A DNA stretch of 42,577 nucleotides from a virus. The DNA lies in IMG/VR virus record IMGVR_UViG_3300044470_000215, positions 1-42,577 of that record, one strand, 5' to 3'. The first letter of the stretch is position 1. Each line of letters starts with the position of its first letter. The notes under the pieces were generated by a model. That model had not been told where the DNA came from and ran no database searches. It worked only from the letters and a program-made list of their open reading frames with translations. Below are positions 1-42,577 of this stretch, in pieces. Both the position numbers and the translations under genes were made by a program.

Positions 1-933
1 CGGCATGGCAGGCATGACCCAGTGACAAGAACCCTCCAACCGGCCAAGAGAGAGTCTCTCGTCCTGCTCAAGGGCACAGGTTGCCCTGAGCCGCGTCGCT
101 CGGCTACTCAAGGTCACGGATCCAGGGAGGTCGGTGGTCCTGGGGAATATCCCAAAATATGGCGTCTGGTTTAAACTACCGCGTAAGATGATTGGCACAT
201 TGTCTGGGGCATTACGGTAACACACGACCATAGTCGCAAGTTCTTTGTATCCAAGCCCGAATTTGGAAATTCTGTTGCATATATTTACGAGGCGGTCCTT
301 GTCGTCCTGGTCAAAAACAGTGCAATTGGCATGCAGTGGACGCTCCTCTTTCATGTGTTTATGACCTGTAAAGGCCTGAATTCCTCGTTTATCCAACTCC
401 TCGAACGCTTCCTCGCATATACTCGGTGCCAGTACAAACTCTGAAAAAGTGCCTACAAAGTTGCTGGCCGCAAAATCCCGCTCAGAGCAAAACTGATCGC
501 CGCTTCCTACAAAGTCATCAACATATATCAACGCACCTTCACCAATTTTATTCATTATCCTAATAAGTCGGAGCGTATCGCGTGCATCAACTAAATGGCA
601 TCCCAATCGCTCTAGGTTCGCGGCGTCACGGAGCAGATTTAGCATTACGGGGCTACTGCTTCCCGCGTCATGAAGCTGCACATAAATTAGCTTTTTGGAC
701 GATAACCCTGCATTGGACAGCCGTTTCGTGAGCAGTTCGTTCTGCGCCACCAAAATGTCCCTTGTTCTCAATTCAGAAAAGTAGATTACGTTGTCGAGGA
801 GTTGCCCGACCAGTTTGCGGTCCTTCCTCTCAAATTGGTTCACCCAGCGTCTTGCCGACAGAAATGACAGTGGTTTCGGCCTATAGTCGCGAAAACGTAG
901 TGCAGCCTTGACGCTTTTGATGAGCTGCCTCAT
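1..933 (-). CDS. Phosphoribosyltransferase-like protein (PRTase-CE type), 3' end outside window
   Basis: I translated this open frame by hand; it runs from an ATG at 933 to the window edge with no stop (311 residues). Residues about 136-148 read IYVDDFVGSGDQF, which fits the hydrophobic strand plus acidic PRPP-binding loop of type I phosphoribosyltransferases. Near residues 236-264 a CYRNAPDNVP segment followed by an FPR motif resembles the conserved C-terminal signature of the PRTase-CE ('conflict effector') group known from predicted bacterial immune operons. It starts 2 bp after the stop of the ParB-like gene, so it is the third gene of a compact operon. Codon use is AT-richer than in the phage genes. 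The last ~45 residues look less protein-like and may be off-frame. Function (nucleotide or RNA modification in defence) is inferred from family and context only. Confidence 0.6.
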   Translation of the reverse strand, partial: MRQLIKSVKAALRFRDYRPKPLSFLSARRWVNQFERKDRKLVGQLLDNVIYFSELRTRDILVAQNELLTKRLSNAGLSSKKLIYVQLHDAGSSSPVMLNLLRDAANLERLGCHLVDARDTLRLIRIMNKIGEGALIYVDDFVGSGDQFCSERDFAASNFVGTFSEFVLAPSICEEAFEELDKRGIQAFTGHKHMKEERPLHANCTVFDQDDKDRLVNICNRISKFGLGYKELATMVVCYRNAPDNVPIILRGSLNQTPYFGIFPRTTDLPGSVTLSSRATRLRATCALEQDERLSLGRLEGSCHWVMPAMP

Positions 934-935
934 GG

Positions 936-1991
936 TCAGTCTTGCTCGGCCTCGGGATCATCGCTTCCTTCAAGTGCACTCTCTAAGCTTTTACAATATG
1001 CTTGCACTTGGCGAAGCGCCTTACGAAGGTTTTGGCGCTCGTCTTCATTCGTTGTGTACCTGAGCCTGAACTTCTGGAGTTCGGAAAGGAAGCCTTCGCA
1101 CGCGGCCAGGGCACTTTGCACACGCTTCTTCTCAACTACAAATTCGTCAAATGCATCTCTAGTCTCTAACTTGGGATTAAGGAAGAACTCCTCGACTCTA
1201 CGCAACACCTCAGCCCTGGTAGGTGGGTCATCTTCCGAGAGTTCATAGCTCTCCATAATTCTGCGAAAATGAATAACGCTCTTGATCTTCTTATCGCGAT
1301 ATTTATCTACTAACTTCCAAGTGCATCGGTTACGGCCAAGTTTCTTGAGTGGATCGCTCGTTTCGAGCGCTAGATCTAAAACCGGGAGTGCTTCGATCCA
1401 GAAGTTCGGTGGAATCCTTGTCTTCGGATTTGGGTCGAGCGAGAGCTCCTGAAACTCTTCCGGGAATAACAGCAGCTTCTTGCAGCGTTCGATCTGTGGT
1501 TCGCTCAGGCCAGTCAGTTTTTCCAACGCTTTGTTGTCAGTAGTTCCGAGGTCCTCCATCACAATCTTTAAGCTAAGAGCGGTGGGCATCAGCTCCCATC
1601 CTTCTCGATAGTTGTGGATAGAGAACATGTAAAGAAGCCCAGCGATTACTGTGGGCGGTTCTACCACGTTAGCGTCCAGTGTCAGCGGCGCCCCGTCCTT
1701 ACCGACGCGTCCTTCGCTAACAAGCTCGACGACGCAACGGTACCGACGCTCACCGTCAAGGATCGAAAACTTTGCGTCGCCTTTGGCCTGATAGACAGTG
1801 ATTGGAACGAGTACGCCGTGCTCGGCGATATTCTTCTTCAATTCCATCAACTGGTCGGGGTCGAACAGATGACGGGGATTGTTGCTGCTCCGCTTAACTT
1901 CCTCGACTGTGAGACGTCGCAGTTGTCCCGTGGGGATTATCTGCGGCACTGTAGGCTCGGTCGGCTTTAGGGCTGGCATCTTGGCTCTCAT
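936..1991 (-). CDS. ParB-like (ParB/Srx-fold) protein with GERRxR motif
   Basis: A 351-residue protein. Residues about 25-90 form a ParB N-terminal domain: a region like NPRHLFDPDQLMELKKNI, then VPITVY, then the ILDGERRYR motif, which corresponds to the GxRRxR box that binds CTP in ParB relatives. The middle is helical and could hold an HTH (EKLTGLSEPQIERCKKLL). The C-terminal ~80 residues look like a charged coiled coil. The ATG overlaps the methyltransferase stop as ATGA, so translation is probably coupled, which supports this start. There is no ParA partner, so chromosome or plasmid partition is unlikely. Stand-alone ParB-fold proteins beside methyltransferases occur in phages and defence loci. 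Exact activity is unknown. Confidence 0.75.
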   Translation of the reverse strand: MRAKMPALKPTEPTVPQIIPTGQLRRLTVEEVKRSSNNPRHLFDPDQLMELKKNIAEHGVLVPITVYQAKGDAKFSILDGERRYRCVVELVSEGRVGKDGAPLTLDANVVEPPTVIAGLLYMFSIHNYREGWELMPTALSLKIVMEDLGTTDNKALEKLTGLSEPQIERCKKLLLFPEEFQELSLDPNPKTRIPPNFWIEALPVLDLALETSDPLKKLGRNRCTWKLVDKYRDKKIKSVIHFRRIMESYELSEDDPPTRAEVLRRVEEFFLNPKLETRDAFDEFVVEKKRVQSALAACEGFLSELQKFRLRYTTNEDERQNLRKALRQVQAYCKSLESALEGSDDPEAEQD

Positions 1992-2818
1992 GTATTTGTG
2001 ATTAATAGTTCATTGGTCCACGCGCGGTGGGTTGCAAAACCGGCGATGTTACGACGGACAGCAACTGTCTCGTATGAGAAGTTTTTTCTCAAAACATCTG
2101 CTTCATCCGATTCGGCATAGCTGACTACAAAGTTTATTCCAGCAGTGTTTAGTCGTTCCATCCACGATCGCAGCCGCTTAATATCTTCATGAGTGAATGT
2201 ACTTGGGTCGTATTCACGGAATACCCTGCGCGCACGAACGGCGTACGGGGGATCCATGTAAACCAGATCGCCCTTTTCTGCGTGATTTAGGACTTGTTCG
2301 AAGTCACCATTTATAAAACGTGCCTTACGCAGGCTGCGGGAGCATTTCAGAAATACTTCGTCCTCTTGCAGTGAGCCGCATCCGTTCCCACTGTAGGGGA
2401 CATTGAAGTGCCCAAGTAAATTCGTCCGGTAAATGCCGTTAAAGCAAAACCTGTTCAGATATATGAATCGTGCTGCCCTGGCACACTGCTCCATCGTCGA
2501 AGTGTCGATTGATCGGAGGCGCTTGTATACCTCCTTGTTCGCAGGTGGAAGCCTCCTAAGTTTCTTTAGAACAGCGTTGATCCTATACTTCACCTCTATG
2601 TACGTTGCGATCAACTCAGGATTGAGGTCGCCAAGGATCGCCTTGGGTGGCTTAATTGCGAAAAATAGACACGCCGAACCCGCAAACGGCTCGATGTAAC
2701 GGTTGTGTCGGTTTGTCCAGAATGTTTGGAGAATAGGGAGCAGTTTGCGCTTGCTGCCCGCCCATCGCAAGAACGGTGGACAGTTACTTTTTATCGGTTT
2801 GGGGATGTTTGACGACAT
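1988..2818 (-). CDS. Dam-type (D12 class) DNA adenine N6-methyltransferase
   Basis: Transfers a methyl group from SAM to adenine in DNA. The N-terminus has FLRWAGSKRKLLP, the D12 SAM-binding motif. The segment NRTNLLGHFNVPY resembles the Dam-type NR..FNVPYG signature, and the catalytic DPPY lies at residues 189-192. At 276 residues from the ATG at 2818 it matches normal Dam length. The frame stays open further upstream, but only from a TTG and with non-conserved sequence, so I reject the longer start. No Shine-Dalgarno is visible. GATC recognition is plausible from the FNVPY motif but unproven. First gene of the three-gene cassette, overlapping the ParB-like gene by 4 bp. Confidence 0.88.
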   Translation of the reverse strand: MSSNIPKPIKSNCPPFLRWAGSKRKLLPILQTFWTNRHNRYIEPFAGSACLFFAIKPPKAILGDLNPELIATYIEVKYRINAVLKKLRRLPPANKEVYKRLRSIDTSTMEQCARAARFIYLNRFCFNGIYRTNLLGHFNVPYSGNGCGSLQEDEVFLKCSRSLRKARFINGDFEQVLNHAEKGDLVYMDPPYAVRARRVFREYDPSTFTHEDIKRLRSWMERLNTAGINFVVSYAESDEADVLRKNFSYETVAVRRNIAGFATHRAWTNELLITNT

Positions 2819-2833
2819 TTGATCTTCAGGAGG

Positions 2834-2864
2834 ATCATACAGTAACAAACATGCGCCTCGACAA
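2834..2864 (-). promoter_or_regulatory. Candidate promoter of the methyltransferase-ParB-PRTase cassette
   Basis: On the minus strand a -10-like TATGAT (2839-2834) lies 19 bp from a weak -35-like TTGTCG (2864-2859). Transcription would start only a few bases before the methyltransferase ATG, in line with the lack of a Shine-Dalgarno. One GATC (2833-2836) overlaps the -10 and another (2821-2824) touches the start region. Spacing and the -35 match are poor, so this is tentative. Confidence 0.25.
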
Positions 2865-2941
2865 AACAATTGGATGGGGGGTACACGGTCCGTCCACGAA
2901 TTGCCGCGGTCTGTTGGCAGGCCGTATGAGGGCCGCAAAGA

Positions 2942-2985
2942 TATTTGAGACTTTTGTTAGAGATAAATGAGAGTAGTCTCAAATA
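2942..2985. repeat. 11-bp perfect inverted repeat upstream of the methyltransferase operon
   Basis: TATTTGAGACT (2942-2952) and AGTCTCAAATA (2975-2985) are perfect inverted copies separated by 22 bp. They lie in the non-coding stretch between the last tail gene (ends 3055) and the cassette. The arms could be an operator for a dimeric regulator, possibly the ParB-like protein, or part of an element end. No T-run follows, so it is not a typical terminator. Confidence 0.5.
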
Positions 2986-3054
2986 GCTCTGAAACTAAAT
3001 AACAAATTCCTGTTCGCTTTCTATTCACCATAAAGAGGAGGTCATTGACGAGGC

Positions 3055-5304
3055 TCAGGGGGCCGTGAAGGTGCCCGTTGCGACAAGCATTGAATCGGAC
3101 GAGGGGCGCGGGAAATAGGATGGGCCAGAGACCCATCCGGCGGGGTAATCGGTACCGGGAATCCAGTCGGCGGGGATGGCTTGGGCGGCGATGAAGCCGA
3201 AGGTTGGAGATGTGCCTGAACCGTCAGGATCGGAGACATAAAGAGCAATTGGCGAGCCCGCAGGAATGCCAGAAACGGTGAAACCTGGATAGGCAGTCGG
3301 GCCGACAATGCCCATCACCTGGACAGAAAGATCGGGGATTGCAATCGTCAGGTTGCCGTCACCGGCAACATCGGCCGAGATGGCAAGCGTCGCACGCAGC
3401 ACCCAGGCAGGAGATATAACCGAAGGAAAGCCGGTGAGGGGGAGAGAGCTGTTGGGCACCTTCATATAGTAGCTGCCGGGATCGTCGCTGACATCGGTGT
3501 AGGCATCGCGGTTGTAGGCATGAATGGTGAGGTCGATCTGCCCGAGCGAAGAGTCAGAGGGAGTAGAAATCTCCATCTCCTCAACTAAATAATCACCAGG
3601 CGCTTCGGGGTAGAGCCAACTATCGAGTGTGATGACATCTTTGGGCCGCACCTTCTCAATCAGCGCAGCACCATTCACATCGACAACCTCTGGATATAAA
3701 GAGAGTGAGCCAGCGATCGGAGCGTGCCATCCAGGGCCAATATCGGTGCCGAGACTACTATCGCGCTCGAACTTCATGAGTCGGTTTGTTTGGTCGAAGA
3801 TGGAATTTCCACAGTCATAGATAACACGCCGAATTATCGGCTGCTGTAGAAGACCGGGAGCCTGGCGCGGAACCATGTGCCGCGCAGAAAGATGCTGTAC
3901 GTTCCGAGGGGTGCGCGAAGAGAAGCGAGCATCGTCGGAACCAAGATAGCCGCCCGTTGCATTTACGATCGGTGAACCCTCTGGGTCAGTGTTAGCGGAA
4001 TAAGTGTTATTCGGAAAATCGGCTCCCTCGGGGTATGGATCGCCATCGACAACCCAGACTGGATAGACCCCGTCGAGCGAAGGGTCGCTGGAACCGCCGT
4101 AGGTCAGATAAGACGAATTGGAAAACGGACTCGGCGTTGAGCAGTTGAAGGTGCTCATTCCGAAGGCTTCGCCGTCGCGGAAGCTCCACATCCCATTGCG
4201 TGTATAACTGTTGACCTTGCAGACGGCCGGCATGTCCAGATCGCGATAGCTTGGGACAAATAGGTTGGGCGCTTTAGAAACATCTTTTTTATCCAGTTTC
4301 AAGGAGCCGGAAACAAGGTGTTTCGCGGAAGCAATAAATACCGAGGCGCGGGCGTCATCGCCAATCAGATATATTTTCCCCGCGTCGATGCGCTGATAAC
4401 CGCGATCGACGCGGCACATTGTTTCCATCATGCTTGTGAGCGAAGCATCCGAGGCGAAAATATAGCTGCCCACAAAGCGCGGGTTGCCGTTGGGCAAAAT
4501 ATAGTCGTTACGAGCTGCCAGCTCGCAGATGGAAGGCCAGTCGAAGCAGGCTTTTTCAGCGTCCGTCAATCCAGAGAGAGGCGGCTGTTGCGGGCGAATT
4601 TTACAACGAAGCAACGCTTCTACTTTGTGCCATGCCGGGTTGCAGGTAAAACCATAACTCACGACGTTGCCATAGCCGTCGAATATTCTACAACGCGTCG
4701 TGCGCCAGACGGCCGATCCACTGATAGTCTGGCCGGAAGGTACGCCGCGAGCATAGGATGGAGCGCCCGGAATGGCGAAGATCACGTAGGAGATACCGCT
4801 GAAAGACTGAGGCGGAGTTACTGTCGGGAATTGGGAGAACCATTCGTCGTAGCCTTGATCGGGGCCATAGGACTGCGATGAGTTCGCGGGGACCAATCCT
4901 GTGACTGGATCGAGAACAGGGATTGCCGTGCCGATGGGCGTATAGCGTCCAGCATGGAAGTGGAGAGATGGCTGGCCCCACTGAAAGCCCGGATAGTCGT
5001 ACCAGGTGGCCAGCGTGTGGGTGTTGTAATAAATCCCAGAAGTGTAGGTCTGCGAGTTCGGGACCACCCTCTTAGCCCAGACCATATGTGGCGGAATCGC
5101 AGTCTGCGAGCCGACGGCCGCGACCGGGAAGGTGCTCATCATTTCGAAGCCATCCCACTCACCCTCGCCGAGCAAGCGACCAGAGAATTGTGAGCCGTCG
5201 ATCGCGACTGTCGAAAGCACCTCATCACCCGACCCCATGATATAGCCGAAGGCAAGCGGCAGCTTGCGCGTGCTCTGGCTGGCGAATGCGGGGTTTAGTG
5301 GCAT
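3055..5304 (-). CDS. Tail tip/baseplate protein (large, C-terminal receptor-facing part likely)
   Basis: A 749-residue protein at the 3' end of the late operon, where transposable siphophages encode the tail-tip complex. The N-terminus (PLAFGYIMGSGDEVLSTV, then GEGEWDGFE) resembles the start of tail-tip/hub proteins that follow tape measure and hub genes. The last ~130 residues are strand-rich with Pro/Gly/Ser turns (LYVSDPDGSG), fitting an exposed host-contact domain. It is joined to the upstream gene by a 1-base TGATG overlap, so it is co-translated with it. No enzyme motif was recognised. Assignment rests mainly on size and position. Confidence 0.65.
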   Translation of the reverse strand: MPLNPAFASQSTRKLPLAFGYIMGSGDEVLSTVAIDGSQFSGRLLGEGEWDGFEMMSTFPVAAVGSQTAIPPHMVWAKRVVPNSQTYTSGIYYNTHTLATWYDYPGFQWGQPSLHFHAGRYTPIGTAIPVLDPVTGLVPANSSQSYGPDQGYDEWFSQFPTVTPPQSFSGISYVIFAIPGAPSYARGVPSGQTISGSAVWRTTRCRIFDGYGNVVSYGFTCNPAWHKVEALLRCKIRPQQPPLSGLTDAEKACFDWPSICELAARNDYILPNGNPRFVGSYIFASDASLTSMMETMCRVDRGYQRIDAGKIYLIGDDARASVFIASAKHLVSGSLKLDKKDVSKAPNLFVPSYRDLDMPAVCKVNSYTRNGMWSFRDGEAFGMSTFNCSTPSPFSNSSYLTYGGSSDPSLDGVYPVWVVDGDPYPEGADFPNNTYSANTDPEGSPIVNATGGYLGSDDARFSSRTPRNVQHLSARHMVPRQAPGLLQQPIIRRVIYDCGNSIFDQTNRLMKFERDSSLGTDIGPGWHAPIAGSLSLYPEVVDVNGAALIEKVRPKDVITLDSWLYPEAPGDYLVEEMEISTPSDSSLGQIDLTIHAYNRDAYTDVSDDPGSYYMKVPNSSLPLTGFPSVISPAWVLRATLAISADVAGDGNLTIAIPDLSVQVMGIVGPTAYPGFTVSGIPAGSPIALYVSDPDGSGTSPTFGFIAAQAIPADWIPGTDYPAGWVSGPSYFPRPSSDSMLVATGTFTAP

Positions 5305-6506
5305 CAGAATGTCCTCGCGGGGTTATAGAAGACGGCGGGCGCTGGCTGCGCATACTGGACATTCGGGCATTCCTGGTCCCACTGGGTCACAACACCCGCG
5401 AAGCGATTTATGGAGCTGCATCCACCGTAGGTGAGGTCGCAGGGCGTGGGAGAAGTAGAGCCACATGCAACCGACCCGAAGGTGAGCGGGCAGGTCACGT
5501 CGATGTCGTAGGCTGGCGCAGCCACGTCGCTGAAGTTGCCGAAGCCTTCCAGCGTGAGCTGCATCCGGCTCTCATCTATTTCTGCTGCTGCGACCGTACC
5601 AATAAAGGTAAAGCACGACGACTCCGCGTCGCCGCGCCAGAGTCGGCAGACTACCAGCGCGCCGATAAACTCATTCTGACTCCAGGCTGTTGCCACGTCG
5701 CGCGTGACCGTATTTCCAGAGATGTTCTGCACGGCAAGAGATGCGGTATCGGTCTGCGTGCTTCCAAACAACGTAAATTTCGGCTGACCTACAACCCAAT
5801 CCAAAAATTGCTCAGGAATTCCGGTGAGTATCGATGGCCAGATGCATTTATGCTCCGACCAGAAGTAACTGTTGCCGGATGCCGTCTCGACTTCAACGAG
5901 AAGGACTGGGGCGCAACCGCCGCTCGCCGCCAGGGGAATAAAAGTCGATCCGGTGGAGGAGCCAGAGCCAGGCAGAGGGGAAATTGTGATGGAGAGGTTT
6001 GCAGAGGCCGTAAACCCGGCCGAATCGGTGACCGTCAGGGTGAAGGCAGACGAACCCGCGATGATCGGAGTGCCACTCAATATGCCTGTCGCCGCATCGA
6101 GAGAAAAGCCAGAAGGCAGAACTCCTGAGGTCACCGTAAAGCTATAAGGAGCAGCTCCACCAGATGCACTTACAGTTTGGCTGTAGGGCGTCCCAATCGA
6201 ACCGCTGTTGGCGATAGAACTGTTGAGTAGAAGACCATCGTAAACGACGAGTGAACATTCAACGGCGTCGGGAGCTATAAAAGGGGGGCGCAAAAATGTG
6301 ATCGTAAATAGGTAAGTCCCTGCGACCGTGGGAGTGCCACTTAGCAAACCATGTGTATCATCAGGGCAATAATCGGAGAGAATAAGTCCAGGGGGGAGAG
6401 ACCCGGCGGTGACTGATTCAGTCACGGAGTAGCCCTCCGTTGTGCGCATCCCAAACTCATAGGAATAAAGGGCGCCAACCAGAGCGGGAGTGAGAATGAG
6501 GGGCAT
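5304..6506 (-). CDS. Tail hub protein (BR0599-like C-terminus) with N-terminal putative-Ig repeats
   Basis: Start at the ATG at 6506 (TGATG overlap with the upstream gene), giving 400 residues. Residues about 10-90 and 95-175 are two copies of the putative-Ig ('He_PIG') repeat, marked by SLPPGLILS...GLLSGTPTVAGTY and APYSFTVTSGVLPSGFSL...GILSGTP. The rest resembles the DUF2163/phage BR0599 hub family, with a Cys-rich end (CGSTSPTPCDL, YGGCSS, then NRFAGVV). The family's usual role is a hub protein below the tape measure. The Ig repeats are common in Acidobacteriota surface proteins and may have been gained for host binding. A longer frame upstream lies inside the preceding gene and is rejected. 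Confidence 0.7.
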   Translation of the reverse strand: MPLILTPALVGALYSYEFGMRTTEGYSVTESVTAGSLPPGLILSDYCPDDTHGLLSGTPTVAGTYLFTITFLRPPFIAPDAVECSLVVYDGLLLNSSIANSGSIGTPYSQTVSASGGAAPYSFTVTSGVLPSGFSLDAATGILSGTPIIAGSSAFTLTVTDSAGFTASANLSITISPLPGSGSSTGSTFIPLAASGGCAPVLLVEVETASGNSYFWSEHKCIWPSILTGIPEQFLDWVVGQPKFTLFGSTQTDTASLAVQNISGNTVTRDVATAWSQNEFIGALVVCRLWRGDAESSCFTFIGTVAAAEIDESRMQLTLEGFGNFSDVAAPAYDIDVTCPLTFGSVACGSTSPTPCDLTYGGCSSINRFAGVVTQWDQECPNVQYAQPAPAVFYNPARTF

Positions 6507-7402
6507 CAGACGATCACCGTGACAGCGGGAAAGATTGCGGCCGTGCCTGCGCCCGCGTTCGCCGCGTAGGCCTGCACCATCACGCGGTGCATATCCAGCG
6601 GCATTTTGCGCACTGTGAGGAGGCCATTGGCAACGGTGACTCCGGAGGGCAACGCCGCGCTCCCGACTGGCAGAGACCCGGAGCTGAGGTCGATGATGCA
6701 CAAAGGTGCACCATCAACCAGAATGGCGACCTGGCCAAGATTCGCGGCCTGGCGGAACTGCATCCGAAATCCCCAGCCCACATATTGGATTTGCGCCCAA
6801 TCGCAGTTCGCAGGCGCGACGGTGGCAAGAGTGGGCGCTGCGTTGTAAATCTCATAGGCCGTCGGATCAGTGACCGACGGAGCGACAAGTGCTGGATTGA
6901 GCTGGAGAGCCCACGCCCCGGCGGTAACCGAATAAGTGGCGACGGCCTGATTCATGAAGTCGTCGAGCACGTTGATGGTGCGAGACCAGTTGACGAAGTC
7001 GCATGGGTATTTCAGCATTCGCGCCTGCGGCATCTCCTGGAAGACAACGCTCTGGACGCTATAGGAACCATTGGCGATCTCTTTCTCGTAGATTGGGGTA
7101 GTGAAGCGGCCGACGTGGTGACGCCCACCTCCGTCGTAGTCGATGTAGGTGAAGTAGCCTCCCTTGAATGCCTCGTAGAAGTATTTCAGCCGAAGAATGG
7201 TTGACCACGGACGGTTCAGATAGGTCAGCGAGAAGGCGAAACCATCGTTCATCGTCTCGCGAGAGTAGGGAGCGCCCAGCCTCGCCTTCGAGAGCGAAGA
7301 ATTGGAGGCGCTGCGGCGCTCGAACCCGAAGCTGGGGTTCGGGCTGTCGTTGAGCGTCTTCCAGAACTCGGTCGTCGGATTGAGGATGTCGGTCTCAGCC
7401 AC
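6506..7402 (-). CDS. Distal tail-type protein
   Basis: About 298 residues, between the tape measure and the hub gene, the usual site of a DUF2460-like or distal tail protein that joins tube and tip. The first half has aromatic, strand-rich sequence (YLNRPWSTILRLKYFYEAF, YFTYIDYDGGGRHHVGRF). The second half looks like a separate beta domain. I favour a GTG start at 7402, since GGGAG lies 9 bp upstream. ATGs at 7411 and 7420 and a TTG at 7432 are also in frame. The start overlaps the end of the tape-measure gene. No known motif was recognised. Confidence 0.6.
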   Translation of the reverse strand: MAETDILNPTTEFWKTLNDSPNPSFGFERRSASNSSLSKARLGAPYSRETMNDGFAFSLTYLNRPWSTILRLKYFYEAFKGGYFTYIDYDGGGRHHVGRFTTPIYEKEIANGSYSVQSVVFQEMPQARMLKYPCDFVNWSRTINVLDDFMNQAVATYSVTAGAWALQLNPALVAPSVTDPTAYEIYNAAPTLATVAPANCDWAQIQYVGWGFRMQFRQAANLGQVAILVDGAPLCIIDLSSGSLPVGSAALPSGVTVANGLLTVRKMPLDMHRVMVQAYAANAGAGTAAIFPAVTVIV

Positions 7403-10400
7403 TGATGCCATCTCCCGCATACTGGCTTGCAAAATTGTTGACGTGCTTTACGATCTGCCGCGCACCGCCGTTGCGAAGGAACGAGTCGAAACCCTTCGCA
7501 TCGATCGCGCTGATGTTGTAGTGGTGGTGAATGTCTCCGCCCGAAGAGCCGCTGCCGTCCGCGCCGCGATACATCGAAGCCATCTCCGCCGGTGACGCTC
7601 CGCTGTTCATCGCGCCGATCGCGGGGGCGTGCGTCGACGCAGCCGTGGGATTGATGACCGCCTCGCCGAGCATCGCGTGGATGAATCCCTCATTGGGACT
7701 TGTAGACAGTTCCCCGAATCCATCGATGGCGCCACCCGCATGGAACTGCTTCGCGCTCATGCTGACTGCGTAGCTGCCACCCTTTGCGCGCGCTCCGATT
7801 TCGCCGACGGCGAGGATCTGCTCCTTGCGCAGATAGTTCTGATTGACCCAGTCGGCCGCGCTGCCACCCCACTTCGAGCGCATGTAGGTCAAGCCATCGG
7901 AGGCCTGTTTGTTGACGTCCGAGATGGCCGACTGGAAGTCGCCGCCACCATAGCCGTTGCGGTCTTTCTCGATCTGGGGGAAGATCGTCTTCTTGTAATA
8001 GTCGCGCGCGGGAATGCGTCCGCCTTCGCCCATGACCGCGCCAGTAACTCCCGCGATGAGTCCAACCGCCGCGCCCACCCCCGCGCCGATCAGCGCACCC
8101 ACAGGGCCGAACAGACTGCCGATGGCCATGCCCGCCATGGCATCGCCCAGCATCCCCTTCATCGTTCCGCCGGCGGTGCCCGATTTGAAGTCGGACTTGG
8201 TGTCCTCATATCCCTCGTAGCCGGCGACGCCCGCGGTAGCAGCGTCGGCAACGCCGGTTGCGGCGGCGCTGCCCTTGGGAACCGAGGGGCTGAGGGGCAT
8301 ATTCTGGGGCTGCTCGGTGCCGCCTATCATTGCATCCGTGGCGGCGTTGCCATTCTCGTCAAAACTGATTGAGCTGGCAGGAACGGACACTGAGCTTTCA
8401 GTGCCGGGAGTCGCAATTGAACCGGCGGTTGCCCGGTCCGAACGCGCCGACTGCGCTGCCGAAACGCCGTGGACGAGGCCGGGAATGTCCGATGCGGCCG
8501 CACTGACCGTCGAGCCAACTCCGGACGCGGATGCGGAAACGGGGCCGGAAGAGCTTCCGCCATAGCTGCCACCGCCGGCGCTGTAACTGCCCGAGGAGCC
8601 GCCGGAGTACTCCGAAGCACCTACCCCACCACTTCCTCCGTAGACGCCCCCGCTGCCCCCGCTGCCGCCTGTCCGTGCGCCGCCAGAATGCGGGGACGAA
8701 CCATGGAAGAGGCTGCCGAAGATGCCGCCTCCAGAAGCAGCTCCCGTGACTCCGGGGATGCCGGATGCGCCAGGCGCGGCATGGCCGCCAAGGATCGAGC
8801 TTTGGAACTGTTTGAAGATGGTGAGCTGCATGATCCAGTTGGCGACGATCTCCATCATCTCGTGCTGCATGGCATCCTTGATCGAGCCCATCGGGTCCCT
8901 GAATGCCGATTCCAGCGTGCTGGTCAGGCGATCGCGCATTGCGTTCTGCTCGTCGGCCATCTGGGCGTTGCGCAGATCCCCGGCCGCGGAGATCTTGGCC
9001 AAGGCGTCGGCATGGCCTTCAACCGTGGCGTCGTCAGATTCATTCGCCATGCGCACGCGCTTCGCATATTCGGCGTCGATCTTCGCGGTCTGCTGCTGCT
9101 CCTGCGCGAAGATGCCCATCAATCCCTTCTGGTGCGAGCCGGAGTGGACCGAGCCGGCAGCATCCTCCATCGTGGCAATCTCATCCATGTTCTTCTGGTG
9201 CAGGTCGAGCTTCTTCTGCGCGGTGCCGTTGTCGATGTCCTGCAGCTCAAGGTTGTAGGTTTGCGTGGCCTGCACATAGCGAGCGTCGGTCTCGGCAAGG
9301 CCGTCGGCGACCTTGTGGTAGCGTTCCAGCGCGTCGTCGCGCATCTTCTTGTCTTCGGCATCGAGGCGGCTGTAGCCCTTCAACGGAGAGACTTCCAGCG
9401 AGTCGCGCAGGTTCTTCTCGGCCTGGACGTAATCCTGGAGGCTCTTCGCAATCTCCGCGTTCGCCTTTACCCCGGCTGCGGTTTTGCGATCCTGCGCGTC
9501 CTCATACGTCAGCTCGGAGCGGGCGAGCAGCGATTCAATCTGCTGGATGGTGTATCGCTCGTCTTCCAGGATGCGGGCATTGCCGGTGAGCGATGCCATC
9601 ACGCCCTGCTCGATCAGGTCTGCGGTCTTCGCGGCTTCCTCGGTATGCAGGTTGGCGATCTTCTTGGCCGTCTGCGCGTCGATCTCGCGGACTTTATCCG
9701 CGTAGCCAGCCTCGCCGGCGGCCATCCCCGCGAGCTCAACTTGTTCCTGCGCATAAAGAGCATCATCGCCCTTCAGCCCCATCGCTGCCGTCTCGGCGCG
9801 CATCCGGCGGATCGCCTGCTGCGTCTCTTCGTTCAGCTTGACGGTGTCGGCGCCAGCCTTGGCGCTCGCCATGTCGATTTTCTGCTGCTCTTCCGACAGG
9901 CCTGCATCGGCAGCATGTTTGTTGGGGCTTTCCTGGCCAGTCGCGTTTTTATACATCTGATCTTCCAGCGCATTCTGGGCCTGCGTATAACGCAACTCTT
10001 CTTTGGCAAGGTCAACGGTCTTCTGCCGTTCCTGGGTGATCTGCTTTTGCCGGGAGAGTGCAGAATCGCCTGCATGCGCATATTCGATGTCCGAGACGTT
10101 TTTCTTGTGCGTATCCTCAAGGGCTTTCGGGTTGAGCTTGTCGAGGTTTTGCTGGCTCTCCACAGACTGCTTCGAAGCCTGCGCCGCGGCAATGCGGTCT
10201 GCAATAAATAATGACGGGTTAGACAGATCCCGCCAGCTTTGGGCCGCCAGATAATCTGCAACCCCTTTGAAGACATTGAGAGAGGCCGTTGCCTCGTCGA
10301 TCCGGAATTTTGCGTCCTCGATCGAGGTGACGTTGGCAAAGTCCTTCTTGGCGTTCTCCTCAACCTCCTGGCCGTAGGCGCGCGCCGCCGCGCCTGTATC

Positions 10401-10811
10401 CAGCCACTTCTCGCCGAGGTCGTAGACCTCTTTGCCCATGTGGTAGAGAACTTCAGCGATGGCGAGACCGGCAAACGCTCCGAACGCAACAGAGGAGATG
10501 GCCTGGAATGCCTCTGTCTGAGCAATCAGCTTTGTCAGAGCACGCGGCATGTGGACGCCGAGGGACTCCGACATCAGCCGCGTGCTCTCGATATTGGTGA
10601 GCATGCTCGCGTTGGATTTCTGGAAGCCCGCTTCAACCGCGGCCCCGGCCTTCGACCCGGCCGCGCCGACGAGAGTGATCTGCTCACCCGCGATCTTTGC
10701 CTGCGCGGACGTCCCGGCGAACGCGGCTTTGGCGCGCTGATCGAAGCGGGTTACCCCCGCGACCGCCCCGCTCTCATCCACCACCAAGCTGATTACCGCC
10801 TGCGTCGCCAT
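7395..10811 (-). CDS. Tail tape measure protein
   Basis: At 1138 residues it is the largest late gene, lying between the tail assembly genes and tip genes. The length of this protein sets tail length and it passes through the tube during DNA ejection. Residues ~1-80 are Ala/Val-rich (QAVISLVVDESGAVAGVTRF), followed by a long charged coiled-coil region with repeated Asp/Lys/Gln heptads to ~residue 680. Residues ~690-790 are a Gly/Ser-rich linker, then ~885-920 form a hydrophobic, glycine-zipper segment (GPVGALIGAGVGAAVGLIAG) suited to membrane insertion. The C-terminus contains a GFIHAMLGEAVINP motif seen at the end of many tape measures. Identification is firm from size, composition and place. 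Confidence 0.9.
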   Translation of the reverse strand: MATQAVISLVVDESGAVAGVTRFDQRAKAAFAGTSAQAKIAGEQITLVGAAGSKAGAAVEAGFQKSNASMLTNIESTRLMSESLGVHMPRALTKLIAQTEAFQAISSVAFGAFAGLAIAEVLYHMGKEVYDLGEKWLDTGAAARAYGQEVEENAKKDFANVTSIEDAKFRIDEATASLNVFKGVADYLAAQSWRDLSNPSLFIADRIAAAQASKQSVESQQNLDKLNPKALEDTHKKNVSDIEYAHAGDSALSRQKQITQERQKTVDLAKEELRYTQAQNALEDQMYKNATGQESPNKHAADAGLSEEQQKIDMASAKAGADTVKLNEETQQAIRRMRAETAAMGLKGDDALYAQEQVELAGMAAGEAGYADKVREIDAQTAKKIANLHTEEAAKTADLIEQGVMASLTGNARILEDERYTIQQIESLLARSELTYEDAQDRKTAAGVKANAEIAKSLQDYVQAEKNLRDSLEVSPLKGYSRLDAEDKKMRDDALERYHKVADGLAETDARYVQATQTYNLELQDIDNGTAQKKLDLHQKNMDEIATMEDAAGSVHSGSHQKGLMGIFAQEQQQTAKIDAEYAKRVRMANESDDATVEGHADALAKISAAGDLRNAQMADEQNAMRDRLTSTLESAFRDPMGSIKDAMQHEMMEIVANWIMQLTIFKQFQSSILGGHAAPGASGIPGVTGAASGGGIFGSLFHGSSPHSGGARTGGSGGSGGVYGGSGGVGASEYSGGSSGSYSAGGGSYGGSSSGPVSASASGVGSTVSAAASDIPGLVHGVSAAQSARSDRATAGSIATPGTESSVSVPASSISFDENGNAATDAMIGGTEQPQNMPLSPSVPKGSAAATGVADAATAGVAGYEGYEDTKSDFKSGTAGGTMKGMLGDAMAGMAIGSLFGPVGALIGAGVGAAVGLIAGVTGAVMGEGGRIPARDYYKKTIFPQIEKDRNGYGGGDFQSAISDVNKQASDGLTYMRSKWGGSAADWVNQNYLRKEQILAVGEIGARAKGGSYAVSMSAKQFHAGGAIDGFGELSTSPNEGFIHAMLGEAVINPTAASTHAPAIGAMNSGASPAEMASMYRGADGSGSSGGDIHHHYNISAIDAKGFDSFLRNGGARQIVKHVNNFASQYAGDGISG

Positions 10812-10814
10812 TTC

Positions 10815-11201
10815 TTACCTCTTGAACTCTGCCTGGCACTTCCGGCAGCTCCATGCCGCCTCTTCGTTCAACGCTCCGCATTTGAAGCAGCTTGGATGGC
10901 AATTGCGGAACTCGCGCTCCGCGTCCGCCAACACAAGCAGCCCTTCCGCCTCATCCGCCATCAACTCGATCTGCGCTCCGGGCAGCGCGGTCACGCTGCG
11001 CAGCCACATCAAGTACGCAACCCATTGGTAGTAGCCGTGAGCTACAGAGCGCGCCGGGAGCACCTTCCCGAGCGCCTCGACCGCGCCCTCGCGCGTGCTG
11101 CCTTCCAGCAGCTCGTCGAGGTCCTTGCGCAAGAACGATTCGACGTACATCTCCGCCGCCGCCGTGCGCAGCCCTGGATAGTCGGTGCGGCAGTCGATCA
11201 T
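10815..11201 (-). CDS. Small tail-region protein with C-terminal zinc ribbon
   Basis: 128 residues from the ATG at 11201, which overlaps the previous stop as ATGA and has GGGAAG just upstream. The body is helical (YPGLRTAAAEMYVESFLRKD). The end carries CFKCGALNEEAAWSCRKC, a CxxC...CxxC zinc ribbon. It lies directly before the tape measure gene, where other siphophages encode tail assembly chaperones. Homology was not recognised; a role in tail assembly is inference from position. Confidence 0.6.
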   Translation of the reverse strand: MIDCRTDYPGLRTAAAEMYVESFLRKDLDELLEGSTREGAVEALGKVLPARSVAHGYYQWVAYLMWLRSVTALPGAQIELMADEAEGLLVLADAEREFRNCHPSCFKCGALNEEAAWSCRKCQAEFKR

Positions 11202-11425
11202 TGCTTCCCATATATGCCTACAAACCCGCACACGCGCTCACCGCCTGGAGCCTTCTCGCAGCGCGCCTCTTCGAGCCATACTGAATTCTTGATTTCGGTG
11301 GTCGCAGATAGACTGCACGGATGTATGCGGATTTGAGTGGCTTCAAAGAGGCCCGTGAGTCGCGCGCAAACGATATCTTCGAACCCCGTGATTTTGTCAA
11401 CAACCTTATCGCCAAGCTCGATCAT
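11198..11425 (-). CDS. Conserved small phage protein (GDKVxDKITGFE family)
   Basis: 75 residues. It begins with MIELGDKVVDKITGFEDIV, the hallmark of a small family common in phages in which a K-D-x-x-T-G-F core is followed by a short beta domain. The function of that family is not established. ATGA overlaps on both sides tie it into the tail operon between the putative assembly chaperone and the zinc-ribbon gene. Confidence 0.7.
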   Translation of the reverse strand: MIELGDKVVDKITGFEDIVCARLTGLFEATQIRIHPCSLSATTEIKNSVWLEEARCEKAPGGERVCGFVGIYGKQ

Positions 11426-12234
11426 TTTTGGTCACTATCTCCCTTCGCCGCGTCAACGATGCGGCCCGCGCCGCCCGCGTTCAGCAGCCCTTGGATGGCC
11501 GCGACCTTGTGGCTGGCGTCCATCTCGCGGACGATGCTCGCGCGGTCAAGCAGCATATCGCCGTTCGCGCGATACGAGGCGTCCACGCTCACGATCAGCT
11601 CGTCGTAGAAGTCCATCATCAGGGCCTGGCGCGCCGGGTAGATGGTGCGGTTGCCGCGCTCGTTGCCCAGCACGCGATAGGTCCCACAGGCGCGGTTGAA
11701 CTTGCGCTGCTGCTGTAGCGTTGGCGGGTTGAAGCGATGCACCAACCCGCTCCACTTCGACTTGCCGTCCCAGATGCACTCCAGCGAGATCTCGCTCAGC
11801 TCGCTCAATATGATCGGCGCATCATCCGAGACCGGCGCGACGCGCACATCGCGCAACACCTGGCCGAATGCCTTCAAGTGACCGAGCGGAAGCATGGCAC
11901 GCCAGTCTCCTGCATCCGGCATGGTGTAGCCCTCGACCTTGACTACGCAGCTACGCGCCAGATCGATGGTTCCGCTCTCGACCTCAAAGGTCTCCGTCTC
12001 TTCGCCCTGGATCATCACCGACTCAGTATCGAAGCTGCGGAAGAACCGCTCCCAGTCGCTGCGCGTGATGCGGCGGAATATCCAGGTGTACTCATGCGCG
12101 CCGAACTTCATCGCGATCGCGCGGCCTTCGGTCAGCTCAAGAACCGGTGCGGGCGTTGCGGGCTCGGCGGCAATGGTGACTGGCTCGGCTTCGATGGCTT
12201 CGATCTGCTTCGGGGTTTCATGGATTTTCGACAC
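11422..12234 (-). CDS. Probable tail assembly protein
   Basis: 270 residues starting at a GTG (12234) with AAGGAG 7 bp upstream. After a low-complexity Pro/Ala/Glu leader (~45 residues) comes a mixed domain with YTWIFRRITRSDWERFF and, later, RFNPPTLQQQRKFNRACG. It follows the tail tube gene and precedes the tape measure, the position of gpG/GT-type tail assembly chaperones. I see no programmed slippage site joining it to the next gene; the junction is a plain ATGA overlap. Function is inferred from position. Confidence 0.55.
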   Translation of the reverse strand: MSKIHETPKQIEAIEAEPVTIAAEPATPAPVLELTEGRAIAMKFGAHEYTWIFRRITRSDWERFFRSFDTESVMIQGEETETFEVESGTIDLARSCVVKVEGYTMPDAGDWRAMLPLGHLKAFGQVLRDVRVAPVSDDAPIILSELSEISLECIWDGKSKWSGLVHRFNPPTLQQQRKFNRACGTYRVLGNERGNRTIYPARQALMMDFYDELIVSVDASYRANGDMLLDRASIVREMDASHKVAAIQGLLNAGGAGRIVDAAKGDSDQK

Positions 12235-12321
12235 GGGTTCGCTCCTTCAATCTGGATGGTGAAGATTTCAAAAATGCAGCGCGTGCTGGGAAGTTGCCGC
12301 TCTGCGAAAGAAGGGTTGGCA

Positions 12322-12350
12322 GCCGGCCGGGGCAGTGTCACTCGGCCGGC
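12322..12350 (-). terminator. GC-rich hairpin directly after the tail tube gene
   Basis: GCCGGCCG (12322-12329) pairs perfectly with CGGCCGGC (12343-12350). The loop can form a further AGTG/CACT stem. It starts 7 bp after the tube gene's end on the minus strand. No U-tract follows, so partial termination or mRNA 3'-end stabilisation is more likely than full stop, because tail genes continue downstream. Confidence 0.5.
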
Positions 12351-12356
12351 CCCCGG

Positions 12357-13385
12357 TTAGGCCGCTATGAGGTAGCTGGCCACGGAATTGATGACGACGG
12401 CCGTGATGAGCGGCGTCATGCCGACCTGCAGGATGTCCGTCTCGCCTAGTTCCAGCGTCCAGCAGGAGGTGCCACCAACGTCGCTGAGCGCGCAGTTCTC
12501 GTCCAGCGTGAAGTTGGGCAGCGCGAGGTTGAGCGAGGATGCGCCGCTGGTGGTGTTCAGCGTGGCCTGCAGCATGGTGTTGGCGCGCTTCCAGCCGTAG
12601 ATGTCGTCGGTGCCGTTGGCGGCGATCACCATCTTCATCTTTACCTTCGGCATGTTGACGATGAGGTGCGAGGCGTAGAGGCCGGAGCCGGAGACGCGCA
12701 CCTCCTCCATGCCGCAGTCGATGGTCAGCTCCCAGCTCTTGACGCGGGGATAGAAGCTGACCAGCGCGCCGCCGCTGGGGCCAATCGAGACCTGCGAATC
12801 GCTGCCCAGCAGATGCTGCCGCTGTACCGGAATGGGCATCGTGGGAAGGATGCCATCCACCGTGCGGCCGGTGCCCATCATGGTCGCCTTGAACTTCAGC
12901 GATCCGGTGCCGGAGCTGGTGATGGTGAGCTGGCTGATGCCCATGTCGACGAGCTGGTAGGCAACGTCGTTGGTGTCCTGGCCATAGAGCGTTGTGGCCT
13001 GCGCTTCCAGGCCGGTATCGAGGAAGTTGCAGGTGTGCGTGTAGGGCGCGGGAGCAACGCCGCCGGTGACCACTTCCTTGCCCAGCGCGAAGGCAATCAG
13101 CCAGCCCGCGAGCCAGTCGGTGAGCTGGCCGCCGAGATCCAGCGACGACTTCTTGCCGGTGAGCCAGTTGTCGTTGGCGAAGCTGTTGGTTGCGCCGGCG
13201 GTTCCGTAAGTGGATTCCTTTGTCTGCTGGAACTTGGCGTATCCGCTGACGTCGTAGCGCAACGCCTCGATCAGCGCGGCGGCGGCCACCGGAGTTCCCC
13301 ACGATGTCTGGGCGTTGGCGGCAACCACCATCTGCCGCAGAATTGATTTCTGTCCAACAAAACCACCGGTCAAAATAGGGGGCAT
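12357..13385 (-). CDS. Major tail tube protein
   Basis: 342 residues with AAGGAG 6 bp before the ATG. It has the features of a siphophage tube protein: an N-terminal extended segment (QMVVAANAQTSWGTPVAAAA), several beta strands with Thr/Ser/Gly alternation (QLTITSSGTGSLKFKATMMG) and a C-terminal beta domain. It lies between head-tail joining genes and assembly chaperone/tape measure genes. Strong RBS and trailing hairpin fit high expression. A two-domain tube with an extra Ig-like region is possible from the length. Confidence 0.78.
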   Translation of the reverse strand: MPPILTGGFVGQKSILRQMVVAANAQTSWGTPVAAAALIEALRYDVSGYAKFQQTKESTYGTAGATNSFANDNWLTGKKSSLDLGGQLTDWLAGWLIAFALGKEVVTGGVAPAPYTHTCNFLDTGLEAQATTLYGQDTNDVAYQLVDMGISQLTITSSGTGSLKFKATMMGTGRTVDGILPTMPIPVQRQHLLGSDSQVSIGPSGGALVSFYPRVKSWELTIDCGMEEVRVSGSGLYASHLIVNMPKVKMKMVIAANGTDDIYGWKRANTMLQATLNTTSGASSLNLALPNFTLDENCALSDVGGTSCWTLELGETDILQVGMTPLITAVVINSVASYLIAA

Positions 13386-13418
13386 CGGATTCTCCTTGGT
13401 GCGATTGAATTGCTCCGG

Positions 13419-13820
13419 CTATTTCTCCGGTGCTGAAGTTGTGGCCACGGATGCTACGGCGGACGATGGATGAAGGACAGGGCCGCCAAGATGCTCGGCC
13501 TCGATGAATGTCTCGGGAACTTGAGCGTTCGTATGAACTGGAACCGGCGCGGGAGAAGCGGCCGCGATCGGCTTTGCAACCGGTGCGGCAACCGGCGAAG
13601 GCGCGGTTGATGCAGCCGGGGCAAGCTCAAACCACGGCTGCCCGAAGGGAGCTGTCGGGGCAAGCGTCTGAAACCAGATTGCGCGATGGACCGGCTGCAC
13701 CGCGGAGCCGGTAAAGGTAAGCGTCATCGCGCCGCCATGGACGGAGAGGGGCCCTCCCTTTGCCGCAGCCTGCCCGGCGGCTGTGAGGCGCACATTGACG
13801 GTGTCGCTATTCGACTGCAT
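13419..13820 (-). CDS. Hypothetical Ala/Pro-rich virion-region protein
   Basis: 133 residues. The ATG has GAGGAG 7 bp upstream and overlaps the previous gene by 14 bp. Residues ~1-70 look like a small beta domain (VNVRLTAAGQAAAKGG, AMTLTFTGSAVQPV). The rest is a disordered Ala/Pro/Val tail. It sits just before the tail tube gene. No family was recognised. Confidence 0.6.
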   Translation of the reverse strand: MQSNSDTVNVRLTAAGQAAAKGGPLSVHGGAMTLTFTGSAVQPVHRAIWFQTLAPTAPFGQPWFELAPAASTAPSPVAAPVAKPIAAASPAPVPVHTNAQVPETFIEAEHLGGPVLHPSSAVASVATTSAPEK

Positions 13821-14283
13821 AGATCAGCTCCTCGACTCGATGAATCAACTTGACGGCGTGGCATAGATACTGGCTGTACCACAGCACGGTTGGCCCTTCG
13901 ACCTGTACCGGCTGGCTCCAGTCGTATTGCGGAACGCCCTCGGCGTTTGGATATTGGCGCAGCGGGAGCGGGTCGAAGGCGGCGCAGACATCCTCGATCA
14001 CGCCCTGGAAGGTGCCTTCGCTGTTGGCTGCATCGTTGACGGACATGTAGCCCATCATGGCGATCTCGTGAATGCGACGATAGGTCCCCGTGCCCTCGTC
14101 GCGCGTCACGGTGGCCTGGCGCGTCACCATCCAGGTGTGAATGTTGCCGGCGACGGTGTCCTTGAAGAGTTCGAGGAAGGCCTTCTGCTCTTTGGCTTCG
14201 CGTGCATAGCTGTAGACGTTCCTGGCTGAAGGAACGGCTGCAAGGCGCGCGGTGACGGCAGTGATGATGTCAGGCAGTGGCAA
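13807..14283 (-). CDS. Tail completion/terminator-type protein
   Basis: 158 residues from a TTG at 14283, chosen because GAGGAGG lies 6-7 bp upstream; no ATG is available near the conserved start. The sequence begins PLPDIITAVTARLAAVPSARNVYSY, similar in style to tail terminators (gpU/gp37-like), and ends VKLIHRVEELIYAVE. It lies between an HK97 gp10-like gene and the tube gene, where tail terminators occur. It overlaps the upstream gene by 14 bp. Function is inferred from position and fold style. Confidence 0.6.
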   Translation of the reverse strand: MPLPDIITAVTARLAAVPSARNVYSYAREAKEQKAFLELFKDTVAGNIHTWMVTRQATVTRDEGTGTYRRIHEIAMMGYMSVNDAANSEGTFQGVIEDVCAAFDPLPLRQYPNAEGVPQYDWSQPVQVEGPTVLWYSQYLCHAVKLIHRVEELIYAVE

Positions 14284-14815
14284 CGGGCACCTCCTCGATG
14301 GCGCGCACCGCGATTGCAATCTGACGCTCGATGATCGACGGAGCCTGCGGATCGATGACCTGCTCCGCACGGTCGAACATGTGCCGCCCCACCATACCGC
14401 GCTTGCGCTGATTGATCGCGATGGCCCACGCGATTCCCAGCGCCGACTTCTCATCCTCGACGCCGAACTTCAACTTCACCCATGGAAGCAGCGCGTTGAC
14501 TGGCGGCATGTGTGCGCGCGCGCCATAGTTGAGCGGATCGGCATAGACATCCGCCGGCGCTCCGGCTTGCACCAGAAGGCGGCTGAGCATCTCGCTTGGA
14601 GTGACGGTCGCAAAGATTAAGTTGACGAAGTTACCAGTGGCGACGGCGGGCGGCATCGAGCCATAAGGTGAGCGGGTATTCTCAACCACATCCTTCACCG
14701 ATTCAACGCCGACAGCTTCCAGTCCGGCGAGCACGCCCCGATGTATAGCCGCGCGCACCTCCTCGGTGGCCTGGTCGAGCCCGGAGATCCTGATTGTCAT
14801 TCCGGGCGCGCTCAT
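14270..14815 (-). CDS. HK97 gp10-like neck/tail completion protein
   Basis: 181 residues. The N-terminus (MTIRISGLDQATEEVRAAI, then VESVKDVVENTRSPYG) matches the pattern of HK97 gp10-type minor tail/neck proteins, in which an amphipathic helix is followed by a segment ending in P-Y-G and an insert. The gene overlaps its upstream neighbour as ATGA. Such proteins sit at the head-tail interface and help join the tail. Match is by pattern, not search. Confidence 0.6.
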   Translation of the reverse strand: MSAPGMTIRISGLDQATEEVRAAIHRGVLAGLEAVGVESVKDVVENTRSPYGSMPPAVATGNFVNLIFATVTPSEMLSRLLVQAGAPADVYADPLNYGARAHMPPVNALLPWVKLKFGVEDEKSALGIAWAIAINQRKRGMVGRHMFDRAEQVIDPQAPSIIERQIAIAVRAIEEVPVATA

Positions 14816-15531
14816 CGGGTGTCCTTACCATGGACTAGGCGGTCGACGCCGGCGGTGCCCATGATGTTGCGCAGGTTGCCGGTGGAGATGGCAAATCGGC
14901 TCTCGACGCCGCTTGCGTTCTCCTCGATCCCCAGGTGGTTGAAGTAGCGCTTGCGGATCTTCGCGGCCAGGGACGTATACTCCTGCGCCTTGGTGCGATA
15001 GTTCACGCTGTCCGCGCCCAGGGTGTTGTCGCCGAACTGGCTGGATCGGGCGGCCATCGCCTCCAGGCACAGCGAAGCGGCATAGTCGCAGACCGCGAAG
15101 AAGTCCACCTGCGGCACGGTCGAGCCATCGGGCGAGTGCTGCGCGGTCCAGGTGATGCGCGCTGCTTCGCCAACCTGCGGCACATAGGCGGAGAGCATCA
15201 ACTGAGCGCCCTTGGGCGTGCGGTAGATCTCCCAATCCTCCGAGCGCACATCCTCGTCCGGGATCTGGCCGATGGGGTATTCGATCTTCTTGATCTCGCT
15301 GAAGTGCGGATCGAAGGTGCCCTTGGTCGAAGTCGGAAGCGCGGTGAATGCCGTCCCGGTTCCCGCCACGTCGCTGACAATATACAGCGGGCGGTCCTTC
15401 GAGTAGCGCTGAAGGATCGCCTGCTGCACAAAGCGGTCGAGCGAAGATGTGATCCAGCCCGACTCGTCGGCGATCACCGGAGCGATCGCGTCGAGGAAGG
15501 GTTGAAGCGGGTTGGGGGGGACGCCGGGCAT
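14812..15531 (-). CDS. Head-tail connector (adaptor) protein
   Basis: 239 residues. The segment FVQQAILQRYSKDRPL is typical of helical adaptor proteins (Mu gp36 / HK97 gp6-like), which attach to the portal ring. The family is usually shorter (~130-180 residues); here a central beta-rich insert adds length. The position after the capsid-region genes and before the gp10-like gene agrees with this role. Confidence 0.55.
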   Translation of the reverse strand: MPGVPPNPLQPFLDAIAPVIADESGWITSSLDRFVQQAILQRYSKDRPLYIVSDVAGTGTAFTALPTSTKGTFDPHFSEIKKIEYPIGQIPDEDVRSEDWEIYRTPKGAQLMLSAYVPQVGEAARITWTAQHSPDGSTVPQVDFFAVCDYAASLCLEAMAARSSQFGDNTLGADSVNYRTKAQEYTSLAAKIRKRYFNHLGIEENASGVESRFAISTGNLRNIMGTAGVDRLVHGKDTR

Positions 15532-15534
15532 GGC

Positions 15535-16278
15535 TTAGATGTCCATCTCCACAACGGTGAGGATGACGGCGGCGGCTTTGGGCGAGGTGGTGACGGGAAC
15601 GGAGGTCATATCGACCGTGATAACGTCGCCGATATTCACGCGTTCTCCGCCCGGATAGCTCTGGATCGTTCCGAGCACTTTGACCTTGGTCGCGTTGACG
15701 GTCGCGTATTGCGCAACCGACAAAGGAACATCGGTGGCCAGCGTCGTGCCGTTCTGATTCACAATCACAGTGGTCGGGCCTCCGCCGAGGGTTGTCTCGG
15801 TAAGCGCGGTCCCAGTGAGGTCGAGGGTGCTGGCTCCGGCCGCACCAACCGGCCCGGTGATGGTGATCTTGTTTGTGTTCCCGCCCGTGCCCTGTACCGC
15901 AACCAGGTCGGCCGCAACGAAGCTGGCTTGGGCATTGAGCTGAACGACTGCAGCCGCGATGGTAGTTCTGGCGGGAAAGATCGTGGAGACCACCGCACCC
16001 GCACCGACGGCAATGTCCAGCGTGCCCGCCATGGTGTTGGTGGCGGCGGTGAGTGTGAACAATGCGGTAGAACCGGCGGAGATGGTCGACGCGGCCGGGG
16101 TCGGAGTTATGATTGCAGATGTAACCGCGCCTGCTCCCGTATCCGAGAGGCAAAGCTGCGCGGCCAGGATGCGTGCGGGACGCGAGGCTATGAAGGTCGC
16201 AAGCGCGACGCCGATCGCCGGCAATCCGGGAAGTGGAAGCGTGATGTAACTTCTGCGAAGCTGTTGCTGGTCTGCCAT
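15535..16278 (-). CDS. Hypothetical structural protein (head decoration or fibre-like)
   Basis: 247 residues, rich in Ala/Thr/Val/Gly with long alternating strands and almost no charged residues in the middle (STALFTLTAATNTMAGTLDI, VVSTIFPARTTIAAAVVQL). This fits a beta-structured virion surface protein. It directly follows the major capsid gene, a common place for head decoration proteins. The first ~35 residues are more hydrophobic (LPGLPAIGVALATFI). Not recognised by family. Confidence 0.5.
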   Translation of the reverse strand: MADQQQLRRSYITLPLPGLPAIGVALATFIASRPARILAAQLCLSDTGAGAVTSAIITPTPAASTISAGSTALFTLTAATNTMAGTLDIAVGAGAVVSTIFPARTTIAAAVVQLNAQASFVAADLVAVQGTGGNTNKITITGPVGAAGASTLDLTGTALTETTLGGGPTTVIVNQNGTTLATDVPLSVAQYATVNATKVKVLGTIQSYPGGERVNIGDVITVDMTSVPVTTSPKAAAVILTVVEMDI

Positions 16279-16319
16279 GAGGTCCCTCGTCTCGGTTGCT
16301 GCTGTTGGTCTTGAGCTTT

Positions 16320-16345
16320 GGCCCGGAGCAGATTCGCTCCGGGCC
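16320..16345 (-). terminator. Perfect 10-bp hairpin after the capsid gene
   Basis: GGCCCGGAGC (16320-16329), loop AGATTC, then GCTCCGGGCC (16336-16345). It lies 25 bp past the capsid stop on the minus strand and is not followed by a U-tract. It most likely attenuates transcription or protects the 3' end of the capsid mRNA. Confidence 0.6.
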
Positions 16346-16369
16346 TCATCTCCTCATTCGGGTTGCGTC

Positions 16370-18790
16370 TTAGCCGGCGACGACGTTCTTCTGCACGCCG
16401 CGGTAGTCGATGATGGCGCCGCCGAAGACGTGCTTCACCTTGTACTGCAGCTGGTCGTTGGTGAACTGCGTTCCGACGACGGGGTTGTTGGCCAGGAATA
16501 TCTGCGGCTGCTCCAGACCGTCGAGGAAACCGATCTCAAGGAACGGCGCGTTCGCCTGGTTGGTACCGCCGTAGAAGTCGTTGTCGTCGGTCAGCATTTC
16601 GTTGACGATGATGCGTTCGTTGTTGTCGCCGAAGCGGTGGAAGAAGGTGTTCGCGCCGGCGGTGTTGGTCTGGTTGATTTGGATTGCCAGCGCCTTCACC
16701 TGGATCGGCACCATCAACCAGTCCAGCGTGAGCCCGAGCTGCTCGCCCGAGTCCTTCTCCGTCTGCTGGAAGAGTGCGATCTCCAAAGCGATCAACGCGT
16801 CCTGGCTCAGCGCAGCCGAGCCGAGGTTTCCGTGTGCCGCGTTGAACCAGGTCACGCCATCCGCCATATAGGCCGGGTTGTTGAGGAAGTAGTTGGTGAT
16901 GAACCGCTTCAGCGTCTTACGTCCGGCACGCGCCAGGCGAGTGGGGAAGCGAGCAATCGCGCCGAGATCGTCGTTGCGGATCGTCTGCTCGGAGATCGTG
17001 AGCAGGTTGCCATAGTTGCCGACCGCGTAGTTCACGCGCTCATCCGTGGGCTTCACGATCTCGGTATACGGTGCGCCTTCGGCCACCACCGCCAGCTCCG
17101 GGAAGTACCCGTCGCGGACCCGGTCCTGCAGCTTGTAGCTGTCGATGTTGGCCTTTTGATACAGGACGTCCAGGCCGTCGATGCCCAGCTCGGCGTAGTC
17201 CTGCAACAGCCGCTTGGTCATCGAGTTCAACAGCAGGTTGGGGAAGTCCGTGGTGGACACCGCTTCCGAAACGCGCGAGAAGAACGTAGCGCCGCTGGCT
17301 CGCAGCTTGGTCAGGTCGAAGTCGCCGGTGATGTGGCTGTACGCCTCGCGGATGCCATGGAAGGCGATCACGCCGCTGGTCTCGTGCCCCTTGACGCCGA
17401 GCATGCGATCCATGGCGATCTGGGCCATGTCGTGGCCATCGAGGCTGAGCGCAGCGATGCCGCTCACGCGTCCGCTGTTGTTGGCCGCGGCAAACGCTTC
17501 GCGCACCGCGGTGATCTGCAGGTCGAGATCGCCGTCCGCAATCGAGGTCATCTTCTCAAAATGGCCGCGCACTAGCTTCTTTGCAGGCTCTGGCAGCTTC
17601 GAGTCGTTCAGCTTCGCCTCCATCACATTGACGAACTGCAGCTTCTTCGCCTCTGCAAGGGTCGCATTCGCGGCGGTCTGCGCAGCGGTCGATGCAGCGG
17701 TGGTCGCGGTCGAGAGAGCTTCCGTGACGCGCGTGAAGATGTCCTCATACTTCTCTTCGGCTGCGGTGTTCAGCTCCGTCTGGAACGCGGTTGCGCTGGT
17801 CGCGTCCTGAGTACGCAAAGCCTCGATCACGCGCAGAATCATTTGCTTGTTTTTCATCTGGTCCTCCCGGACTTGGGCATTGTTGTGTCGGACCAGGTGG
17901 GCCGACGAACCTTGTTTGACCGCGGCCAACTGGGCCGCCGCGATCTCACCACTCGCGTCGGCCGAGGCGGCCACGCGCATCTCTTGCAGAAAACGTCCGC
18001 CCGCACCGGCCTCGCCAACCAGGTCGATGGAATAGAGCTTGCCGAGCTTCTTGGCTTCGAGGCACTTCTTGCCTTCGACGGTCGCCGGCGCGAATCCCAC
18101 CGTGGCCAGGATCGAGAGCCCGAACATATCGAGCTTGCCGGCCTTTCGCGCCGCCGCGAACTTGCCGCGCAACGCAGTCTCGCTCTCTAACAGATTGAGA
18201 TTCGCGCGGGCTTCGGAGACACTCGCTGCAACCGCACCATCGCTGAACCAGCCAGCAATGCGATCAGGATCGTTCTCTCCGTACTGGTAGCCCGGCTCGG
18301 GCTGCGGATGCCGGCGCCCGAACTTCGCAGAGTTCGCGGCCTCGGCAACCTCAGCCACAAACACCGGGGGGTAGTAGTGAGGCAGCGAGCTTCCCGCCAG
18401 AATTCCTCCGCCCCAGCCTGCCTTCAACACGCTCACCGGGTAGATCGCGTCGTTCGCGGCGTCGGAATCGGAGGCCTCCGTAACGAAGTGCCCAGCCTCC
18501 GCAACGGGCACATAGGCCGTTTCGACTTCCTGCGCGTCGGTCAGTGTGATCGCGTTCAGTTTGTCGATCGAGTAGCCGATTCGATAGAGATTGCCGCCGT
18601 TGGTGCTGCGCGCGATGACGTAATCGGTGAAGACATCCTGCACCCAGAAGCGCTGGCATCCATCGCTGTCGTTGCCGAACTGCGCCAGCAGTGCTCCGTC
18701 TAAAAGTGCGCTCCGGTCAAATAGCGACAGATCGGCCGCGGCGGCTTCCGCCACGGCCAACCAGATCAGGCGTGATTTCTGTGGGCGCAT
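16370..18790 (-). CDS. Prohead protease-scaffold-major capsid fusion protein
   Basis: 806 residues with AAGGA before the ATG. Residues ~1-290 look like a capsid maturation protease: a region around GWFSDGAV, then DMFGLSILATVGF and YSIDLVGEAGAGGRFL, close to the GLS...S-x-D-L-V core of such proteases. Residues ~312-440 are an Ala/Gln/Glu-rich helical scaffold (TTAASTAAQTAANATLAEAK). Residues ~440-806 match an HK97-fold major capsid protein (FPNLLLNSMTKRLLQDY, later FLEIGFLDGLEQPQIF). Fusions of this layout are an established phage family. Protease, scaffold and capsid are therefore made from one gene, and an internal RBS (see 17855-17868) may supply a shorter form. No separate capsid gene exists in the window. 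Confidence 0.85.
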   Translation of the reverse strand: MRPQKSRLIWLAVAEAAAADLSLFDRSALLDGALLAQFGNDSDGCQRFWVQDVFTDYVIARSTNGGNLYRIGYSIDKLNAITLTDAQEVETAYVPVAEAGHFVTEASDSDAANDAIYPVSVLKAGWGGGILAGSSLPHYYPPVFVAEVAEAANSAKFGRRHPQPEPGYQYGENDPDRIAGWFSDGAVAASVSEARANLNLLESETALRGKFAAARKAGKLDMFGLSILATVGFAPATVEGKKCLEAKKLGKLYSIDLVGEAGAGGRFLQEMRVAASADASGEIAAAQLAAVKQGSSAHLVRHNNAQVREDQMKNKQMILRVIEALRTQDATSATAFQTELNTAAEEKYEDIFTRVTEALSTATTAASTAAQTAANATLAEAKKLQFVNVMEAKLNDSKLPEPAKKLVRGHFEKMTSIADGDLDLQITAVREAFAAANNSGRVSGIAALSLDGHDMAQIAMDRMLGVKGHETSGVIAFHGIREAYSHITGDFDLTKLRASGATFFSRVSEAVSTTDFPNLLLNSMTKRLLQDYAELGIDGLDVLYQKANIDSYKLQDRVRDGYFPELAVVAEGAPYTEIVKPTDERVNYAVGNYGNLLTISEQTIRNDDLGAIARFPTRLARAGRKTLKRFITNYFLNNPAYMADGVTWFNAAHGNLGSAALSQDALIALEIALFQQTEKDSGEQLGLTLDWLMVPIQVKALAIQINQTNTAGANTFFHRFGDNNERIIVNEMLTDDNDFYGGTNQANAPFLEIGFLDGLEQPQIFLANNPVVGTQFTNDQLQYKVKHVFGGAIIDYRGVQKNVVAG
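17855..17868 (-). promoter_or_regulatory. Internal ribosome-binding site and ATG inside the capsid fusion gene
   Basis: GGGAGG (17868-17863), 5 bp spacer, then an in-frame ATG (17857-17855) at codon 312, exactly at the protease/scaffold junction (MKNKQMILR). Re-initiation here would give a 495-residue scaffold-capsid protein without the protease, as lambda C/Nu3 does in principle. Confidence 0.6.
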
Positions 18791-18797
18791 GGAATCC

Positions 18798-19199
18798 TTA
18801 TTTGGATTTGGCGGCAGCCTTCATTACCCCCGCGGTCTCCGCGATAACCGGAACAGGAGGAGGGACCGGGAAGCTGTGCTTCTTGCCGTCCGAAGTGACC
18901 ACCCGGAGATGCTCGACGCCCTGGATCACGCGCTTGCCATGGCCGATCACCTTCCAGGCATCGTCGTTCTTGGCCTGGAAATCGGAGACCATCGCTGCGG
19001 CTTCCTTGTGGCTCGTCGGTGCGTCGATGCGAAGCAGCTTGTTCGCTTCCTTGCGCGCGGCCTGCTTTTGCCCGGATTCATCGTTCGGGATGTCCACCTG
19101 CGCCTGTTTGAGCGCTGCGGTGTAGATGCCGCTCCATTTCTGCTGGAGCGCTACCGGAAGATGGGCCGGGGAAGAAGGGATTTGTAACTCGGTTGTCAT
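18798..19199 (-). CDS. ChaB-like small protein in head operon
   Basis: 133 residues from the ATG at 19199 with GAGGA 6 bp upstream; the longer frame starting at 19262 lacks a site. The N-terminal ~75 residues (LPVALQQKWSGIYTAALKQA, then KQAARKEANKLL) resemble the ChaB fold, a small helical module found in many phage head operons. The C-terminus is a short basic/Pro tail. Lies between MuF and the capsid fusion gene. Role is unknown. Confidence 0.55.
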   Translation of the reverse strand: MTTELQIPSSPAHLPVALQQKWSGIYTAALKQAQVDIPNDESGQKQAARKEANKLLRIDAPTSHKEAAAMVSDFQAKNDDAWKVIGHGKRVIQGVEHLRVVTSDGKKHSFPVPPPVPVIAETAGVMKAAAKSK

Positions 19200-19309
19200 G
19201 GCATTTCCTCGATAGACGGTAAAACGGTTTTCCGACTCCATCAGCATAGGCAAGTCAGGCAAATTCGCTGTTCAGCGTGAGCGATCCCACAAGAGCGGGA
19301 TTCCGCGTT

Positions 19310-20203
19310 TTAGGAAACGTTCATGCTCAAACCCACTTTTGCAAGCGTGGCGCGGTCTTCCGCCGTTGCGTAAAGGTCTTTATCGGCGATGAAGGGAATC
19401 GAGAGGCAGTGGCAAAAGATGGTGTTTTCCGGCGAACCGCTGGGGTCGCGGGGGAACATCAACTCCTCGCCTTCAACCATGAATGGTTGGTCCACCGCGA
19501 CGGTCTGGCCTTTGGCAAGGATGTGCCCAATGCGCGGCACGCGCGCTGCGGGAATATGCAGCCAGCGCTTCTGGATGGCCTTATTGCGGCTCGCCAGGTC
19601 CTGCATCCGTGACTGCCCCGAGATCGAATGGACGCGCAGGATTTCGTTGAAGGCGACCTTCATGGCGCGATCGCCGACGTCGGTGAAGATGCCGCTGAAC
19701 TTTCCGCCCTCCATCGCTCGGCCGACCTGGTCGATAATTTCGCTCATCGACTGGCCTCCGAGGAACGCGCGCTGGATGGCCCCTTTGACCTTGGCCGCCG
19801 CATCGGAAGAGAGTCCGGAGATCAGGTCCGCCGAATAGCCCTGCGCGATCCGCACCGTCTGCATGTTGATGGTGCCCAGCGGCATCGTTGTCCCAAGCCC
19901 CGCGCCGATCACCGCACTGACGCCATGCGTTGCCATCGCAGCGGCACGCTCCTGTAGCGCATTCACCTTGTCTGTCGCCGCCGCCCTGAACTTGGCCAAC
20001 GCACGATCGATGTCGTCTCGCAGCGACCGGAGCTGCCCCGCGGTGAAGCTCTGCGGATTGAGCTGCGCGATGCGCCCGAGGATCTCGCGGTCGGCGATGG
20101 CGAGCTGCCCCTCGATCGCCGTGCGCGCCTCGGGAGTGAGGCTCTTCGCTCCATCGATGAGCTTCGTCACCTGTTCCGCATACAGCTCGGCCCGCGTCGC
20201 CAT
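19310..20203 (-). CDS. MuF-like minor head protein
   Basis: 297 residues. Helical N-terminus followed by the MuF/SPP1 gp7 domain: VGDRAMKVAFNEILRVHSIS, RWLHIPAARV, a central GEELMFPRD, and the final CHC motif (NTIFCHC). MuF proteins bind the portal and are packaged or needed for head assembly. It lies directly after the portal gene, as in Mu. The usual HxxLHG step is replaced here by RIGHILAKG. Confidence 0.8.
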   Translation of the reverse strand: MATRAELYAEQVTKLIDGAKSLTPEARTAIEGQLAIADREILGRIAQLNPQSFTAGQLRSLRDDIDRALAKFRAAATDKVNALQERAAAMATHGVSAVIGAGLGTTMPLGTINMQTVRIAQGYSADLISGLSSDAAAKVKGAIQRAFLGGQSMSEIIDQVGRAMEGGKFSGIFTDVGDRAMKVAFNEILRVHSISGQSRMQDLASRNKAIQKRWLHIPAARVPRIGHILAKGQTVAVDQPFMVEGEELMFPRDPSGSPENTIFCHCLSIPFIADKDLYATAEDRATLAKVGLSMNVS

Positions 20204-21799
20204 CTACGCCACCATGTCCGCGGCGGCGGCAGCGTCCGCCGGCGTAGGTTTGCCATCCGGCCCGATGGGCGGCTCAGCGCCCTGCTGCTGCGCGATCGCG
20301 GTAGCCAGCGCATTTTGTGGGAAGAGGTTGTTCTGATCCTCCGCCTTCTTGTCCGTCAATTCCTGCTGCGCAGCTTCGTATTCGGCCTTCGAATCGTCGA
20401 TTTCAGTGCCGAGCTGACCGATCAGCATGTGGAAGATGCGCGCGGCTGTCTCGCCCTGTATCCAGCCGCGGTCCTCCGCTTCGGCCACCGACTGCGTCGC
20501 GCCAGTCAGCACAGAAGCGGCGCCAGATAGATCGCGTACCAGCAGCTCCGGGACTTCAATGGTGTGATTGGTGTTCTCATCCTGACCCAGCATCCCATGC
20601 AGCTTCGCCTGCTCCAACACAAAGCTGGTGATGCGCTTGATGCAGTCCACCTGGTGCTGTTGGCGCATGGTGAACTTCTTACCCGTCGGCCCCTGCATCT
20701 CGGTCGCGGTGGAACGGTTGCCGCTGCCCGAATCGCCGAAGAACCAGTCCGGCAGGCCAGCGCCGCCGATGCCGTACTTCTTCACCATCTCCGCGCCAGC
20801 CGACATGTCCGCGCCCTTGAAGTCCGGTGTCTTGGCCTCGACCACGACCTTCTCATTCGACACAAACACCCCACCCTGGCGCGGCGGGTTCTGCGTGATC
20901 TCCTTGGAATAAGCGTCGGTCTGCTTCTGGTCCGCACCAGTCAGCGTGTAGTGCCAGACATAGCTATTCAGAAAGCGGACCTTGTCGGCGAAGTCGAAGA
21001 TCATCTGGTCGAAGACATCGATCCAGTCGGCCAGGCTGAACAGCTCGGAGATCCCGCGGCTCGCGCTCATCGCCTTGTTGATGGCGAAGTAGAACGTCTC
21101 GCCGCTCAGGTAGCCCCACGCCGGCGCGTTGATGTCCTCTTCGCGCCGGATGATGCTGAGCGTGCGCTGGTCGGGGATGCCGACTTCCTTGCGCAGCACT
21201 ACATTCACCGGGAACGCTACGATCTGGTCGCCGCCGCCGATGTCCATCTTGCCGTATTGGATGGACTCAATCTGCATAGGGTCGATGTAGCCGAGACGCA
21301 CAAAGCCGTCCACCGGGTTGACGCTGACCGGCACGCAGAATTCCCCGAAGGTGGTCAACTCAGTACACATCGATTGCGTACGGGTGGGCATGCAATTGAT
21401 GTCGTCATCCCAGAAGCGGTCGATCACGGCCTGCGATTTGGGACTTTCGCAGATGACCTTGAATCGCTCGCCGACGACGTAGCTGGTGATGATCTCGACG
21501 ATGCGCTTGCCGAACGGCGTGGTGACGGCCAGGAAGAAGCACACCTGCTGCATGCGGTCATGCATCAGCGGGTTCAGGTCGCGCAGCGTCTGCGGCGACG
21601 TGATGCGGCGGAACTGGTAGTCGGTATCGTCGTCGCCCGAGGTGAGCGAGAAGATCGACGGCTGGATAGCTTCCTTCACCGCAAGCACGCGCAGGGCCTC
21701 TGCCTTCTCCGCCAGCGCCATGCGAGCTTCCTTCAGATCGAGGAACACCATCGTTTCATGCCCACTGCCCAGTAGCCTCTTCAAATTCAACGGCGCCAT
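20204..21799 (-). CDS. Portal protein
   Basis: 531 residues between the large terminase and MuF, as in transposable phages. Portal features: a helix/strand region GKRIVEIITSYVVGERFKV, acidic residue-rich middle, and a C-terminal region with ATEMQGPTGKKFTMRQQHQV ending in a Gln/Ala/Pro-rich tail. The gene overlaps the terminase by 13 bp. It is closer to non-DUF935 portals than to Mu gp29, as far as I can tell by eye. The portal forms the dodecamer through which DNA enters and leaves the head. Confidence 0.8.
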   Translation of the reverse strand: MAPLNLKRLLGSGHETMVFLDLKEARMALAEKAEALRVLAVKEAIQPSIFSLTSGDDDTDYQFRRITSPQTLRDLNPLMHDRMQQVCFFLAVTTPFGKRIVEIITSYVVGERFKVICESPKSQAVIDRFWDDDINCMPTRTQSMCTELTTFGEFCVPVSVNPVDGFVRLGYIDPMQIESIQYGKMDIGGGDQIVAFPVNVVLRKEVGIPDQRTLSIIRREEDINAPAWGYLSGETFYFAINKAMSASRGISELFSLADWIDVFDQMIFDFADKVRFLNSYVWHYTLTGADQKQTDAYSKEITQNPPRQGGVFVSNEKVVVEAKTPDFKGADMSAGAEMVKKYGIGGAGLPDWFFGDSGSGNRSTATEMQGPTGKKFTMRQQHQVDCIKRITSFVLEQAKLHGMLGQDENTNHTIEVPELLVRDLSGAASVLTGATQSVAEAEDRGWIQGETAARIFHMLIGQLGTEIDDSKAEYEAAQQELTDKKAEDQNNLFPQNALATAIAQQQGAEPPIGPDGKPTPADAAAAADMVA

Positions 21800-23451
21800 A
21801 TCGTCTTCCTCGCTCTCTGAACAAAATCCTGTGGGCCATTGACTAGGTCCGCACCACCGCGCCGTTCCAGTTGATTGAACACGCGCGATAACATTCCCCG
21901 GCCGGTGCCGTTGTCTCCGCGATCGCCGATGCGCACCTCAGGCGACAGCGAGATAATTACTGGCCGGAAGTTCATCTCGCGCGCCAGAGCAACCGCACTC
22001 TCCAGCGCGTCGGCCAGGTCGTCCTTTATTTTTCCCAGATAGAGAAGCTGGTTGATGAGCGCGGTCTGCGTGCCGTCGAGGCAGAACTGGATCGTCCCGT
22101 TCTCTACAAGGCCGGAGATCTTCGCAATGCGCATGAACTTGTCCGTCAAATGCGGAACGCCGACGACGTTCATGTAGCGGCCGGTCTGCGTGCTCACCTC
22201 GTCGATCGTCTGTTTCAGCGCTTCCTGATACGCCTGGTCCTCGATGCCGACGACCTCCGGCCGCTCCTGGTCCCACAGCCGGATGATGTAATCGACCTGC
22301 TTGGTAAACGGCATCTTCGACTGCTCCGCGCGCAACACCAGGATCTTGCCATCAGCCTTGACGCCAACCGTCACCGAGCCAAAGAAATCGGCCCTGCGCT
22401 TCAGGCTGATCGCAGGATCGTGATAGGTGATCTTTGCCAGAGCGACGCCGACGATATGCTCGCGGAAATACTGGTGCTGCTTGATCCACGCTTCCTGGAA
22501 GACCTGCGTCTCTGCCGAGAGCGGAAGGTTGCGGAACTCCTGATTGAAAAAGACCGAGCCGAGGTCGGCTTCTTTCAGCCGCAGCGATTCCAGGTCCCAC
22601 TTCGCCGGCCACAGCACCGACTCCGGAGTCCAGTCCAGGTCGACGGCCATGAAGCGCCGTTTGATGTAACGCTTGAATTTGGTTTCATCCAATAGGTCGG
22701 CAAGGAACGAATCGTAGTGAAGGATGGTACCGACAGTGCAGATCTGGCAGTACTTGCCCAGGTTCATCACGGTGCCCTTGAACCAGCGGGTCAGCTTCTC
22801 GCGCGTTTCGGGGTTATCGACATCCTGCTCATTTTCCAGATCGTCTAAGACGACAAGGTCAGGACGCCACATGCGATAGCGCAGGCCGCGCAAGCTCTGT
22901 CCGGCGCCGCGCGCAACGATGCTGATTCCGGTGGACGTGCGGCAGTCGTTGACATCCCACTTCTTGTCGCCCACCAGGTCGCCGAAGTCTTTGCGCAGCG
23001 CGTCGTTGCTTTCGAGTTCTTCCTTGATGGCGGCGAGCTGAAGCGCGGCCTGCGGTTGCGTATCGCTGATGAGGACGATGAACCGCCGCTTCTTGTAGCA
23101 GATGCAATAGAGCGGCCAGAAGACGGAGACGACGGTGGACTTGGCGTGCTCGCGCGGCGCCGCAACGGCGATGAACTGCTCGGTCAGAAGCAGCCGGTAG
23201 ATCTCTTTGTGGAACTCGGCCGGGGGTATGAGCTCGCCCGTCTTCTCATCCAGCATGAAGTGCGAGAGGTATTTCACCGCGAAGTCGGTGATCTCCTCGG
23301 CCATCTGCCACGCCTGGTCCAGCAGCTCCTTCGGATCGCTGCGCTGGATAGCGACGATCTCCGGGTTGATGCCGAACGCGCCGCGTATTCGCGCGGCGGA
23401 CTCATCAAGCCGCTGACGCTTCGATTTGCCTTGCGAAGGCCTCTGCGCCAT
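21787..23451 (-). CDS. Terminase large subunit (Mu gp28-like)
   Basis: 554 residues. Walker A-like AAPREHAKST with Lys at residue 104, and Walker B LVVLDDLENEQ near residue 200. The C-terminal half carries nuclease-type acidic segments (TYHDPAISLKRRADFFG, VGIEDQAYQEAL). The protein pumps and cuts DNA for headful packaging. It overlaps the small terminase by 47 bp. The DDLE in place of the usual DE box is common in this family. Confidence 0.9.
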   Translation of the reverse strand: MAQRPSQGKSKRQRLDESAARIRGAFGINPEIVAIQRSDPKELLDQAWQMAEEITDFAVKYLSHFMLDEKTGELIPPAEFHKEIYRLLLTEQFIAVAAPREHAKSTVVSVFWPLYCICYKKRRFIVLISDTQPQAALQLAAIKEELESNDALRKDFGDLVGDKKWDVNDCRTSTGISIVARGAGQSLRGLRYRMWRPDLVVLDDLENEQDVDNPETREKLTRWFKGTVMNLGKYCQICTVGTILHYDSFLADLLDETKFKRYIKRRFMAVDLDWTPESVLWPAKWDLESLRLKEADLGSVFFNQEFRNLPLSAETQVFQEAWIKQHQYFREHIVGVALAKITYHDPAISLKRRADFFGSVTVGVKADGKILVLRAEQSKMPFTKQVDYIIRLWDQERPEVVGIEDQAYQEALKQTIDEVSTQTGRYMNVVGVPHLTDKFMRIAKISGLVENGTIQFCLDGTQTALINQLLYLGKIKDDLADALESAVALAREMNFRPVIISLSPEVRIGDRGDNGTGRGMLSRVFNQLERRGGADLVNGPQDFVQRARKTIWRR

Positions 23452-24154
23452 GCGACATCTCCTGGACCAGCTCGTCTTTGATTGGGTCGAGCACGGCGCG
23501 GACGGCTTCGCGCGTGCGTAGCTTCTTCAGTAGGTCGTTCACCGCTTTGAGGTAGACCTCGCGTGGATCTCCGGAGGTGGCCGCGATCCGCGCCCGCTCC
23601 GTCTCGCTCTTCGCAATGTCTGCCTTCACCTTCAGCGCCGACATCTGCACCCGCTGGATACGCGTCATCGCCAGCGTTAGCTGGTTCAGCGATTTCATGT
23701 AGACGCCGCGACTCTCGGTATCCATTTTCCCGGCTAGCGCAAACACCTCGTCCCGCATGGCGTTGATGACCGCATCGTTCGCGTCATCGATCCCCGCTCC
23801 CACAAACTTCGAGGCAAAGGCGCGCGCAGTCTCCGACTCCTTCAGAATCTGGCTCTGCACCTGATCGACGCGAAGATCGTACCAACGATGAAGACTGGAC
23901 TTCGGGAGTCGCTTTCCAGGGAACTCCGCAAGAAGTTTGGGATCGATTTTGCTCCAGTCGATAAAGCCGCCGCCATCGGTCTCCCATTTCGCGCTGTAGG
24001 GTTTGCGGCTTTGTTCTTCGATCTCCTCCCAGGGTTTGAACCTCGCATTATGCAGCCTGGTGATTGCGAAGCGCACCTTTTCCGGTAGCTTGTCGATCTT
24101 CAGCGGCTGATGGGTCTTCCGTTTTTCTCCGGTGCGAGGTCTCGCCTTGGTCAT
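23405..24154 (-). CDS. Terminase small subunit (DUF3486, Mu gp27-like)
   Basis: 249 residues. Highly charged with an N-terminal segment LPEKVRFAITRLHNARF and LPKSSLHRWYDLRV, the helix-turn-helix pattern of DUF3486, followed by a long coiled coil. In Mu-like phages this family precedes the large terminase and is thought to recognise phage DNA. The start at 24154 is the only one in line with the conserved MTKARPRTG leader. Confidence 0.8.
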   Translation of the reverse strand: MTKARPRTGEKRKTHQPLKIDKLPEKVRFAITRLHNARFKPWEEIEEQSRKPYSAKWETDGGGFIDWSKIDPKLLAEFPGKRLPKSSLHRWYDLRVDQVQSQILKESETARAFASKFVGAGIDDANDAVINAMRDEVFALAGKMDTESRGVYMKSLNQLTLAMTRIQRVQMSALKVKADIAKSETERARIAATSGDPREVYLKAVNDLLKKLRTREAVRAVLDPIKDELVQEMSHGAEAFARQIEASAA

Positions 24155-24157
24155 GGG

Positions 24158-24478
24158 TCAGATCTCCACGGCGGGATCGGTGATCGTCCCTTCCAGCAGG
24201 TCGCGGCCCTTCGCCGTCAGTTCTACCTGGACCAGATAGGCGTCGCCGGTGTCGTGATTGAGCACGCGGTTGAAGCGGAGATAGCCGCGATCGCCCAGGT
24301 CCTGCAGCAGTGTCTTCACTTCGTTCTTGCTGACATCGAAGCAGAGCCCGCGCAGCAGTGCGCTCCACAGGGCCGTCGAGTCCATGCGCGAGGCCTGGCG
24401 GTCATGGTTGTCGCGAAGCAGCCCAAGGACCGCCCCCCTCAGCCGCTTGAATCTCGCTATTACCGTAACTGCTGTCAT
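24158..24478 (-). CDS. Winged-helix small phage protein (VpaChn25_0724-like)
   Basis: 106 residues in winged-helix layout: LRGAVLGLLRDN, STALWSALLRGLCFDVSKNE, VKTLLQDLGDRGYLRF, then VELTAKGRDLLEG and an end in DPAVEI. This matches the small 'ArsR-like' protein found just before DUF3486 in many Mu-like phages. Function is unproven, possibly regulation of late genes or packaging. ATGA overlap with the upstream membrane-protein gene. Confidence 0.65.
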   Translation of the reverse strand: MTAVTVIARFKRLRGAVLGLLRDNHDRQASRMDSTALWSALLRGLCFDVSKNEVKTLLQDLGDRGYLRFNRVLNHDTGDAYLVQVELTAKGRDLLEGTITDPAVEI

Positions 24479-25002
24479 GCCGTCCTCTCTTTAGCCATCG
24501 CATCCAACTTGGCATTGATGGTATTGAATGCGGACGTATGATCGAGGTCCAGCTTGTCGCTGATCTCTTTCAGTTGATCGCGGACGCCCGCAATCTTCGC
24601 CGCCAGCCGCTCCGTTTGTTGCGCCGTGTAGCTGGTCAATGTCTGCATCTCCTGGGTCTGGCGATCGTCCTTGTCCGCGAGCTGCTGCTGCGCCACGGCC
24701 AGCTTCTCCACGGACTGCACCAGTTGGTTTCCGATGCCCATCAATATCCGCACCAGGTCGTAGAAGACGTACAGCGCCACGATGGTGACGATGGCCCACG
24801 GCCCCCACGCCTTCAGCAGCGGGAAGGCGTCCGTGGGATTGGAGCGCAGCAACTGGAATGCGCCGAAGACAACGGCGGCCCCCACCGACCATCCGCCACC
24901 CAGCGCGATCCGCTTGAATATCTCGGCGCGCAGGGTGGTCTTGGCCGCGGCGGCTGAATTCAGTTCACTCTGCGACACTCCGCGTAACCAGAAGAGGTTC
25001 AT
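24475..25002 (-). CDS. Membrane protein with coiled coil (lysis/holin-associated candidate)
   Basis: 175 residues with two hydrophobic segments (GWSVGAAVVFGAFQLL and AWGPWAIVTIVALYVFYDLV), followed by a long heptad-rich tail (QTERLAAKIAGVRDQLKEIS). The layout resembles a spanin- or holin-like membrane protein, though no family was recognised. It overlaps the next upstream membrane gene as ATGA, so the two are probably made together. Lies downstream of the murein-enzyme gene in the late operon. Confidence 0.55.
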   Translation of the reverse strand: MNLFWLRGVSQSELNSAAAAKTTLRAEIFKRIALGGGWSVGAAVVFGAFQLLRSNPTDAFPLLKAWGPWAIVTIVALYVFYDLVRILMGIGNQLVQSVEKLAVAQQQLADKDDRQTQEMQTLTSYTAQQTERLAAKIAGVRDQLKEISDKLDLDHTSAFNTINAKLDAMAKERTA

Positions 25003-25328
25003 TCGGGGACCTCCCCTTTCGCCGCCACAAGCCGGATCGCCTCTACGCCCAAAGGCTTCATGTCGAAGATGGCAGCCTTATCGTTCCCGGCCCTGAAATC
25101 ATCCCCGGCGCAGGCAATGATCCCGAGCGCCTGGAGTATCTCCTCCTGATGCCGGTTTGCCTTGGCGCTCCAGCCGCAGATCGAGATGCCCACCCCGACT
25201 ACCACCGAGGCCTCCGTCGCAGCCAGTTTTCCGGTGAAAACTCCGGCCACTCCGGCGGCGATTACCAGACACCCGCCGAGGATCGTTTTCTTGCCCGCAA
25301 ACCAGCCTCGAATCCGACTCCAAATCAT
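24999..25328 (-). CDS. Small membrane protein, holin candidate
   Basis: 109 residues from the ATG at 25328, chosen for a GGAGGAG Shine-Dalgarno 8 bp upstream. After a basic amphipathic start come two hydrophobic stretches, TILGGCLVIAAGVAGVF and ASVVVGVGISICGW, then a soluble tail. Short two-helix proteins with KKT-I-x-G-G starts are typical of phage holins of the kind encoded near tail or lysis genes. Holin function is inferred. Confidence 0.55.
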   Translation of the reverse strand: MIWSRIRGWFAGKKTILGGCLVIAAGVAGVFTGKLAATEASVVVGVGISICGWSAKANRHQEEILQALGIIACAGDDFRAGNDKAAIFDMKPLGVEAIRLVAAKGEVPE

Positions 25329-25388
25329 GGTCCTGCTCCTCCGTCCAAAATCCGTCCAAAACCCCTCAGCCGGTCCAAACCCCAAAAC

Positions 25389-25403
25389 GGGGGTCTGACC
25401 CCC
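25389..25403. repeat. 15-bp palindrome GGGGGTCTGACCCCC
   Basis: Perfect 7-bp arms around one T, between the zinc-finger gene and the holin candidate. Too short a loop for a hairpin terminator; could be a protein-binding site. The rest of 25329-25499 shows no gene. Confidence 0.3.
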
Positions 25404-25499
25404 CTCGTAATCCCGTCGCTATGGCCCCTAGAAAAATCGTTGCACCCCTGTACACGAATTATCTGGAGGGGGTGTAGCCAAAACTTTTCCCGGCGCGTC

Positions 25500-25709
25500 C
25501 TAGGGCCTCTGGTGGCCAAAGTGGAATTCCAGGCAAAATTGGCACCTGTAAACCACCAGTCCATCGCCCGTCCTCAATGCCCTCTCCTTCTGCAAAAACT
25601 TCAGCCCTGCGGAGGCTGCCGCCTCGGTCGGATAAGCCACCTTCCCCTCGCAGCTCCTCTCCTCCGTGCTGCCATCGATCTTGCCCCTCGGTCCGTGCCT
25701 GTGGGCCAT
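25500..25709 (-). CDS. Small zinc-finger-like protein
   Basis: 69 residues from an ATG at 25709 with GGAGGT 9 bp upstream. The end has a CxxC-x3-HxxH cluster (YRCQFCLEFHFGHQ), typical of small phage/bacterial zinc knuckle proteins of unknown function. The middle (YPTEAAASAGLKFLQKER) is one helix. Sits in the lysis-region cluster. Confidence 0.6.
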   Translation of the reverse strand: MAHRHGPRGKIDGSTEERSCEGKVAYPTEAAASAGLKFLQKERALRTGDGLVVYRCQFCLEFHFGHQRP

Positions 25710-25809
25710 GCCAATCCGACCTCCCTTTTCTGCCCGGCGGGGAGGAGGGGGAACCGTCCCCCTCCCATCCATGCACTGCCCGCCGTCTAGCCCTCGGGGA
25801 GGGTTCTTG

Positions 25810-26517
25810 TCAGGCTATCGGCCTTCCGGCTCCGTCCGATTCAGCGATGGCCTCGGCTGCGGCATCATCCGCTGCCGCGCTGGCCAGTAACTGGGGGTCT
25901 GTCTCGCCACGCAGCGCGATCAGCTTTGGCAGCAGAGCGGAGCCCGCCGCAATCACCAGCGCGATCAGCTCCTCGATCTCCTCGGCTGTAAGCGTGACCG
26001 CAAAGAGCGGGACCAGTGGAGCACGATGCTTTAGGGGGAGCGCCGATCGCGCGGTCACCGGCGGATAGATCGACTCGATGACGGCGAGCGAGGCCTGGAT
26101 CGAAGAGATCGCAATCGCGAAGTCGGCCTGGGCCTGGGGACTCTTCAGCTTCAGCACGCCCTGCGCGTTCAGTTGATTCACCTGGGCAACCAGCGCGCTC
26201 AATGCCGTCTCGATGGTCGCTGTGTTCACCGCCGAGCCTTGCGTCTCCGACACCTTCAGTACGCCAATGAAGCGGTCGTTGGCCTGCGCTACCTGCAGGA
26301 TGTAGCTCGCAATCGCCTGCTTCTCCGCCGGCGATTCGAACGGGTCGTTGTGGTTCACCGTCGCCACTGTATTCAGGCTCGCCGCAATCCCCGCCGAGGC
26401 CGTCGCGGCCTTATGCAGGTCCCTCCCACATCCCCCGCTCACCGCCATGCAGATCATCGCAACGACGGCGATGCATCCCAGCGCCGCCAACCTCTTCCGA
26501 ACTCCGATTGTCTTCAT
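25810..26517 (-). CDS. Exported protein of unknown function
   Basis: 235 residues from the second in-frame ATG (26517), since AGAGGAG lies 6 bp before it. A basic start and hydrophobic core (LGCIAVVAMICMAVSGG) are followed by Cys30, so it may be a lipoprotein, although the lipobox is not canonical. The mature part is helical (AIASYILQVAQANDRF, ALSALVAQVNQLNAQG). Located in the putative lysis cluster; a spanin-like or superinfection role is possible but unsupported. Confidence 0.5.
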   Translation of the reverse strand: MKTIGVRKRLAALGCIAVVAMICMAVSGGCGRDLHKAATASAGIAASLNTVATVNHNDPFESPAEKQAIASYILQVAQANDRFIGVLKVSETQGSAVNTATIETALSALVAQVNQLNAQGVLKLKSPQAQADFAIAISSIQASLAVIESIYPPVTARSALPLKHRAPLVPLFAVTLTAEEIEELIALVIAAGSALLPKLIALRGETDPQLLASAAADDAAAEAIAESDGAGRPIA

Positions 26518-26562
26518 TGCCATCTCCTCTTCCGCCGCCGGTTGAGCCGGATGCGGGGTGAA

Positions 26563-26823
26563 TCAAACCTTGGCCAGCAGTTGCTGGATGTGTTCCTTGA
26601 TCTGGTCCTCGCTGGCCATGCGCGCCTCCAGGCCGCTGCGCGCCGTTACATTGAGCTGAAGCTCATTGGCCGCGGGAAGGAAGTAGTAGGCCATCGCAAC
26701 CTGCTTCGTCACAAAGCTCCCGCTCAGGTCCCCCTTCTCCACATGGCCGACCACCTCGCTGCTGGCGCAGATCGCCGCGCGCGCCTTGGTGTACTGGTCC
26801 TGCGTCATCGCGATTTGGATCAT
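26563..26823 (-). CDS. Hypothetical small protein
   Basis: 86 residues with GGAG 9 bp before the ATG. One predicted alpha/beta unit (MTQDQYTKARAAICASSEVV, LPAANELQLNVTARSG) and a C-terminal helix (EDQIKEHIQQLLAKV). No family was recognised. Co-directional with late genes. Confidence 0.5.
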   Translation of the reverse strand: MIQIAMTQDQYTKARAAICASSEVVGHVEKGDLSGSFVTKQVAMAYYFLPAANELQLNVTARSGLEARMASEDQIKEHIQQLLAKV

Positions 26824-26916
26824 GCCGCGCGCTCCTGGACTTTGGCTCCGCCATCCGGCGGGGTGTCGAATTGCGAAAGCGCCGCATGATCTCGCCGCTG
26901 GGCATCCGGCACCTCG

Positions 26917-27261
26917 TTAGGGGGTTGCGGGCGCTGTCGTGCTCGTCACGTCTTCCTTCACCTGCTCATAGATCGTTTCGATCTCCGGCACCAGCGTGTT
27001 CTTGATGAAGAGAAAGAGCGATTCGAGCTGTTGCAGCGTGGTCAGGTCGGTCACCGGATCGAGGCCCTTTGCCGCCAAGTCCACGGTCGCACCTTCGGCG
27101 ATCGCCTTCACCTGCGTCACCAGAGCAGCCAGGTCGGCCTTCAATACCGGCTGGTCCTTGATCGCCGTCTCCAGCACCTTCACCGTCTTGCCGATGAACT
27201 TGAACGGCTCTTCCACCCCATGCAGGATGTCCTCGCCGATCTTCTCCAATTCGTTTGCCAT
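26917..27261 (-). CDS. Hypothetical helical protein
   Basis: 114 residues, ATG with AGGAG 6 bp upstream. Mostly alpha-helical with amphipathic repeats (KTVKVLETAIKDQPVLKADL, LQQLESLFLFIKNTLVPEIE) and an Ala/Thr/Pro tail. No transmembrane segment is obvious. Directly after the Tlde1-like gene; role not known. Confidence 0.5.
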   Translation of the reverse strand: MANELEKIGEDILHGVEEPFKFIGKTVKVLETAIKDQPVLKADLAALVTQVKAIAEGATVDLAAKGLDPVTDLTTLQQLESLFLFIKNTLVPEIETIYEQVKEDVTSTTAPATP

Positions 27262-27309
27262 CTTCGTCTCCTGTTGTTGTGCATCTCATACAACGCTTCG
27301 CAAAAAAAA

Positions 27310-27684
27310 CTACTCCACCACCGTCAACTGGTCGTCCCCGGCCAGCACCTTTGCGCCGATCGCCGCGCGCGCCGTGTGCGGCAGGACGATGCAGCCTTCG
27401 CTGGCGCTGTGGTCCAGCGCGGGGTTGTCTCCGTGGATCAGGAAGTCGCCCCGGTTGAACATCGCATTGCCCGCCGCTGGCACCAGGCACATCGCCACCG
27501 GCCCAACCTCCGCGTCCGCGTGCGGCGCTTCGATGGTATAGCTCCCCTGCGGGATCGGACCCGTGCCGTGGACCTGCTGCATGGCGGGATTGTTCATGCC
27601 GTCGCCGTTGCCGCTGTAGCCGGTCGCCAACAGTTGACCGTCCTCGGTGAACTCTCCCGTCGCTTGGCTGTACTGGAATCCCAT
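27310..27684 (-). CDS. Tlde1-like murein L,D-carboxypeptidase/transpeptidase (putative endolysin)
   Basis: 124 residues from the ATG at 27684 with AGGAG upstream. Residues fit the DUF2778/Tlde1 pattern: FQYSQATGEFTEDG, GYSGNGDGMNNPAMQ, GPIPQGSYTI, the HGDN motif and the SEGCIVLP catalytic Cys motif. Tlde1 proteins cleave or exchange the D-Ala end of murein tetrapeptides. Here the gene sits first in a cluster with holin candidates, so a phage lysis role is likely. No signal peptide is visible, consistent with holin-dependent release. An upstream extension in frame is rejected as non-conserved. Confidence 0.8.
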   Translation of the reverse strand: MGFQYSQATGEFTEDGQLLATGYSGNGDGMNNPAMQQVHGTGPIPQGSYTIEAPHADAEVGPVAMCLVPAAGNAMFNRGDFLIHGDNPALDHSASEGCIVLPHTARAAIGAKVLAGDDQLTVVE

Positions 27685-27816
27685 CTCTCGCGCTGCTCCT
27701 ATGTGTTTGGAGCGTCCCGCCCCCAGCCCGTAAGGCCAAGACCAAGCCGCTCCTCCCTCCACTTCGCTCTGGGCTTGCCGCAACCGTCCTCCTCTCGGAA
27801 AGCGGATTGGGTTCCC

Positions 27817-27830
27817 GACCTATACAGGTC
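27817..27830. promoter_or_regulatory. Candidate late-promoter dyad
   Basis: GACCTATACAGGTC has 5-bp inverted arms around TATA-like centre, inside the 228-bp gap (27685-27912) before the Tlde1-like gene. On the minus strand it contains TATAGG, but no good -35 lies at normal distance, as expected for an activator-dependent late promoter. Weak evidence. Confidence 0.2.
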
Positions 27831-27912
27831 TGAGTCCAAAGAATAAGTTGCAGGCGCAAAAATACATGTGCAGGCTGAGCGATCCCGCCACATGGGACAG
27901 ATGGAGGAACCT

Positions 27913-28710
27913 TCAGGCCGCTATTTTGATGGGTGTTTTAGAGATCAAAATCTCACAGGCTTTATGCGATCGCGAGGCGCGGCTGCTTCCCATCGAATAG
28001 CCCACCTTGACGTTCCTCAGATGGAATCCGTGCTGCCGCGCTAGCCCGCGCACCTCGCTGCAATCGTCAAAGCTCATCAGAAAGTTGCCGCTTAGCCCGG
28101 CGAGCCGACCGAAGAGATGGATTCGCTCTTCCTCTTCCAGCGGCCGATATTGCCCATTCGACTGGAAGTGGACATAAGGGGGATCGAGATAGAACCAGGT
28201 CACAGGCGAGTCGTAGCGTAGCAGAATCTCCTGGAAGCCGCGCTGCTCAATCAGCACATGGCGCAGGCGATGCGAGGTTTCCTCCAGAAGCGCCGCGACC
28301 CGATCCAGGGAGCGCAGAGCCTTGCCGCCCAGATATGTCTTGGCGCTGGCGCTGGCAAAGTGCTGAGCCTGGGCGCCGTAGCTATACCAGATGAGATAGG
28401 CAAACCGCAGCGCGCGTTGCAGCTCATCGTCGGGCTTAGCGGCGCGCAGGGCCTTGAAGCGGCCGGCATGGATGATCTCGTGTTCGAAGAGTTCGGCCAG
28501 GGCCGCGGGCCGGTGCTTCGCAACGCAGAAAAAGTTTGTCAGATCGCCATTGATGTCGTTGAGCACCTCGTACTTCGAAGGCTCCTTGGCGAAGAGCAGC
28601 TTGGCCGATCCGGCGAAGACTTCCACATAGATTTCATGCTCCGGGATGAGCGAGAGCAACGTCTTTTTCAGGTTCTTTTTACCACCGGGCCAAGCAAATG
28701 GAGAGTTCAC
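27913..28710 (-). CDS. D12-class DNA adenine methyltransferase (second)
   Basis: About 265 residues from a GTG at 28710, giving the start NSPFAWPGGKKNL; a TTG at 28734 is the alternative. FAWPGGK matches motif I, and VFAGSAKLLFAKEPS with YLDPPYVHF gives the DPPY box. It differs from the Dam-type enzyme at 1988-2818 in motif style (WYSYGAQAQHF), so recognition may differ. Phage methyltransferases of this kind shield phage DNA from restriction. First gene of the late block after the membrane zinc-ribbon gene. Confidence 0.85.
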   Translation of the reverse strand: MNSPFAWPGGKKNLKKTLLSLIPEHEIYVEVFAGSAKLLFAKEPSKYEVLNDINGDLTNFFCVAKHRPAALAELFEHEIIHAGRFKALRAAKPDDELQRALRFAYLIWYSYGAQAQHFASASAKTYLGGKALRSLDRVAALLEETSHRLRHVLIEQRGFQEILLRYDSPVTWFYLDPPYVHFQSNGQYRPLEEEERIHLFGRLAGLSGNFLMSFDDCSEVRGLARQHGFHLRNVKVGYSMGSSRASRSHKACEILISKTPIKIAA

Positions 28711-28711
28711 G

Positions 28712-28730
28712 AATCGAGAGTAGCTCGATT
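28712..28730. repeat. 7-bp inverted repeat at methyltransferase start
   Basis: AATCGAG (28712-28718) and CTCGATT (28724-28730) with a 5-bp spacer lie over the possible start codons of the adenine methyltransferase. Could be an operator or an mRNA hairpin hiding the start. Confidence 0.35.
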
Positions 28731-28782
28731 GCAAAGCGAATGCAAGGCGAAACTGACGGATTGACCGGAAAGCCGTTTCTTA

Positions 28783-28807
28783 GCCTGTCCTGAGCGCAGT
28801 CGAATGG
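28783..28807. repeat. Interspersed intergenic repeat-like sequence
   Basis: GCCTGTCCTGAGCGCAGTCGAATGG matches, apart from minor changes, a motif that recurs between genes in many unrelated bacterial genomes (TTCGACTGCGCTCAGGACAGG on the other strand). CCTGAGC pairs with GCTCAGG nearby (inverted repeat). I recall the motif from general reading; only one copy is in the window. Confidence 0.35.
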
Positions 28808-28831
28808 ACGCCGATGCTCAGGCCCGGCGCA

Positions 28832-29077
28832 TCAGTGGGCGGAGGCCTCCGCGACGATGATGCCGATGACTATCCCGATCCCGATGAAGACAAGCCCGGC
28901 GAGGAGAACGCCCTGGAAAACGGACTTGCGAATCACGGGAGCAAGGTTGAGCAGCATCTTCTCCTCGGCCGTTGCCTCCGTCCCGGCAGGCGAAGGCTGA
29001 TAATCGCGTTCCTCGCAGTCGTCATGCTGCGTCTTGCCTATCCCTGCCCATTTGCCGCACTTTATACATTTCGCCAT
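28832..29077 (-). CDS. Small zinc-ribbon membrane protein
   Basis: 81 residues. A half zinc ribbon at the N-terminus (CIKCGK) is followed, after a Ser/Glu-rich linker, by a strongly hydrophobic helix (VFQGVLLAGLVFIGIGIVIG). It lies between the MuF-like zinc-ribbon gene and the adenine methyltransferase on the same strand. Function unknown; a membrane sensor or superinfection-exclusion protein would fit. Confidence 0.55.
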   Translation of the reverse strand: MAKCIKCGKWAGIGKTQHDDCEERDYQPSPAGTEATAEEKMLLNLAPVIRKSVFQGVLLAGLVFIGIGIVIGIIVAEASAH

Positions 29078-29100
29078 CTCGTTCTCACTTTCTTACGTGA

Positions 29101-29892
29101 TTAGAGGTTCGAGGGTTCGAAGCGTTTCAGCTTTAGGTGCGAGGGAAAGACTGGCATCCAGTCGTGCGAGGTGAGTGCGCAGTCTGGGACTTTCCCTGGA
29201 TCGCCGACCGAAGATGCCGATTCTTCGCCGAGTATTTCGCAGCCGCACGCATAATCGAAGGGTGGAATTATGCGATCCCAAATTGGGTCGTCGATAGGTG
29301 CGATAAACCCGTGGATTGCTCCATGAGGAGAGTCGGTACATACGGGTGGGCCCCAAACCTTGTATGAGGGAAAAACCCTCGCACGGCGTTGTAACCCGCG
29401 TTCCACGAAATGCCGGTGGCCGTTCATAAGCATCGCTGCTGTCGTGAAGATATCGTTAGCCCAATTGACCCGAAGATGGCTCAGCGCGGAAGACTCAGAG
29501 GCAATACAAGCCTTGCGAAAGTTGATCCCGTTGCGCGAACGCATAAAGGCAGCTTCGGCCAGTTCGATGTCTCCGATAGCCAGTGGACCACAAGCGAATT
29601 CTAATCCGAAACCGAACATGCGCAGCCGCAGTTCGCGTGTCGAATCCCAAATATGCGGATCGTAAGGAGCTGCCCAACTTGTCCGCGTTGCGATGCCCGT
29701 TATTTCTTTCGCATGCACAAGCTCAACGCTAATTCCAAAGGAAGCTAGTATTTTCTTTGCCTCGTCCTCGTCCGTACTCTTCGCTATCTCAGCACGGCGA
29801 AGATTTACCGCCGCTTCTGCGCGTGATCGGAGGCAGCTCATGCATTCAGATTCAAAAAATCCGGCCCAACCGTGGCAACTATGACACCACAT
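29101..29892 (-). CDS. Zinc-ribbon protein with C-terminal MuF-like domain
   Basis: 263 residues. N-terminus: CHSCHGW...CMSC, a treble-clef-like pair. The C-terminal ~90 residues show the MuF/gp7 signature: FPSYKVWGPP, PHGAIHGFIAPIDDPIWD, PPFDYACGC (the HxxIHG, D-P-W and CxC steps). A second MuF-like protein outside the head genes, beside the lysogeny repressor, is unusual. In other phages MuF domains carry toxin partners or act in early-infection or injection steps; here no effector domain is seen. It follows the repressor by 12 bp and may be expressed in the lysogen. The start at 29892 has AGGAG nearby. Confidence 0.6.
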   Translation of the reverse strand: MWCHSCHGWAGFFESECMSCLRSRAEAAVNLRRAEIAKSTDEDEAKKILASFGISVELVHAKEITGIATRTSWAAPYDPHIWDSTRELRLRMFGFGLEFACGPLAIGDIELAEAAFMRSRNGINFRKACIASESSALSHLRVNWANDIFTTAAMLMNGHRHFVERGLQRRARVFPSYKVWGPPVCTDSPHGAIHGFIAPIDDPIWDRIIPPFDYACGCEILGEESASSVGDPGKVPDCALTSHDWMPVFPSHLKLKRFEPSNL

Positions 29893-29904
29893 GCTCCTGC
29901 CTTC

Positions 29905-30582
29905 TCATTTTCTCTTCGGATGCTGCGGCGGGAAGCCAATCCAGCGAACGACCTCGCCGACGATTGCGCGGTTATCGGACGTAGTCCACACCTGGACCTG
30001 ATTGCGCGGCGATGGGTTCTGCGGTACCAGCAGGAACATCGCCTCCTGCTTTCGGAACCACTTTATCGTAACGCCGTCTCCGTCGCGGGCGAGAACCATT
30101 TTACCCACCAGCCTGAGCACGTCACGGCTGGCCACATCCACCAGCGCGATAAAACCATCTTCCAGCAGCGGCGACATCGAATCGCCCACTACCTTGATGG
30201 CCTCGATGCTTCCTCCACTCGGGAGCCAGCGACTGGGGAACGAGATCGTCGACTCTATTTCCCTCTCGTCGACTGCTCGGGGCGTACCACAGGCCGCGGC
30301 ATCGCGCAGCACGGGGATATGTCGCGTGTCTTTTTCTATAGGAACGGCTATTGGATTGATGCCAGCTGCGCTCAGCCAGAAGTCGCGATCTTCTGGAGCA
30401 GCTCGTGCTGCGATCTTCAATAGCCCGGCAACAGTAATTGGCCTCGTCCCTTTTTCCCAGCTCCAAACCGAGGATTGGGGGACTCCAAGGTATGTGGAAA
30501 ACTCAATCAGACCCATCCGCCGTGAGGCTCGTAAGGCAGTCAGTCGCACGCCAATACCCGGTTTTTGTGGGTGTTTTCGCAT
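29905..30582 (-). CDS. Lysogeny repressor (XRE HTH plus S24/LexA peptidase)
   Basis: 225 residues. Residues ~10-60 form an XRE helix-turn-helix (LIEFSTYLGVPQSSVWSWEKG). The C-terminal half is a LexA/UmuD-type self-cleaving domain with the cleavage site Cys98-Gly99 (AAACGTP), nucleophile Ser135 (GDSMSP) and general base Lys174 (VTIKWF), 39 residues apart as expected. Cleavage triggered by RecA/SOS would induce the phage. It is divergent from the early operon over a 52-bp region with an operator overlapping its own ATG, so autoregulation is likely. No Shine-Dalgarno is visible, so its message may be leaderless. Confidence 0.9.
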   Translation of the reverse strand: MRKHPQKPGIGVRLTALRASRRMGLIEFSTYLGVPQSSVWSWEKGTRPITVAGLLKIAARAAPEDRDFWLSAAGINPIAVPIEKDTRHIPVLRDAAACGTPRAVDEREIESTISFPSRWLPSGGSIEAIKVVGDSMSPLLEDGFIALVDVASRDVLRLVGKMVLARDGDGVTIKWFRKQEAMFLLVPQNPSPRNQVQVWTTSDNRAIVGEVVRWIGFPPQHPKRK

Positions 30583-30592
30583 TTGTGGTAAT
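30573..30592. promoter_or_regulatory. Repressor operator O2 (degenerate copy)
   Basis: GTTTTCGCATTTGTGGTAAT is a partly degenerate match to the perfect palindrome at 30606-30625, at 33 bp centre spacing (about three helical turns). It covers the repressor start codon (30580-30582). Confidence 0.55.
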
Positions 30593-30597
30593 TACTA

Positions 30598-30627
30598 TTG
30601 ACACGATTACCGCATTTGCGGTAATGT
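30598..30627 (+). promoter_or_regulatory. Early promoter (TTGACA / TAATGT)
   Basis: A consensus -35 TTGACA (30598-30603) and TAATGT (30622-30627) at 18 bp spacing. Transcription would begin near 30634, the base before the ATG at 30635, so the first early message is probably leaderless. The palindromic operator occupies the spacer and -10. Confidence 0.65.
30606..30625. promoter_or_regulatory. Repressor operator O1 (perfect 9+2+9 palindrome)
   Basis: ATTACCGCA-TT-TGCGGTAAT. Both arms are perfect inverted copies. It sits between -35 and -10 of the early promoter, so a bound dimer would block polymerase. Confidence 0.7.
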
Positions 30628-30634
30628 TCCGGTC

Positions 30635-30859
30635 ATGGCTGTTGACCAGTTCAATAAATCTACTACACTCGGCGCTCTCAGGCACACGCTTTATGCGGGA
30701 CTCCAGGCGCGGGTCGCGCGGAAGGTAGGTGTCGATCGCTCCTTCGTCTCCCGCGTGATGAACGGGGAGAAGAAGTCGAAGCGGGTCGCGGCTGCCCTGG
30801 AGCGTGAGTACGCTCGCATCGAGAAGCAGATCGAGCGCTCTCTTGAGAGGGCCGCATGA
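30635..30859 (+). CDS. Ner-like small HTH regulator
   Basis: 74 residues. Helix-turn-helix ARKVGVDRSFVSRVMNG, followed by a basic/heptad tail (ALEREYARIEKQIE). It is the first early gene, next to the transposase gene, as ner is in Mu, and ends in an ATGA overlap with it. It would dampen transcription from the early and repressor promoters, by analogy with Ner/Cro. The ATG coincides with the predicted transcription start and no Shine-Dalgarno exists. Confidence 0.7.
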   Translation: MAVDQFNKSTTLGALRHTLYAGLQARVARKVGVDRSFVSRVMNGEKKSKRVAAALEREYARIEKQIERSLERAA

Positions 30860-33051
30860 GCTCATCTGCCTTGGCCATTCAGCCCATCAACATTGTTCCC
30901 TTCGCTGCGCATTCTCTGCCAGCTTCCACCGGCGACACGCGCTGGCTTAGCGCCGCTCAGATTGCGGAGCGCGCTGGCATTTCGCTCCGATCAGTCTCGG
31001 CGCGGATCGCCGTATCGGCGGGCGTAATCGCCCGGCAGAGCGAAGTTCGAGGCCGCAACGGAAAACACGCGAGGGAAATATTGATAGAGAGCCTGCCGAT
31101 GGATCTAACCGCGAAGCTGCGGCCCGCGTCTCAGGCGCAGAAACTACTCCCTGCTCCGCCGCCGGTCGAATTGATGCCTCTCTTCCGCGCGGCTTCTCCA
31201 TCTGAAAATGACGGGCCGCGAATCAAGCTCACACCCGAGCAAGAGAAATTGGCGCTGGAACGCTACGAGGCCATCCGCGCGCTGGACGAATTCGCCAAGG
31301 GTGAAGGCCGCGAAAAATACTTTGCTCTGCGGTTGAAAGATGGACGCTCGGTGAAGCGCCTCGATGACCTCGCCGAGTACATCGGCCAGACGCTCAAGGT
31401 CGCAGGCAAATATCCCAGCCGCTCAACGCTTTTTCGCTGGTTGGCGAGCTACCGCTCGGCTGGACTGAATGGCCTGGGCCGCAAGACGCGCTCGGATGCG
31501 GGCGTCTGCCACTTCTTCTCGAAGTACCCTGCCGCCGCTGTGCTGGTCGCTTCCGTATTTCTCAATCCCTCCGCCACGGCCTGGCGGGCCTTCGACGCGC
31601 TGGAGCGCGACCGCGAGCTGCTTCGCATCCCCGAATCCGAGATGCCGTCGTATTCGACGGTGCGTAACTACCTGGACTCGCTGCCGGAGGCGATGAAGAT
31701 CCTGGCCCGTGAAGGATTGGCCGCTTACAACACGCGCTGCGCTCCGCATCTGAACCGGAAATTCACGGACATCCCGGTCAACGATATTTGGTGCGCGGAC
31801 CACATGACTCACGATTGGCCTGTGCGCAACGACTGCATGACGGGAGCGCCGAAGGATGCCTCGATCCGGCTCCAGTTGACGCTGATCGAGGACATGCGCA
31901 GCCGTAAATTCGTCGGCTATTGCTGGACCGTGAATGGGGACTGGCGAAGCATCGCGACGGCGTTGCGCCTCGCCGTCAAGCGGTACGGGCCTTGCAGGGT
32001 TTTCTACTGCGATAACGGCGAGGACTTCAAAAAGGCCGCGCGCGGAGCGGAGCGCATTGGCCGGCCGTCCCCCATCGAGATACAGCAGTTTGCAGAAGAC
32101 CTGATGCGCGGCCCCATCGCGCAGATCGGAATCAACATTCAGTACTGCCGCAAATATGCGCCGCAGTCCAAGCCGATCGAGCGCGGCAACAGAATCGTGC
32201 ATAGCGCCTTCGATGCCATCTCCGCCCACTACCTGACGGGCAACGCCTATAACCGACCAGACCAGGCCACCATCGCCCAGGTCGAGCACAAGAAGCTTAT
32301 GAAACATGGCCTGGGCGCGGCGTCGAGCCTGATGCCCGCCAGCTTCTTTATCAAGCTGGCGGAGACGTGGATCGAGCAGAGCTATAACGCTGGCCACCAC
32401 CACAGCGGCCGTGGCATGGATGGGCGCACGCCCAACGAGGTCTTCGACGCCGGGTATCCGCTGGCCGAGAGCCGCACCGCCGATCCCGATGTGCTGGCGA
32501 TGCTGCTCCACGAACGCCGCACCTCCCTGGTTCGCCGCACGGCCATCACCATCGATGGGCGGCGTTACATGCCGGTGCAGTCGTCGCCGGAGTCCTGGGC
32601 GGCGATCCACAGCGCCAACGAGACATCCATCGTCGTCGCCTACGACCCACTCGATCCCGATTACGTCATCGCGCTGGATGCGCATGGCCGCCGCATGGCC
32701 GATCTGGTGGTGGAGCGGTTGACCGAGCATCCCGCCGACGGCGAAGTCCACGCCGAGAACGATGCGGCGATCCACGACAGCTTGCAGATGCGTGGGCGGC
32801 TGCTGAAGGCCACGGCCGGAACGGTAAAGCAGATGCACCGCTCCGTTGCGCTGGCCGGACACAAGACCGAGTTGGAGCATCTCGCGGAATTGGCCCTCGC
32901 CTCGGTCCCGGTCGACGAGCTGATCTCGCAGCGCGCCGTCCGCGCCTCGGACCGTCCGGCGGACTCGGACATCAAGGAAACCCACTCGGAAGACAACGCG
33001 GCGCGCTACTTGGCGCGGCTGAATCAGGGGGAAGCGAATGGCGCTCAGTAA
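30856..33051 (+). CDS. MuA-type transposase (DDE)
   Basis: 731 residues. N-terminal winged-helix (LSAAQIAERAGISLRSVSARI) binds the phage ends/enhancer. The core has the catalytic triad D315 (WCADH), D386 (YCDNGEDF) and E442 (KPIERGN), with spacings 71 and 56 that match MuA (67 and 56). The C-terminus includes a beta-barrel region and a coiled tail that would contact MuB. It performs transposition and replicative integration. It overlaps MuB by 14 bp. Length is slightly over MuA's 663. Confidence 0.95.
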   Translation: MSSSALAIQPINIVPFAAHSLPASTGDTRWLSAAQIAERAGISLRSVSARIAVSAGVIARQSEVRGRNGKHAREILIESLPMDLTAKLRPASQAQKLLPAPPPVELMPLFRAASPSENDGPRIKLTPEQEKLALERYEAIRALDEFAKGEGREKYFALRLKDGRSVKRLDDLAEYIGQTLKVAGKYPSRSTLFRWLASYRSAGLNGLGRKTRSDAGVCHFFSKYPAAAVLVASVFLNPSATAWRAFDALERDRELLRIPESEMPSYSTVRNYLDSLPEAMKILAREGLAAYNTRCAPHLNRKFTDIPVNDIWCADHMTHDWPVRNDCMTGAPKDASIRLQLTLIEDMRSRKFVGYCWTVNGDWRSIATALRLAVKRYGPCRVFYCDNGEDFKKAARGAERIGRPSPIEIQQFAEDLMRGPIAQIGINIQYCRKYAPQSKPIERGNRIVHSAFDAISAHYLTGNAYNRPDQATIAQVEHKKLMKHGLGAASSLMPASFFIKLAETWIEQSYNAGHHHSGRGMDGRTPNEVFDAGYPLAESRTADPDVLAMLLHERRTSLVRRTAITIDGRRYMPVQSSPESWAAIHSANETSIVVAYDPLDPDYVIALDAHGRRMADLVVERLTEHPADGEVHAENDAAIHDSLQMRGRLLKATAGTVKQMHRSVALAGHKTELEHLAELALASVPVDELISQRAVRASDRPADSDIKETHSEDNAARYLARLNQGEANGAQ

Positions 33052-34045
33052 GGCACGCAAAGCGGAGCTTGCGCGGATGACGTTGCCCACCGACCAGGAG
33101 ACGACGAAACGCGTGAACGCGTTCATCCAGCTCTCCGGCATGACCCAGAGCGACCTCTGCGACGCGGTCGGGTATGCGGGATCTTCGCTGCGGCTCTTTC
33201 TCAAAGGCACCTACGACCTACACCACGCCACCGCATCCAACACGGCCGCCATCCGCGCCGCGCTGAAGGAGTTCCTCGATCTGCAGGAGTCGGCGCACAT
33301 GGAAGAGCGCGCCGCGCCGGCGCACCGCACCAAGGACTTCATGGATGTTCGCCGCGCCTGCCTCGCCGCGCTGGAACGCGGATCGGCCTACATCATCGAC
33401 GGGCCCCCGGGCACGCAGAAGACCTTCAGCCTGCGCGCCGCCGAGCGGGAGATCAACGCGCGCAACGATGGCAGCCGCGCGCTCTATGTCTATGCGCGGG
33501 TGGACCACGCGCCGCAGTCGTTTTTGCAGGAGTGCTGCAAGATAGCCCAGATATTCAGCCATGGAAACATCGATCAACTGATCCGCAAGCTGCGCTACTT
33601 CCTCGGTCGCGGACGCATCCTCCTCATCGTCGACGAGGCGCAGCACCTGGACCACAAAGGGCTGGAGGTCCTGCGCCAGTTGCTCGACCTTCCTCCGCAC
33701 TTCGGCGTCATCCTGGCCGGGTCGCACGACCTGACGCAGCGGCTCAGCCACTGGCAGATGGAGCAATGGAGGTCGAGGGTGCGCCGCACCCTGGCCCTGA
33801 ATGGGCCGAGCGTCGAGGAGTCACGCGGCATTATCCGCGCCGAGCTGGAGCCGCTGCTGGGCAAGCAGACCGATGCGCAGTGCGCGGGCATCCTGGAGGG
33901 CTGCCAGGCGACGGCTTCGCGCATGCACACGCTGGGCGGGAAGCTCGTCGCCAAGCGATTCAGTTACATCTCCGCCCGCGACCTGTTCTTCACCATCGAG
34001 GGTATTCAGCAGCAGGTCCGCCTGCGGAAAGAAGGCGCAGTATGA
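33038..34045 (+). CDS. MuB-type AAA ATPase, target selection
   Basis: 335 residues. An HTH at residues ~30-60 (MTQSDLCDAVGYAGSSLRLF) precedes an AAA core: Walker A GPPGTQKT at 122-129 and Walker B ILLIVDEAQ with D199/E200. The sixth Walker residue is Gln, not the usual Gly, a real oddity. MuB binds target DNA and stimulates MuA. Coupled to the transposase by overlap. Confidence 0.92.
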   Translation: MALSKARKAELARMTLPTDQETTKRVNAFIQLSGMTQSDLCDAVGYAGSSLRLFLKGTYDLHHATASNTAAIRAALKEFLDLQESAHMEERAAPAHRTKDFMDVRRACLAALERGSAYIIDGPPGTQKTFSLRAAEREINARNDGSRALYVYARVDHAPQSFLQECCKIAQIFSHGNIDQLIRKLRYFLGRGRILLIVDEAQHLDHKGLEVLRQLLDLPPHFGVILAGSHDLTQRLSHWQMEQWRSRVRRTLALNGPSVEESRGIIRAELEPLLGKQTDAQCAGILEGCQATASRMHTLGGKLVAKRFSYISARDLFFTIEGIQQQVRLRKEGAV

Positions 34046-34338
34046 TCTCCGCCAATCTCACTCACCGGCACTTCAACATCGATCGCGGCCAGCCAATTAC
34101 AGAGGAAGAGAAGAAGCGGCTGATCGCGGCGGGGCTACATGAACTCAGCTACCGCGGCTGGGCGGTGCGGCTCAATGACCGCATCGAGCGCTGGATGGAT
34201 TCGGTCGACTGGATGCGCATCGATATTTGGCTCGGCACCGTCGGCGGAGTACTCCTCGTTGGTGTCTCGCTCTACCTCATCTACATCGTGGCCGAAGCGT
34301 GGCTCTCCGGGGCCATCGAAAGGGCGGTGCGCCCGTGA
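34042..34338 (+). CDS. Small early membrane protein
   Basis: 98 residues, ATGA overlap with MuB. One transmembrane helix (IWLGTVGGVLLVGVSLYLIYIV) after an acidic/basic soluble N-terminus with a helical EEEKKRLIAAGLHEL. No family was recognised. Several early genes in Mu-like phages encode such accessory proteins. Confidence 0.55.
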   Translation: MISANLTHRHFNIDRGQPITEEEKKRLIAAGLHELSYRGWAVRLNDRIERWMDSVDWMRIDIWLGTVGGVLLVGVSLYLIYIVAEAWLSGAIERAVRP

Positions 34339-34421
34339 CTTATTTCCTTCTTGGATTCATCGCCGGCATGGCCGTCATGTTCCTCTTCATGTTACTTATC
34401 CGCTGCGAGGAGGGCCTCTGA
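34335..34421 (+). CDS. 28-residue single-pass membrane peptide
   Basis: GTG start at 34335 overlapping the previous stop (GTGA). Sequence is one hydrophobic helix (FLLGFIAGMAVMFLFMLL) with a short charged end. Its stop overlaps the next ATG (TGATG). Compact coupling supports translation. Function unknown. Confidence 0.5.
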   Translation: MTYFLLGFIAGMAVMFLFMLLIRCEEGL

Positions 34422-34723
34422 TGGTACGCACTGCCTTATGCTCGGGATGCATGCGCGAAGAGCCGGTGGACCTGCACTGGGTCGCGCTCTGGATCGACAG
34501 CGAAGGGCGCCTGACCATGAGCGATCCGGAGCATGGCTGCGACCTGGACTATGAGCGGCCAGACACCGTCTTCGCCTGCGGCCAGGGCTCGGCGTTGCGG
34601 CTCACCGAACGCTATCTGCACTCGCACAGCTTCCGCCTTTCGCACGACCAGGAGGTCGAGCTGGCCCAGCTCGCGCGCATCCCCAACATTCCCGCATTCG
34701 ACCCATTCAACCAATTCAGTTAG
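34421..34723 (+). CDS. Small CxxC protein
   Basis: 100 residues from the ATG at 34421 with GAGGAGG upstream. An N-terminal CSGC may be half a zinc site; the rest is acidic alpha/beta (LHWVALWIDSEGRLTMSDPE). No family was recognised. Part of the coupled early operon. Confidence 0.55.
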   Translation: MVRTALCSGCMREEPVDLHWVALWIDSEGRLTMSDPEHGCDLDYERPDTVFACGQGSALRLTERYLHSHSFRLSHDQEVELAQLARIPNIPAFDPFNQFS

Positions 34724-34730
34724 GAGATAT

Positions 34731-35285
34731 ATGACCACTCGCCTCGCCGTTCAACCGCAATCCGCAGCCATAACCCCGCACCCCGACATTCTGCCGCCGA
34801 CGCCGGAAGAGATCGACAACGAGATCGCAGCCTACGAGGTTGCCGTTGGCGGGGCATCCATCGCGGAGCTTGCGGTCAAGCAAGCGAAGGAGCGGCTCAT
34901 CTTCCTTGCCGACAACTTCGGCTCCGTCCCCGCGCACGCCGAACAGTCGAAGCGCGTGGCTGGCCGGCGCAACACGCTCACCGTCACGCGCGGGTTTACC
35001 ACGTCGGTGAATGAACCGGCAGCGCGCGATCTCGACTTTTATCTGGCAACGCAGAGCGGCCCGAACATCTTCTCCCGTCTCTTCGCCACCCAGATCAAAC
35101 ACACCATGATCGAGGGAGCGAGGGATGTTCTCAAGACCATCAGTCTTCCGCGACGTGTCAACGAGAAGGTGCTCTCGCTCTTTGGCCGCTGTATCGACAT
35201 GAAGCCGATGGCTCCGAAGGTAAAGATCGAGGTCATCAAGCCCGAGAAAGCAGCGCGCAAGCCGCGCACTGGAAAGGTGGCTTGA
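34731..35285 (+). CDS. Early protein in the position of Gam (host-nuclease inhibitor-like, uncertain)
   Basis: 184 residues, AGGAG 4 bp before the ATG. N-terminal helix (EIDNEIAAYEVAV), a central strand pair after a basic turn (RRNTLTVTRGFTTSV), then helices (FSRLFATQIKHTMIEGA) and a Lys-rich end. Order in the early operon and overall helix-hairpin layout recall Mu Gam, a DNA-end binding protein, but sequence similarity is weak. I would not transfer the name. Confidence 0.45.
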   Translation: MTTRLAVQPQSAAITPHPDILPPTPEEIDNEIAAYEVAVGGASIAELAVKQAKERLIFLADNFGSVPAHAEQSKRVAGRRNTLTVTRGFTTSVNEPAARDLDFYLATQSGPNIFSRLFATQIKHTMIEGARDVLKTISLPRRVNEKVLSLFGRCIDMKPMAPKVKIEVIKPEKAARKPRTGKVA

Positions 35286-35515
35286 TGAAAAAGGTCTCAA
35301 CAATCATCGCTGGATGCCGTGGTGATCTCCTCGGGATCGCTTCTTGCCTTCAGGACCTTACCGCGCTGGATGGCGCGCGGAACCCGAAGGTCTCGCAAGA
35401 ACTGGCACTCCAGGCGCTCAAAAATGCCGGCTTGCTCTCTTCGAAGCTGCGCGGACTCATCATCCGTTACAAGGTTCAGATCGAGCGCACCAGGCAGCGG
35501 GAAGGCGGTCGGTGA
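35285..35515 (+). CDS. Hypothetical small helical protein
   Basis: 76 residues; TGATG overlap with the gene before. Helical (GDLLGIASCLQDLTALDGA) with a basic end. Not recognised. Confidence 0.5.
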   Translation: MKKVSTIIAGCRGDLLGIASCLQDLTALDGARNPKVSQELALQALKNAGLLSSKLRGLIIRYKVQIERTRQREGGR

Positions 35516-35736
35516 TGGCAGCATCCCCTCGAACCCCGAAACAGCACGTCCGCCTTGCCGATCCTCAAGCCATGCTCGACTTTTACGAGTTGCTGCGCGG
35601 CGCGAACAAGCCATGCTGGTTTATCCGGCACGGCCTTCAGGGCGACGCATATACGCCCATCTGCGCATCCCCGCGCGCAGCGTGGAAGTCGGCCTATGAC
35701 AGCCTCCTCGCTTCACTGCGAAAGGTGGCCGCGTGA
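35515..35736 (+). CDS. Hypothetical small protein
   Basis: 73 residues from the ATG at 35515 (TGATG). Contains FYELLRGANKPCWFIRHG and a C-terminal helix. Not recognised. Coupled on both sides. Confidence 0.5.
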   Translation: MAASPRTPKQHVRLADPQAMLDFYELLRGANKPCWFIRHGLQGDAYTPICASPRAAWKSAYDSLLASLRKVAA

Positions 35737-35978
35737 TGGCAGCTCCCCGCGAGTTCACCTTCGACGAGACGATGCGCGCGATAGATGTGCTGCACCACGC
35801 GACTCAGCGCATCAGTTCCCAATTCCGCAGCAGCATGACTCGGCAGGAGGCTCAGGCGCACTTTGATGCTCGCTCCCTCCTCTTCCGTCTCCATTGGTCT
35901 CTTCTGAACGAGGTTGAGAAACGCATCCTCGGGACAACATGGGGCAGAGCATTCCCCGCGGGGGTGACCCTCCGATGA
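35736..35978 (+). CDS. Hypothetical small helical protein
   Basis: 80 residues, TGATG start. Amphipathic helices (FDETMRAIDVLHHATQRI, AHFDARSLLFRLHWSLL). Not recognised. Confidence 0.5.
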   Translation: MAAPREFTFDETMRAIDVLHHATQRISSQFRSSMTRQEAQAHFDARSLLFRLHWSLLNEVEKRILGTTWGRAFPAGVTLR

Positions 35979-36073
35979 CCCGCCGCCAGAAGTTCTTCGT
36001 CGCGCTCGCTTGCGCTATCGGCGTTCTGTTGCTCTGCCTGAGTTGTCTCCCGATTCCCGGAGCCAAGCCATGA
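35975..36073 (+). CDS. 32-residue hydrophobic peptide
   Basis: ATG at 35975 overlaps the previous stop (ATGA) and its stop overlaps the next ATG. Basic start and hydrophobic core (FFVALACAIGVLLLCLSC); may be a single-pass or lipid-anchored peptide. Function unknown. Confidence 0.45.
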   Translation: MTRRQKFFVALACAIGVLLLCLSCLPIPGAKP

Positions 36074-36306
36074 TCCGCATCGCCGACATCGATGACGCGG
36101 GGCTGGAGAAGCTGGTGCTGGAGCATCGGAACCGTGCTGGACAAGCAGAGGAAACAATTGCGCCTGGTCGTTATCTGAACGAGGACAAACGAGCGATCCG
36201 GCCATTTCTTGTGGCGCAATACCGCTCGATCCAGAACGGCTGGGCTGACATCTATCAGGAACTTCTGGACCGCCGACGGGCTGTCGAACCAATCACGCAA
36301 CAATAA
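36070..36306 (+). CDS. Hypothetical small protein
   Basis: 78 residues from ATG 36070. Charged alpha/beta with YLNEDKRAIRPFLVAQYRSI. Not recognised. Its 3' end precedes a 14-bp gap. Confidence 0.5.
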   Translation: MIRIADIDDAGLEKLVLEHRNRAGQAEETIAPGRYLNEDKRAIRPFLVAQYRSIQNGWADIYQELLDRRRAVEPITQQ

Positions 36307-36320
36307 CCGGAAAGAAGGGA

Positions 36321-36650
36321 ATGATGGCTAAAAGAAAAATCAGCGAAGAGATTCGGAAAAAAATCCTCGCCGAACCCGACACTATGAAATACGTCGCGAT
36401 TGCCCGCAAATACGGCATCAGCGGTGCAACCGTGAACGCGATCCGTGGCCCGCGCAAAGGTCGCGGCAAACGCAAGAGTTCGCCCCCCCCCAGCAAGAAG
36501 GATGCCAAACCTGAGCCCGAAGCCGAGCCGGAAGAGATCGAAGCGGTCGATTGCGAGCTGAACCTTCCGCAGATCGACGCGATCTACAACCTCCTCTCCA
36601 CGCGCCAGAAGGCCATCGCCGTTCTGAGCGCCGTCACCGAAGAAGCCTGA
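36321..36650 (+). CDS. Helix-turn-helix (homeodomain-like) protein with basic linker
   Basis: 109 residues. Residues ~5-45 contain an HTH (YVAIARKYGISGATVNAI), followed by a Lys/Arg/Pro linker and an acidic helical end. Likely a DNA-binding early regulator. GAAGGG precedes the ATGs. Confidence 0.6.
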   Translation: MMAKRKISEEIRKKILAEPDTMKYVAIARKYGISGATVNAIRGPRKGRGKRKSSPPPSKKDAKPEPEAEPEEIEAVDCELNLPQIDAIYNLLSTRQKAIAVLSAVTEEA

Positions 36651-36657
36651 GAAGCCG

Positions 36658-36903
36658 ATGCCGAGACATCCCAACGAGAAAGCGCTGACTAACGAGAGCG
36701 ACATGGCTGCCAGCTATGCGATGACGCTCGAAGAGATTGGCGCAAGGCTCGGACTCAATCGGCAGACGGTCTGGACTATCTACCAACGTGCGCTGCGCAA
36801 ACTTCGGCGTAAATCACCCCGGACACTTTCCCATCTGCGTGGGTTGGCAAGTGAGTTGGACTCCAATCGGCGCGAAAGCCTGTACCCCGGAGAGCCTGAA
36901 TGA
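36658..36903 (+). CDS. Sigma-70 region 4-like HTH protein (late activator candidate)
   Basis: 81 residues. MTLEEIGARLGLNRQTVWTI and the following RALRKLRRK match the helix-turn-helix of sigma factor region 4. In Mu, Mor and C activate middle/late genes; this small HTH could have that task here, but no Mor/C signature is seen. Confidence 0.6.
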   Translation: MPRHPNEKALTNESDMAASYAMTLEEIGARLGLNRQTVWTIYQRALRKLRRKSPRTLSHLRGLASELDSNRRESLYPGEPE

Positions 36904-37385
36904 CTGACCTCGATCAAACCGTCTATAGCTCGGCGCAGCCGTTGCCGCCGGAGGGCTCGCTGTTTGACTCCTTCGCATGCAAGGTGCTGCGCCGCGTGGA
37001 CGACGTGATCGCGGGCAGGCGTTGCCAGTGGGCCCCGACGCCGGCGCAGGGCCTCCTGCTGCGGCTTCTGCGGCCGCACCAGGGCAAGCGGCGCGCGGTC
37101 CCGCTGGAGACGGTCCGGGAGCGGATGCACCTGAGCGCGCGCACCGTGAAAGAACTGGTGCAGGACCTGCGGACGAACTTCGGCGTGCAGCTTGGCGCTT
37201 CGCGCGACGCGGAGGGCGGCGGCTACTACCTGGTGGCCACCGAGGCGGAGAGCGACGAGAGCACGGCGCAGATGCGCGCGCAGGCCATCACCATGCTGCG
37301 CGCCAGCCACCGAATGCGCCGCGACCGCGAGACGCTCAGCGAGCTGCTGCAACAGATCGAACTCGAATTGAAAGAGGTTGCCTGA
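36900..37385 (+). CDS. Winged-helix DNA-binding protein
   Basis: 161 residues. Helix pairs around LETVRERMHLSARTVKELVQ followed by FGVQLGASRDAEGGGYYL form a winged helix as in small replication or regulatory proteins. The tail is a long helix (DRETLSELLQQIELELKEV). ATGA overlap with the sigma-like gene. Confidence 0.6.
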   Translation: MTDLDQTVYSSAQPLPPEGSLFDSFACKVLRRVDDVIAGRRCQWAPTPAQGLLLRLLRPHQGKRRAVPLETVRERMHLSARTVKELVQDLRTNFGVQLGASRDAEGGGYYLVATEAESDESTAQMRAQAITMLRASHRMRRDRETLSELLQQIELELKEVA

Positions 37386-37912
37386 TGTCTGACTTCCCAG
37401 CCAACCTGCACGAGATGAAGCGCATGGGCTACACCAAGACCGGCTACGCGAAGTGCAAGGGCTGCGGCGCGGCCATCGAGTGGTGGCAGACGCCGCGCGC
37501 CGGCAAGATTCCGATGAATCCGATGCCGATGCACGGAGCGGATGACCACGCTCCCGCCGTTGCGCACTTCGCCACCTGCCCGAAGGCCAAGGACTTCCGC
37601 GCCTCCTCCGCGCAACGCAAGGGATCGCAGCTTGAGCCCTTCAGCGATATCGCGGCGCGCACGCCGATGGGCACGGCTGAAGCCCTGCCCTCGCCCCCGG
37701 CCGCTGGCGATCGGCGCGAGACCTCCGGGCTGGAGCGCGATGTCGACGCGCTGCGCCGCAAGCACAACGCGCGCGTGGTGGCGCTGGTGGCCGACGACGG
37801 CAAATGCGCATTCTGGCGCGGCGGCATTCCCGCCGAGAACCTCCGCGCCGACCTCATCTCCGCCGCCAACTTCGTGCGCGACTCCATTGCGCAGAAAGAG
37901 GCGCAGCGATGA
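37385..37912 (+). CDS. Zinc-finger protein of phage type
   Basis: 175 residues. Residues ~22-70: CKGCGAAIEWWQTPRAGKIP then HFATCPKAKDFR, a C-x2-C...H-x3-C zinc site seen in many small phage proteins. A Pro-rich linker and an Asp/Arg-rich end follow. TGATG coupling. Role unknown. Confidence 0.6.
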   Translation: MSDFPANLHEMKRMGYTKTGYAKCKGCGAAIEWWQTPRAGKIPMNPMPMHGADDHAPAVAHFATCPKAKDFRASSAQRKGSQLEPFSDIAARTPMGTAEALPSPPAAGDRRETSGLERDVDALRRKHNARVVALVADDGKCAFWRGGIPAENLRADLISAANFVRDSIAQKEAQR

Positions 37913-38169
37913 AGATGAATCGACTGCTGATCGGAATGGCAATCAAGAAGGTGCGAGAAATGCGCGGCCTGACTCAATCGCAGTTGTCGCACCATATGAG
38001 CTGCCCGCGAAGCTACATATCCAAGATCGAGAACGGTATATGCCTCCCTCGCTTGGGAGCCTTTCTCTCGTTTGCCGAGGCCTTGAATATAGAAGCCTGG
38101 CGACTGCTCCGCTGGGCTGAACGGCGTTCCACCGAAACGCCCGCACCATCGCCGAAGGTGCCGCGATGA
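37909..38169 (+). CDS. XRE-family helix-turn-helix protein
   Basis: 86 residues. REMRGLTQSQLSHHM and YISKIENG form a standard XRE HTH. A third regulator besides the repressor and Ner-like gene. ATGA coupled. Confidence 0.8.
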   Translation: MKMNRLLIGMAIKKVREMRGLTQSQLSHHMSCPRSYISKIENGICLPRLGAFLSFAEALNIEAWRLLRWAERRSTETPAPSPKVPR

Positions 38170-38357
38170 ATATCGCTCAGAAACGCGTTGTCATTTACGT
38201 CGTTCAATACAACGGCACCTGGGGCTGGGAGCCAATGTCGGCGCATCTTTGCCACAAGTCAGCGAACGATGAGTTGAACCGCGCCCGACGCGATTATCCC
38301 CACTCGCAGTGGAAGAGCTGGCGCCTCATTCGCTACATGCCGGAGGTGAAGGCATGA
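38166..38357 (+). CDS. Hypothetical small protein
   Basis: 63 residues. Mixed sequence with RVVIYVVQYNGTWGWEPM. ATGA overlap before, ATGA overlap after. Not recognised. Confidence 0.5.
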   Translation: MNIAQKRVVIYVVQYNGTWGWEPMSAHLCHKSANDELNRARRDYPHSQWKSWRLIRYMPEVKA

Positions 38358-39028
38358 TCTGCCGCTCCTGCCCGAAAGAGACGACCGCGAAGGATGGCTT
38401 CTGCAAAGGATGCCGCCTGGTCGCGTCGAGCAGGGAACGCCAGAAATACTTCTGGTCGCCGGAGATGGATGCAAAGCTGCGCCATGCCTACGAGGCCAGG
38501 AACAAGCGGCTGTTGGGTATTGAGATCTCTGCGCTGATGCACCATACCGGCTGGCCTCGTTACATCTTCCAGAACCGCGCACAGCTTCTGGGGCTGCATG
38601 TCTACAGCTCCACGCGCTGGGAGCAGTGGGAGATCGATTCCATGCGCGATGCGGCCGGAACGATTCCCGCTTACAAAATCGCGAAGATCCTGCACCGCTC
38701 GGAGCTGGCGGTGCGCAACAAACTTTACACGCTCGGCCTGGAGAGCGCGCTGCGCGAGGGTTTCAGCATCAACCAGCTCTGCCAGCTCTTCGGCACGCGC
38801 CACGCCAAGATCGATCGCTGGATTGGGCGAGGCTGGCTCACCGTAAATGACGATGACCGCATAAGCCATTACTCGGTTACGAAGTTCGTATGGGAACACA
38901 TGGACGAATATCGCTTTGCAGCCTGCGAAGAGTGGTGGCTGAAACAGATGCTAAAGCCGCTCCATCGCGTGATTCCGAGCGCATCTTTCGATGGCCGCAC
39001 TGTAAGCGAGAGAGCGAGGGCCGCATGA
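38354..39028 (+). CDS. Zinc-ribbon DNA-binding protein with Myb/SANT- and MerR-like helices
   Basis: 224 residues. N-terminal CRSC...CKGC zinc ribbon; then two SANT-like units (WSPEMDAKLRHAYEA, WEQWEIDSMRDAAGTI); then FSINQLCQLFGTRHAKIDRW, resembling a MerR/excisionase helix-turn-helix. Such a multi-domain protein may control early or middle genes. Not assigned to a known family. Confidence 0.6.
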   Translation: MICRSCPKETTAKDGFCKGCRLVASSRERQKYFWSPEMDAKLRHAYEARNKRLLGIEISALMHHTGWPRYIFQNRAQLLGLHVYSSTRWEQWEIDSMRDAAGTIPAYKIAKILHRSELAVRNKLYTLGLESALREGFSINQLCQLFGTRHAKIDRWIGRGWLTVNDDDRISHYSVTKFVWEHMDEYRFAACEEWWLKQMLKPLHRVIPSASFDGRTVSERARAA

Positions 39029-39462
39029 GCGATCCCGCCGCAATGAAACCGATGACGCGGCTGCTTATCCAGAAGCAGGCGGTGCCGGATGAGAACGCGT
39101 CGATCGCGCTGAGCGTGCTGCGCGACTCGGGCTGGAGCATCGAGGCGATTGGGTTGGAGATCAGTGTCTCGCTCTCGCGCACAACCTACCGGCTCCCAGA
39201 CGCCGAGCCCGATGTGAATTCCGGACAGGCCCAGGCGCTGGAAGCCTCGCGGCTAATCGTCGCCGAGTTACAACGCGACCTGGATGCCAGGCGCGGCAAC
39301 GGATGGGCGCTGGCGGGCGCTGTGGCGGCCGTCTGCGCCTTCCTCGCCCTCAGTGGCCTCGGAGGCTGGTGTTGGACCATCGTAGGCCCTGTGGGGCCAT
39401 CGCGCAGATTCTCAAATGATCGTCGCGCATCAAGAAAGGAGCTGCATGAAGACATTCATTGA
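39025..39462 (+). CDS. Hypothetical protein with C-terminal membrane helix
   Basis: 145 residues. A helical N-terminus (SVLRDSGWSIEAIGLEIS with a helix-turn-helix-like turn), then WALAGAVAAVCAFLALSGLG as one membrane segment. Its stop overlaps the next gene by 17 bp. Not recognised. Confidence 0.5.
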   Translation: MSDPAAMKPMTRLLIQKQAVPDENASIALSVLRDSGWSIEAIGLEISVSLSRTTYRLPDAEPDVNSGQAQALEASRLIVAELQRDLDARRGNGWALAGAVAAVCAFLALSGLGGWCWTIVGPVGPSRRFSNDRRASRKELHEDIH

Positions 39463-40051
39463 GATCGCCGCCGGGATTGGCGAGCTGGTGACCGAGAAGA
39501 ACGCGGCCTATGGCAGCAGCTTTGCCAAGGCTGGTGAGTTCCTTCGGCTGCTCTATCCCGCCGGGCTGCGGCCGGAGCAGTACGGCGACGCGCTTCTTTT
39601 GGTGCGCTGCTTCGACAAGCAGATGAGAATCGCCACGGACCGCGATGCGCTGGGTGAATCACCGTTTATCGACATCGCGGGTTACGGAATTTTGGGCGCG
39701 CATTTGCACCAACGGAAAGAAGGGGATGGGGGATGCCTCGAAGATGTCAGTGGGAGGAATGCAACTCGCGCAAGCTGGTCAAAGGGACGGCCAGGTTCTG
39801 CTCGGCCGAATGCCGCACCGCGGACCTCGCCGAGCGGCGGCGCGAACACCGCAAGCGACAAATCGCCGCGGCGCTCAAGCTGCTGCGCGAGTCCCACGTC
39901 TGCACCTGTAGTAAATGCGATGGGAGTTGCCAGCCCAAACGAGGGCGACCAACTCGACAGGCGAAGAGCGGCTTTCCTCCTCGAACTCCGTGATCTATTC
40001 CCCGGAAAAGCGATTACGGTCACGATCAGACGAACCGGCGGGGAGCAATGA
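39446..40051 (+). CDS. MazG/DUF1599-like helical protein, with possible readthrough tail
   Basis: The first ~95 residues are well formed: EKNAAYGSSFAKAGEFLRLL, YGDALLLVRCFDKQMRIA and DIAGYGILGAHLHQRKE, the helical layout of MazG-like/DUF1599 nucleotide-associated proteins. AAGGAG lies 4 bp before the ATG. From residue ~96 to ~158 the frame turns into Arg/Ser/Pro-rich, off-frame-like sequence covering the zinc gene at 39733-39993. The last ~30 residues look real again and end in an ATGA overlap with the next gene. Either the stop has been lost, or a small separate gene (ATG 39920) shares the frame. Confidence 0.55.
   Translation: MKTFIEIAAGIGELVTEKNAAYGSSFAKAGEFLRLLYPAGLRPEQYGDALLLVRCFDKQMRIATDRDALGESPFIDIAGYGILGAHLHQRKEGDGGCLEDVSGRNATRASWSKGRPGSARPNAAPRTSPSGGANTASDKSPRRSSCCASPTSAPVVNAMGVASPNEGDQLDRRRAAFLLELRDLFPGKAITVTIRRTGGEQ
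39733..39993 (+). CDS. Nested zinc-binding protein (overlaps the MazG-like frame)
   Basis: 86 residues in another frame, AAGGGG 7 bp before the ATG. Cys pairs CQWEEC, CSAEC and CTCSKCDGSC fit a multi-Cys zinc protein, and charged helices (ERRREHRKRQIAAALKLL) follow. The protein-like composition shows it is probably the true product of this stretch. Family not recognised. Confidence 0.55.
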   Translation: MPRRCQWEECNSRKLVKGTARFCSAECRTADLAERRREHRKRQIAAALKLLRESHVCTCSKCDGSCQPKRGRPTRQAKSGFPPRTP

Positions 40052-40566
40052 TCATGAACATCACCGCTCCAGCGCTCAAGCGTCTTCAGGTCCTCTACGG
40101 CCAATATGAACGGCACTCGCTCGACGTTGGCGATCCATCGCGCGAGGCGAGGCTGGCCTGGGCATCCGCACAGACTCGACGCCAGATCGCCAGCTTCAGC
40201 GACCTCACCGTCGAGGAAGGCATCCGGCTGATAGACGGCCTACAGCGGGCGCTAGGGGCTAAAGCCCCGTCCAAGACGCCGCGCCGTCGCCGCATGACGC
40301 GCCACGAGGCACAGAAGGCCGGCACGGAGGGCCGCTTCGACCAGATCCATGCCGAGACCACAATGGTGAGTGCCGAAGACACCGAGCGCATCCAGGCGCA
40401 GCTCACCCGTCTGGGCTGGGACGAGCATCGGCTGAAGGGCTTCCTTCTCAGCTCGCGCAGCCCACTTAAGGGTCGCACCGAGATACGCACGCTGGGTGAC
40501 GCCAACAAAGTTTACTGGGCGCTGAAGCACATCCCAGCGCGAAAGGAGCAGCCGATCGCCAGCTAA
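40048..40566 (+). CDS. GemA/gp16-like phage regulatory protein
   Basis: 172 residues. N-terminal LKRLQVLYGQYERHS and FSDLTVEEGIRLIDGLQRAL, then a basic linker and a C-terminal helix block (AQLTRLGWDEHRLKGFL, ANKVYWALKHI). This fits DUF1018/GemA-type proteins found in Mu early regions. ATGA coupled. Similarity is by pattern. Confidence 0.5.
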   Translation: MIMNITAPALKRLQVLYGQYERHSLDVGDPSREARLAWASAQTRRQIASFSDLTVEEGIRLIDGLQRALGAKAPSKTPRRRRMTRHEAQKAGTEGRFDQIHAETTMVSAEDTERIQAQLTRLGWDEHRLKGFLLSSRSPLKGRTEIRTLGDANKVYWALKHIPARKEQPIAS

Positions 40567-40572
40567 CCCGCC

Positions 40573-41157
40573 ATGATGCCCCATTGCAAACTCGAAGCTC
40601 AATACGAGATATTCCAGGACGTCGTCCCTGCTCTCGGAGCCACGCCAAAGCTGGTACTCCCTTTCCAGCTCAAGGACGAGATCGACGTGCGTCGCATAGG
40701 AAGAATCCTTGGTGTCGAAGAGGCCACGGCCCGGCGAATGGTAAAAGCCAAGCTCTTCAGAAGATACCAAGTCGCCCCACTGACTCCGTGGCGCATTGAA
40801 TACGATTCCGTCGTGGATTATTGCAATCGACTTCGCCTCGAATATCGCATCTCGCCGCGCCTGAAGGCGCCCGCGCCCGGTCGCAGGCACCGCGATGAAG
40901 ATCTGCTTCCATTCCCCCTTGCTGAATCCCTCAGTATCAAGGAGGTCCGCGACACGCTCCGTTGCGAGCGCAGGACAGTGCTTCATCTCATAGAAACGGG
41001 ATCGCTCACCGGCTATCGAATATATCCCGAAGAGCTTGCCGGGAGCGCGAGCCGATGGCGCATCTGGCGGCGCTCGCTGCTTGAATATATTGGATCGCTC
41101 CACGCTTCGGCCGCGCCATCTATCTCCCTTCGGGATCGCTCAGGCTATACACGCTGA
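40573..41157 (+). CDS. Double excisionase/MerR-like helix-turn-helix protein
   Basis: 194 residues with two related helix-turn-helix modules: IDVRRIGRILGVEEATARRM (~35-55) and LSIKEVRDTLRCERRTVLHLI (~120-140), the latter followed by a wing and R-x-W-R-I-W-R. Helper of this kind binds DNA; last gene of the coupled early series. The tail is Ser/Ala-rich. Confidence 0.6.
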   Translation: MMPHCKLEAQYEIFQDVVPALGATPKLVLPFQLKDEIDVRRIGRILGVEEATARRMVKAKLFRRYQVAPLTPWRIEYDSVVDYCNRLRLEYRISPRLKAPAPGRRHRDEDLLPFPLAESLSIKEVRDTLRCERRTVLHLIETGSLTGYRIYPEELAGSASRWRIWRRSLLEYIGSLHASAAPSISLRDRSGYTR

Positions 41158-41169
41158 TCGCGCTGGCTG

Positions 41170-42577
41170 ATGCACACTTCGAAGATGCGATACCTGCGTC
41201 TTCCGCTGCTTGCAGTCTTCCTCGTTGGCTCCTTCGCGGCCATCCCTGCGCTGCCGCAGGCGATGACCTCAATCACGGCCGCGAGCGTGAACATCGGCGG
41301 CGTCGCGGTGAATGGGACGGCCTGCCTTGCGGCCGTCGATGCTCACGGGAATCCCATCAGCGTGAGCGCATCGGGCGGTGGCCTCTATCTCGCCAAATGG
41401 CCGTTCTGCCAGCAGCTCGTCAGCGGCGCGCTCAGCGGCACGCTCTCCGTGCCGAACTCATGCACGGATTCCGCCGCCGGCCATGGCTACGACCTGGTCA
41501 TCTATCCAGGAGCGCCCGCGCCGGGTCCCTACGGCATCGGCTTCACCGCGCCATCGGGAACTGATACCTCGGAGACCGGCATCGATCTGGGCGCGATCTA
41601 CGGCATCTGCGGAAGCACCTGGTCGCTGGATAGCTATGTGCCGACGGTGACGGTGCCGATAGCCGCTGCATTCGCCTTCACCATTGGAACAGGCTCCGCG
41701 CCCGGCTCCTGTATTTCCCCCGCGCTCGATGTGCGCATCAACTCCGGCGTGGCGACCGAGAGTGTCTGCTTTGGCGGTCACTTCATAGCGATCAATGGCA
41801 GCGGAACGGGCGGAGGTAGTGGCGGGACTGGGATCGCCTGGCGCGGGGCATGGAGCAGCTCGACGAGCTATGCCATCGCAGACGCGGTGAGCTACAGCGG
41901 ATCGAGCTACATTGCGGTCCAGGCCGGGACAAACAAAGAACCAGACACGCAGACGAGTTACTGGAACCTGATGGCTCAGCAGGGTGCGACCGGTGCGGCC
42001 GGAGCTGCGGGAACAGCCGGTGCTGCTGGGTCTCAAGGTCCACAAGGCATCCAGGGCGCGATAGGCGCGGCCGGAGCCACGGGCGCGGCTGGGGCAACGG
42101 GTGCGCAAGGAATCCAAGGTGCGACCGGATCGGCGGGAGCAACAGGCGCGCAAGGGATTCAGGGAGCCACGGGGGCAGCCGGTGCGACGGGCGCCGCTGG
42201 GGCGCAGGGTATCCAGGGCACAACCGGAGCCACGGGCGCGGCGGGCGCGCAAGGCCCGGCGGGGCCAGCTCCATCGGGTACGCCAAATCAAGTTGTAGCA
42301 ACCGATCCCTCTGGCAACAGTAGCAATACTGCCGCCTTGCGAGCACTCGTTGATGCCGATATGCCTGCTGATGTTCCCACAACGACCGCCGAGAAGACGG
42401 TCACGGTGAATGGCTTTTCCTGCGAGGTTGGAGGCTCCTGCTCTATCACCGCCGCGCCAGCGCCGGATGTGAAGTACGTTCCGGCGGGGGTGTCGGACGG
42501 CGGCGCGGCGTATGCGGGCGGCTTGACGCGGTATGACAACAACGAGCCGCAGAGTGGCAGCGTCAATCCTGCCGTCT
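41170..42577 (+). CDS. Secreted collagen-like protein, 3' end outside window
   Basis: Read by hand: the frame from ATG 41170 (or 41185) is open to the edge (469+ residues). An N-terminal signal peptide ([20 protein letters not shown]), a Cys-containing beta region, then a chitin-binding-like module ([20 protein letters not shown], ending in SYWNLM), and ~34 G-X-Y triplets at about residues 263-365. It begins only 12 bp after the last early gene, same strand. Function could be surface attachment, tail fibre, or lysogenic conversion; export favours conversion or host gene. Confidence 0.7.

Follow-up and report, generated by a model that had tools for sequence, protein, structure and literature searches.

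A conserved in-frame ribosome start signal at the protease-scaffold junction of a phage protease-capsid fusion gene, with two predicted capsid subunits

The window, by which we mean the whole 42,577-nt stretch of viral DNA analysed here, carries a single open frame that combines a protease, a scaffold and an HK97-fold capsid protein, as in the single-gene fusions of the MD8/Gifsy-2 type. Residues 510-802 of the encoded protein match Phage_capsid_4 (Pfam, E 1e-34), and the protein also matches the PHROG families 'major head and protease protein' and 'head maturation protease' (PHROG 4523 and 133). Its neighbours encode a Mu F-like head protein, a portal and a large terminase (Pfam, PHROG). A small gene without a family match in the Pfam and PHROG scans (18798-19262) separates the Mu F-like gene from the fusion; its listed start is a TTG without a Shine-Dalgarno sequence (SD), and a downstream ATG (19200-19198) looks better. 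The features of the fusion are as follows.

16370..18790, minus strand: protease-scaffold-major capsid protein fusion gene, 806 aa (open frame, Pfam, PHROG)
18795..18799, minus strand: likely SD, AAGGA, of the full-length start (ATG 18790-18788), pairing energy -6.0 kcal/mol
17858..18790, minus strand: prohead-protease domain and linker, residues 1-311 (AlphaFold2, PDB and BFVD fold matches)
17863..17868, minus strand: internal SD, GGGAGG, pairing energy -10.3 kcal/mol
17855..17857, minus strand: internal start codon ATG, Met312, in frame (column conserved in 56 related genes)
16370..17857, minus strand: predicted nested gene for a scaffold-capsid protein without protease, 495 aa (AlphaFold2, Foldseek)
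16385..17263, minus strand: major capsid domain, HK97-fold and Mu gpT-like, residues 510-802 (Pfam, profile matches)

Of central concern is the internal site, which reads 5' to 3' on the minus strand GTCC-GGGAGG-ACCAG-ATG-AAAAACAAG (surrounding sequence: GTCCGGGAGGACCAGATGAAAAAC), with a spacer of 5 nt between GGGAGG (17868-17863) and ATG (17857-17855). The earlier note had placed a near-ideal SD and an in-frame ATG at 17855-17868, and its coordinates are exact. Scored as pairing energy with the 16S tail, which is only a proxy for initiation, the internal SD comes out strongest among the 33 window gene starts that were scored, and within the fusion gene it outscores the full-length SD (-10.3 vs. 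-6.0 kcal/mol).

The note had also put the site exactly at the junction of protease and scaffold, and here the structure models bear it out. The AlphaFold2 model of residues 1-311, for which 40 sequences from the window and the loci were used (pLDDT 79.5), presents a prohead protease and, after it, a disordered linker; in the PDB it best matches gp21, the capsid assembly protease of T4 (probability 0.99, E 3.6e-3, with low whole-chain TM-scores), and among the predicted viral structures of BFVD it matches a capsid maturation protease (E 6e-10). Only this fold comparison was informative for the protease, its sequence profile having found nothing credible in the PDB, and the Pfam and PHROGs scans of the fusion protein gave no ClpP match. 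Ser226 and Asp256 are invariant in all 40 sequences, each of which also has a His near residue 161, and on this pattern His161, Ser226 and Asp256 are a plausible candidate catalytic set. Residues 312-806 (pLDDT 83.9) are modelled as helices from residue 2 of the short product onward and then an HK97 fold; Foldseek matches this 495-aa model to the capsids of HK97, D3 and SaPI1 with E down to 8e-10, and a sequence profile finds the Mu capsid protein (9jod, E 9e-5) as its nearest solved capsid, along with GpT-domain proteins. The models thus support a protease, then a helical scaffold and an HK97-fold capsid protein, and, taken together, put the internal ATG past the protease and its disordered linker and ahead of the first scaffold helix.

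Some 60 genes related to the fusion came from scans of IMG/VR, nearly all of them a single open frame from protease through capsid; a scan of genome contigs found none. The comparison at the junction column covers 56 related genes, among which L029 repeats the sequence of L018 and L012 is Microcystis phage Mae-JY22. In 55 of the 56, a start codon lies within 4 residues of the junction together with an SD of -5.4 or lower, against a mean of 7.7% elsewhere along the gene. The analysis selects the best-scoring start in a span of a few residues, and its cut was chosen with the data in view; at the stricter cut of -7 the figures are 39/56 and 2.3%. The earlier note had named loss of the site from related fusions as one finding that would count against it, and what is found is near-universal retention. 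Mean SD energy is -8.1 at the junction vs. -2.7 for the 746 other in-frame ATGs, about 1.5% of which reach -8 (Mann-Whitney p 1e-29, this and the p-values below being too small because the relatives share ancestry and are not phylogenetically independent). Apparent matches just upstream of the junction column proved to be the same sites displaced by alignment gaps. The exceptions are L067, with a weak SD, and L064, which is without the site; the fusion in L064 (1901-3754, a 618-aa frame) is also without most of the scaffold region. L050, where a capsid protein of the same family is encoded alone (4462-5796) beside small unrelated genes, was considered as a case in which the fusion is split and the capsid has its own gene, and rejected: no protease gene adjoins its capsid gene, so it is uninformative, and the locus is possibly a rearranged prophage.

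What is conserved appears to be a start rather than a stretch of peptide. Three genes (L043, L049 and L062) have GTG in place of ATG at the junction, with strong SDs, so it is the start codon that is kept and not methionine. The SD cores at the junction fall in all three codon phases (17/26/22) and are encoded by differing peptides, such as EED, KGA, QGG and NGA. Set against synonymous shuffles of these same peptides, the actual codon choice yields stronger SDs (-8.0 vs. -6.0; p 1e-9 by the Wilcoxon test); when the per-gene p-values are combined, the result is weaker, at 4e-4. In a middle group of 15 genes at 44-50% identity, the two windows of strongest synonymous constraint in the whole gene flank the junction, at alignment columns -13 to -2 and +12 to +24, while the five closest relatives alone show no such peak at the junction and have theirs elsewhere, mostly in the capsid domain. 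The GTG replacements, the three SD phases, the codon choice and the constraint in this sub-group together indicate, at the level of sequence, selection on translation initiation and not on a peptide motif. The downstream window of the middle group (L020-L035, L074, L078), strongly constrained at synonymous sites, is the GAGGCGCTCCGG stretch beyond the internal start.

The site in the sequence, its deep conservation and the layout of the domains around it are directly observed, and from them we would put at roughly 0.88 the probability that this one gene makes two capsid subunits, one of 806 aa with the protease and one of 495 aa without it. Translation of both products, their ratio, their co-assembly and the cleavage steps are the inferred part of this reading. 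Ribosomes starting at 18790 would make the protease-scaffold-capsid protein, and those starting at the internal GGGAGG and ATG the scaffold-capsid protein, which would be the bulk subunit, much like HK97 gp5 with its delta domain; since the internal SD is the stronger, the short form should predominate. Long subunits, the minority, would join the procapsid by means of the scaffold and capsid domains that both forms have, bringing the protease inside; there it would remove the scaffold and itself. A protease on every subunit would mean hundreds per head, one for each subunit; the nested start would let a minority of subunits deliver it.

The earlier note had gone further in proposing that the phage can probably tune the ratio of the two forms. 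Two forms from one gene are favored by the 55/56 conservation and the evidence for selected initiation; the tuning fared less well. Possible pairing elements do flank the SD, a CTGGTCC...GGACCAG dyad common to the window and L003, and GGAGC upstream with GCTCC downstream in the middle group. Folding of 32 genes against synonymous shuffles gave no support for a regulatory hairpin that sequesters the SD, with SD accessibility not reduced and structure not in excess. As no regulatory RNA structure was found, the ratio may be fixed by the strengths of the two starts instead of being adjusted, and tuning beyond their relative strength is unsupported. A 35-nt block before the linker (window 17886-17920, GTCAAACAAGGTTCGTCGGCCCACCTGGTCCGACA) is identical at synonymous sites in L003 and nearly so in L014. 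It is quite possible, though we do not lean that way, that the short protein is translated in an untuned ratio, either because initiation strength is simply fixed or because protease copies are in excess and not limiting, which would be compatible with the two-subunit model. The folding result agrees with such a reading, as does the finding that, among relatives, the strength of the internal SD varies independently of that of the full-length SD, but the fact that almost every relative keeps the site suggests that the balance does matter.

Two other explanations for the site were considered. The SD-like stretch might be a translational pause that lets the protease fold before the capsid domain is made, an idea to which its position at a domain boundary of a long fusion lends some appeal. 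A pause requires no start codon, yet in 56/56 relatives one follows the SD at initiation spacing (4-12 nt) at the junction column, GTG included, and we regard this explanation as very improbable. Still harder to credit is a relic of a recent two-gene fusion kept by inertia: many phages encode protease and scaffold-capsid in separate genes, and gene fusion is the likely origin here, but the site is kept in relatives down to about 25% identity, with unrelated and poorly conserved linkers that differ in length by tens of residues while the start stays at the first scaffold helix in essentially all of them, and codon choice still favors the SD.

The two-subunit arrangement has several known counterparts, none quite the same. 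Herpesvirus UL26/UL26.5 makes nested, co-terminal protease-scaffold and scaffold products, and is alike in having forms with and without the protease; it differs in using separate transcripts, made in a eukaryote, and in having an unfused capsid protein. In lambda, with its ClpP-type protease, the nested product is scaffold only and the major capsid protein is a separate gene. The likeness to lambda C/Nu3 is an internal in-frame start within the protease gene that yields a protease-free scaffold; the difference is that the nested product of our phage continues into the capsid domain. The start in the lambda capsid-protease gene goes back to Shaw and Murialdo (1980), as cited in PMC8508860. Phage Mu (I/Z) and Mu-like phages of P. 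aeruginosa also have an in-frame scaffold start inside the protease gene, at Val177 with SD ACGAGGA in PaMx73 (PMC4378225). The present site resembles these in being an in-frame scaffold start with an SD, and its capsid domain is Mu gpT-like, but the Mu capsid protein is a separate gene; with capsid fused in the phage here, the nested product is scaffold plus capsid. An N-terminal predicted protease fold and an in-frame SD start at the protease/scaffold boundary, as in the nested lambda/Mu type, are thus both present, and the gene departs from the plain type because its nested product runs into an HK97-fold capsid domain. HK97 gp5, with its scaffold (delta domain) fused to the N-terminus of the capsid protein (PMC10275583), has the same layout as the predicted 495-aa product; its protease is a separate upstream gene, so that HK97 needs no nested start. 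The MD8-like phages have protease, scaffold and capsid in one gene according to passages found in PMC8508860, and in these passages an internal start is not mentioned. Like the fusion here, the MD8-, F10- and Gifsy-2-like fusions combine three functions in one gene and have an SD and ATG at the junction, differing in their proteases, which are ClpP-type or other, whereas the solved fold closest to ours is T4 gp21. Searches of the open-licence literature turned up no description of an internal start in fusions of protease and capsid; what is new here is a Mu-type nested start kept in a gene that encodes the capsid protein too.

All 11 of the GenBank protease-capsid fusions, among them those of Gifsy-2, F10, Stenotrophomonas S1, RcKemmy, Psul1, Bordetella PBb002 and Escherichia LLS, have, where the protease domain ends, an in-frame ATG whose SD scores -5.3 or lower, their proteases being ClpP-type or other; a scan of this set by alignment only gives a junction start in 8/11 at the best column. 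None of the 10 annotated records marks an internal start, the Silvanigrella record carrying no annotation. It seems to us a reasonably good bet, made with less assurance than for the present gene, that tailed phages with a maturation protease of any type fused to the capsid protein generally keep a ribosome start at the junction. If so, their capsids would be built from protease-bearing and protease-free forms of the same subunit, and internal translation starts of this class would be widespread without being annotated. For the gene here and its relatives, the nested start also implies that the main capsid protein is probably mis-annotated, with a start about 310 codons too early in the present case, which would affect proteomics, structure work and gene calling in a large and mostly uncultured phage group.

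The same alignment-only scan turned up a second candidate site in 7 of the 11, this one inside the ClpP protease domain. Codon 186 of L087, codon 185 of L085 and codon 176 of L084 each combine a strong SD with an in-frame ATG within that domain, as in AAGGAGACCTGG-ATG, with pairing energies of -8.7 to -11.4 kcal/mol; this intra-protease site of the ClpP-type fusions may be a chance product of an ETWM peptide motif or another internal start.
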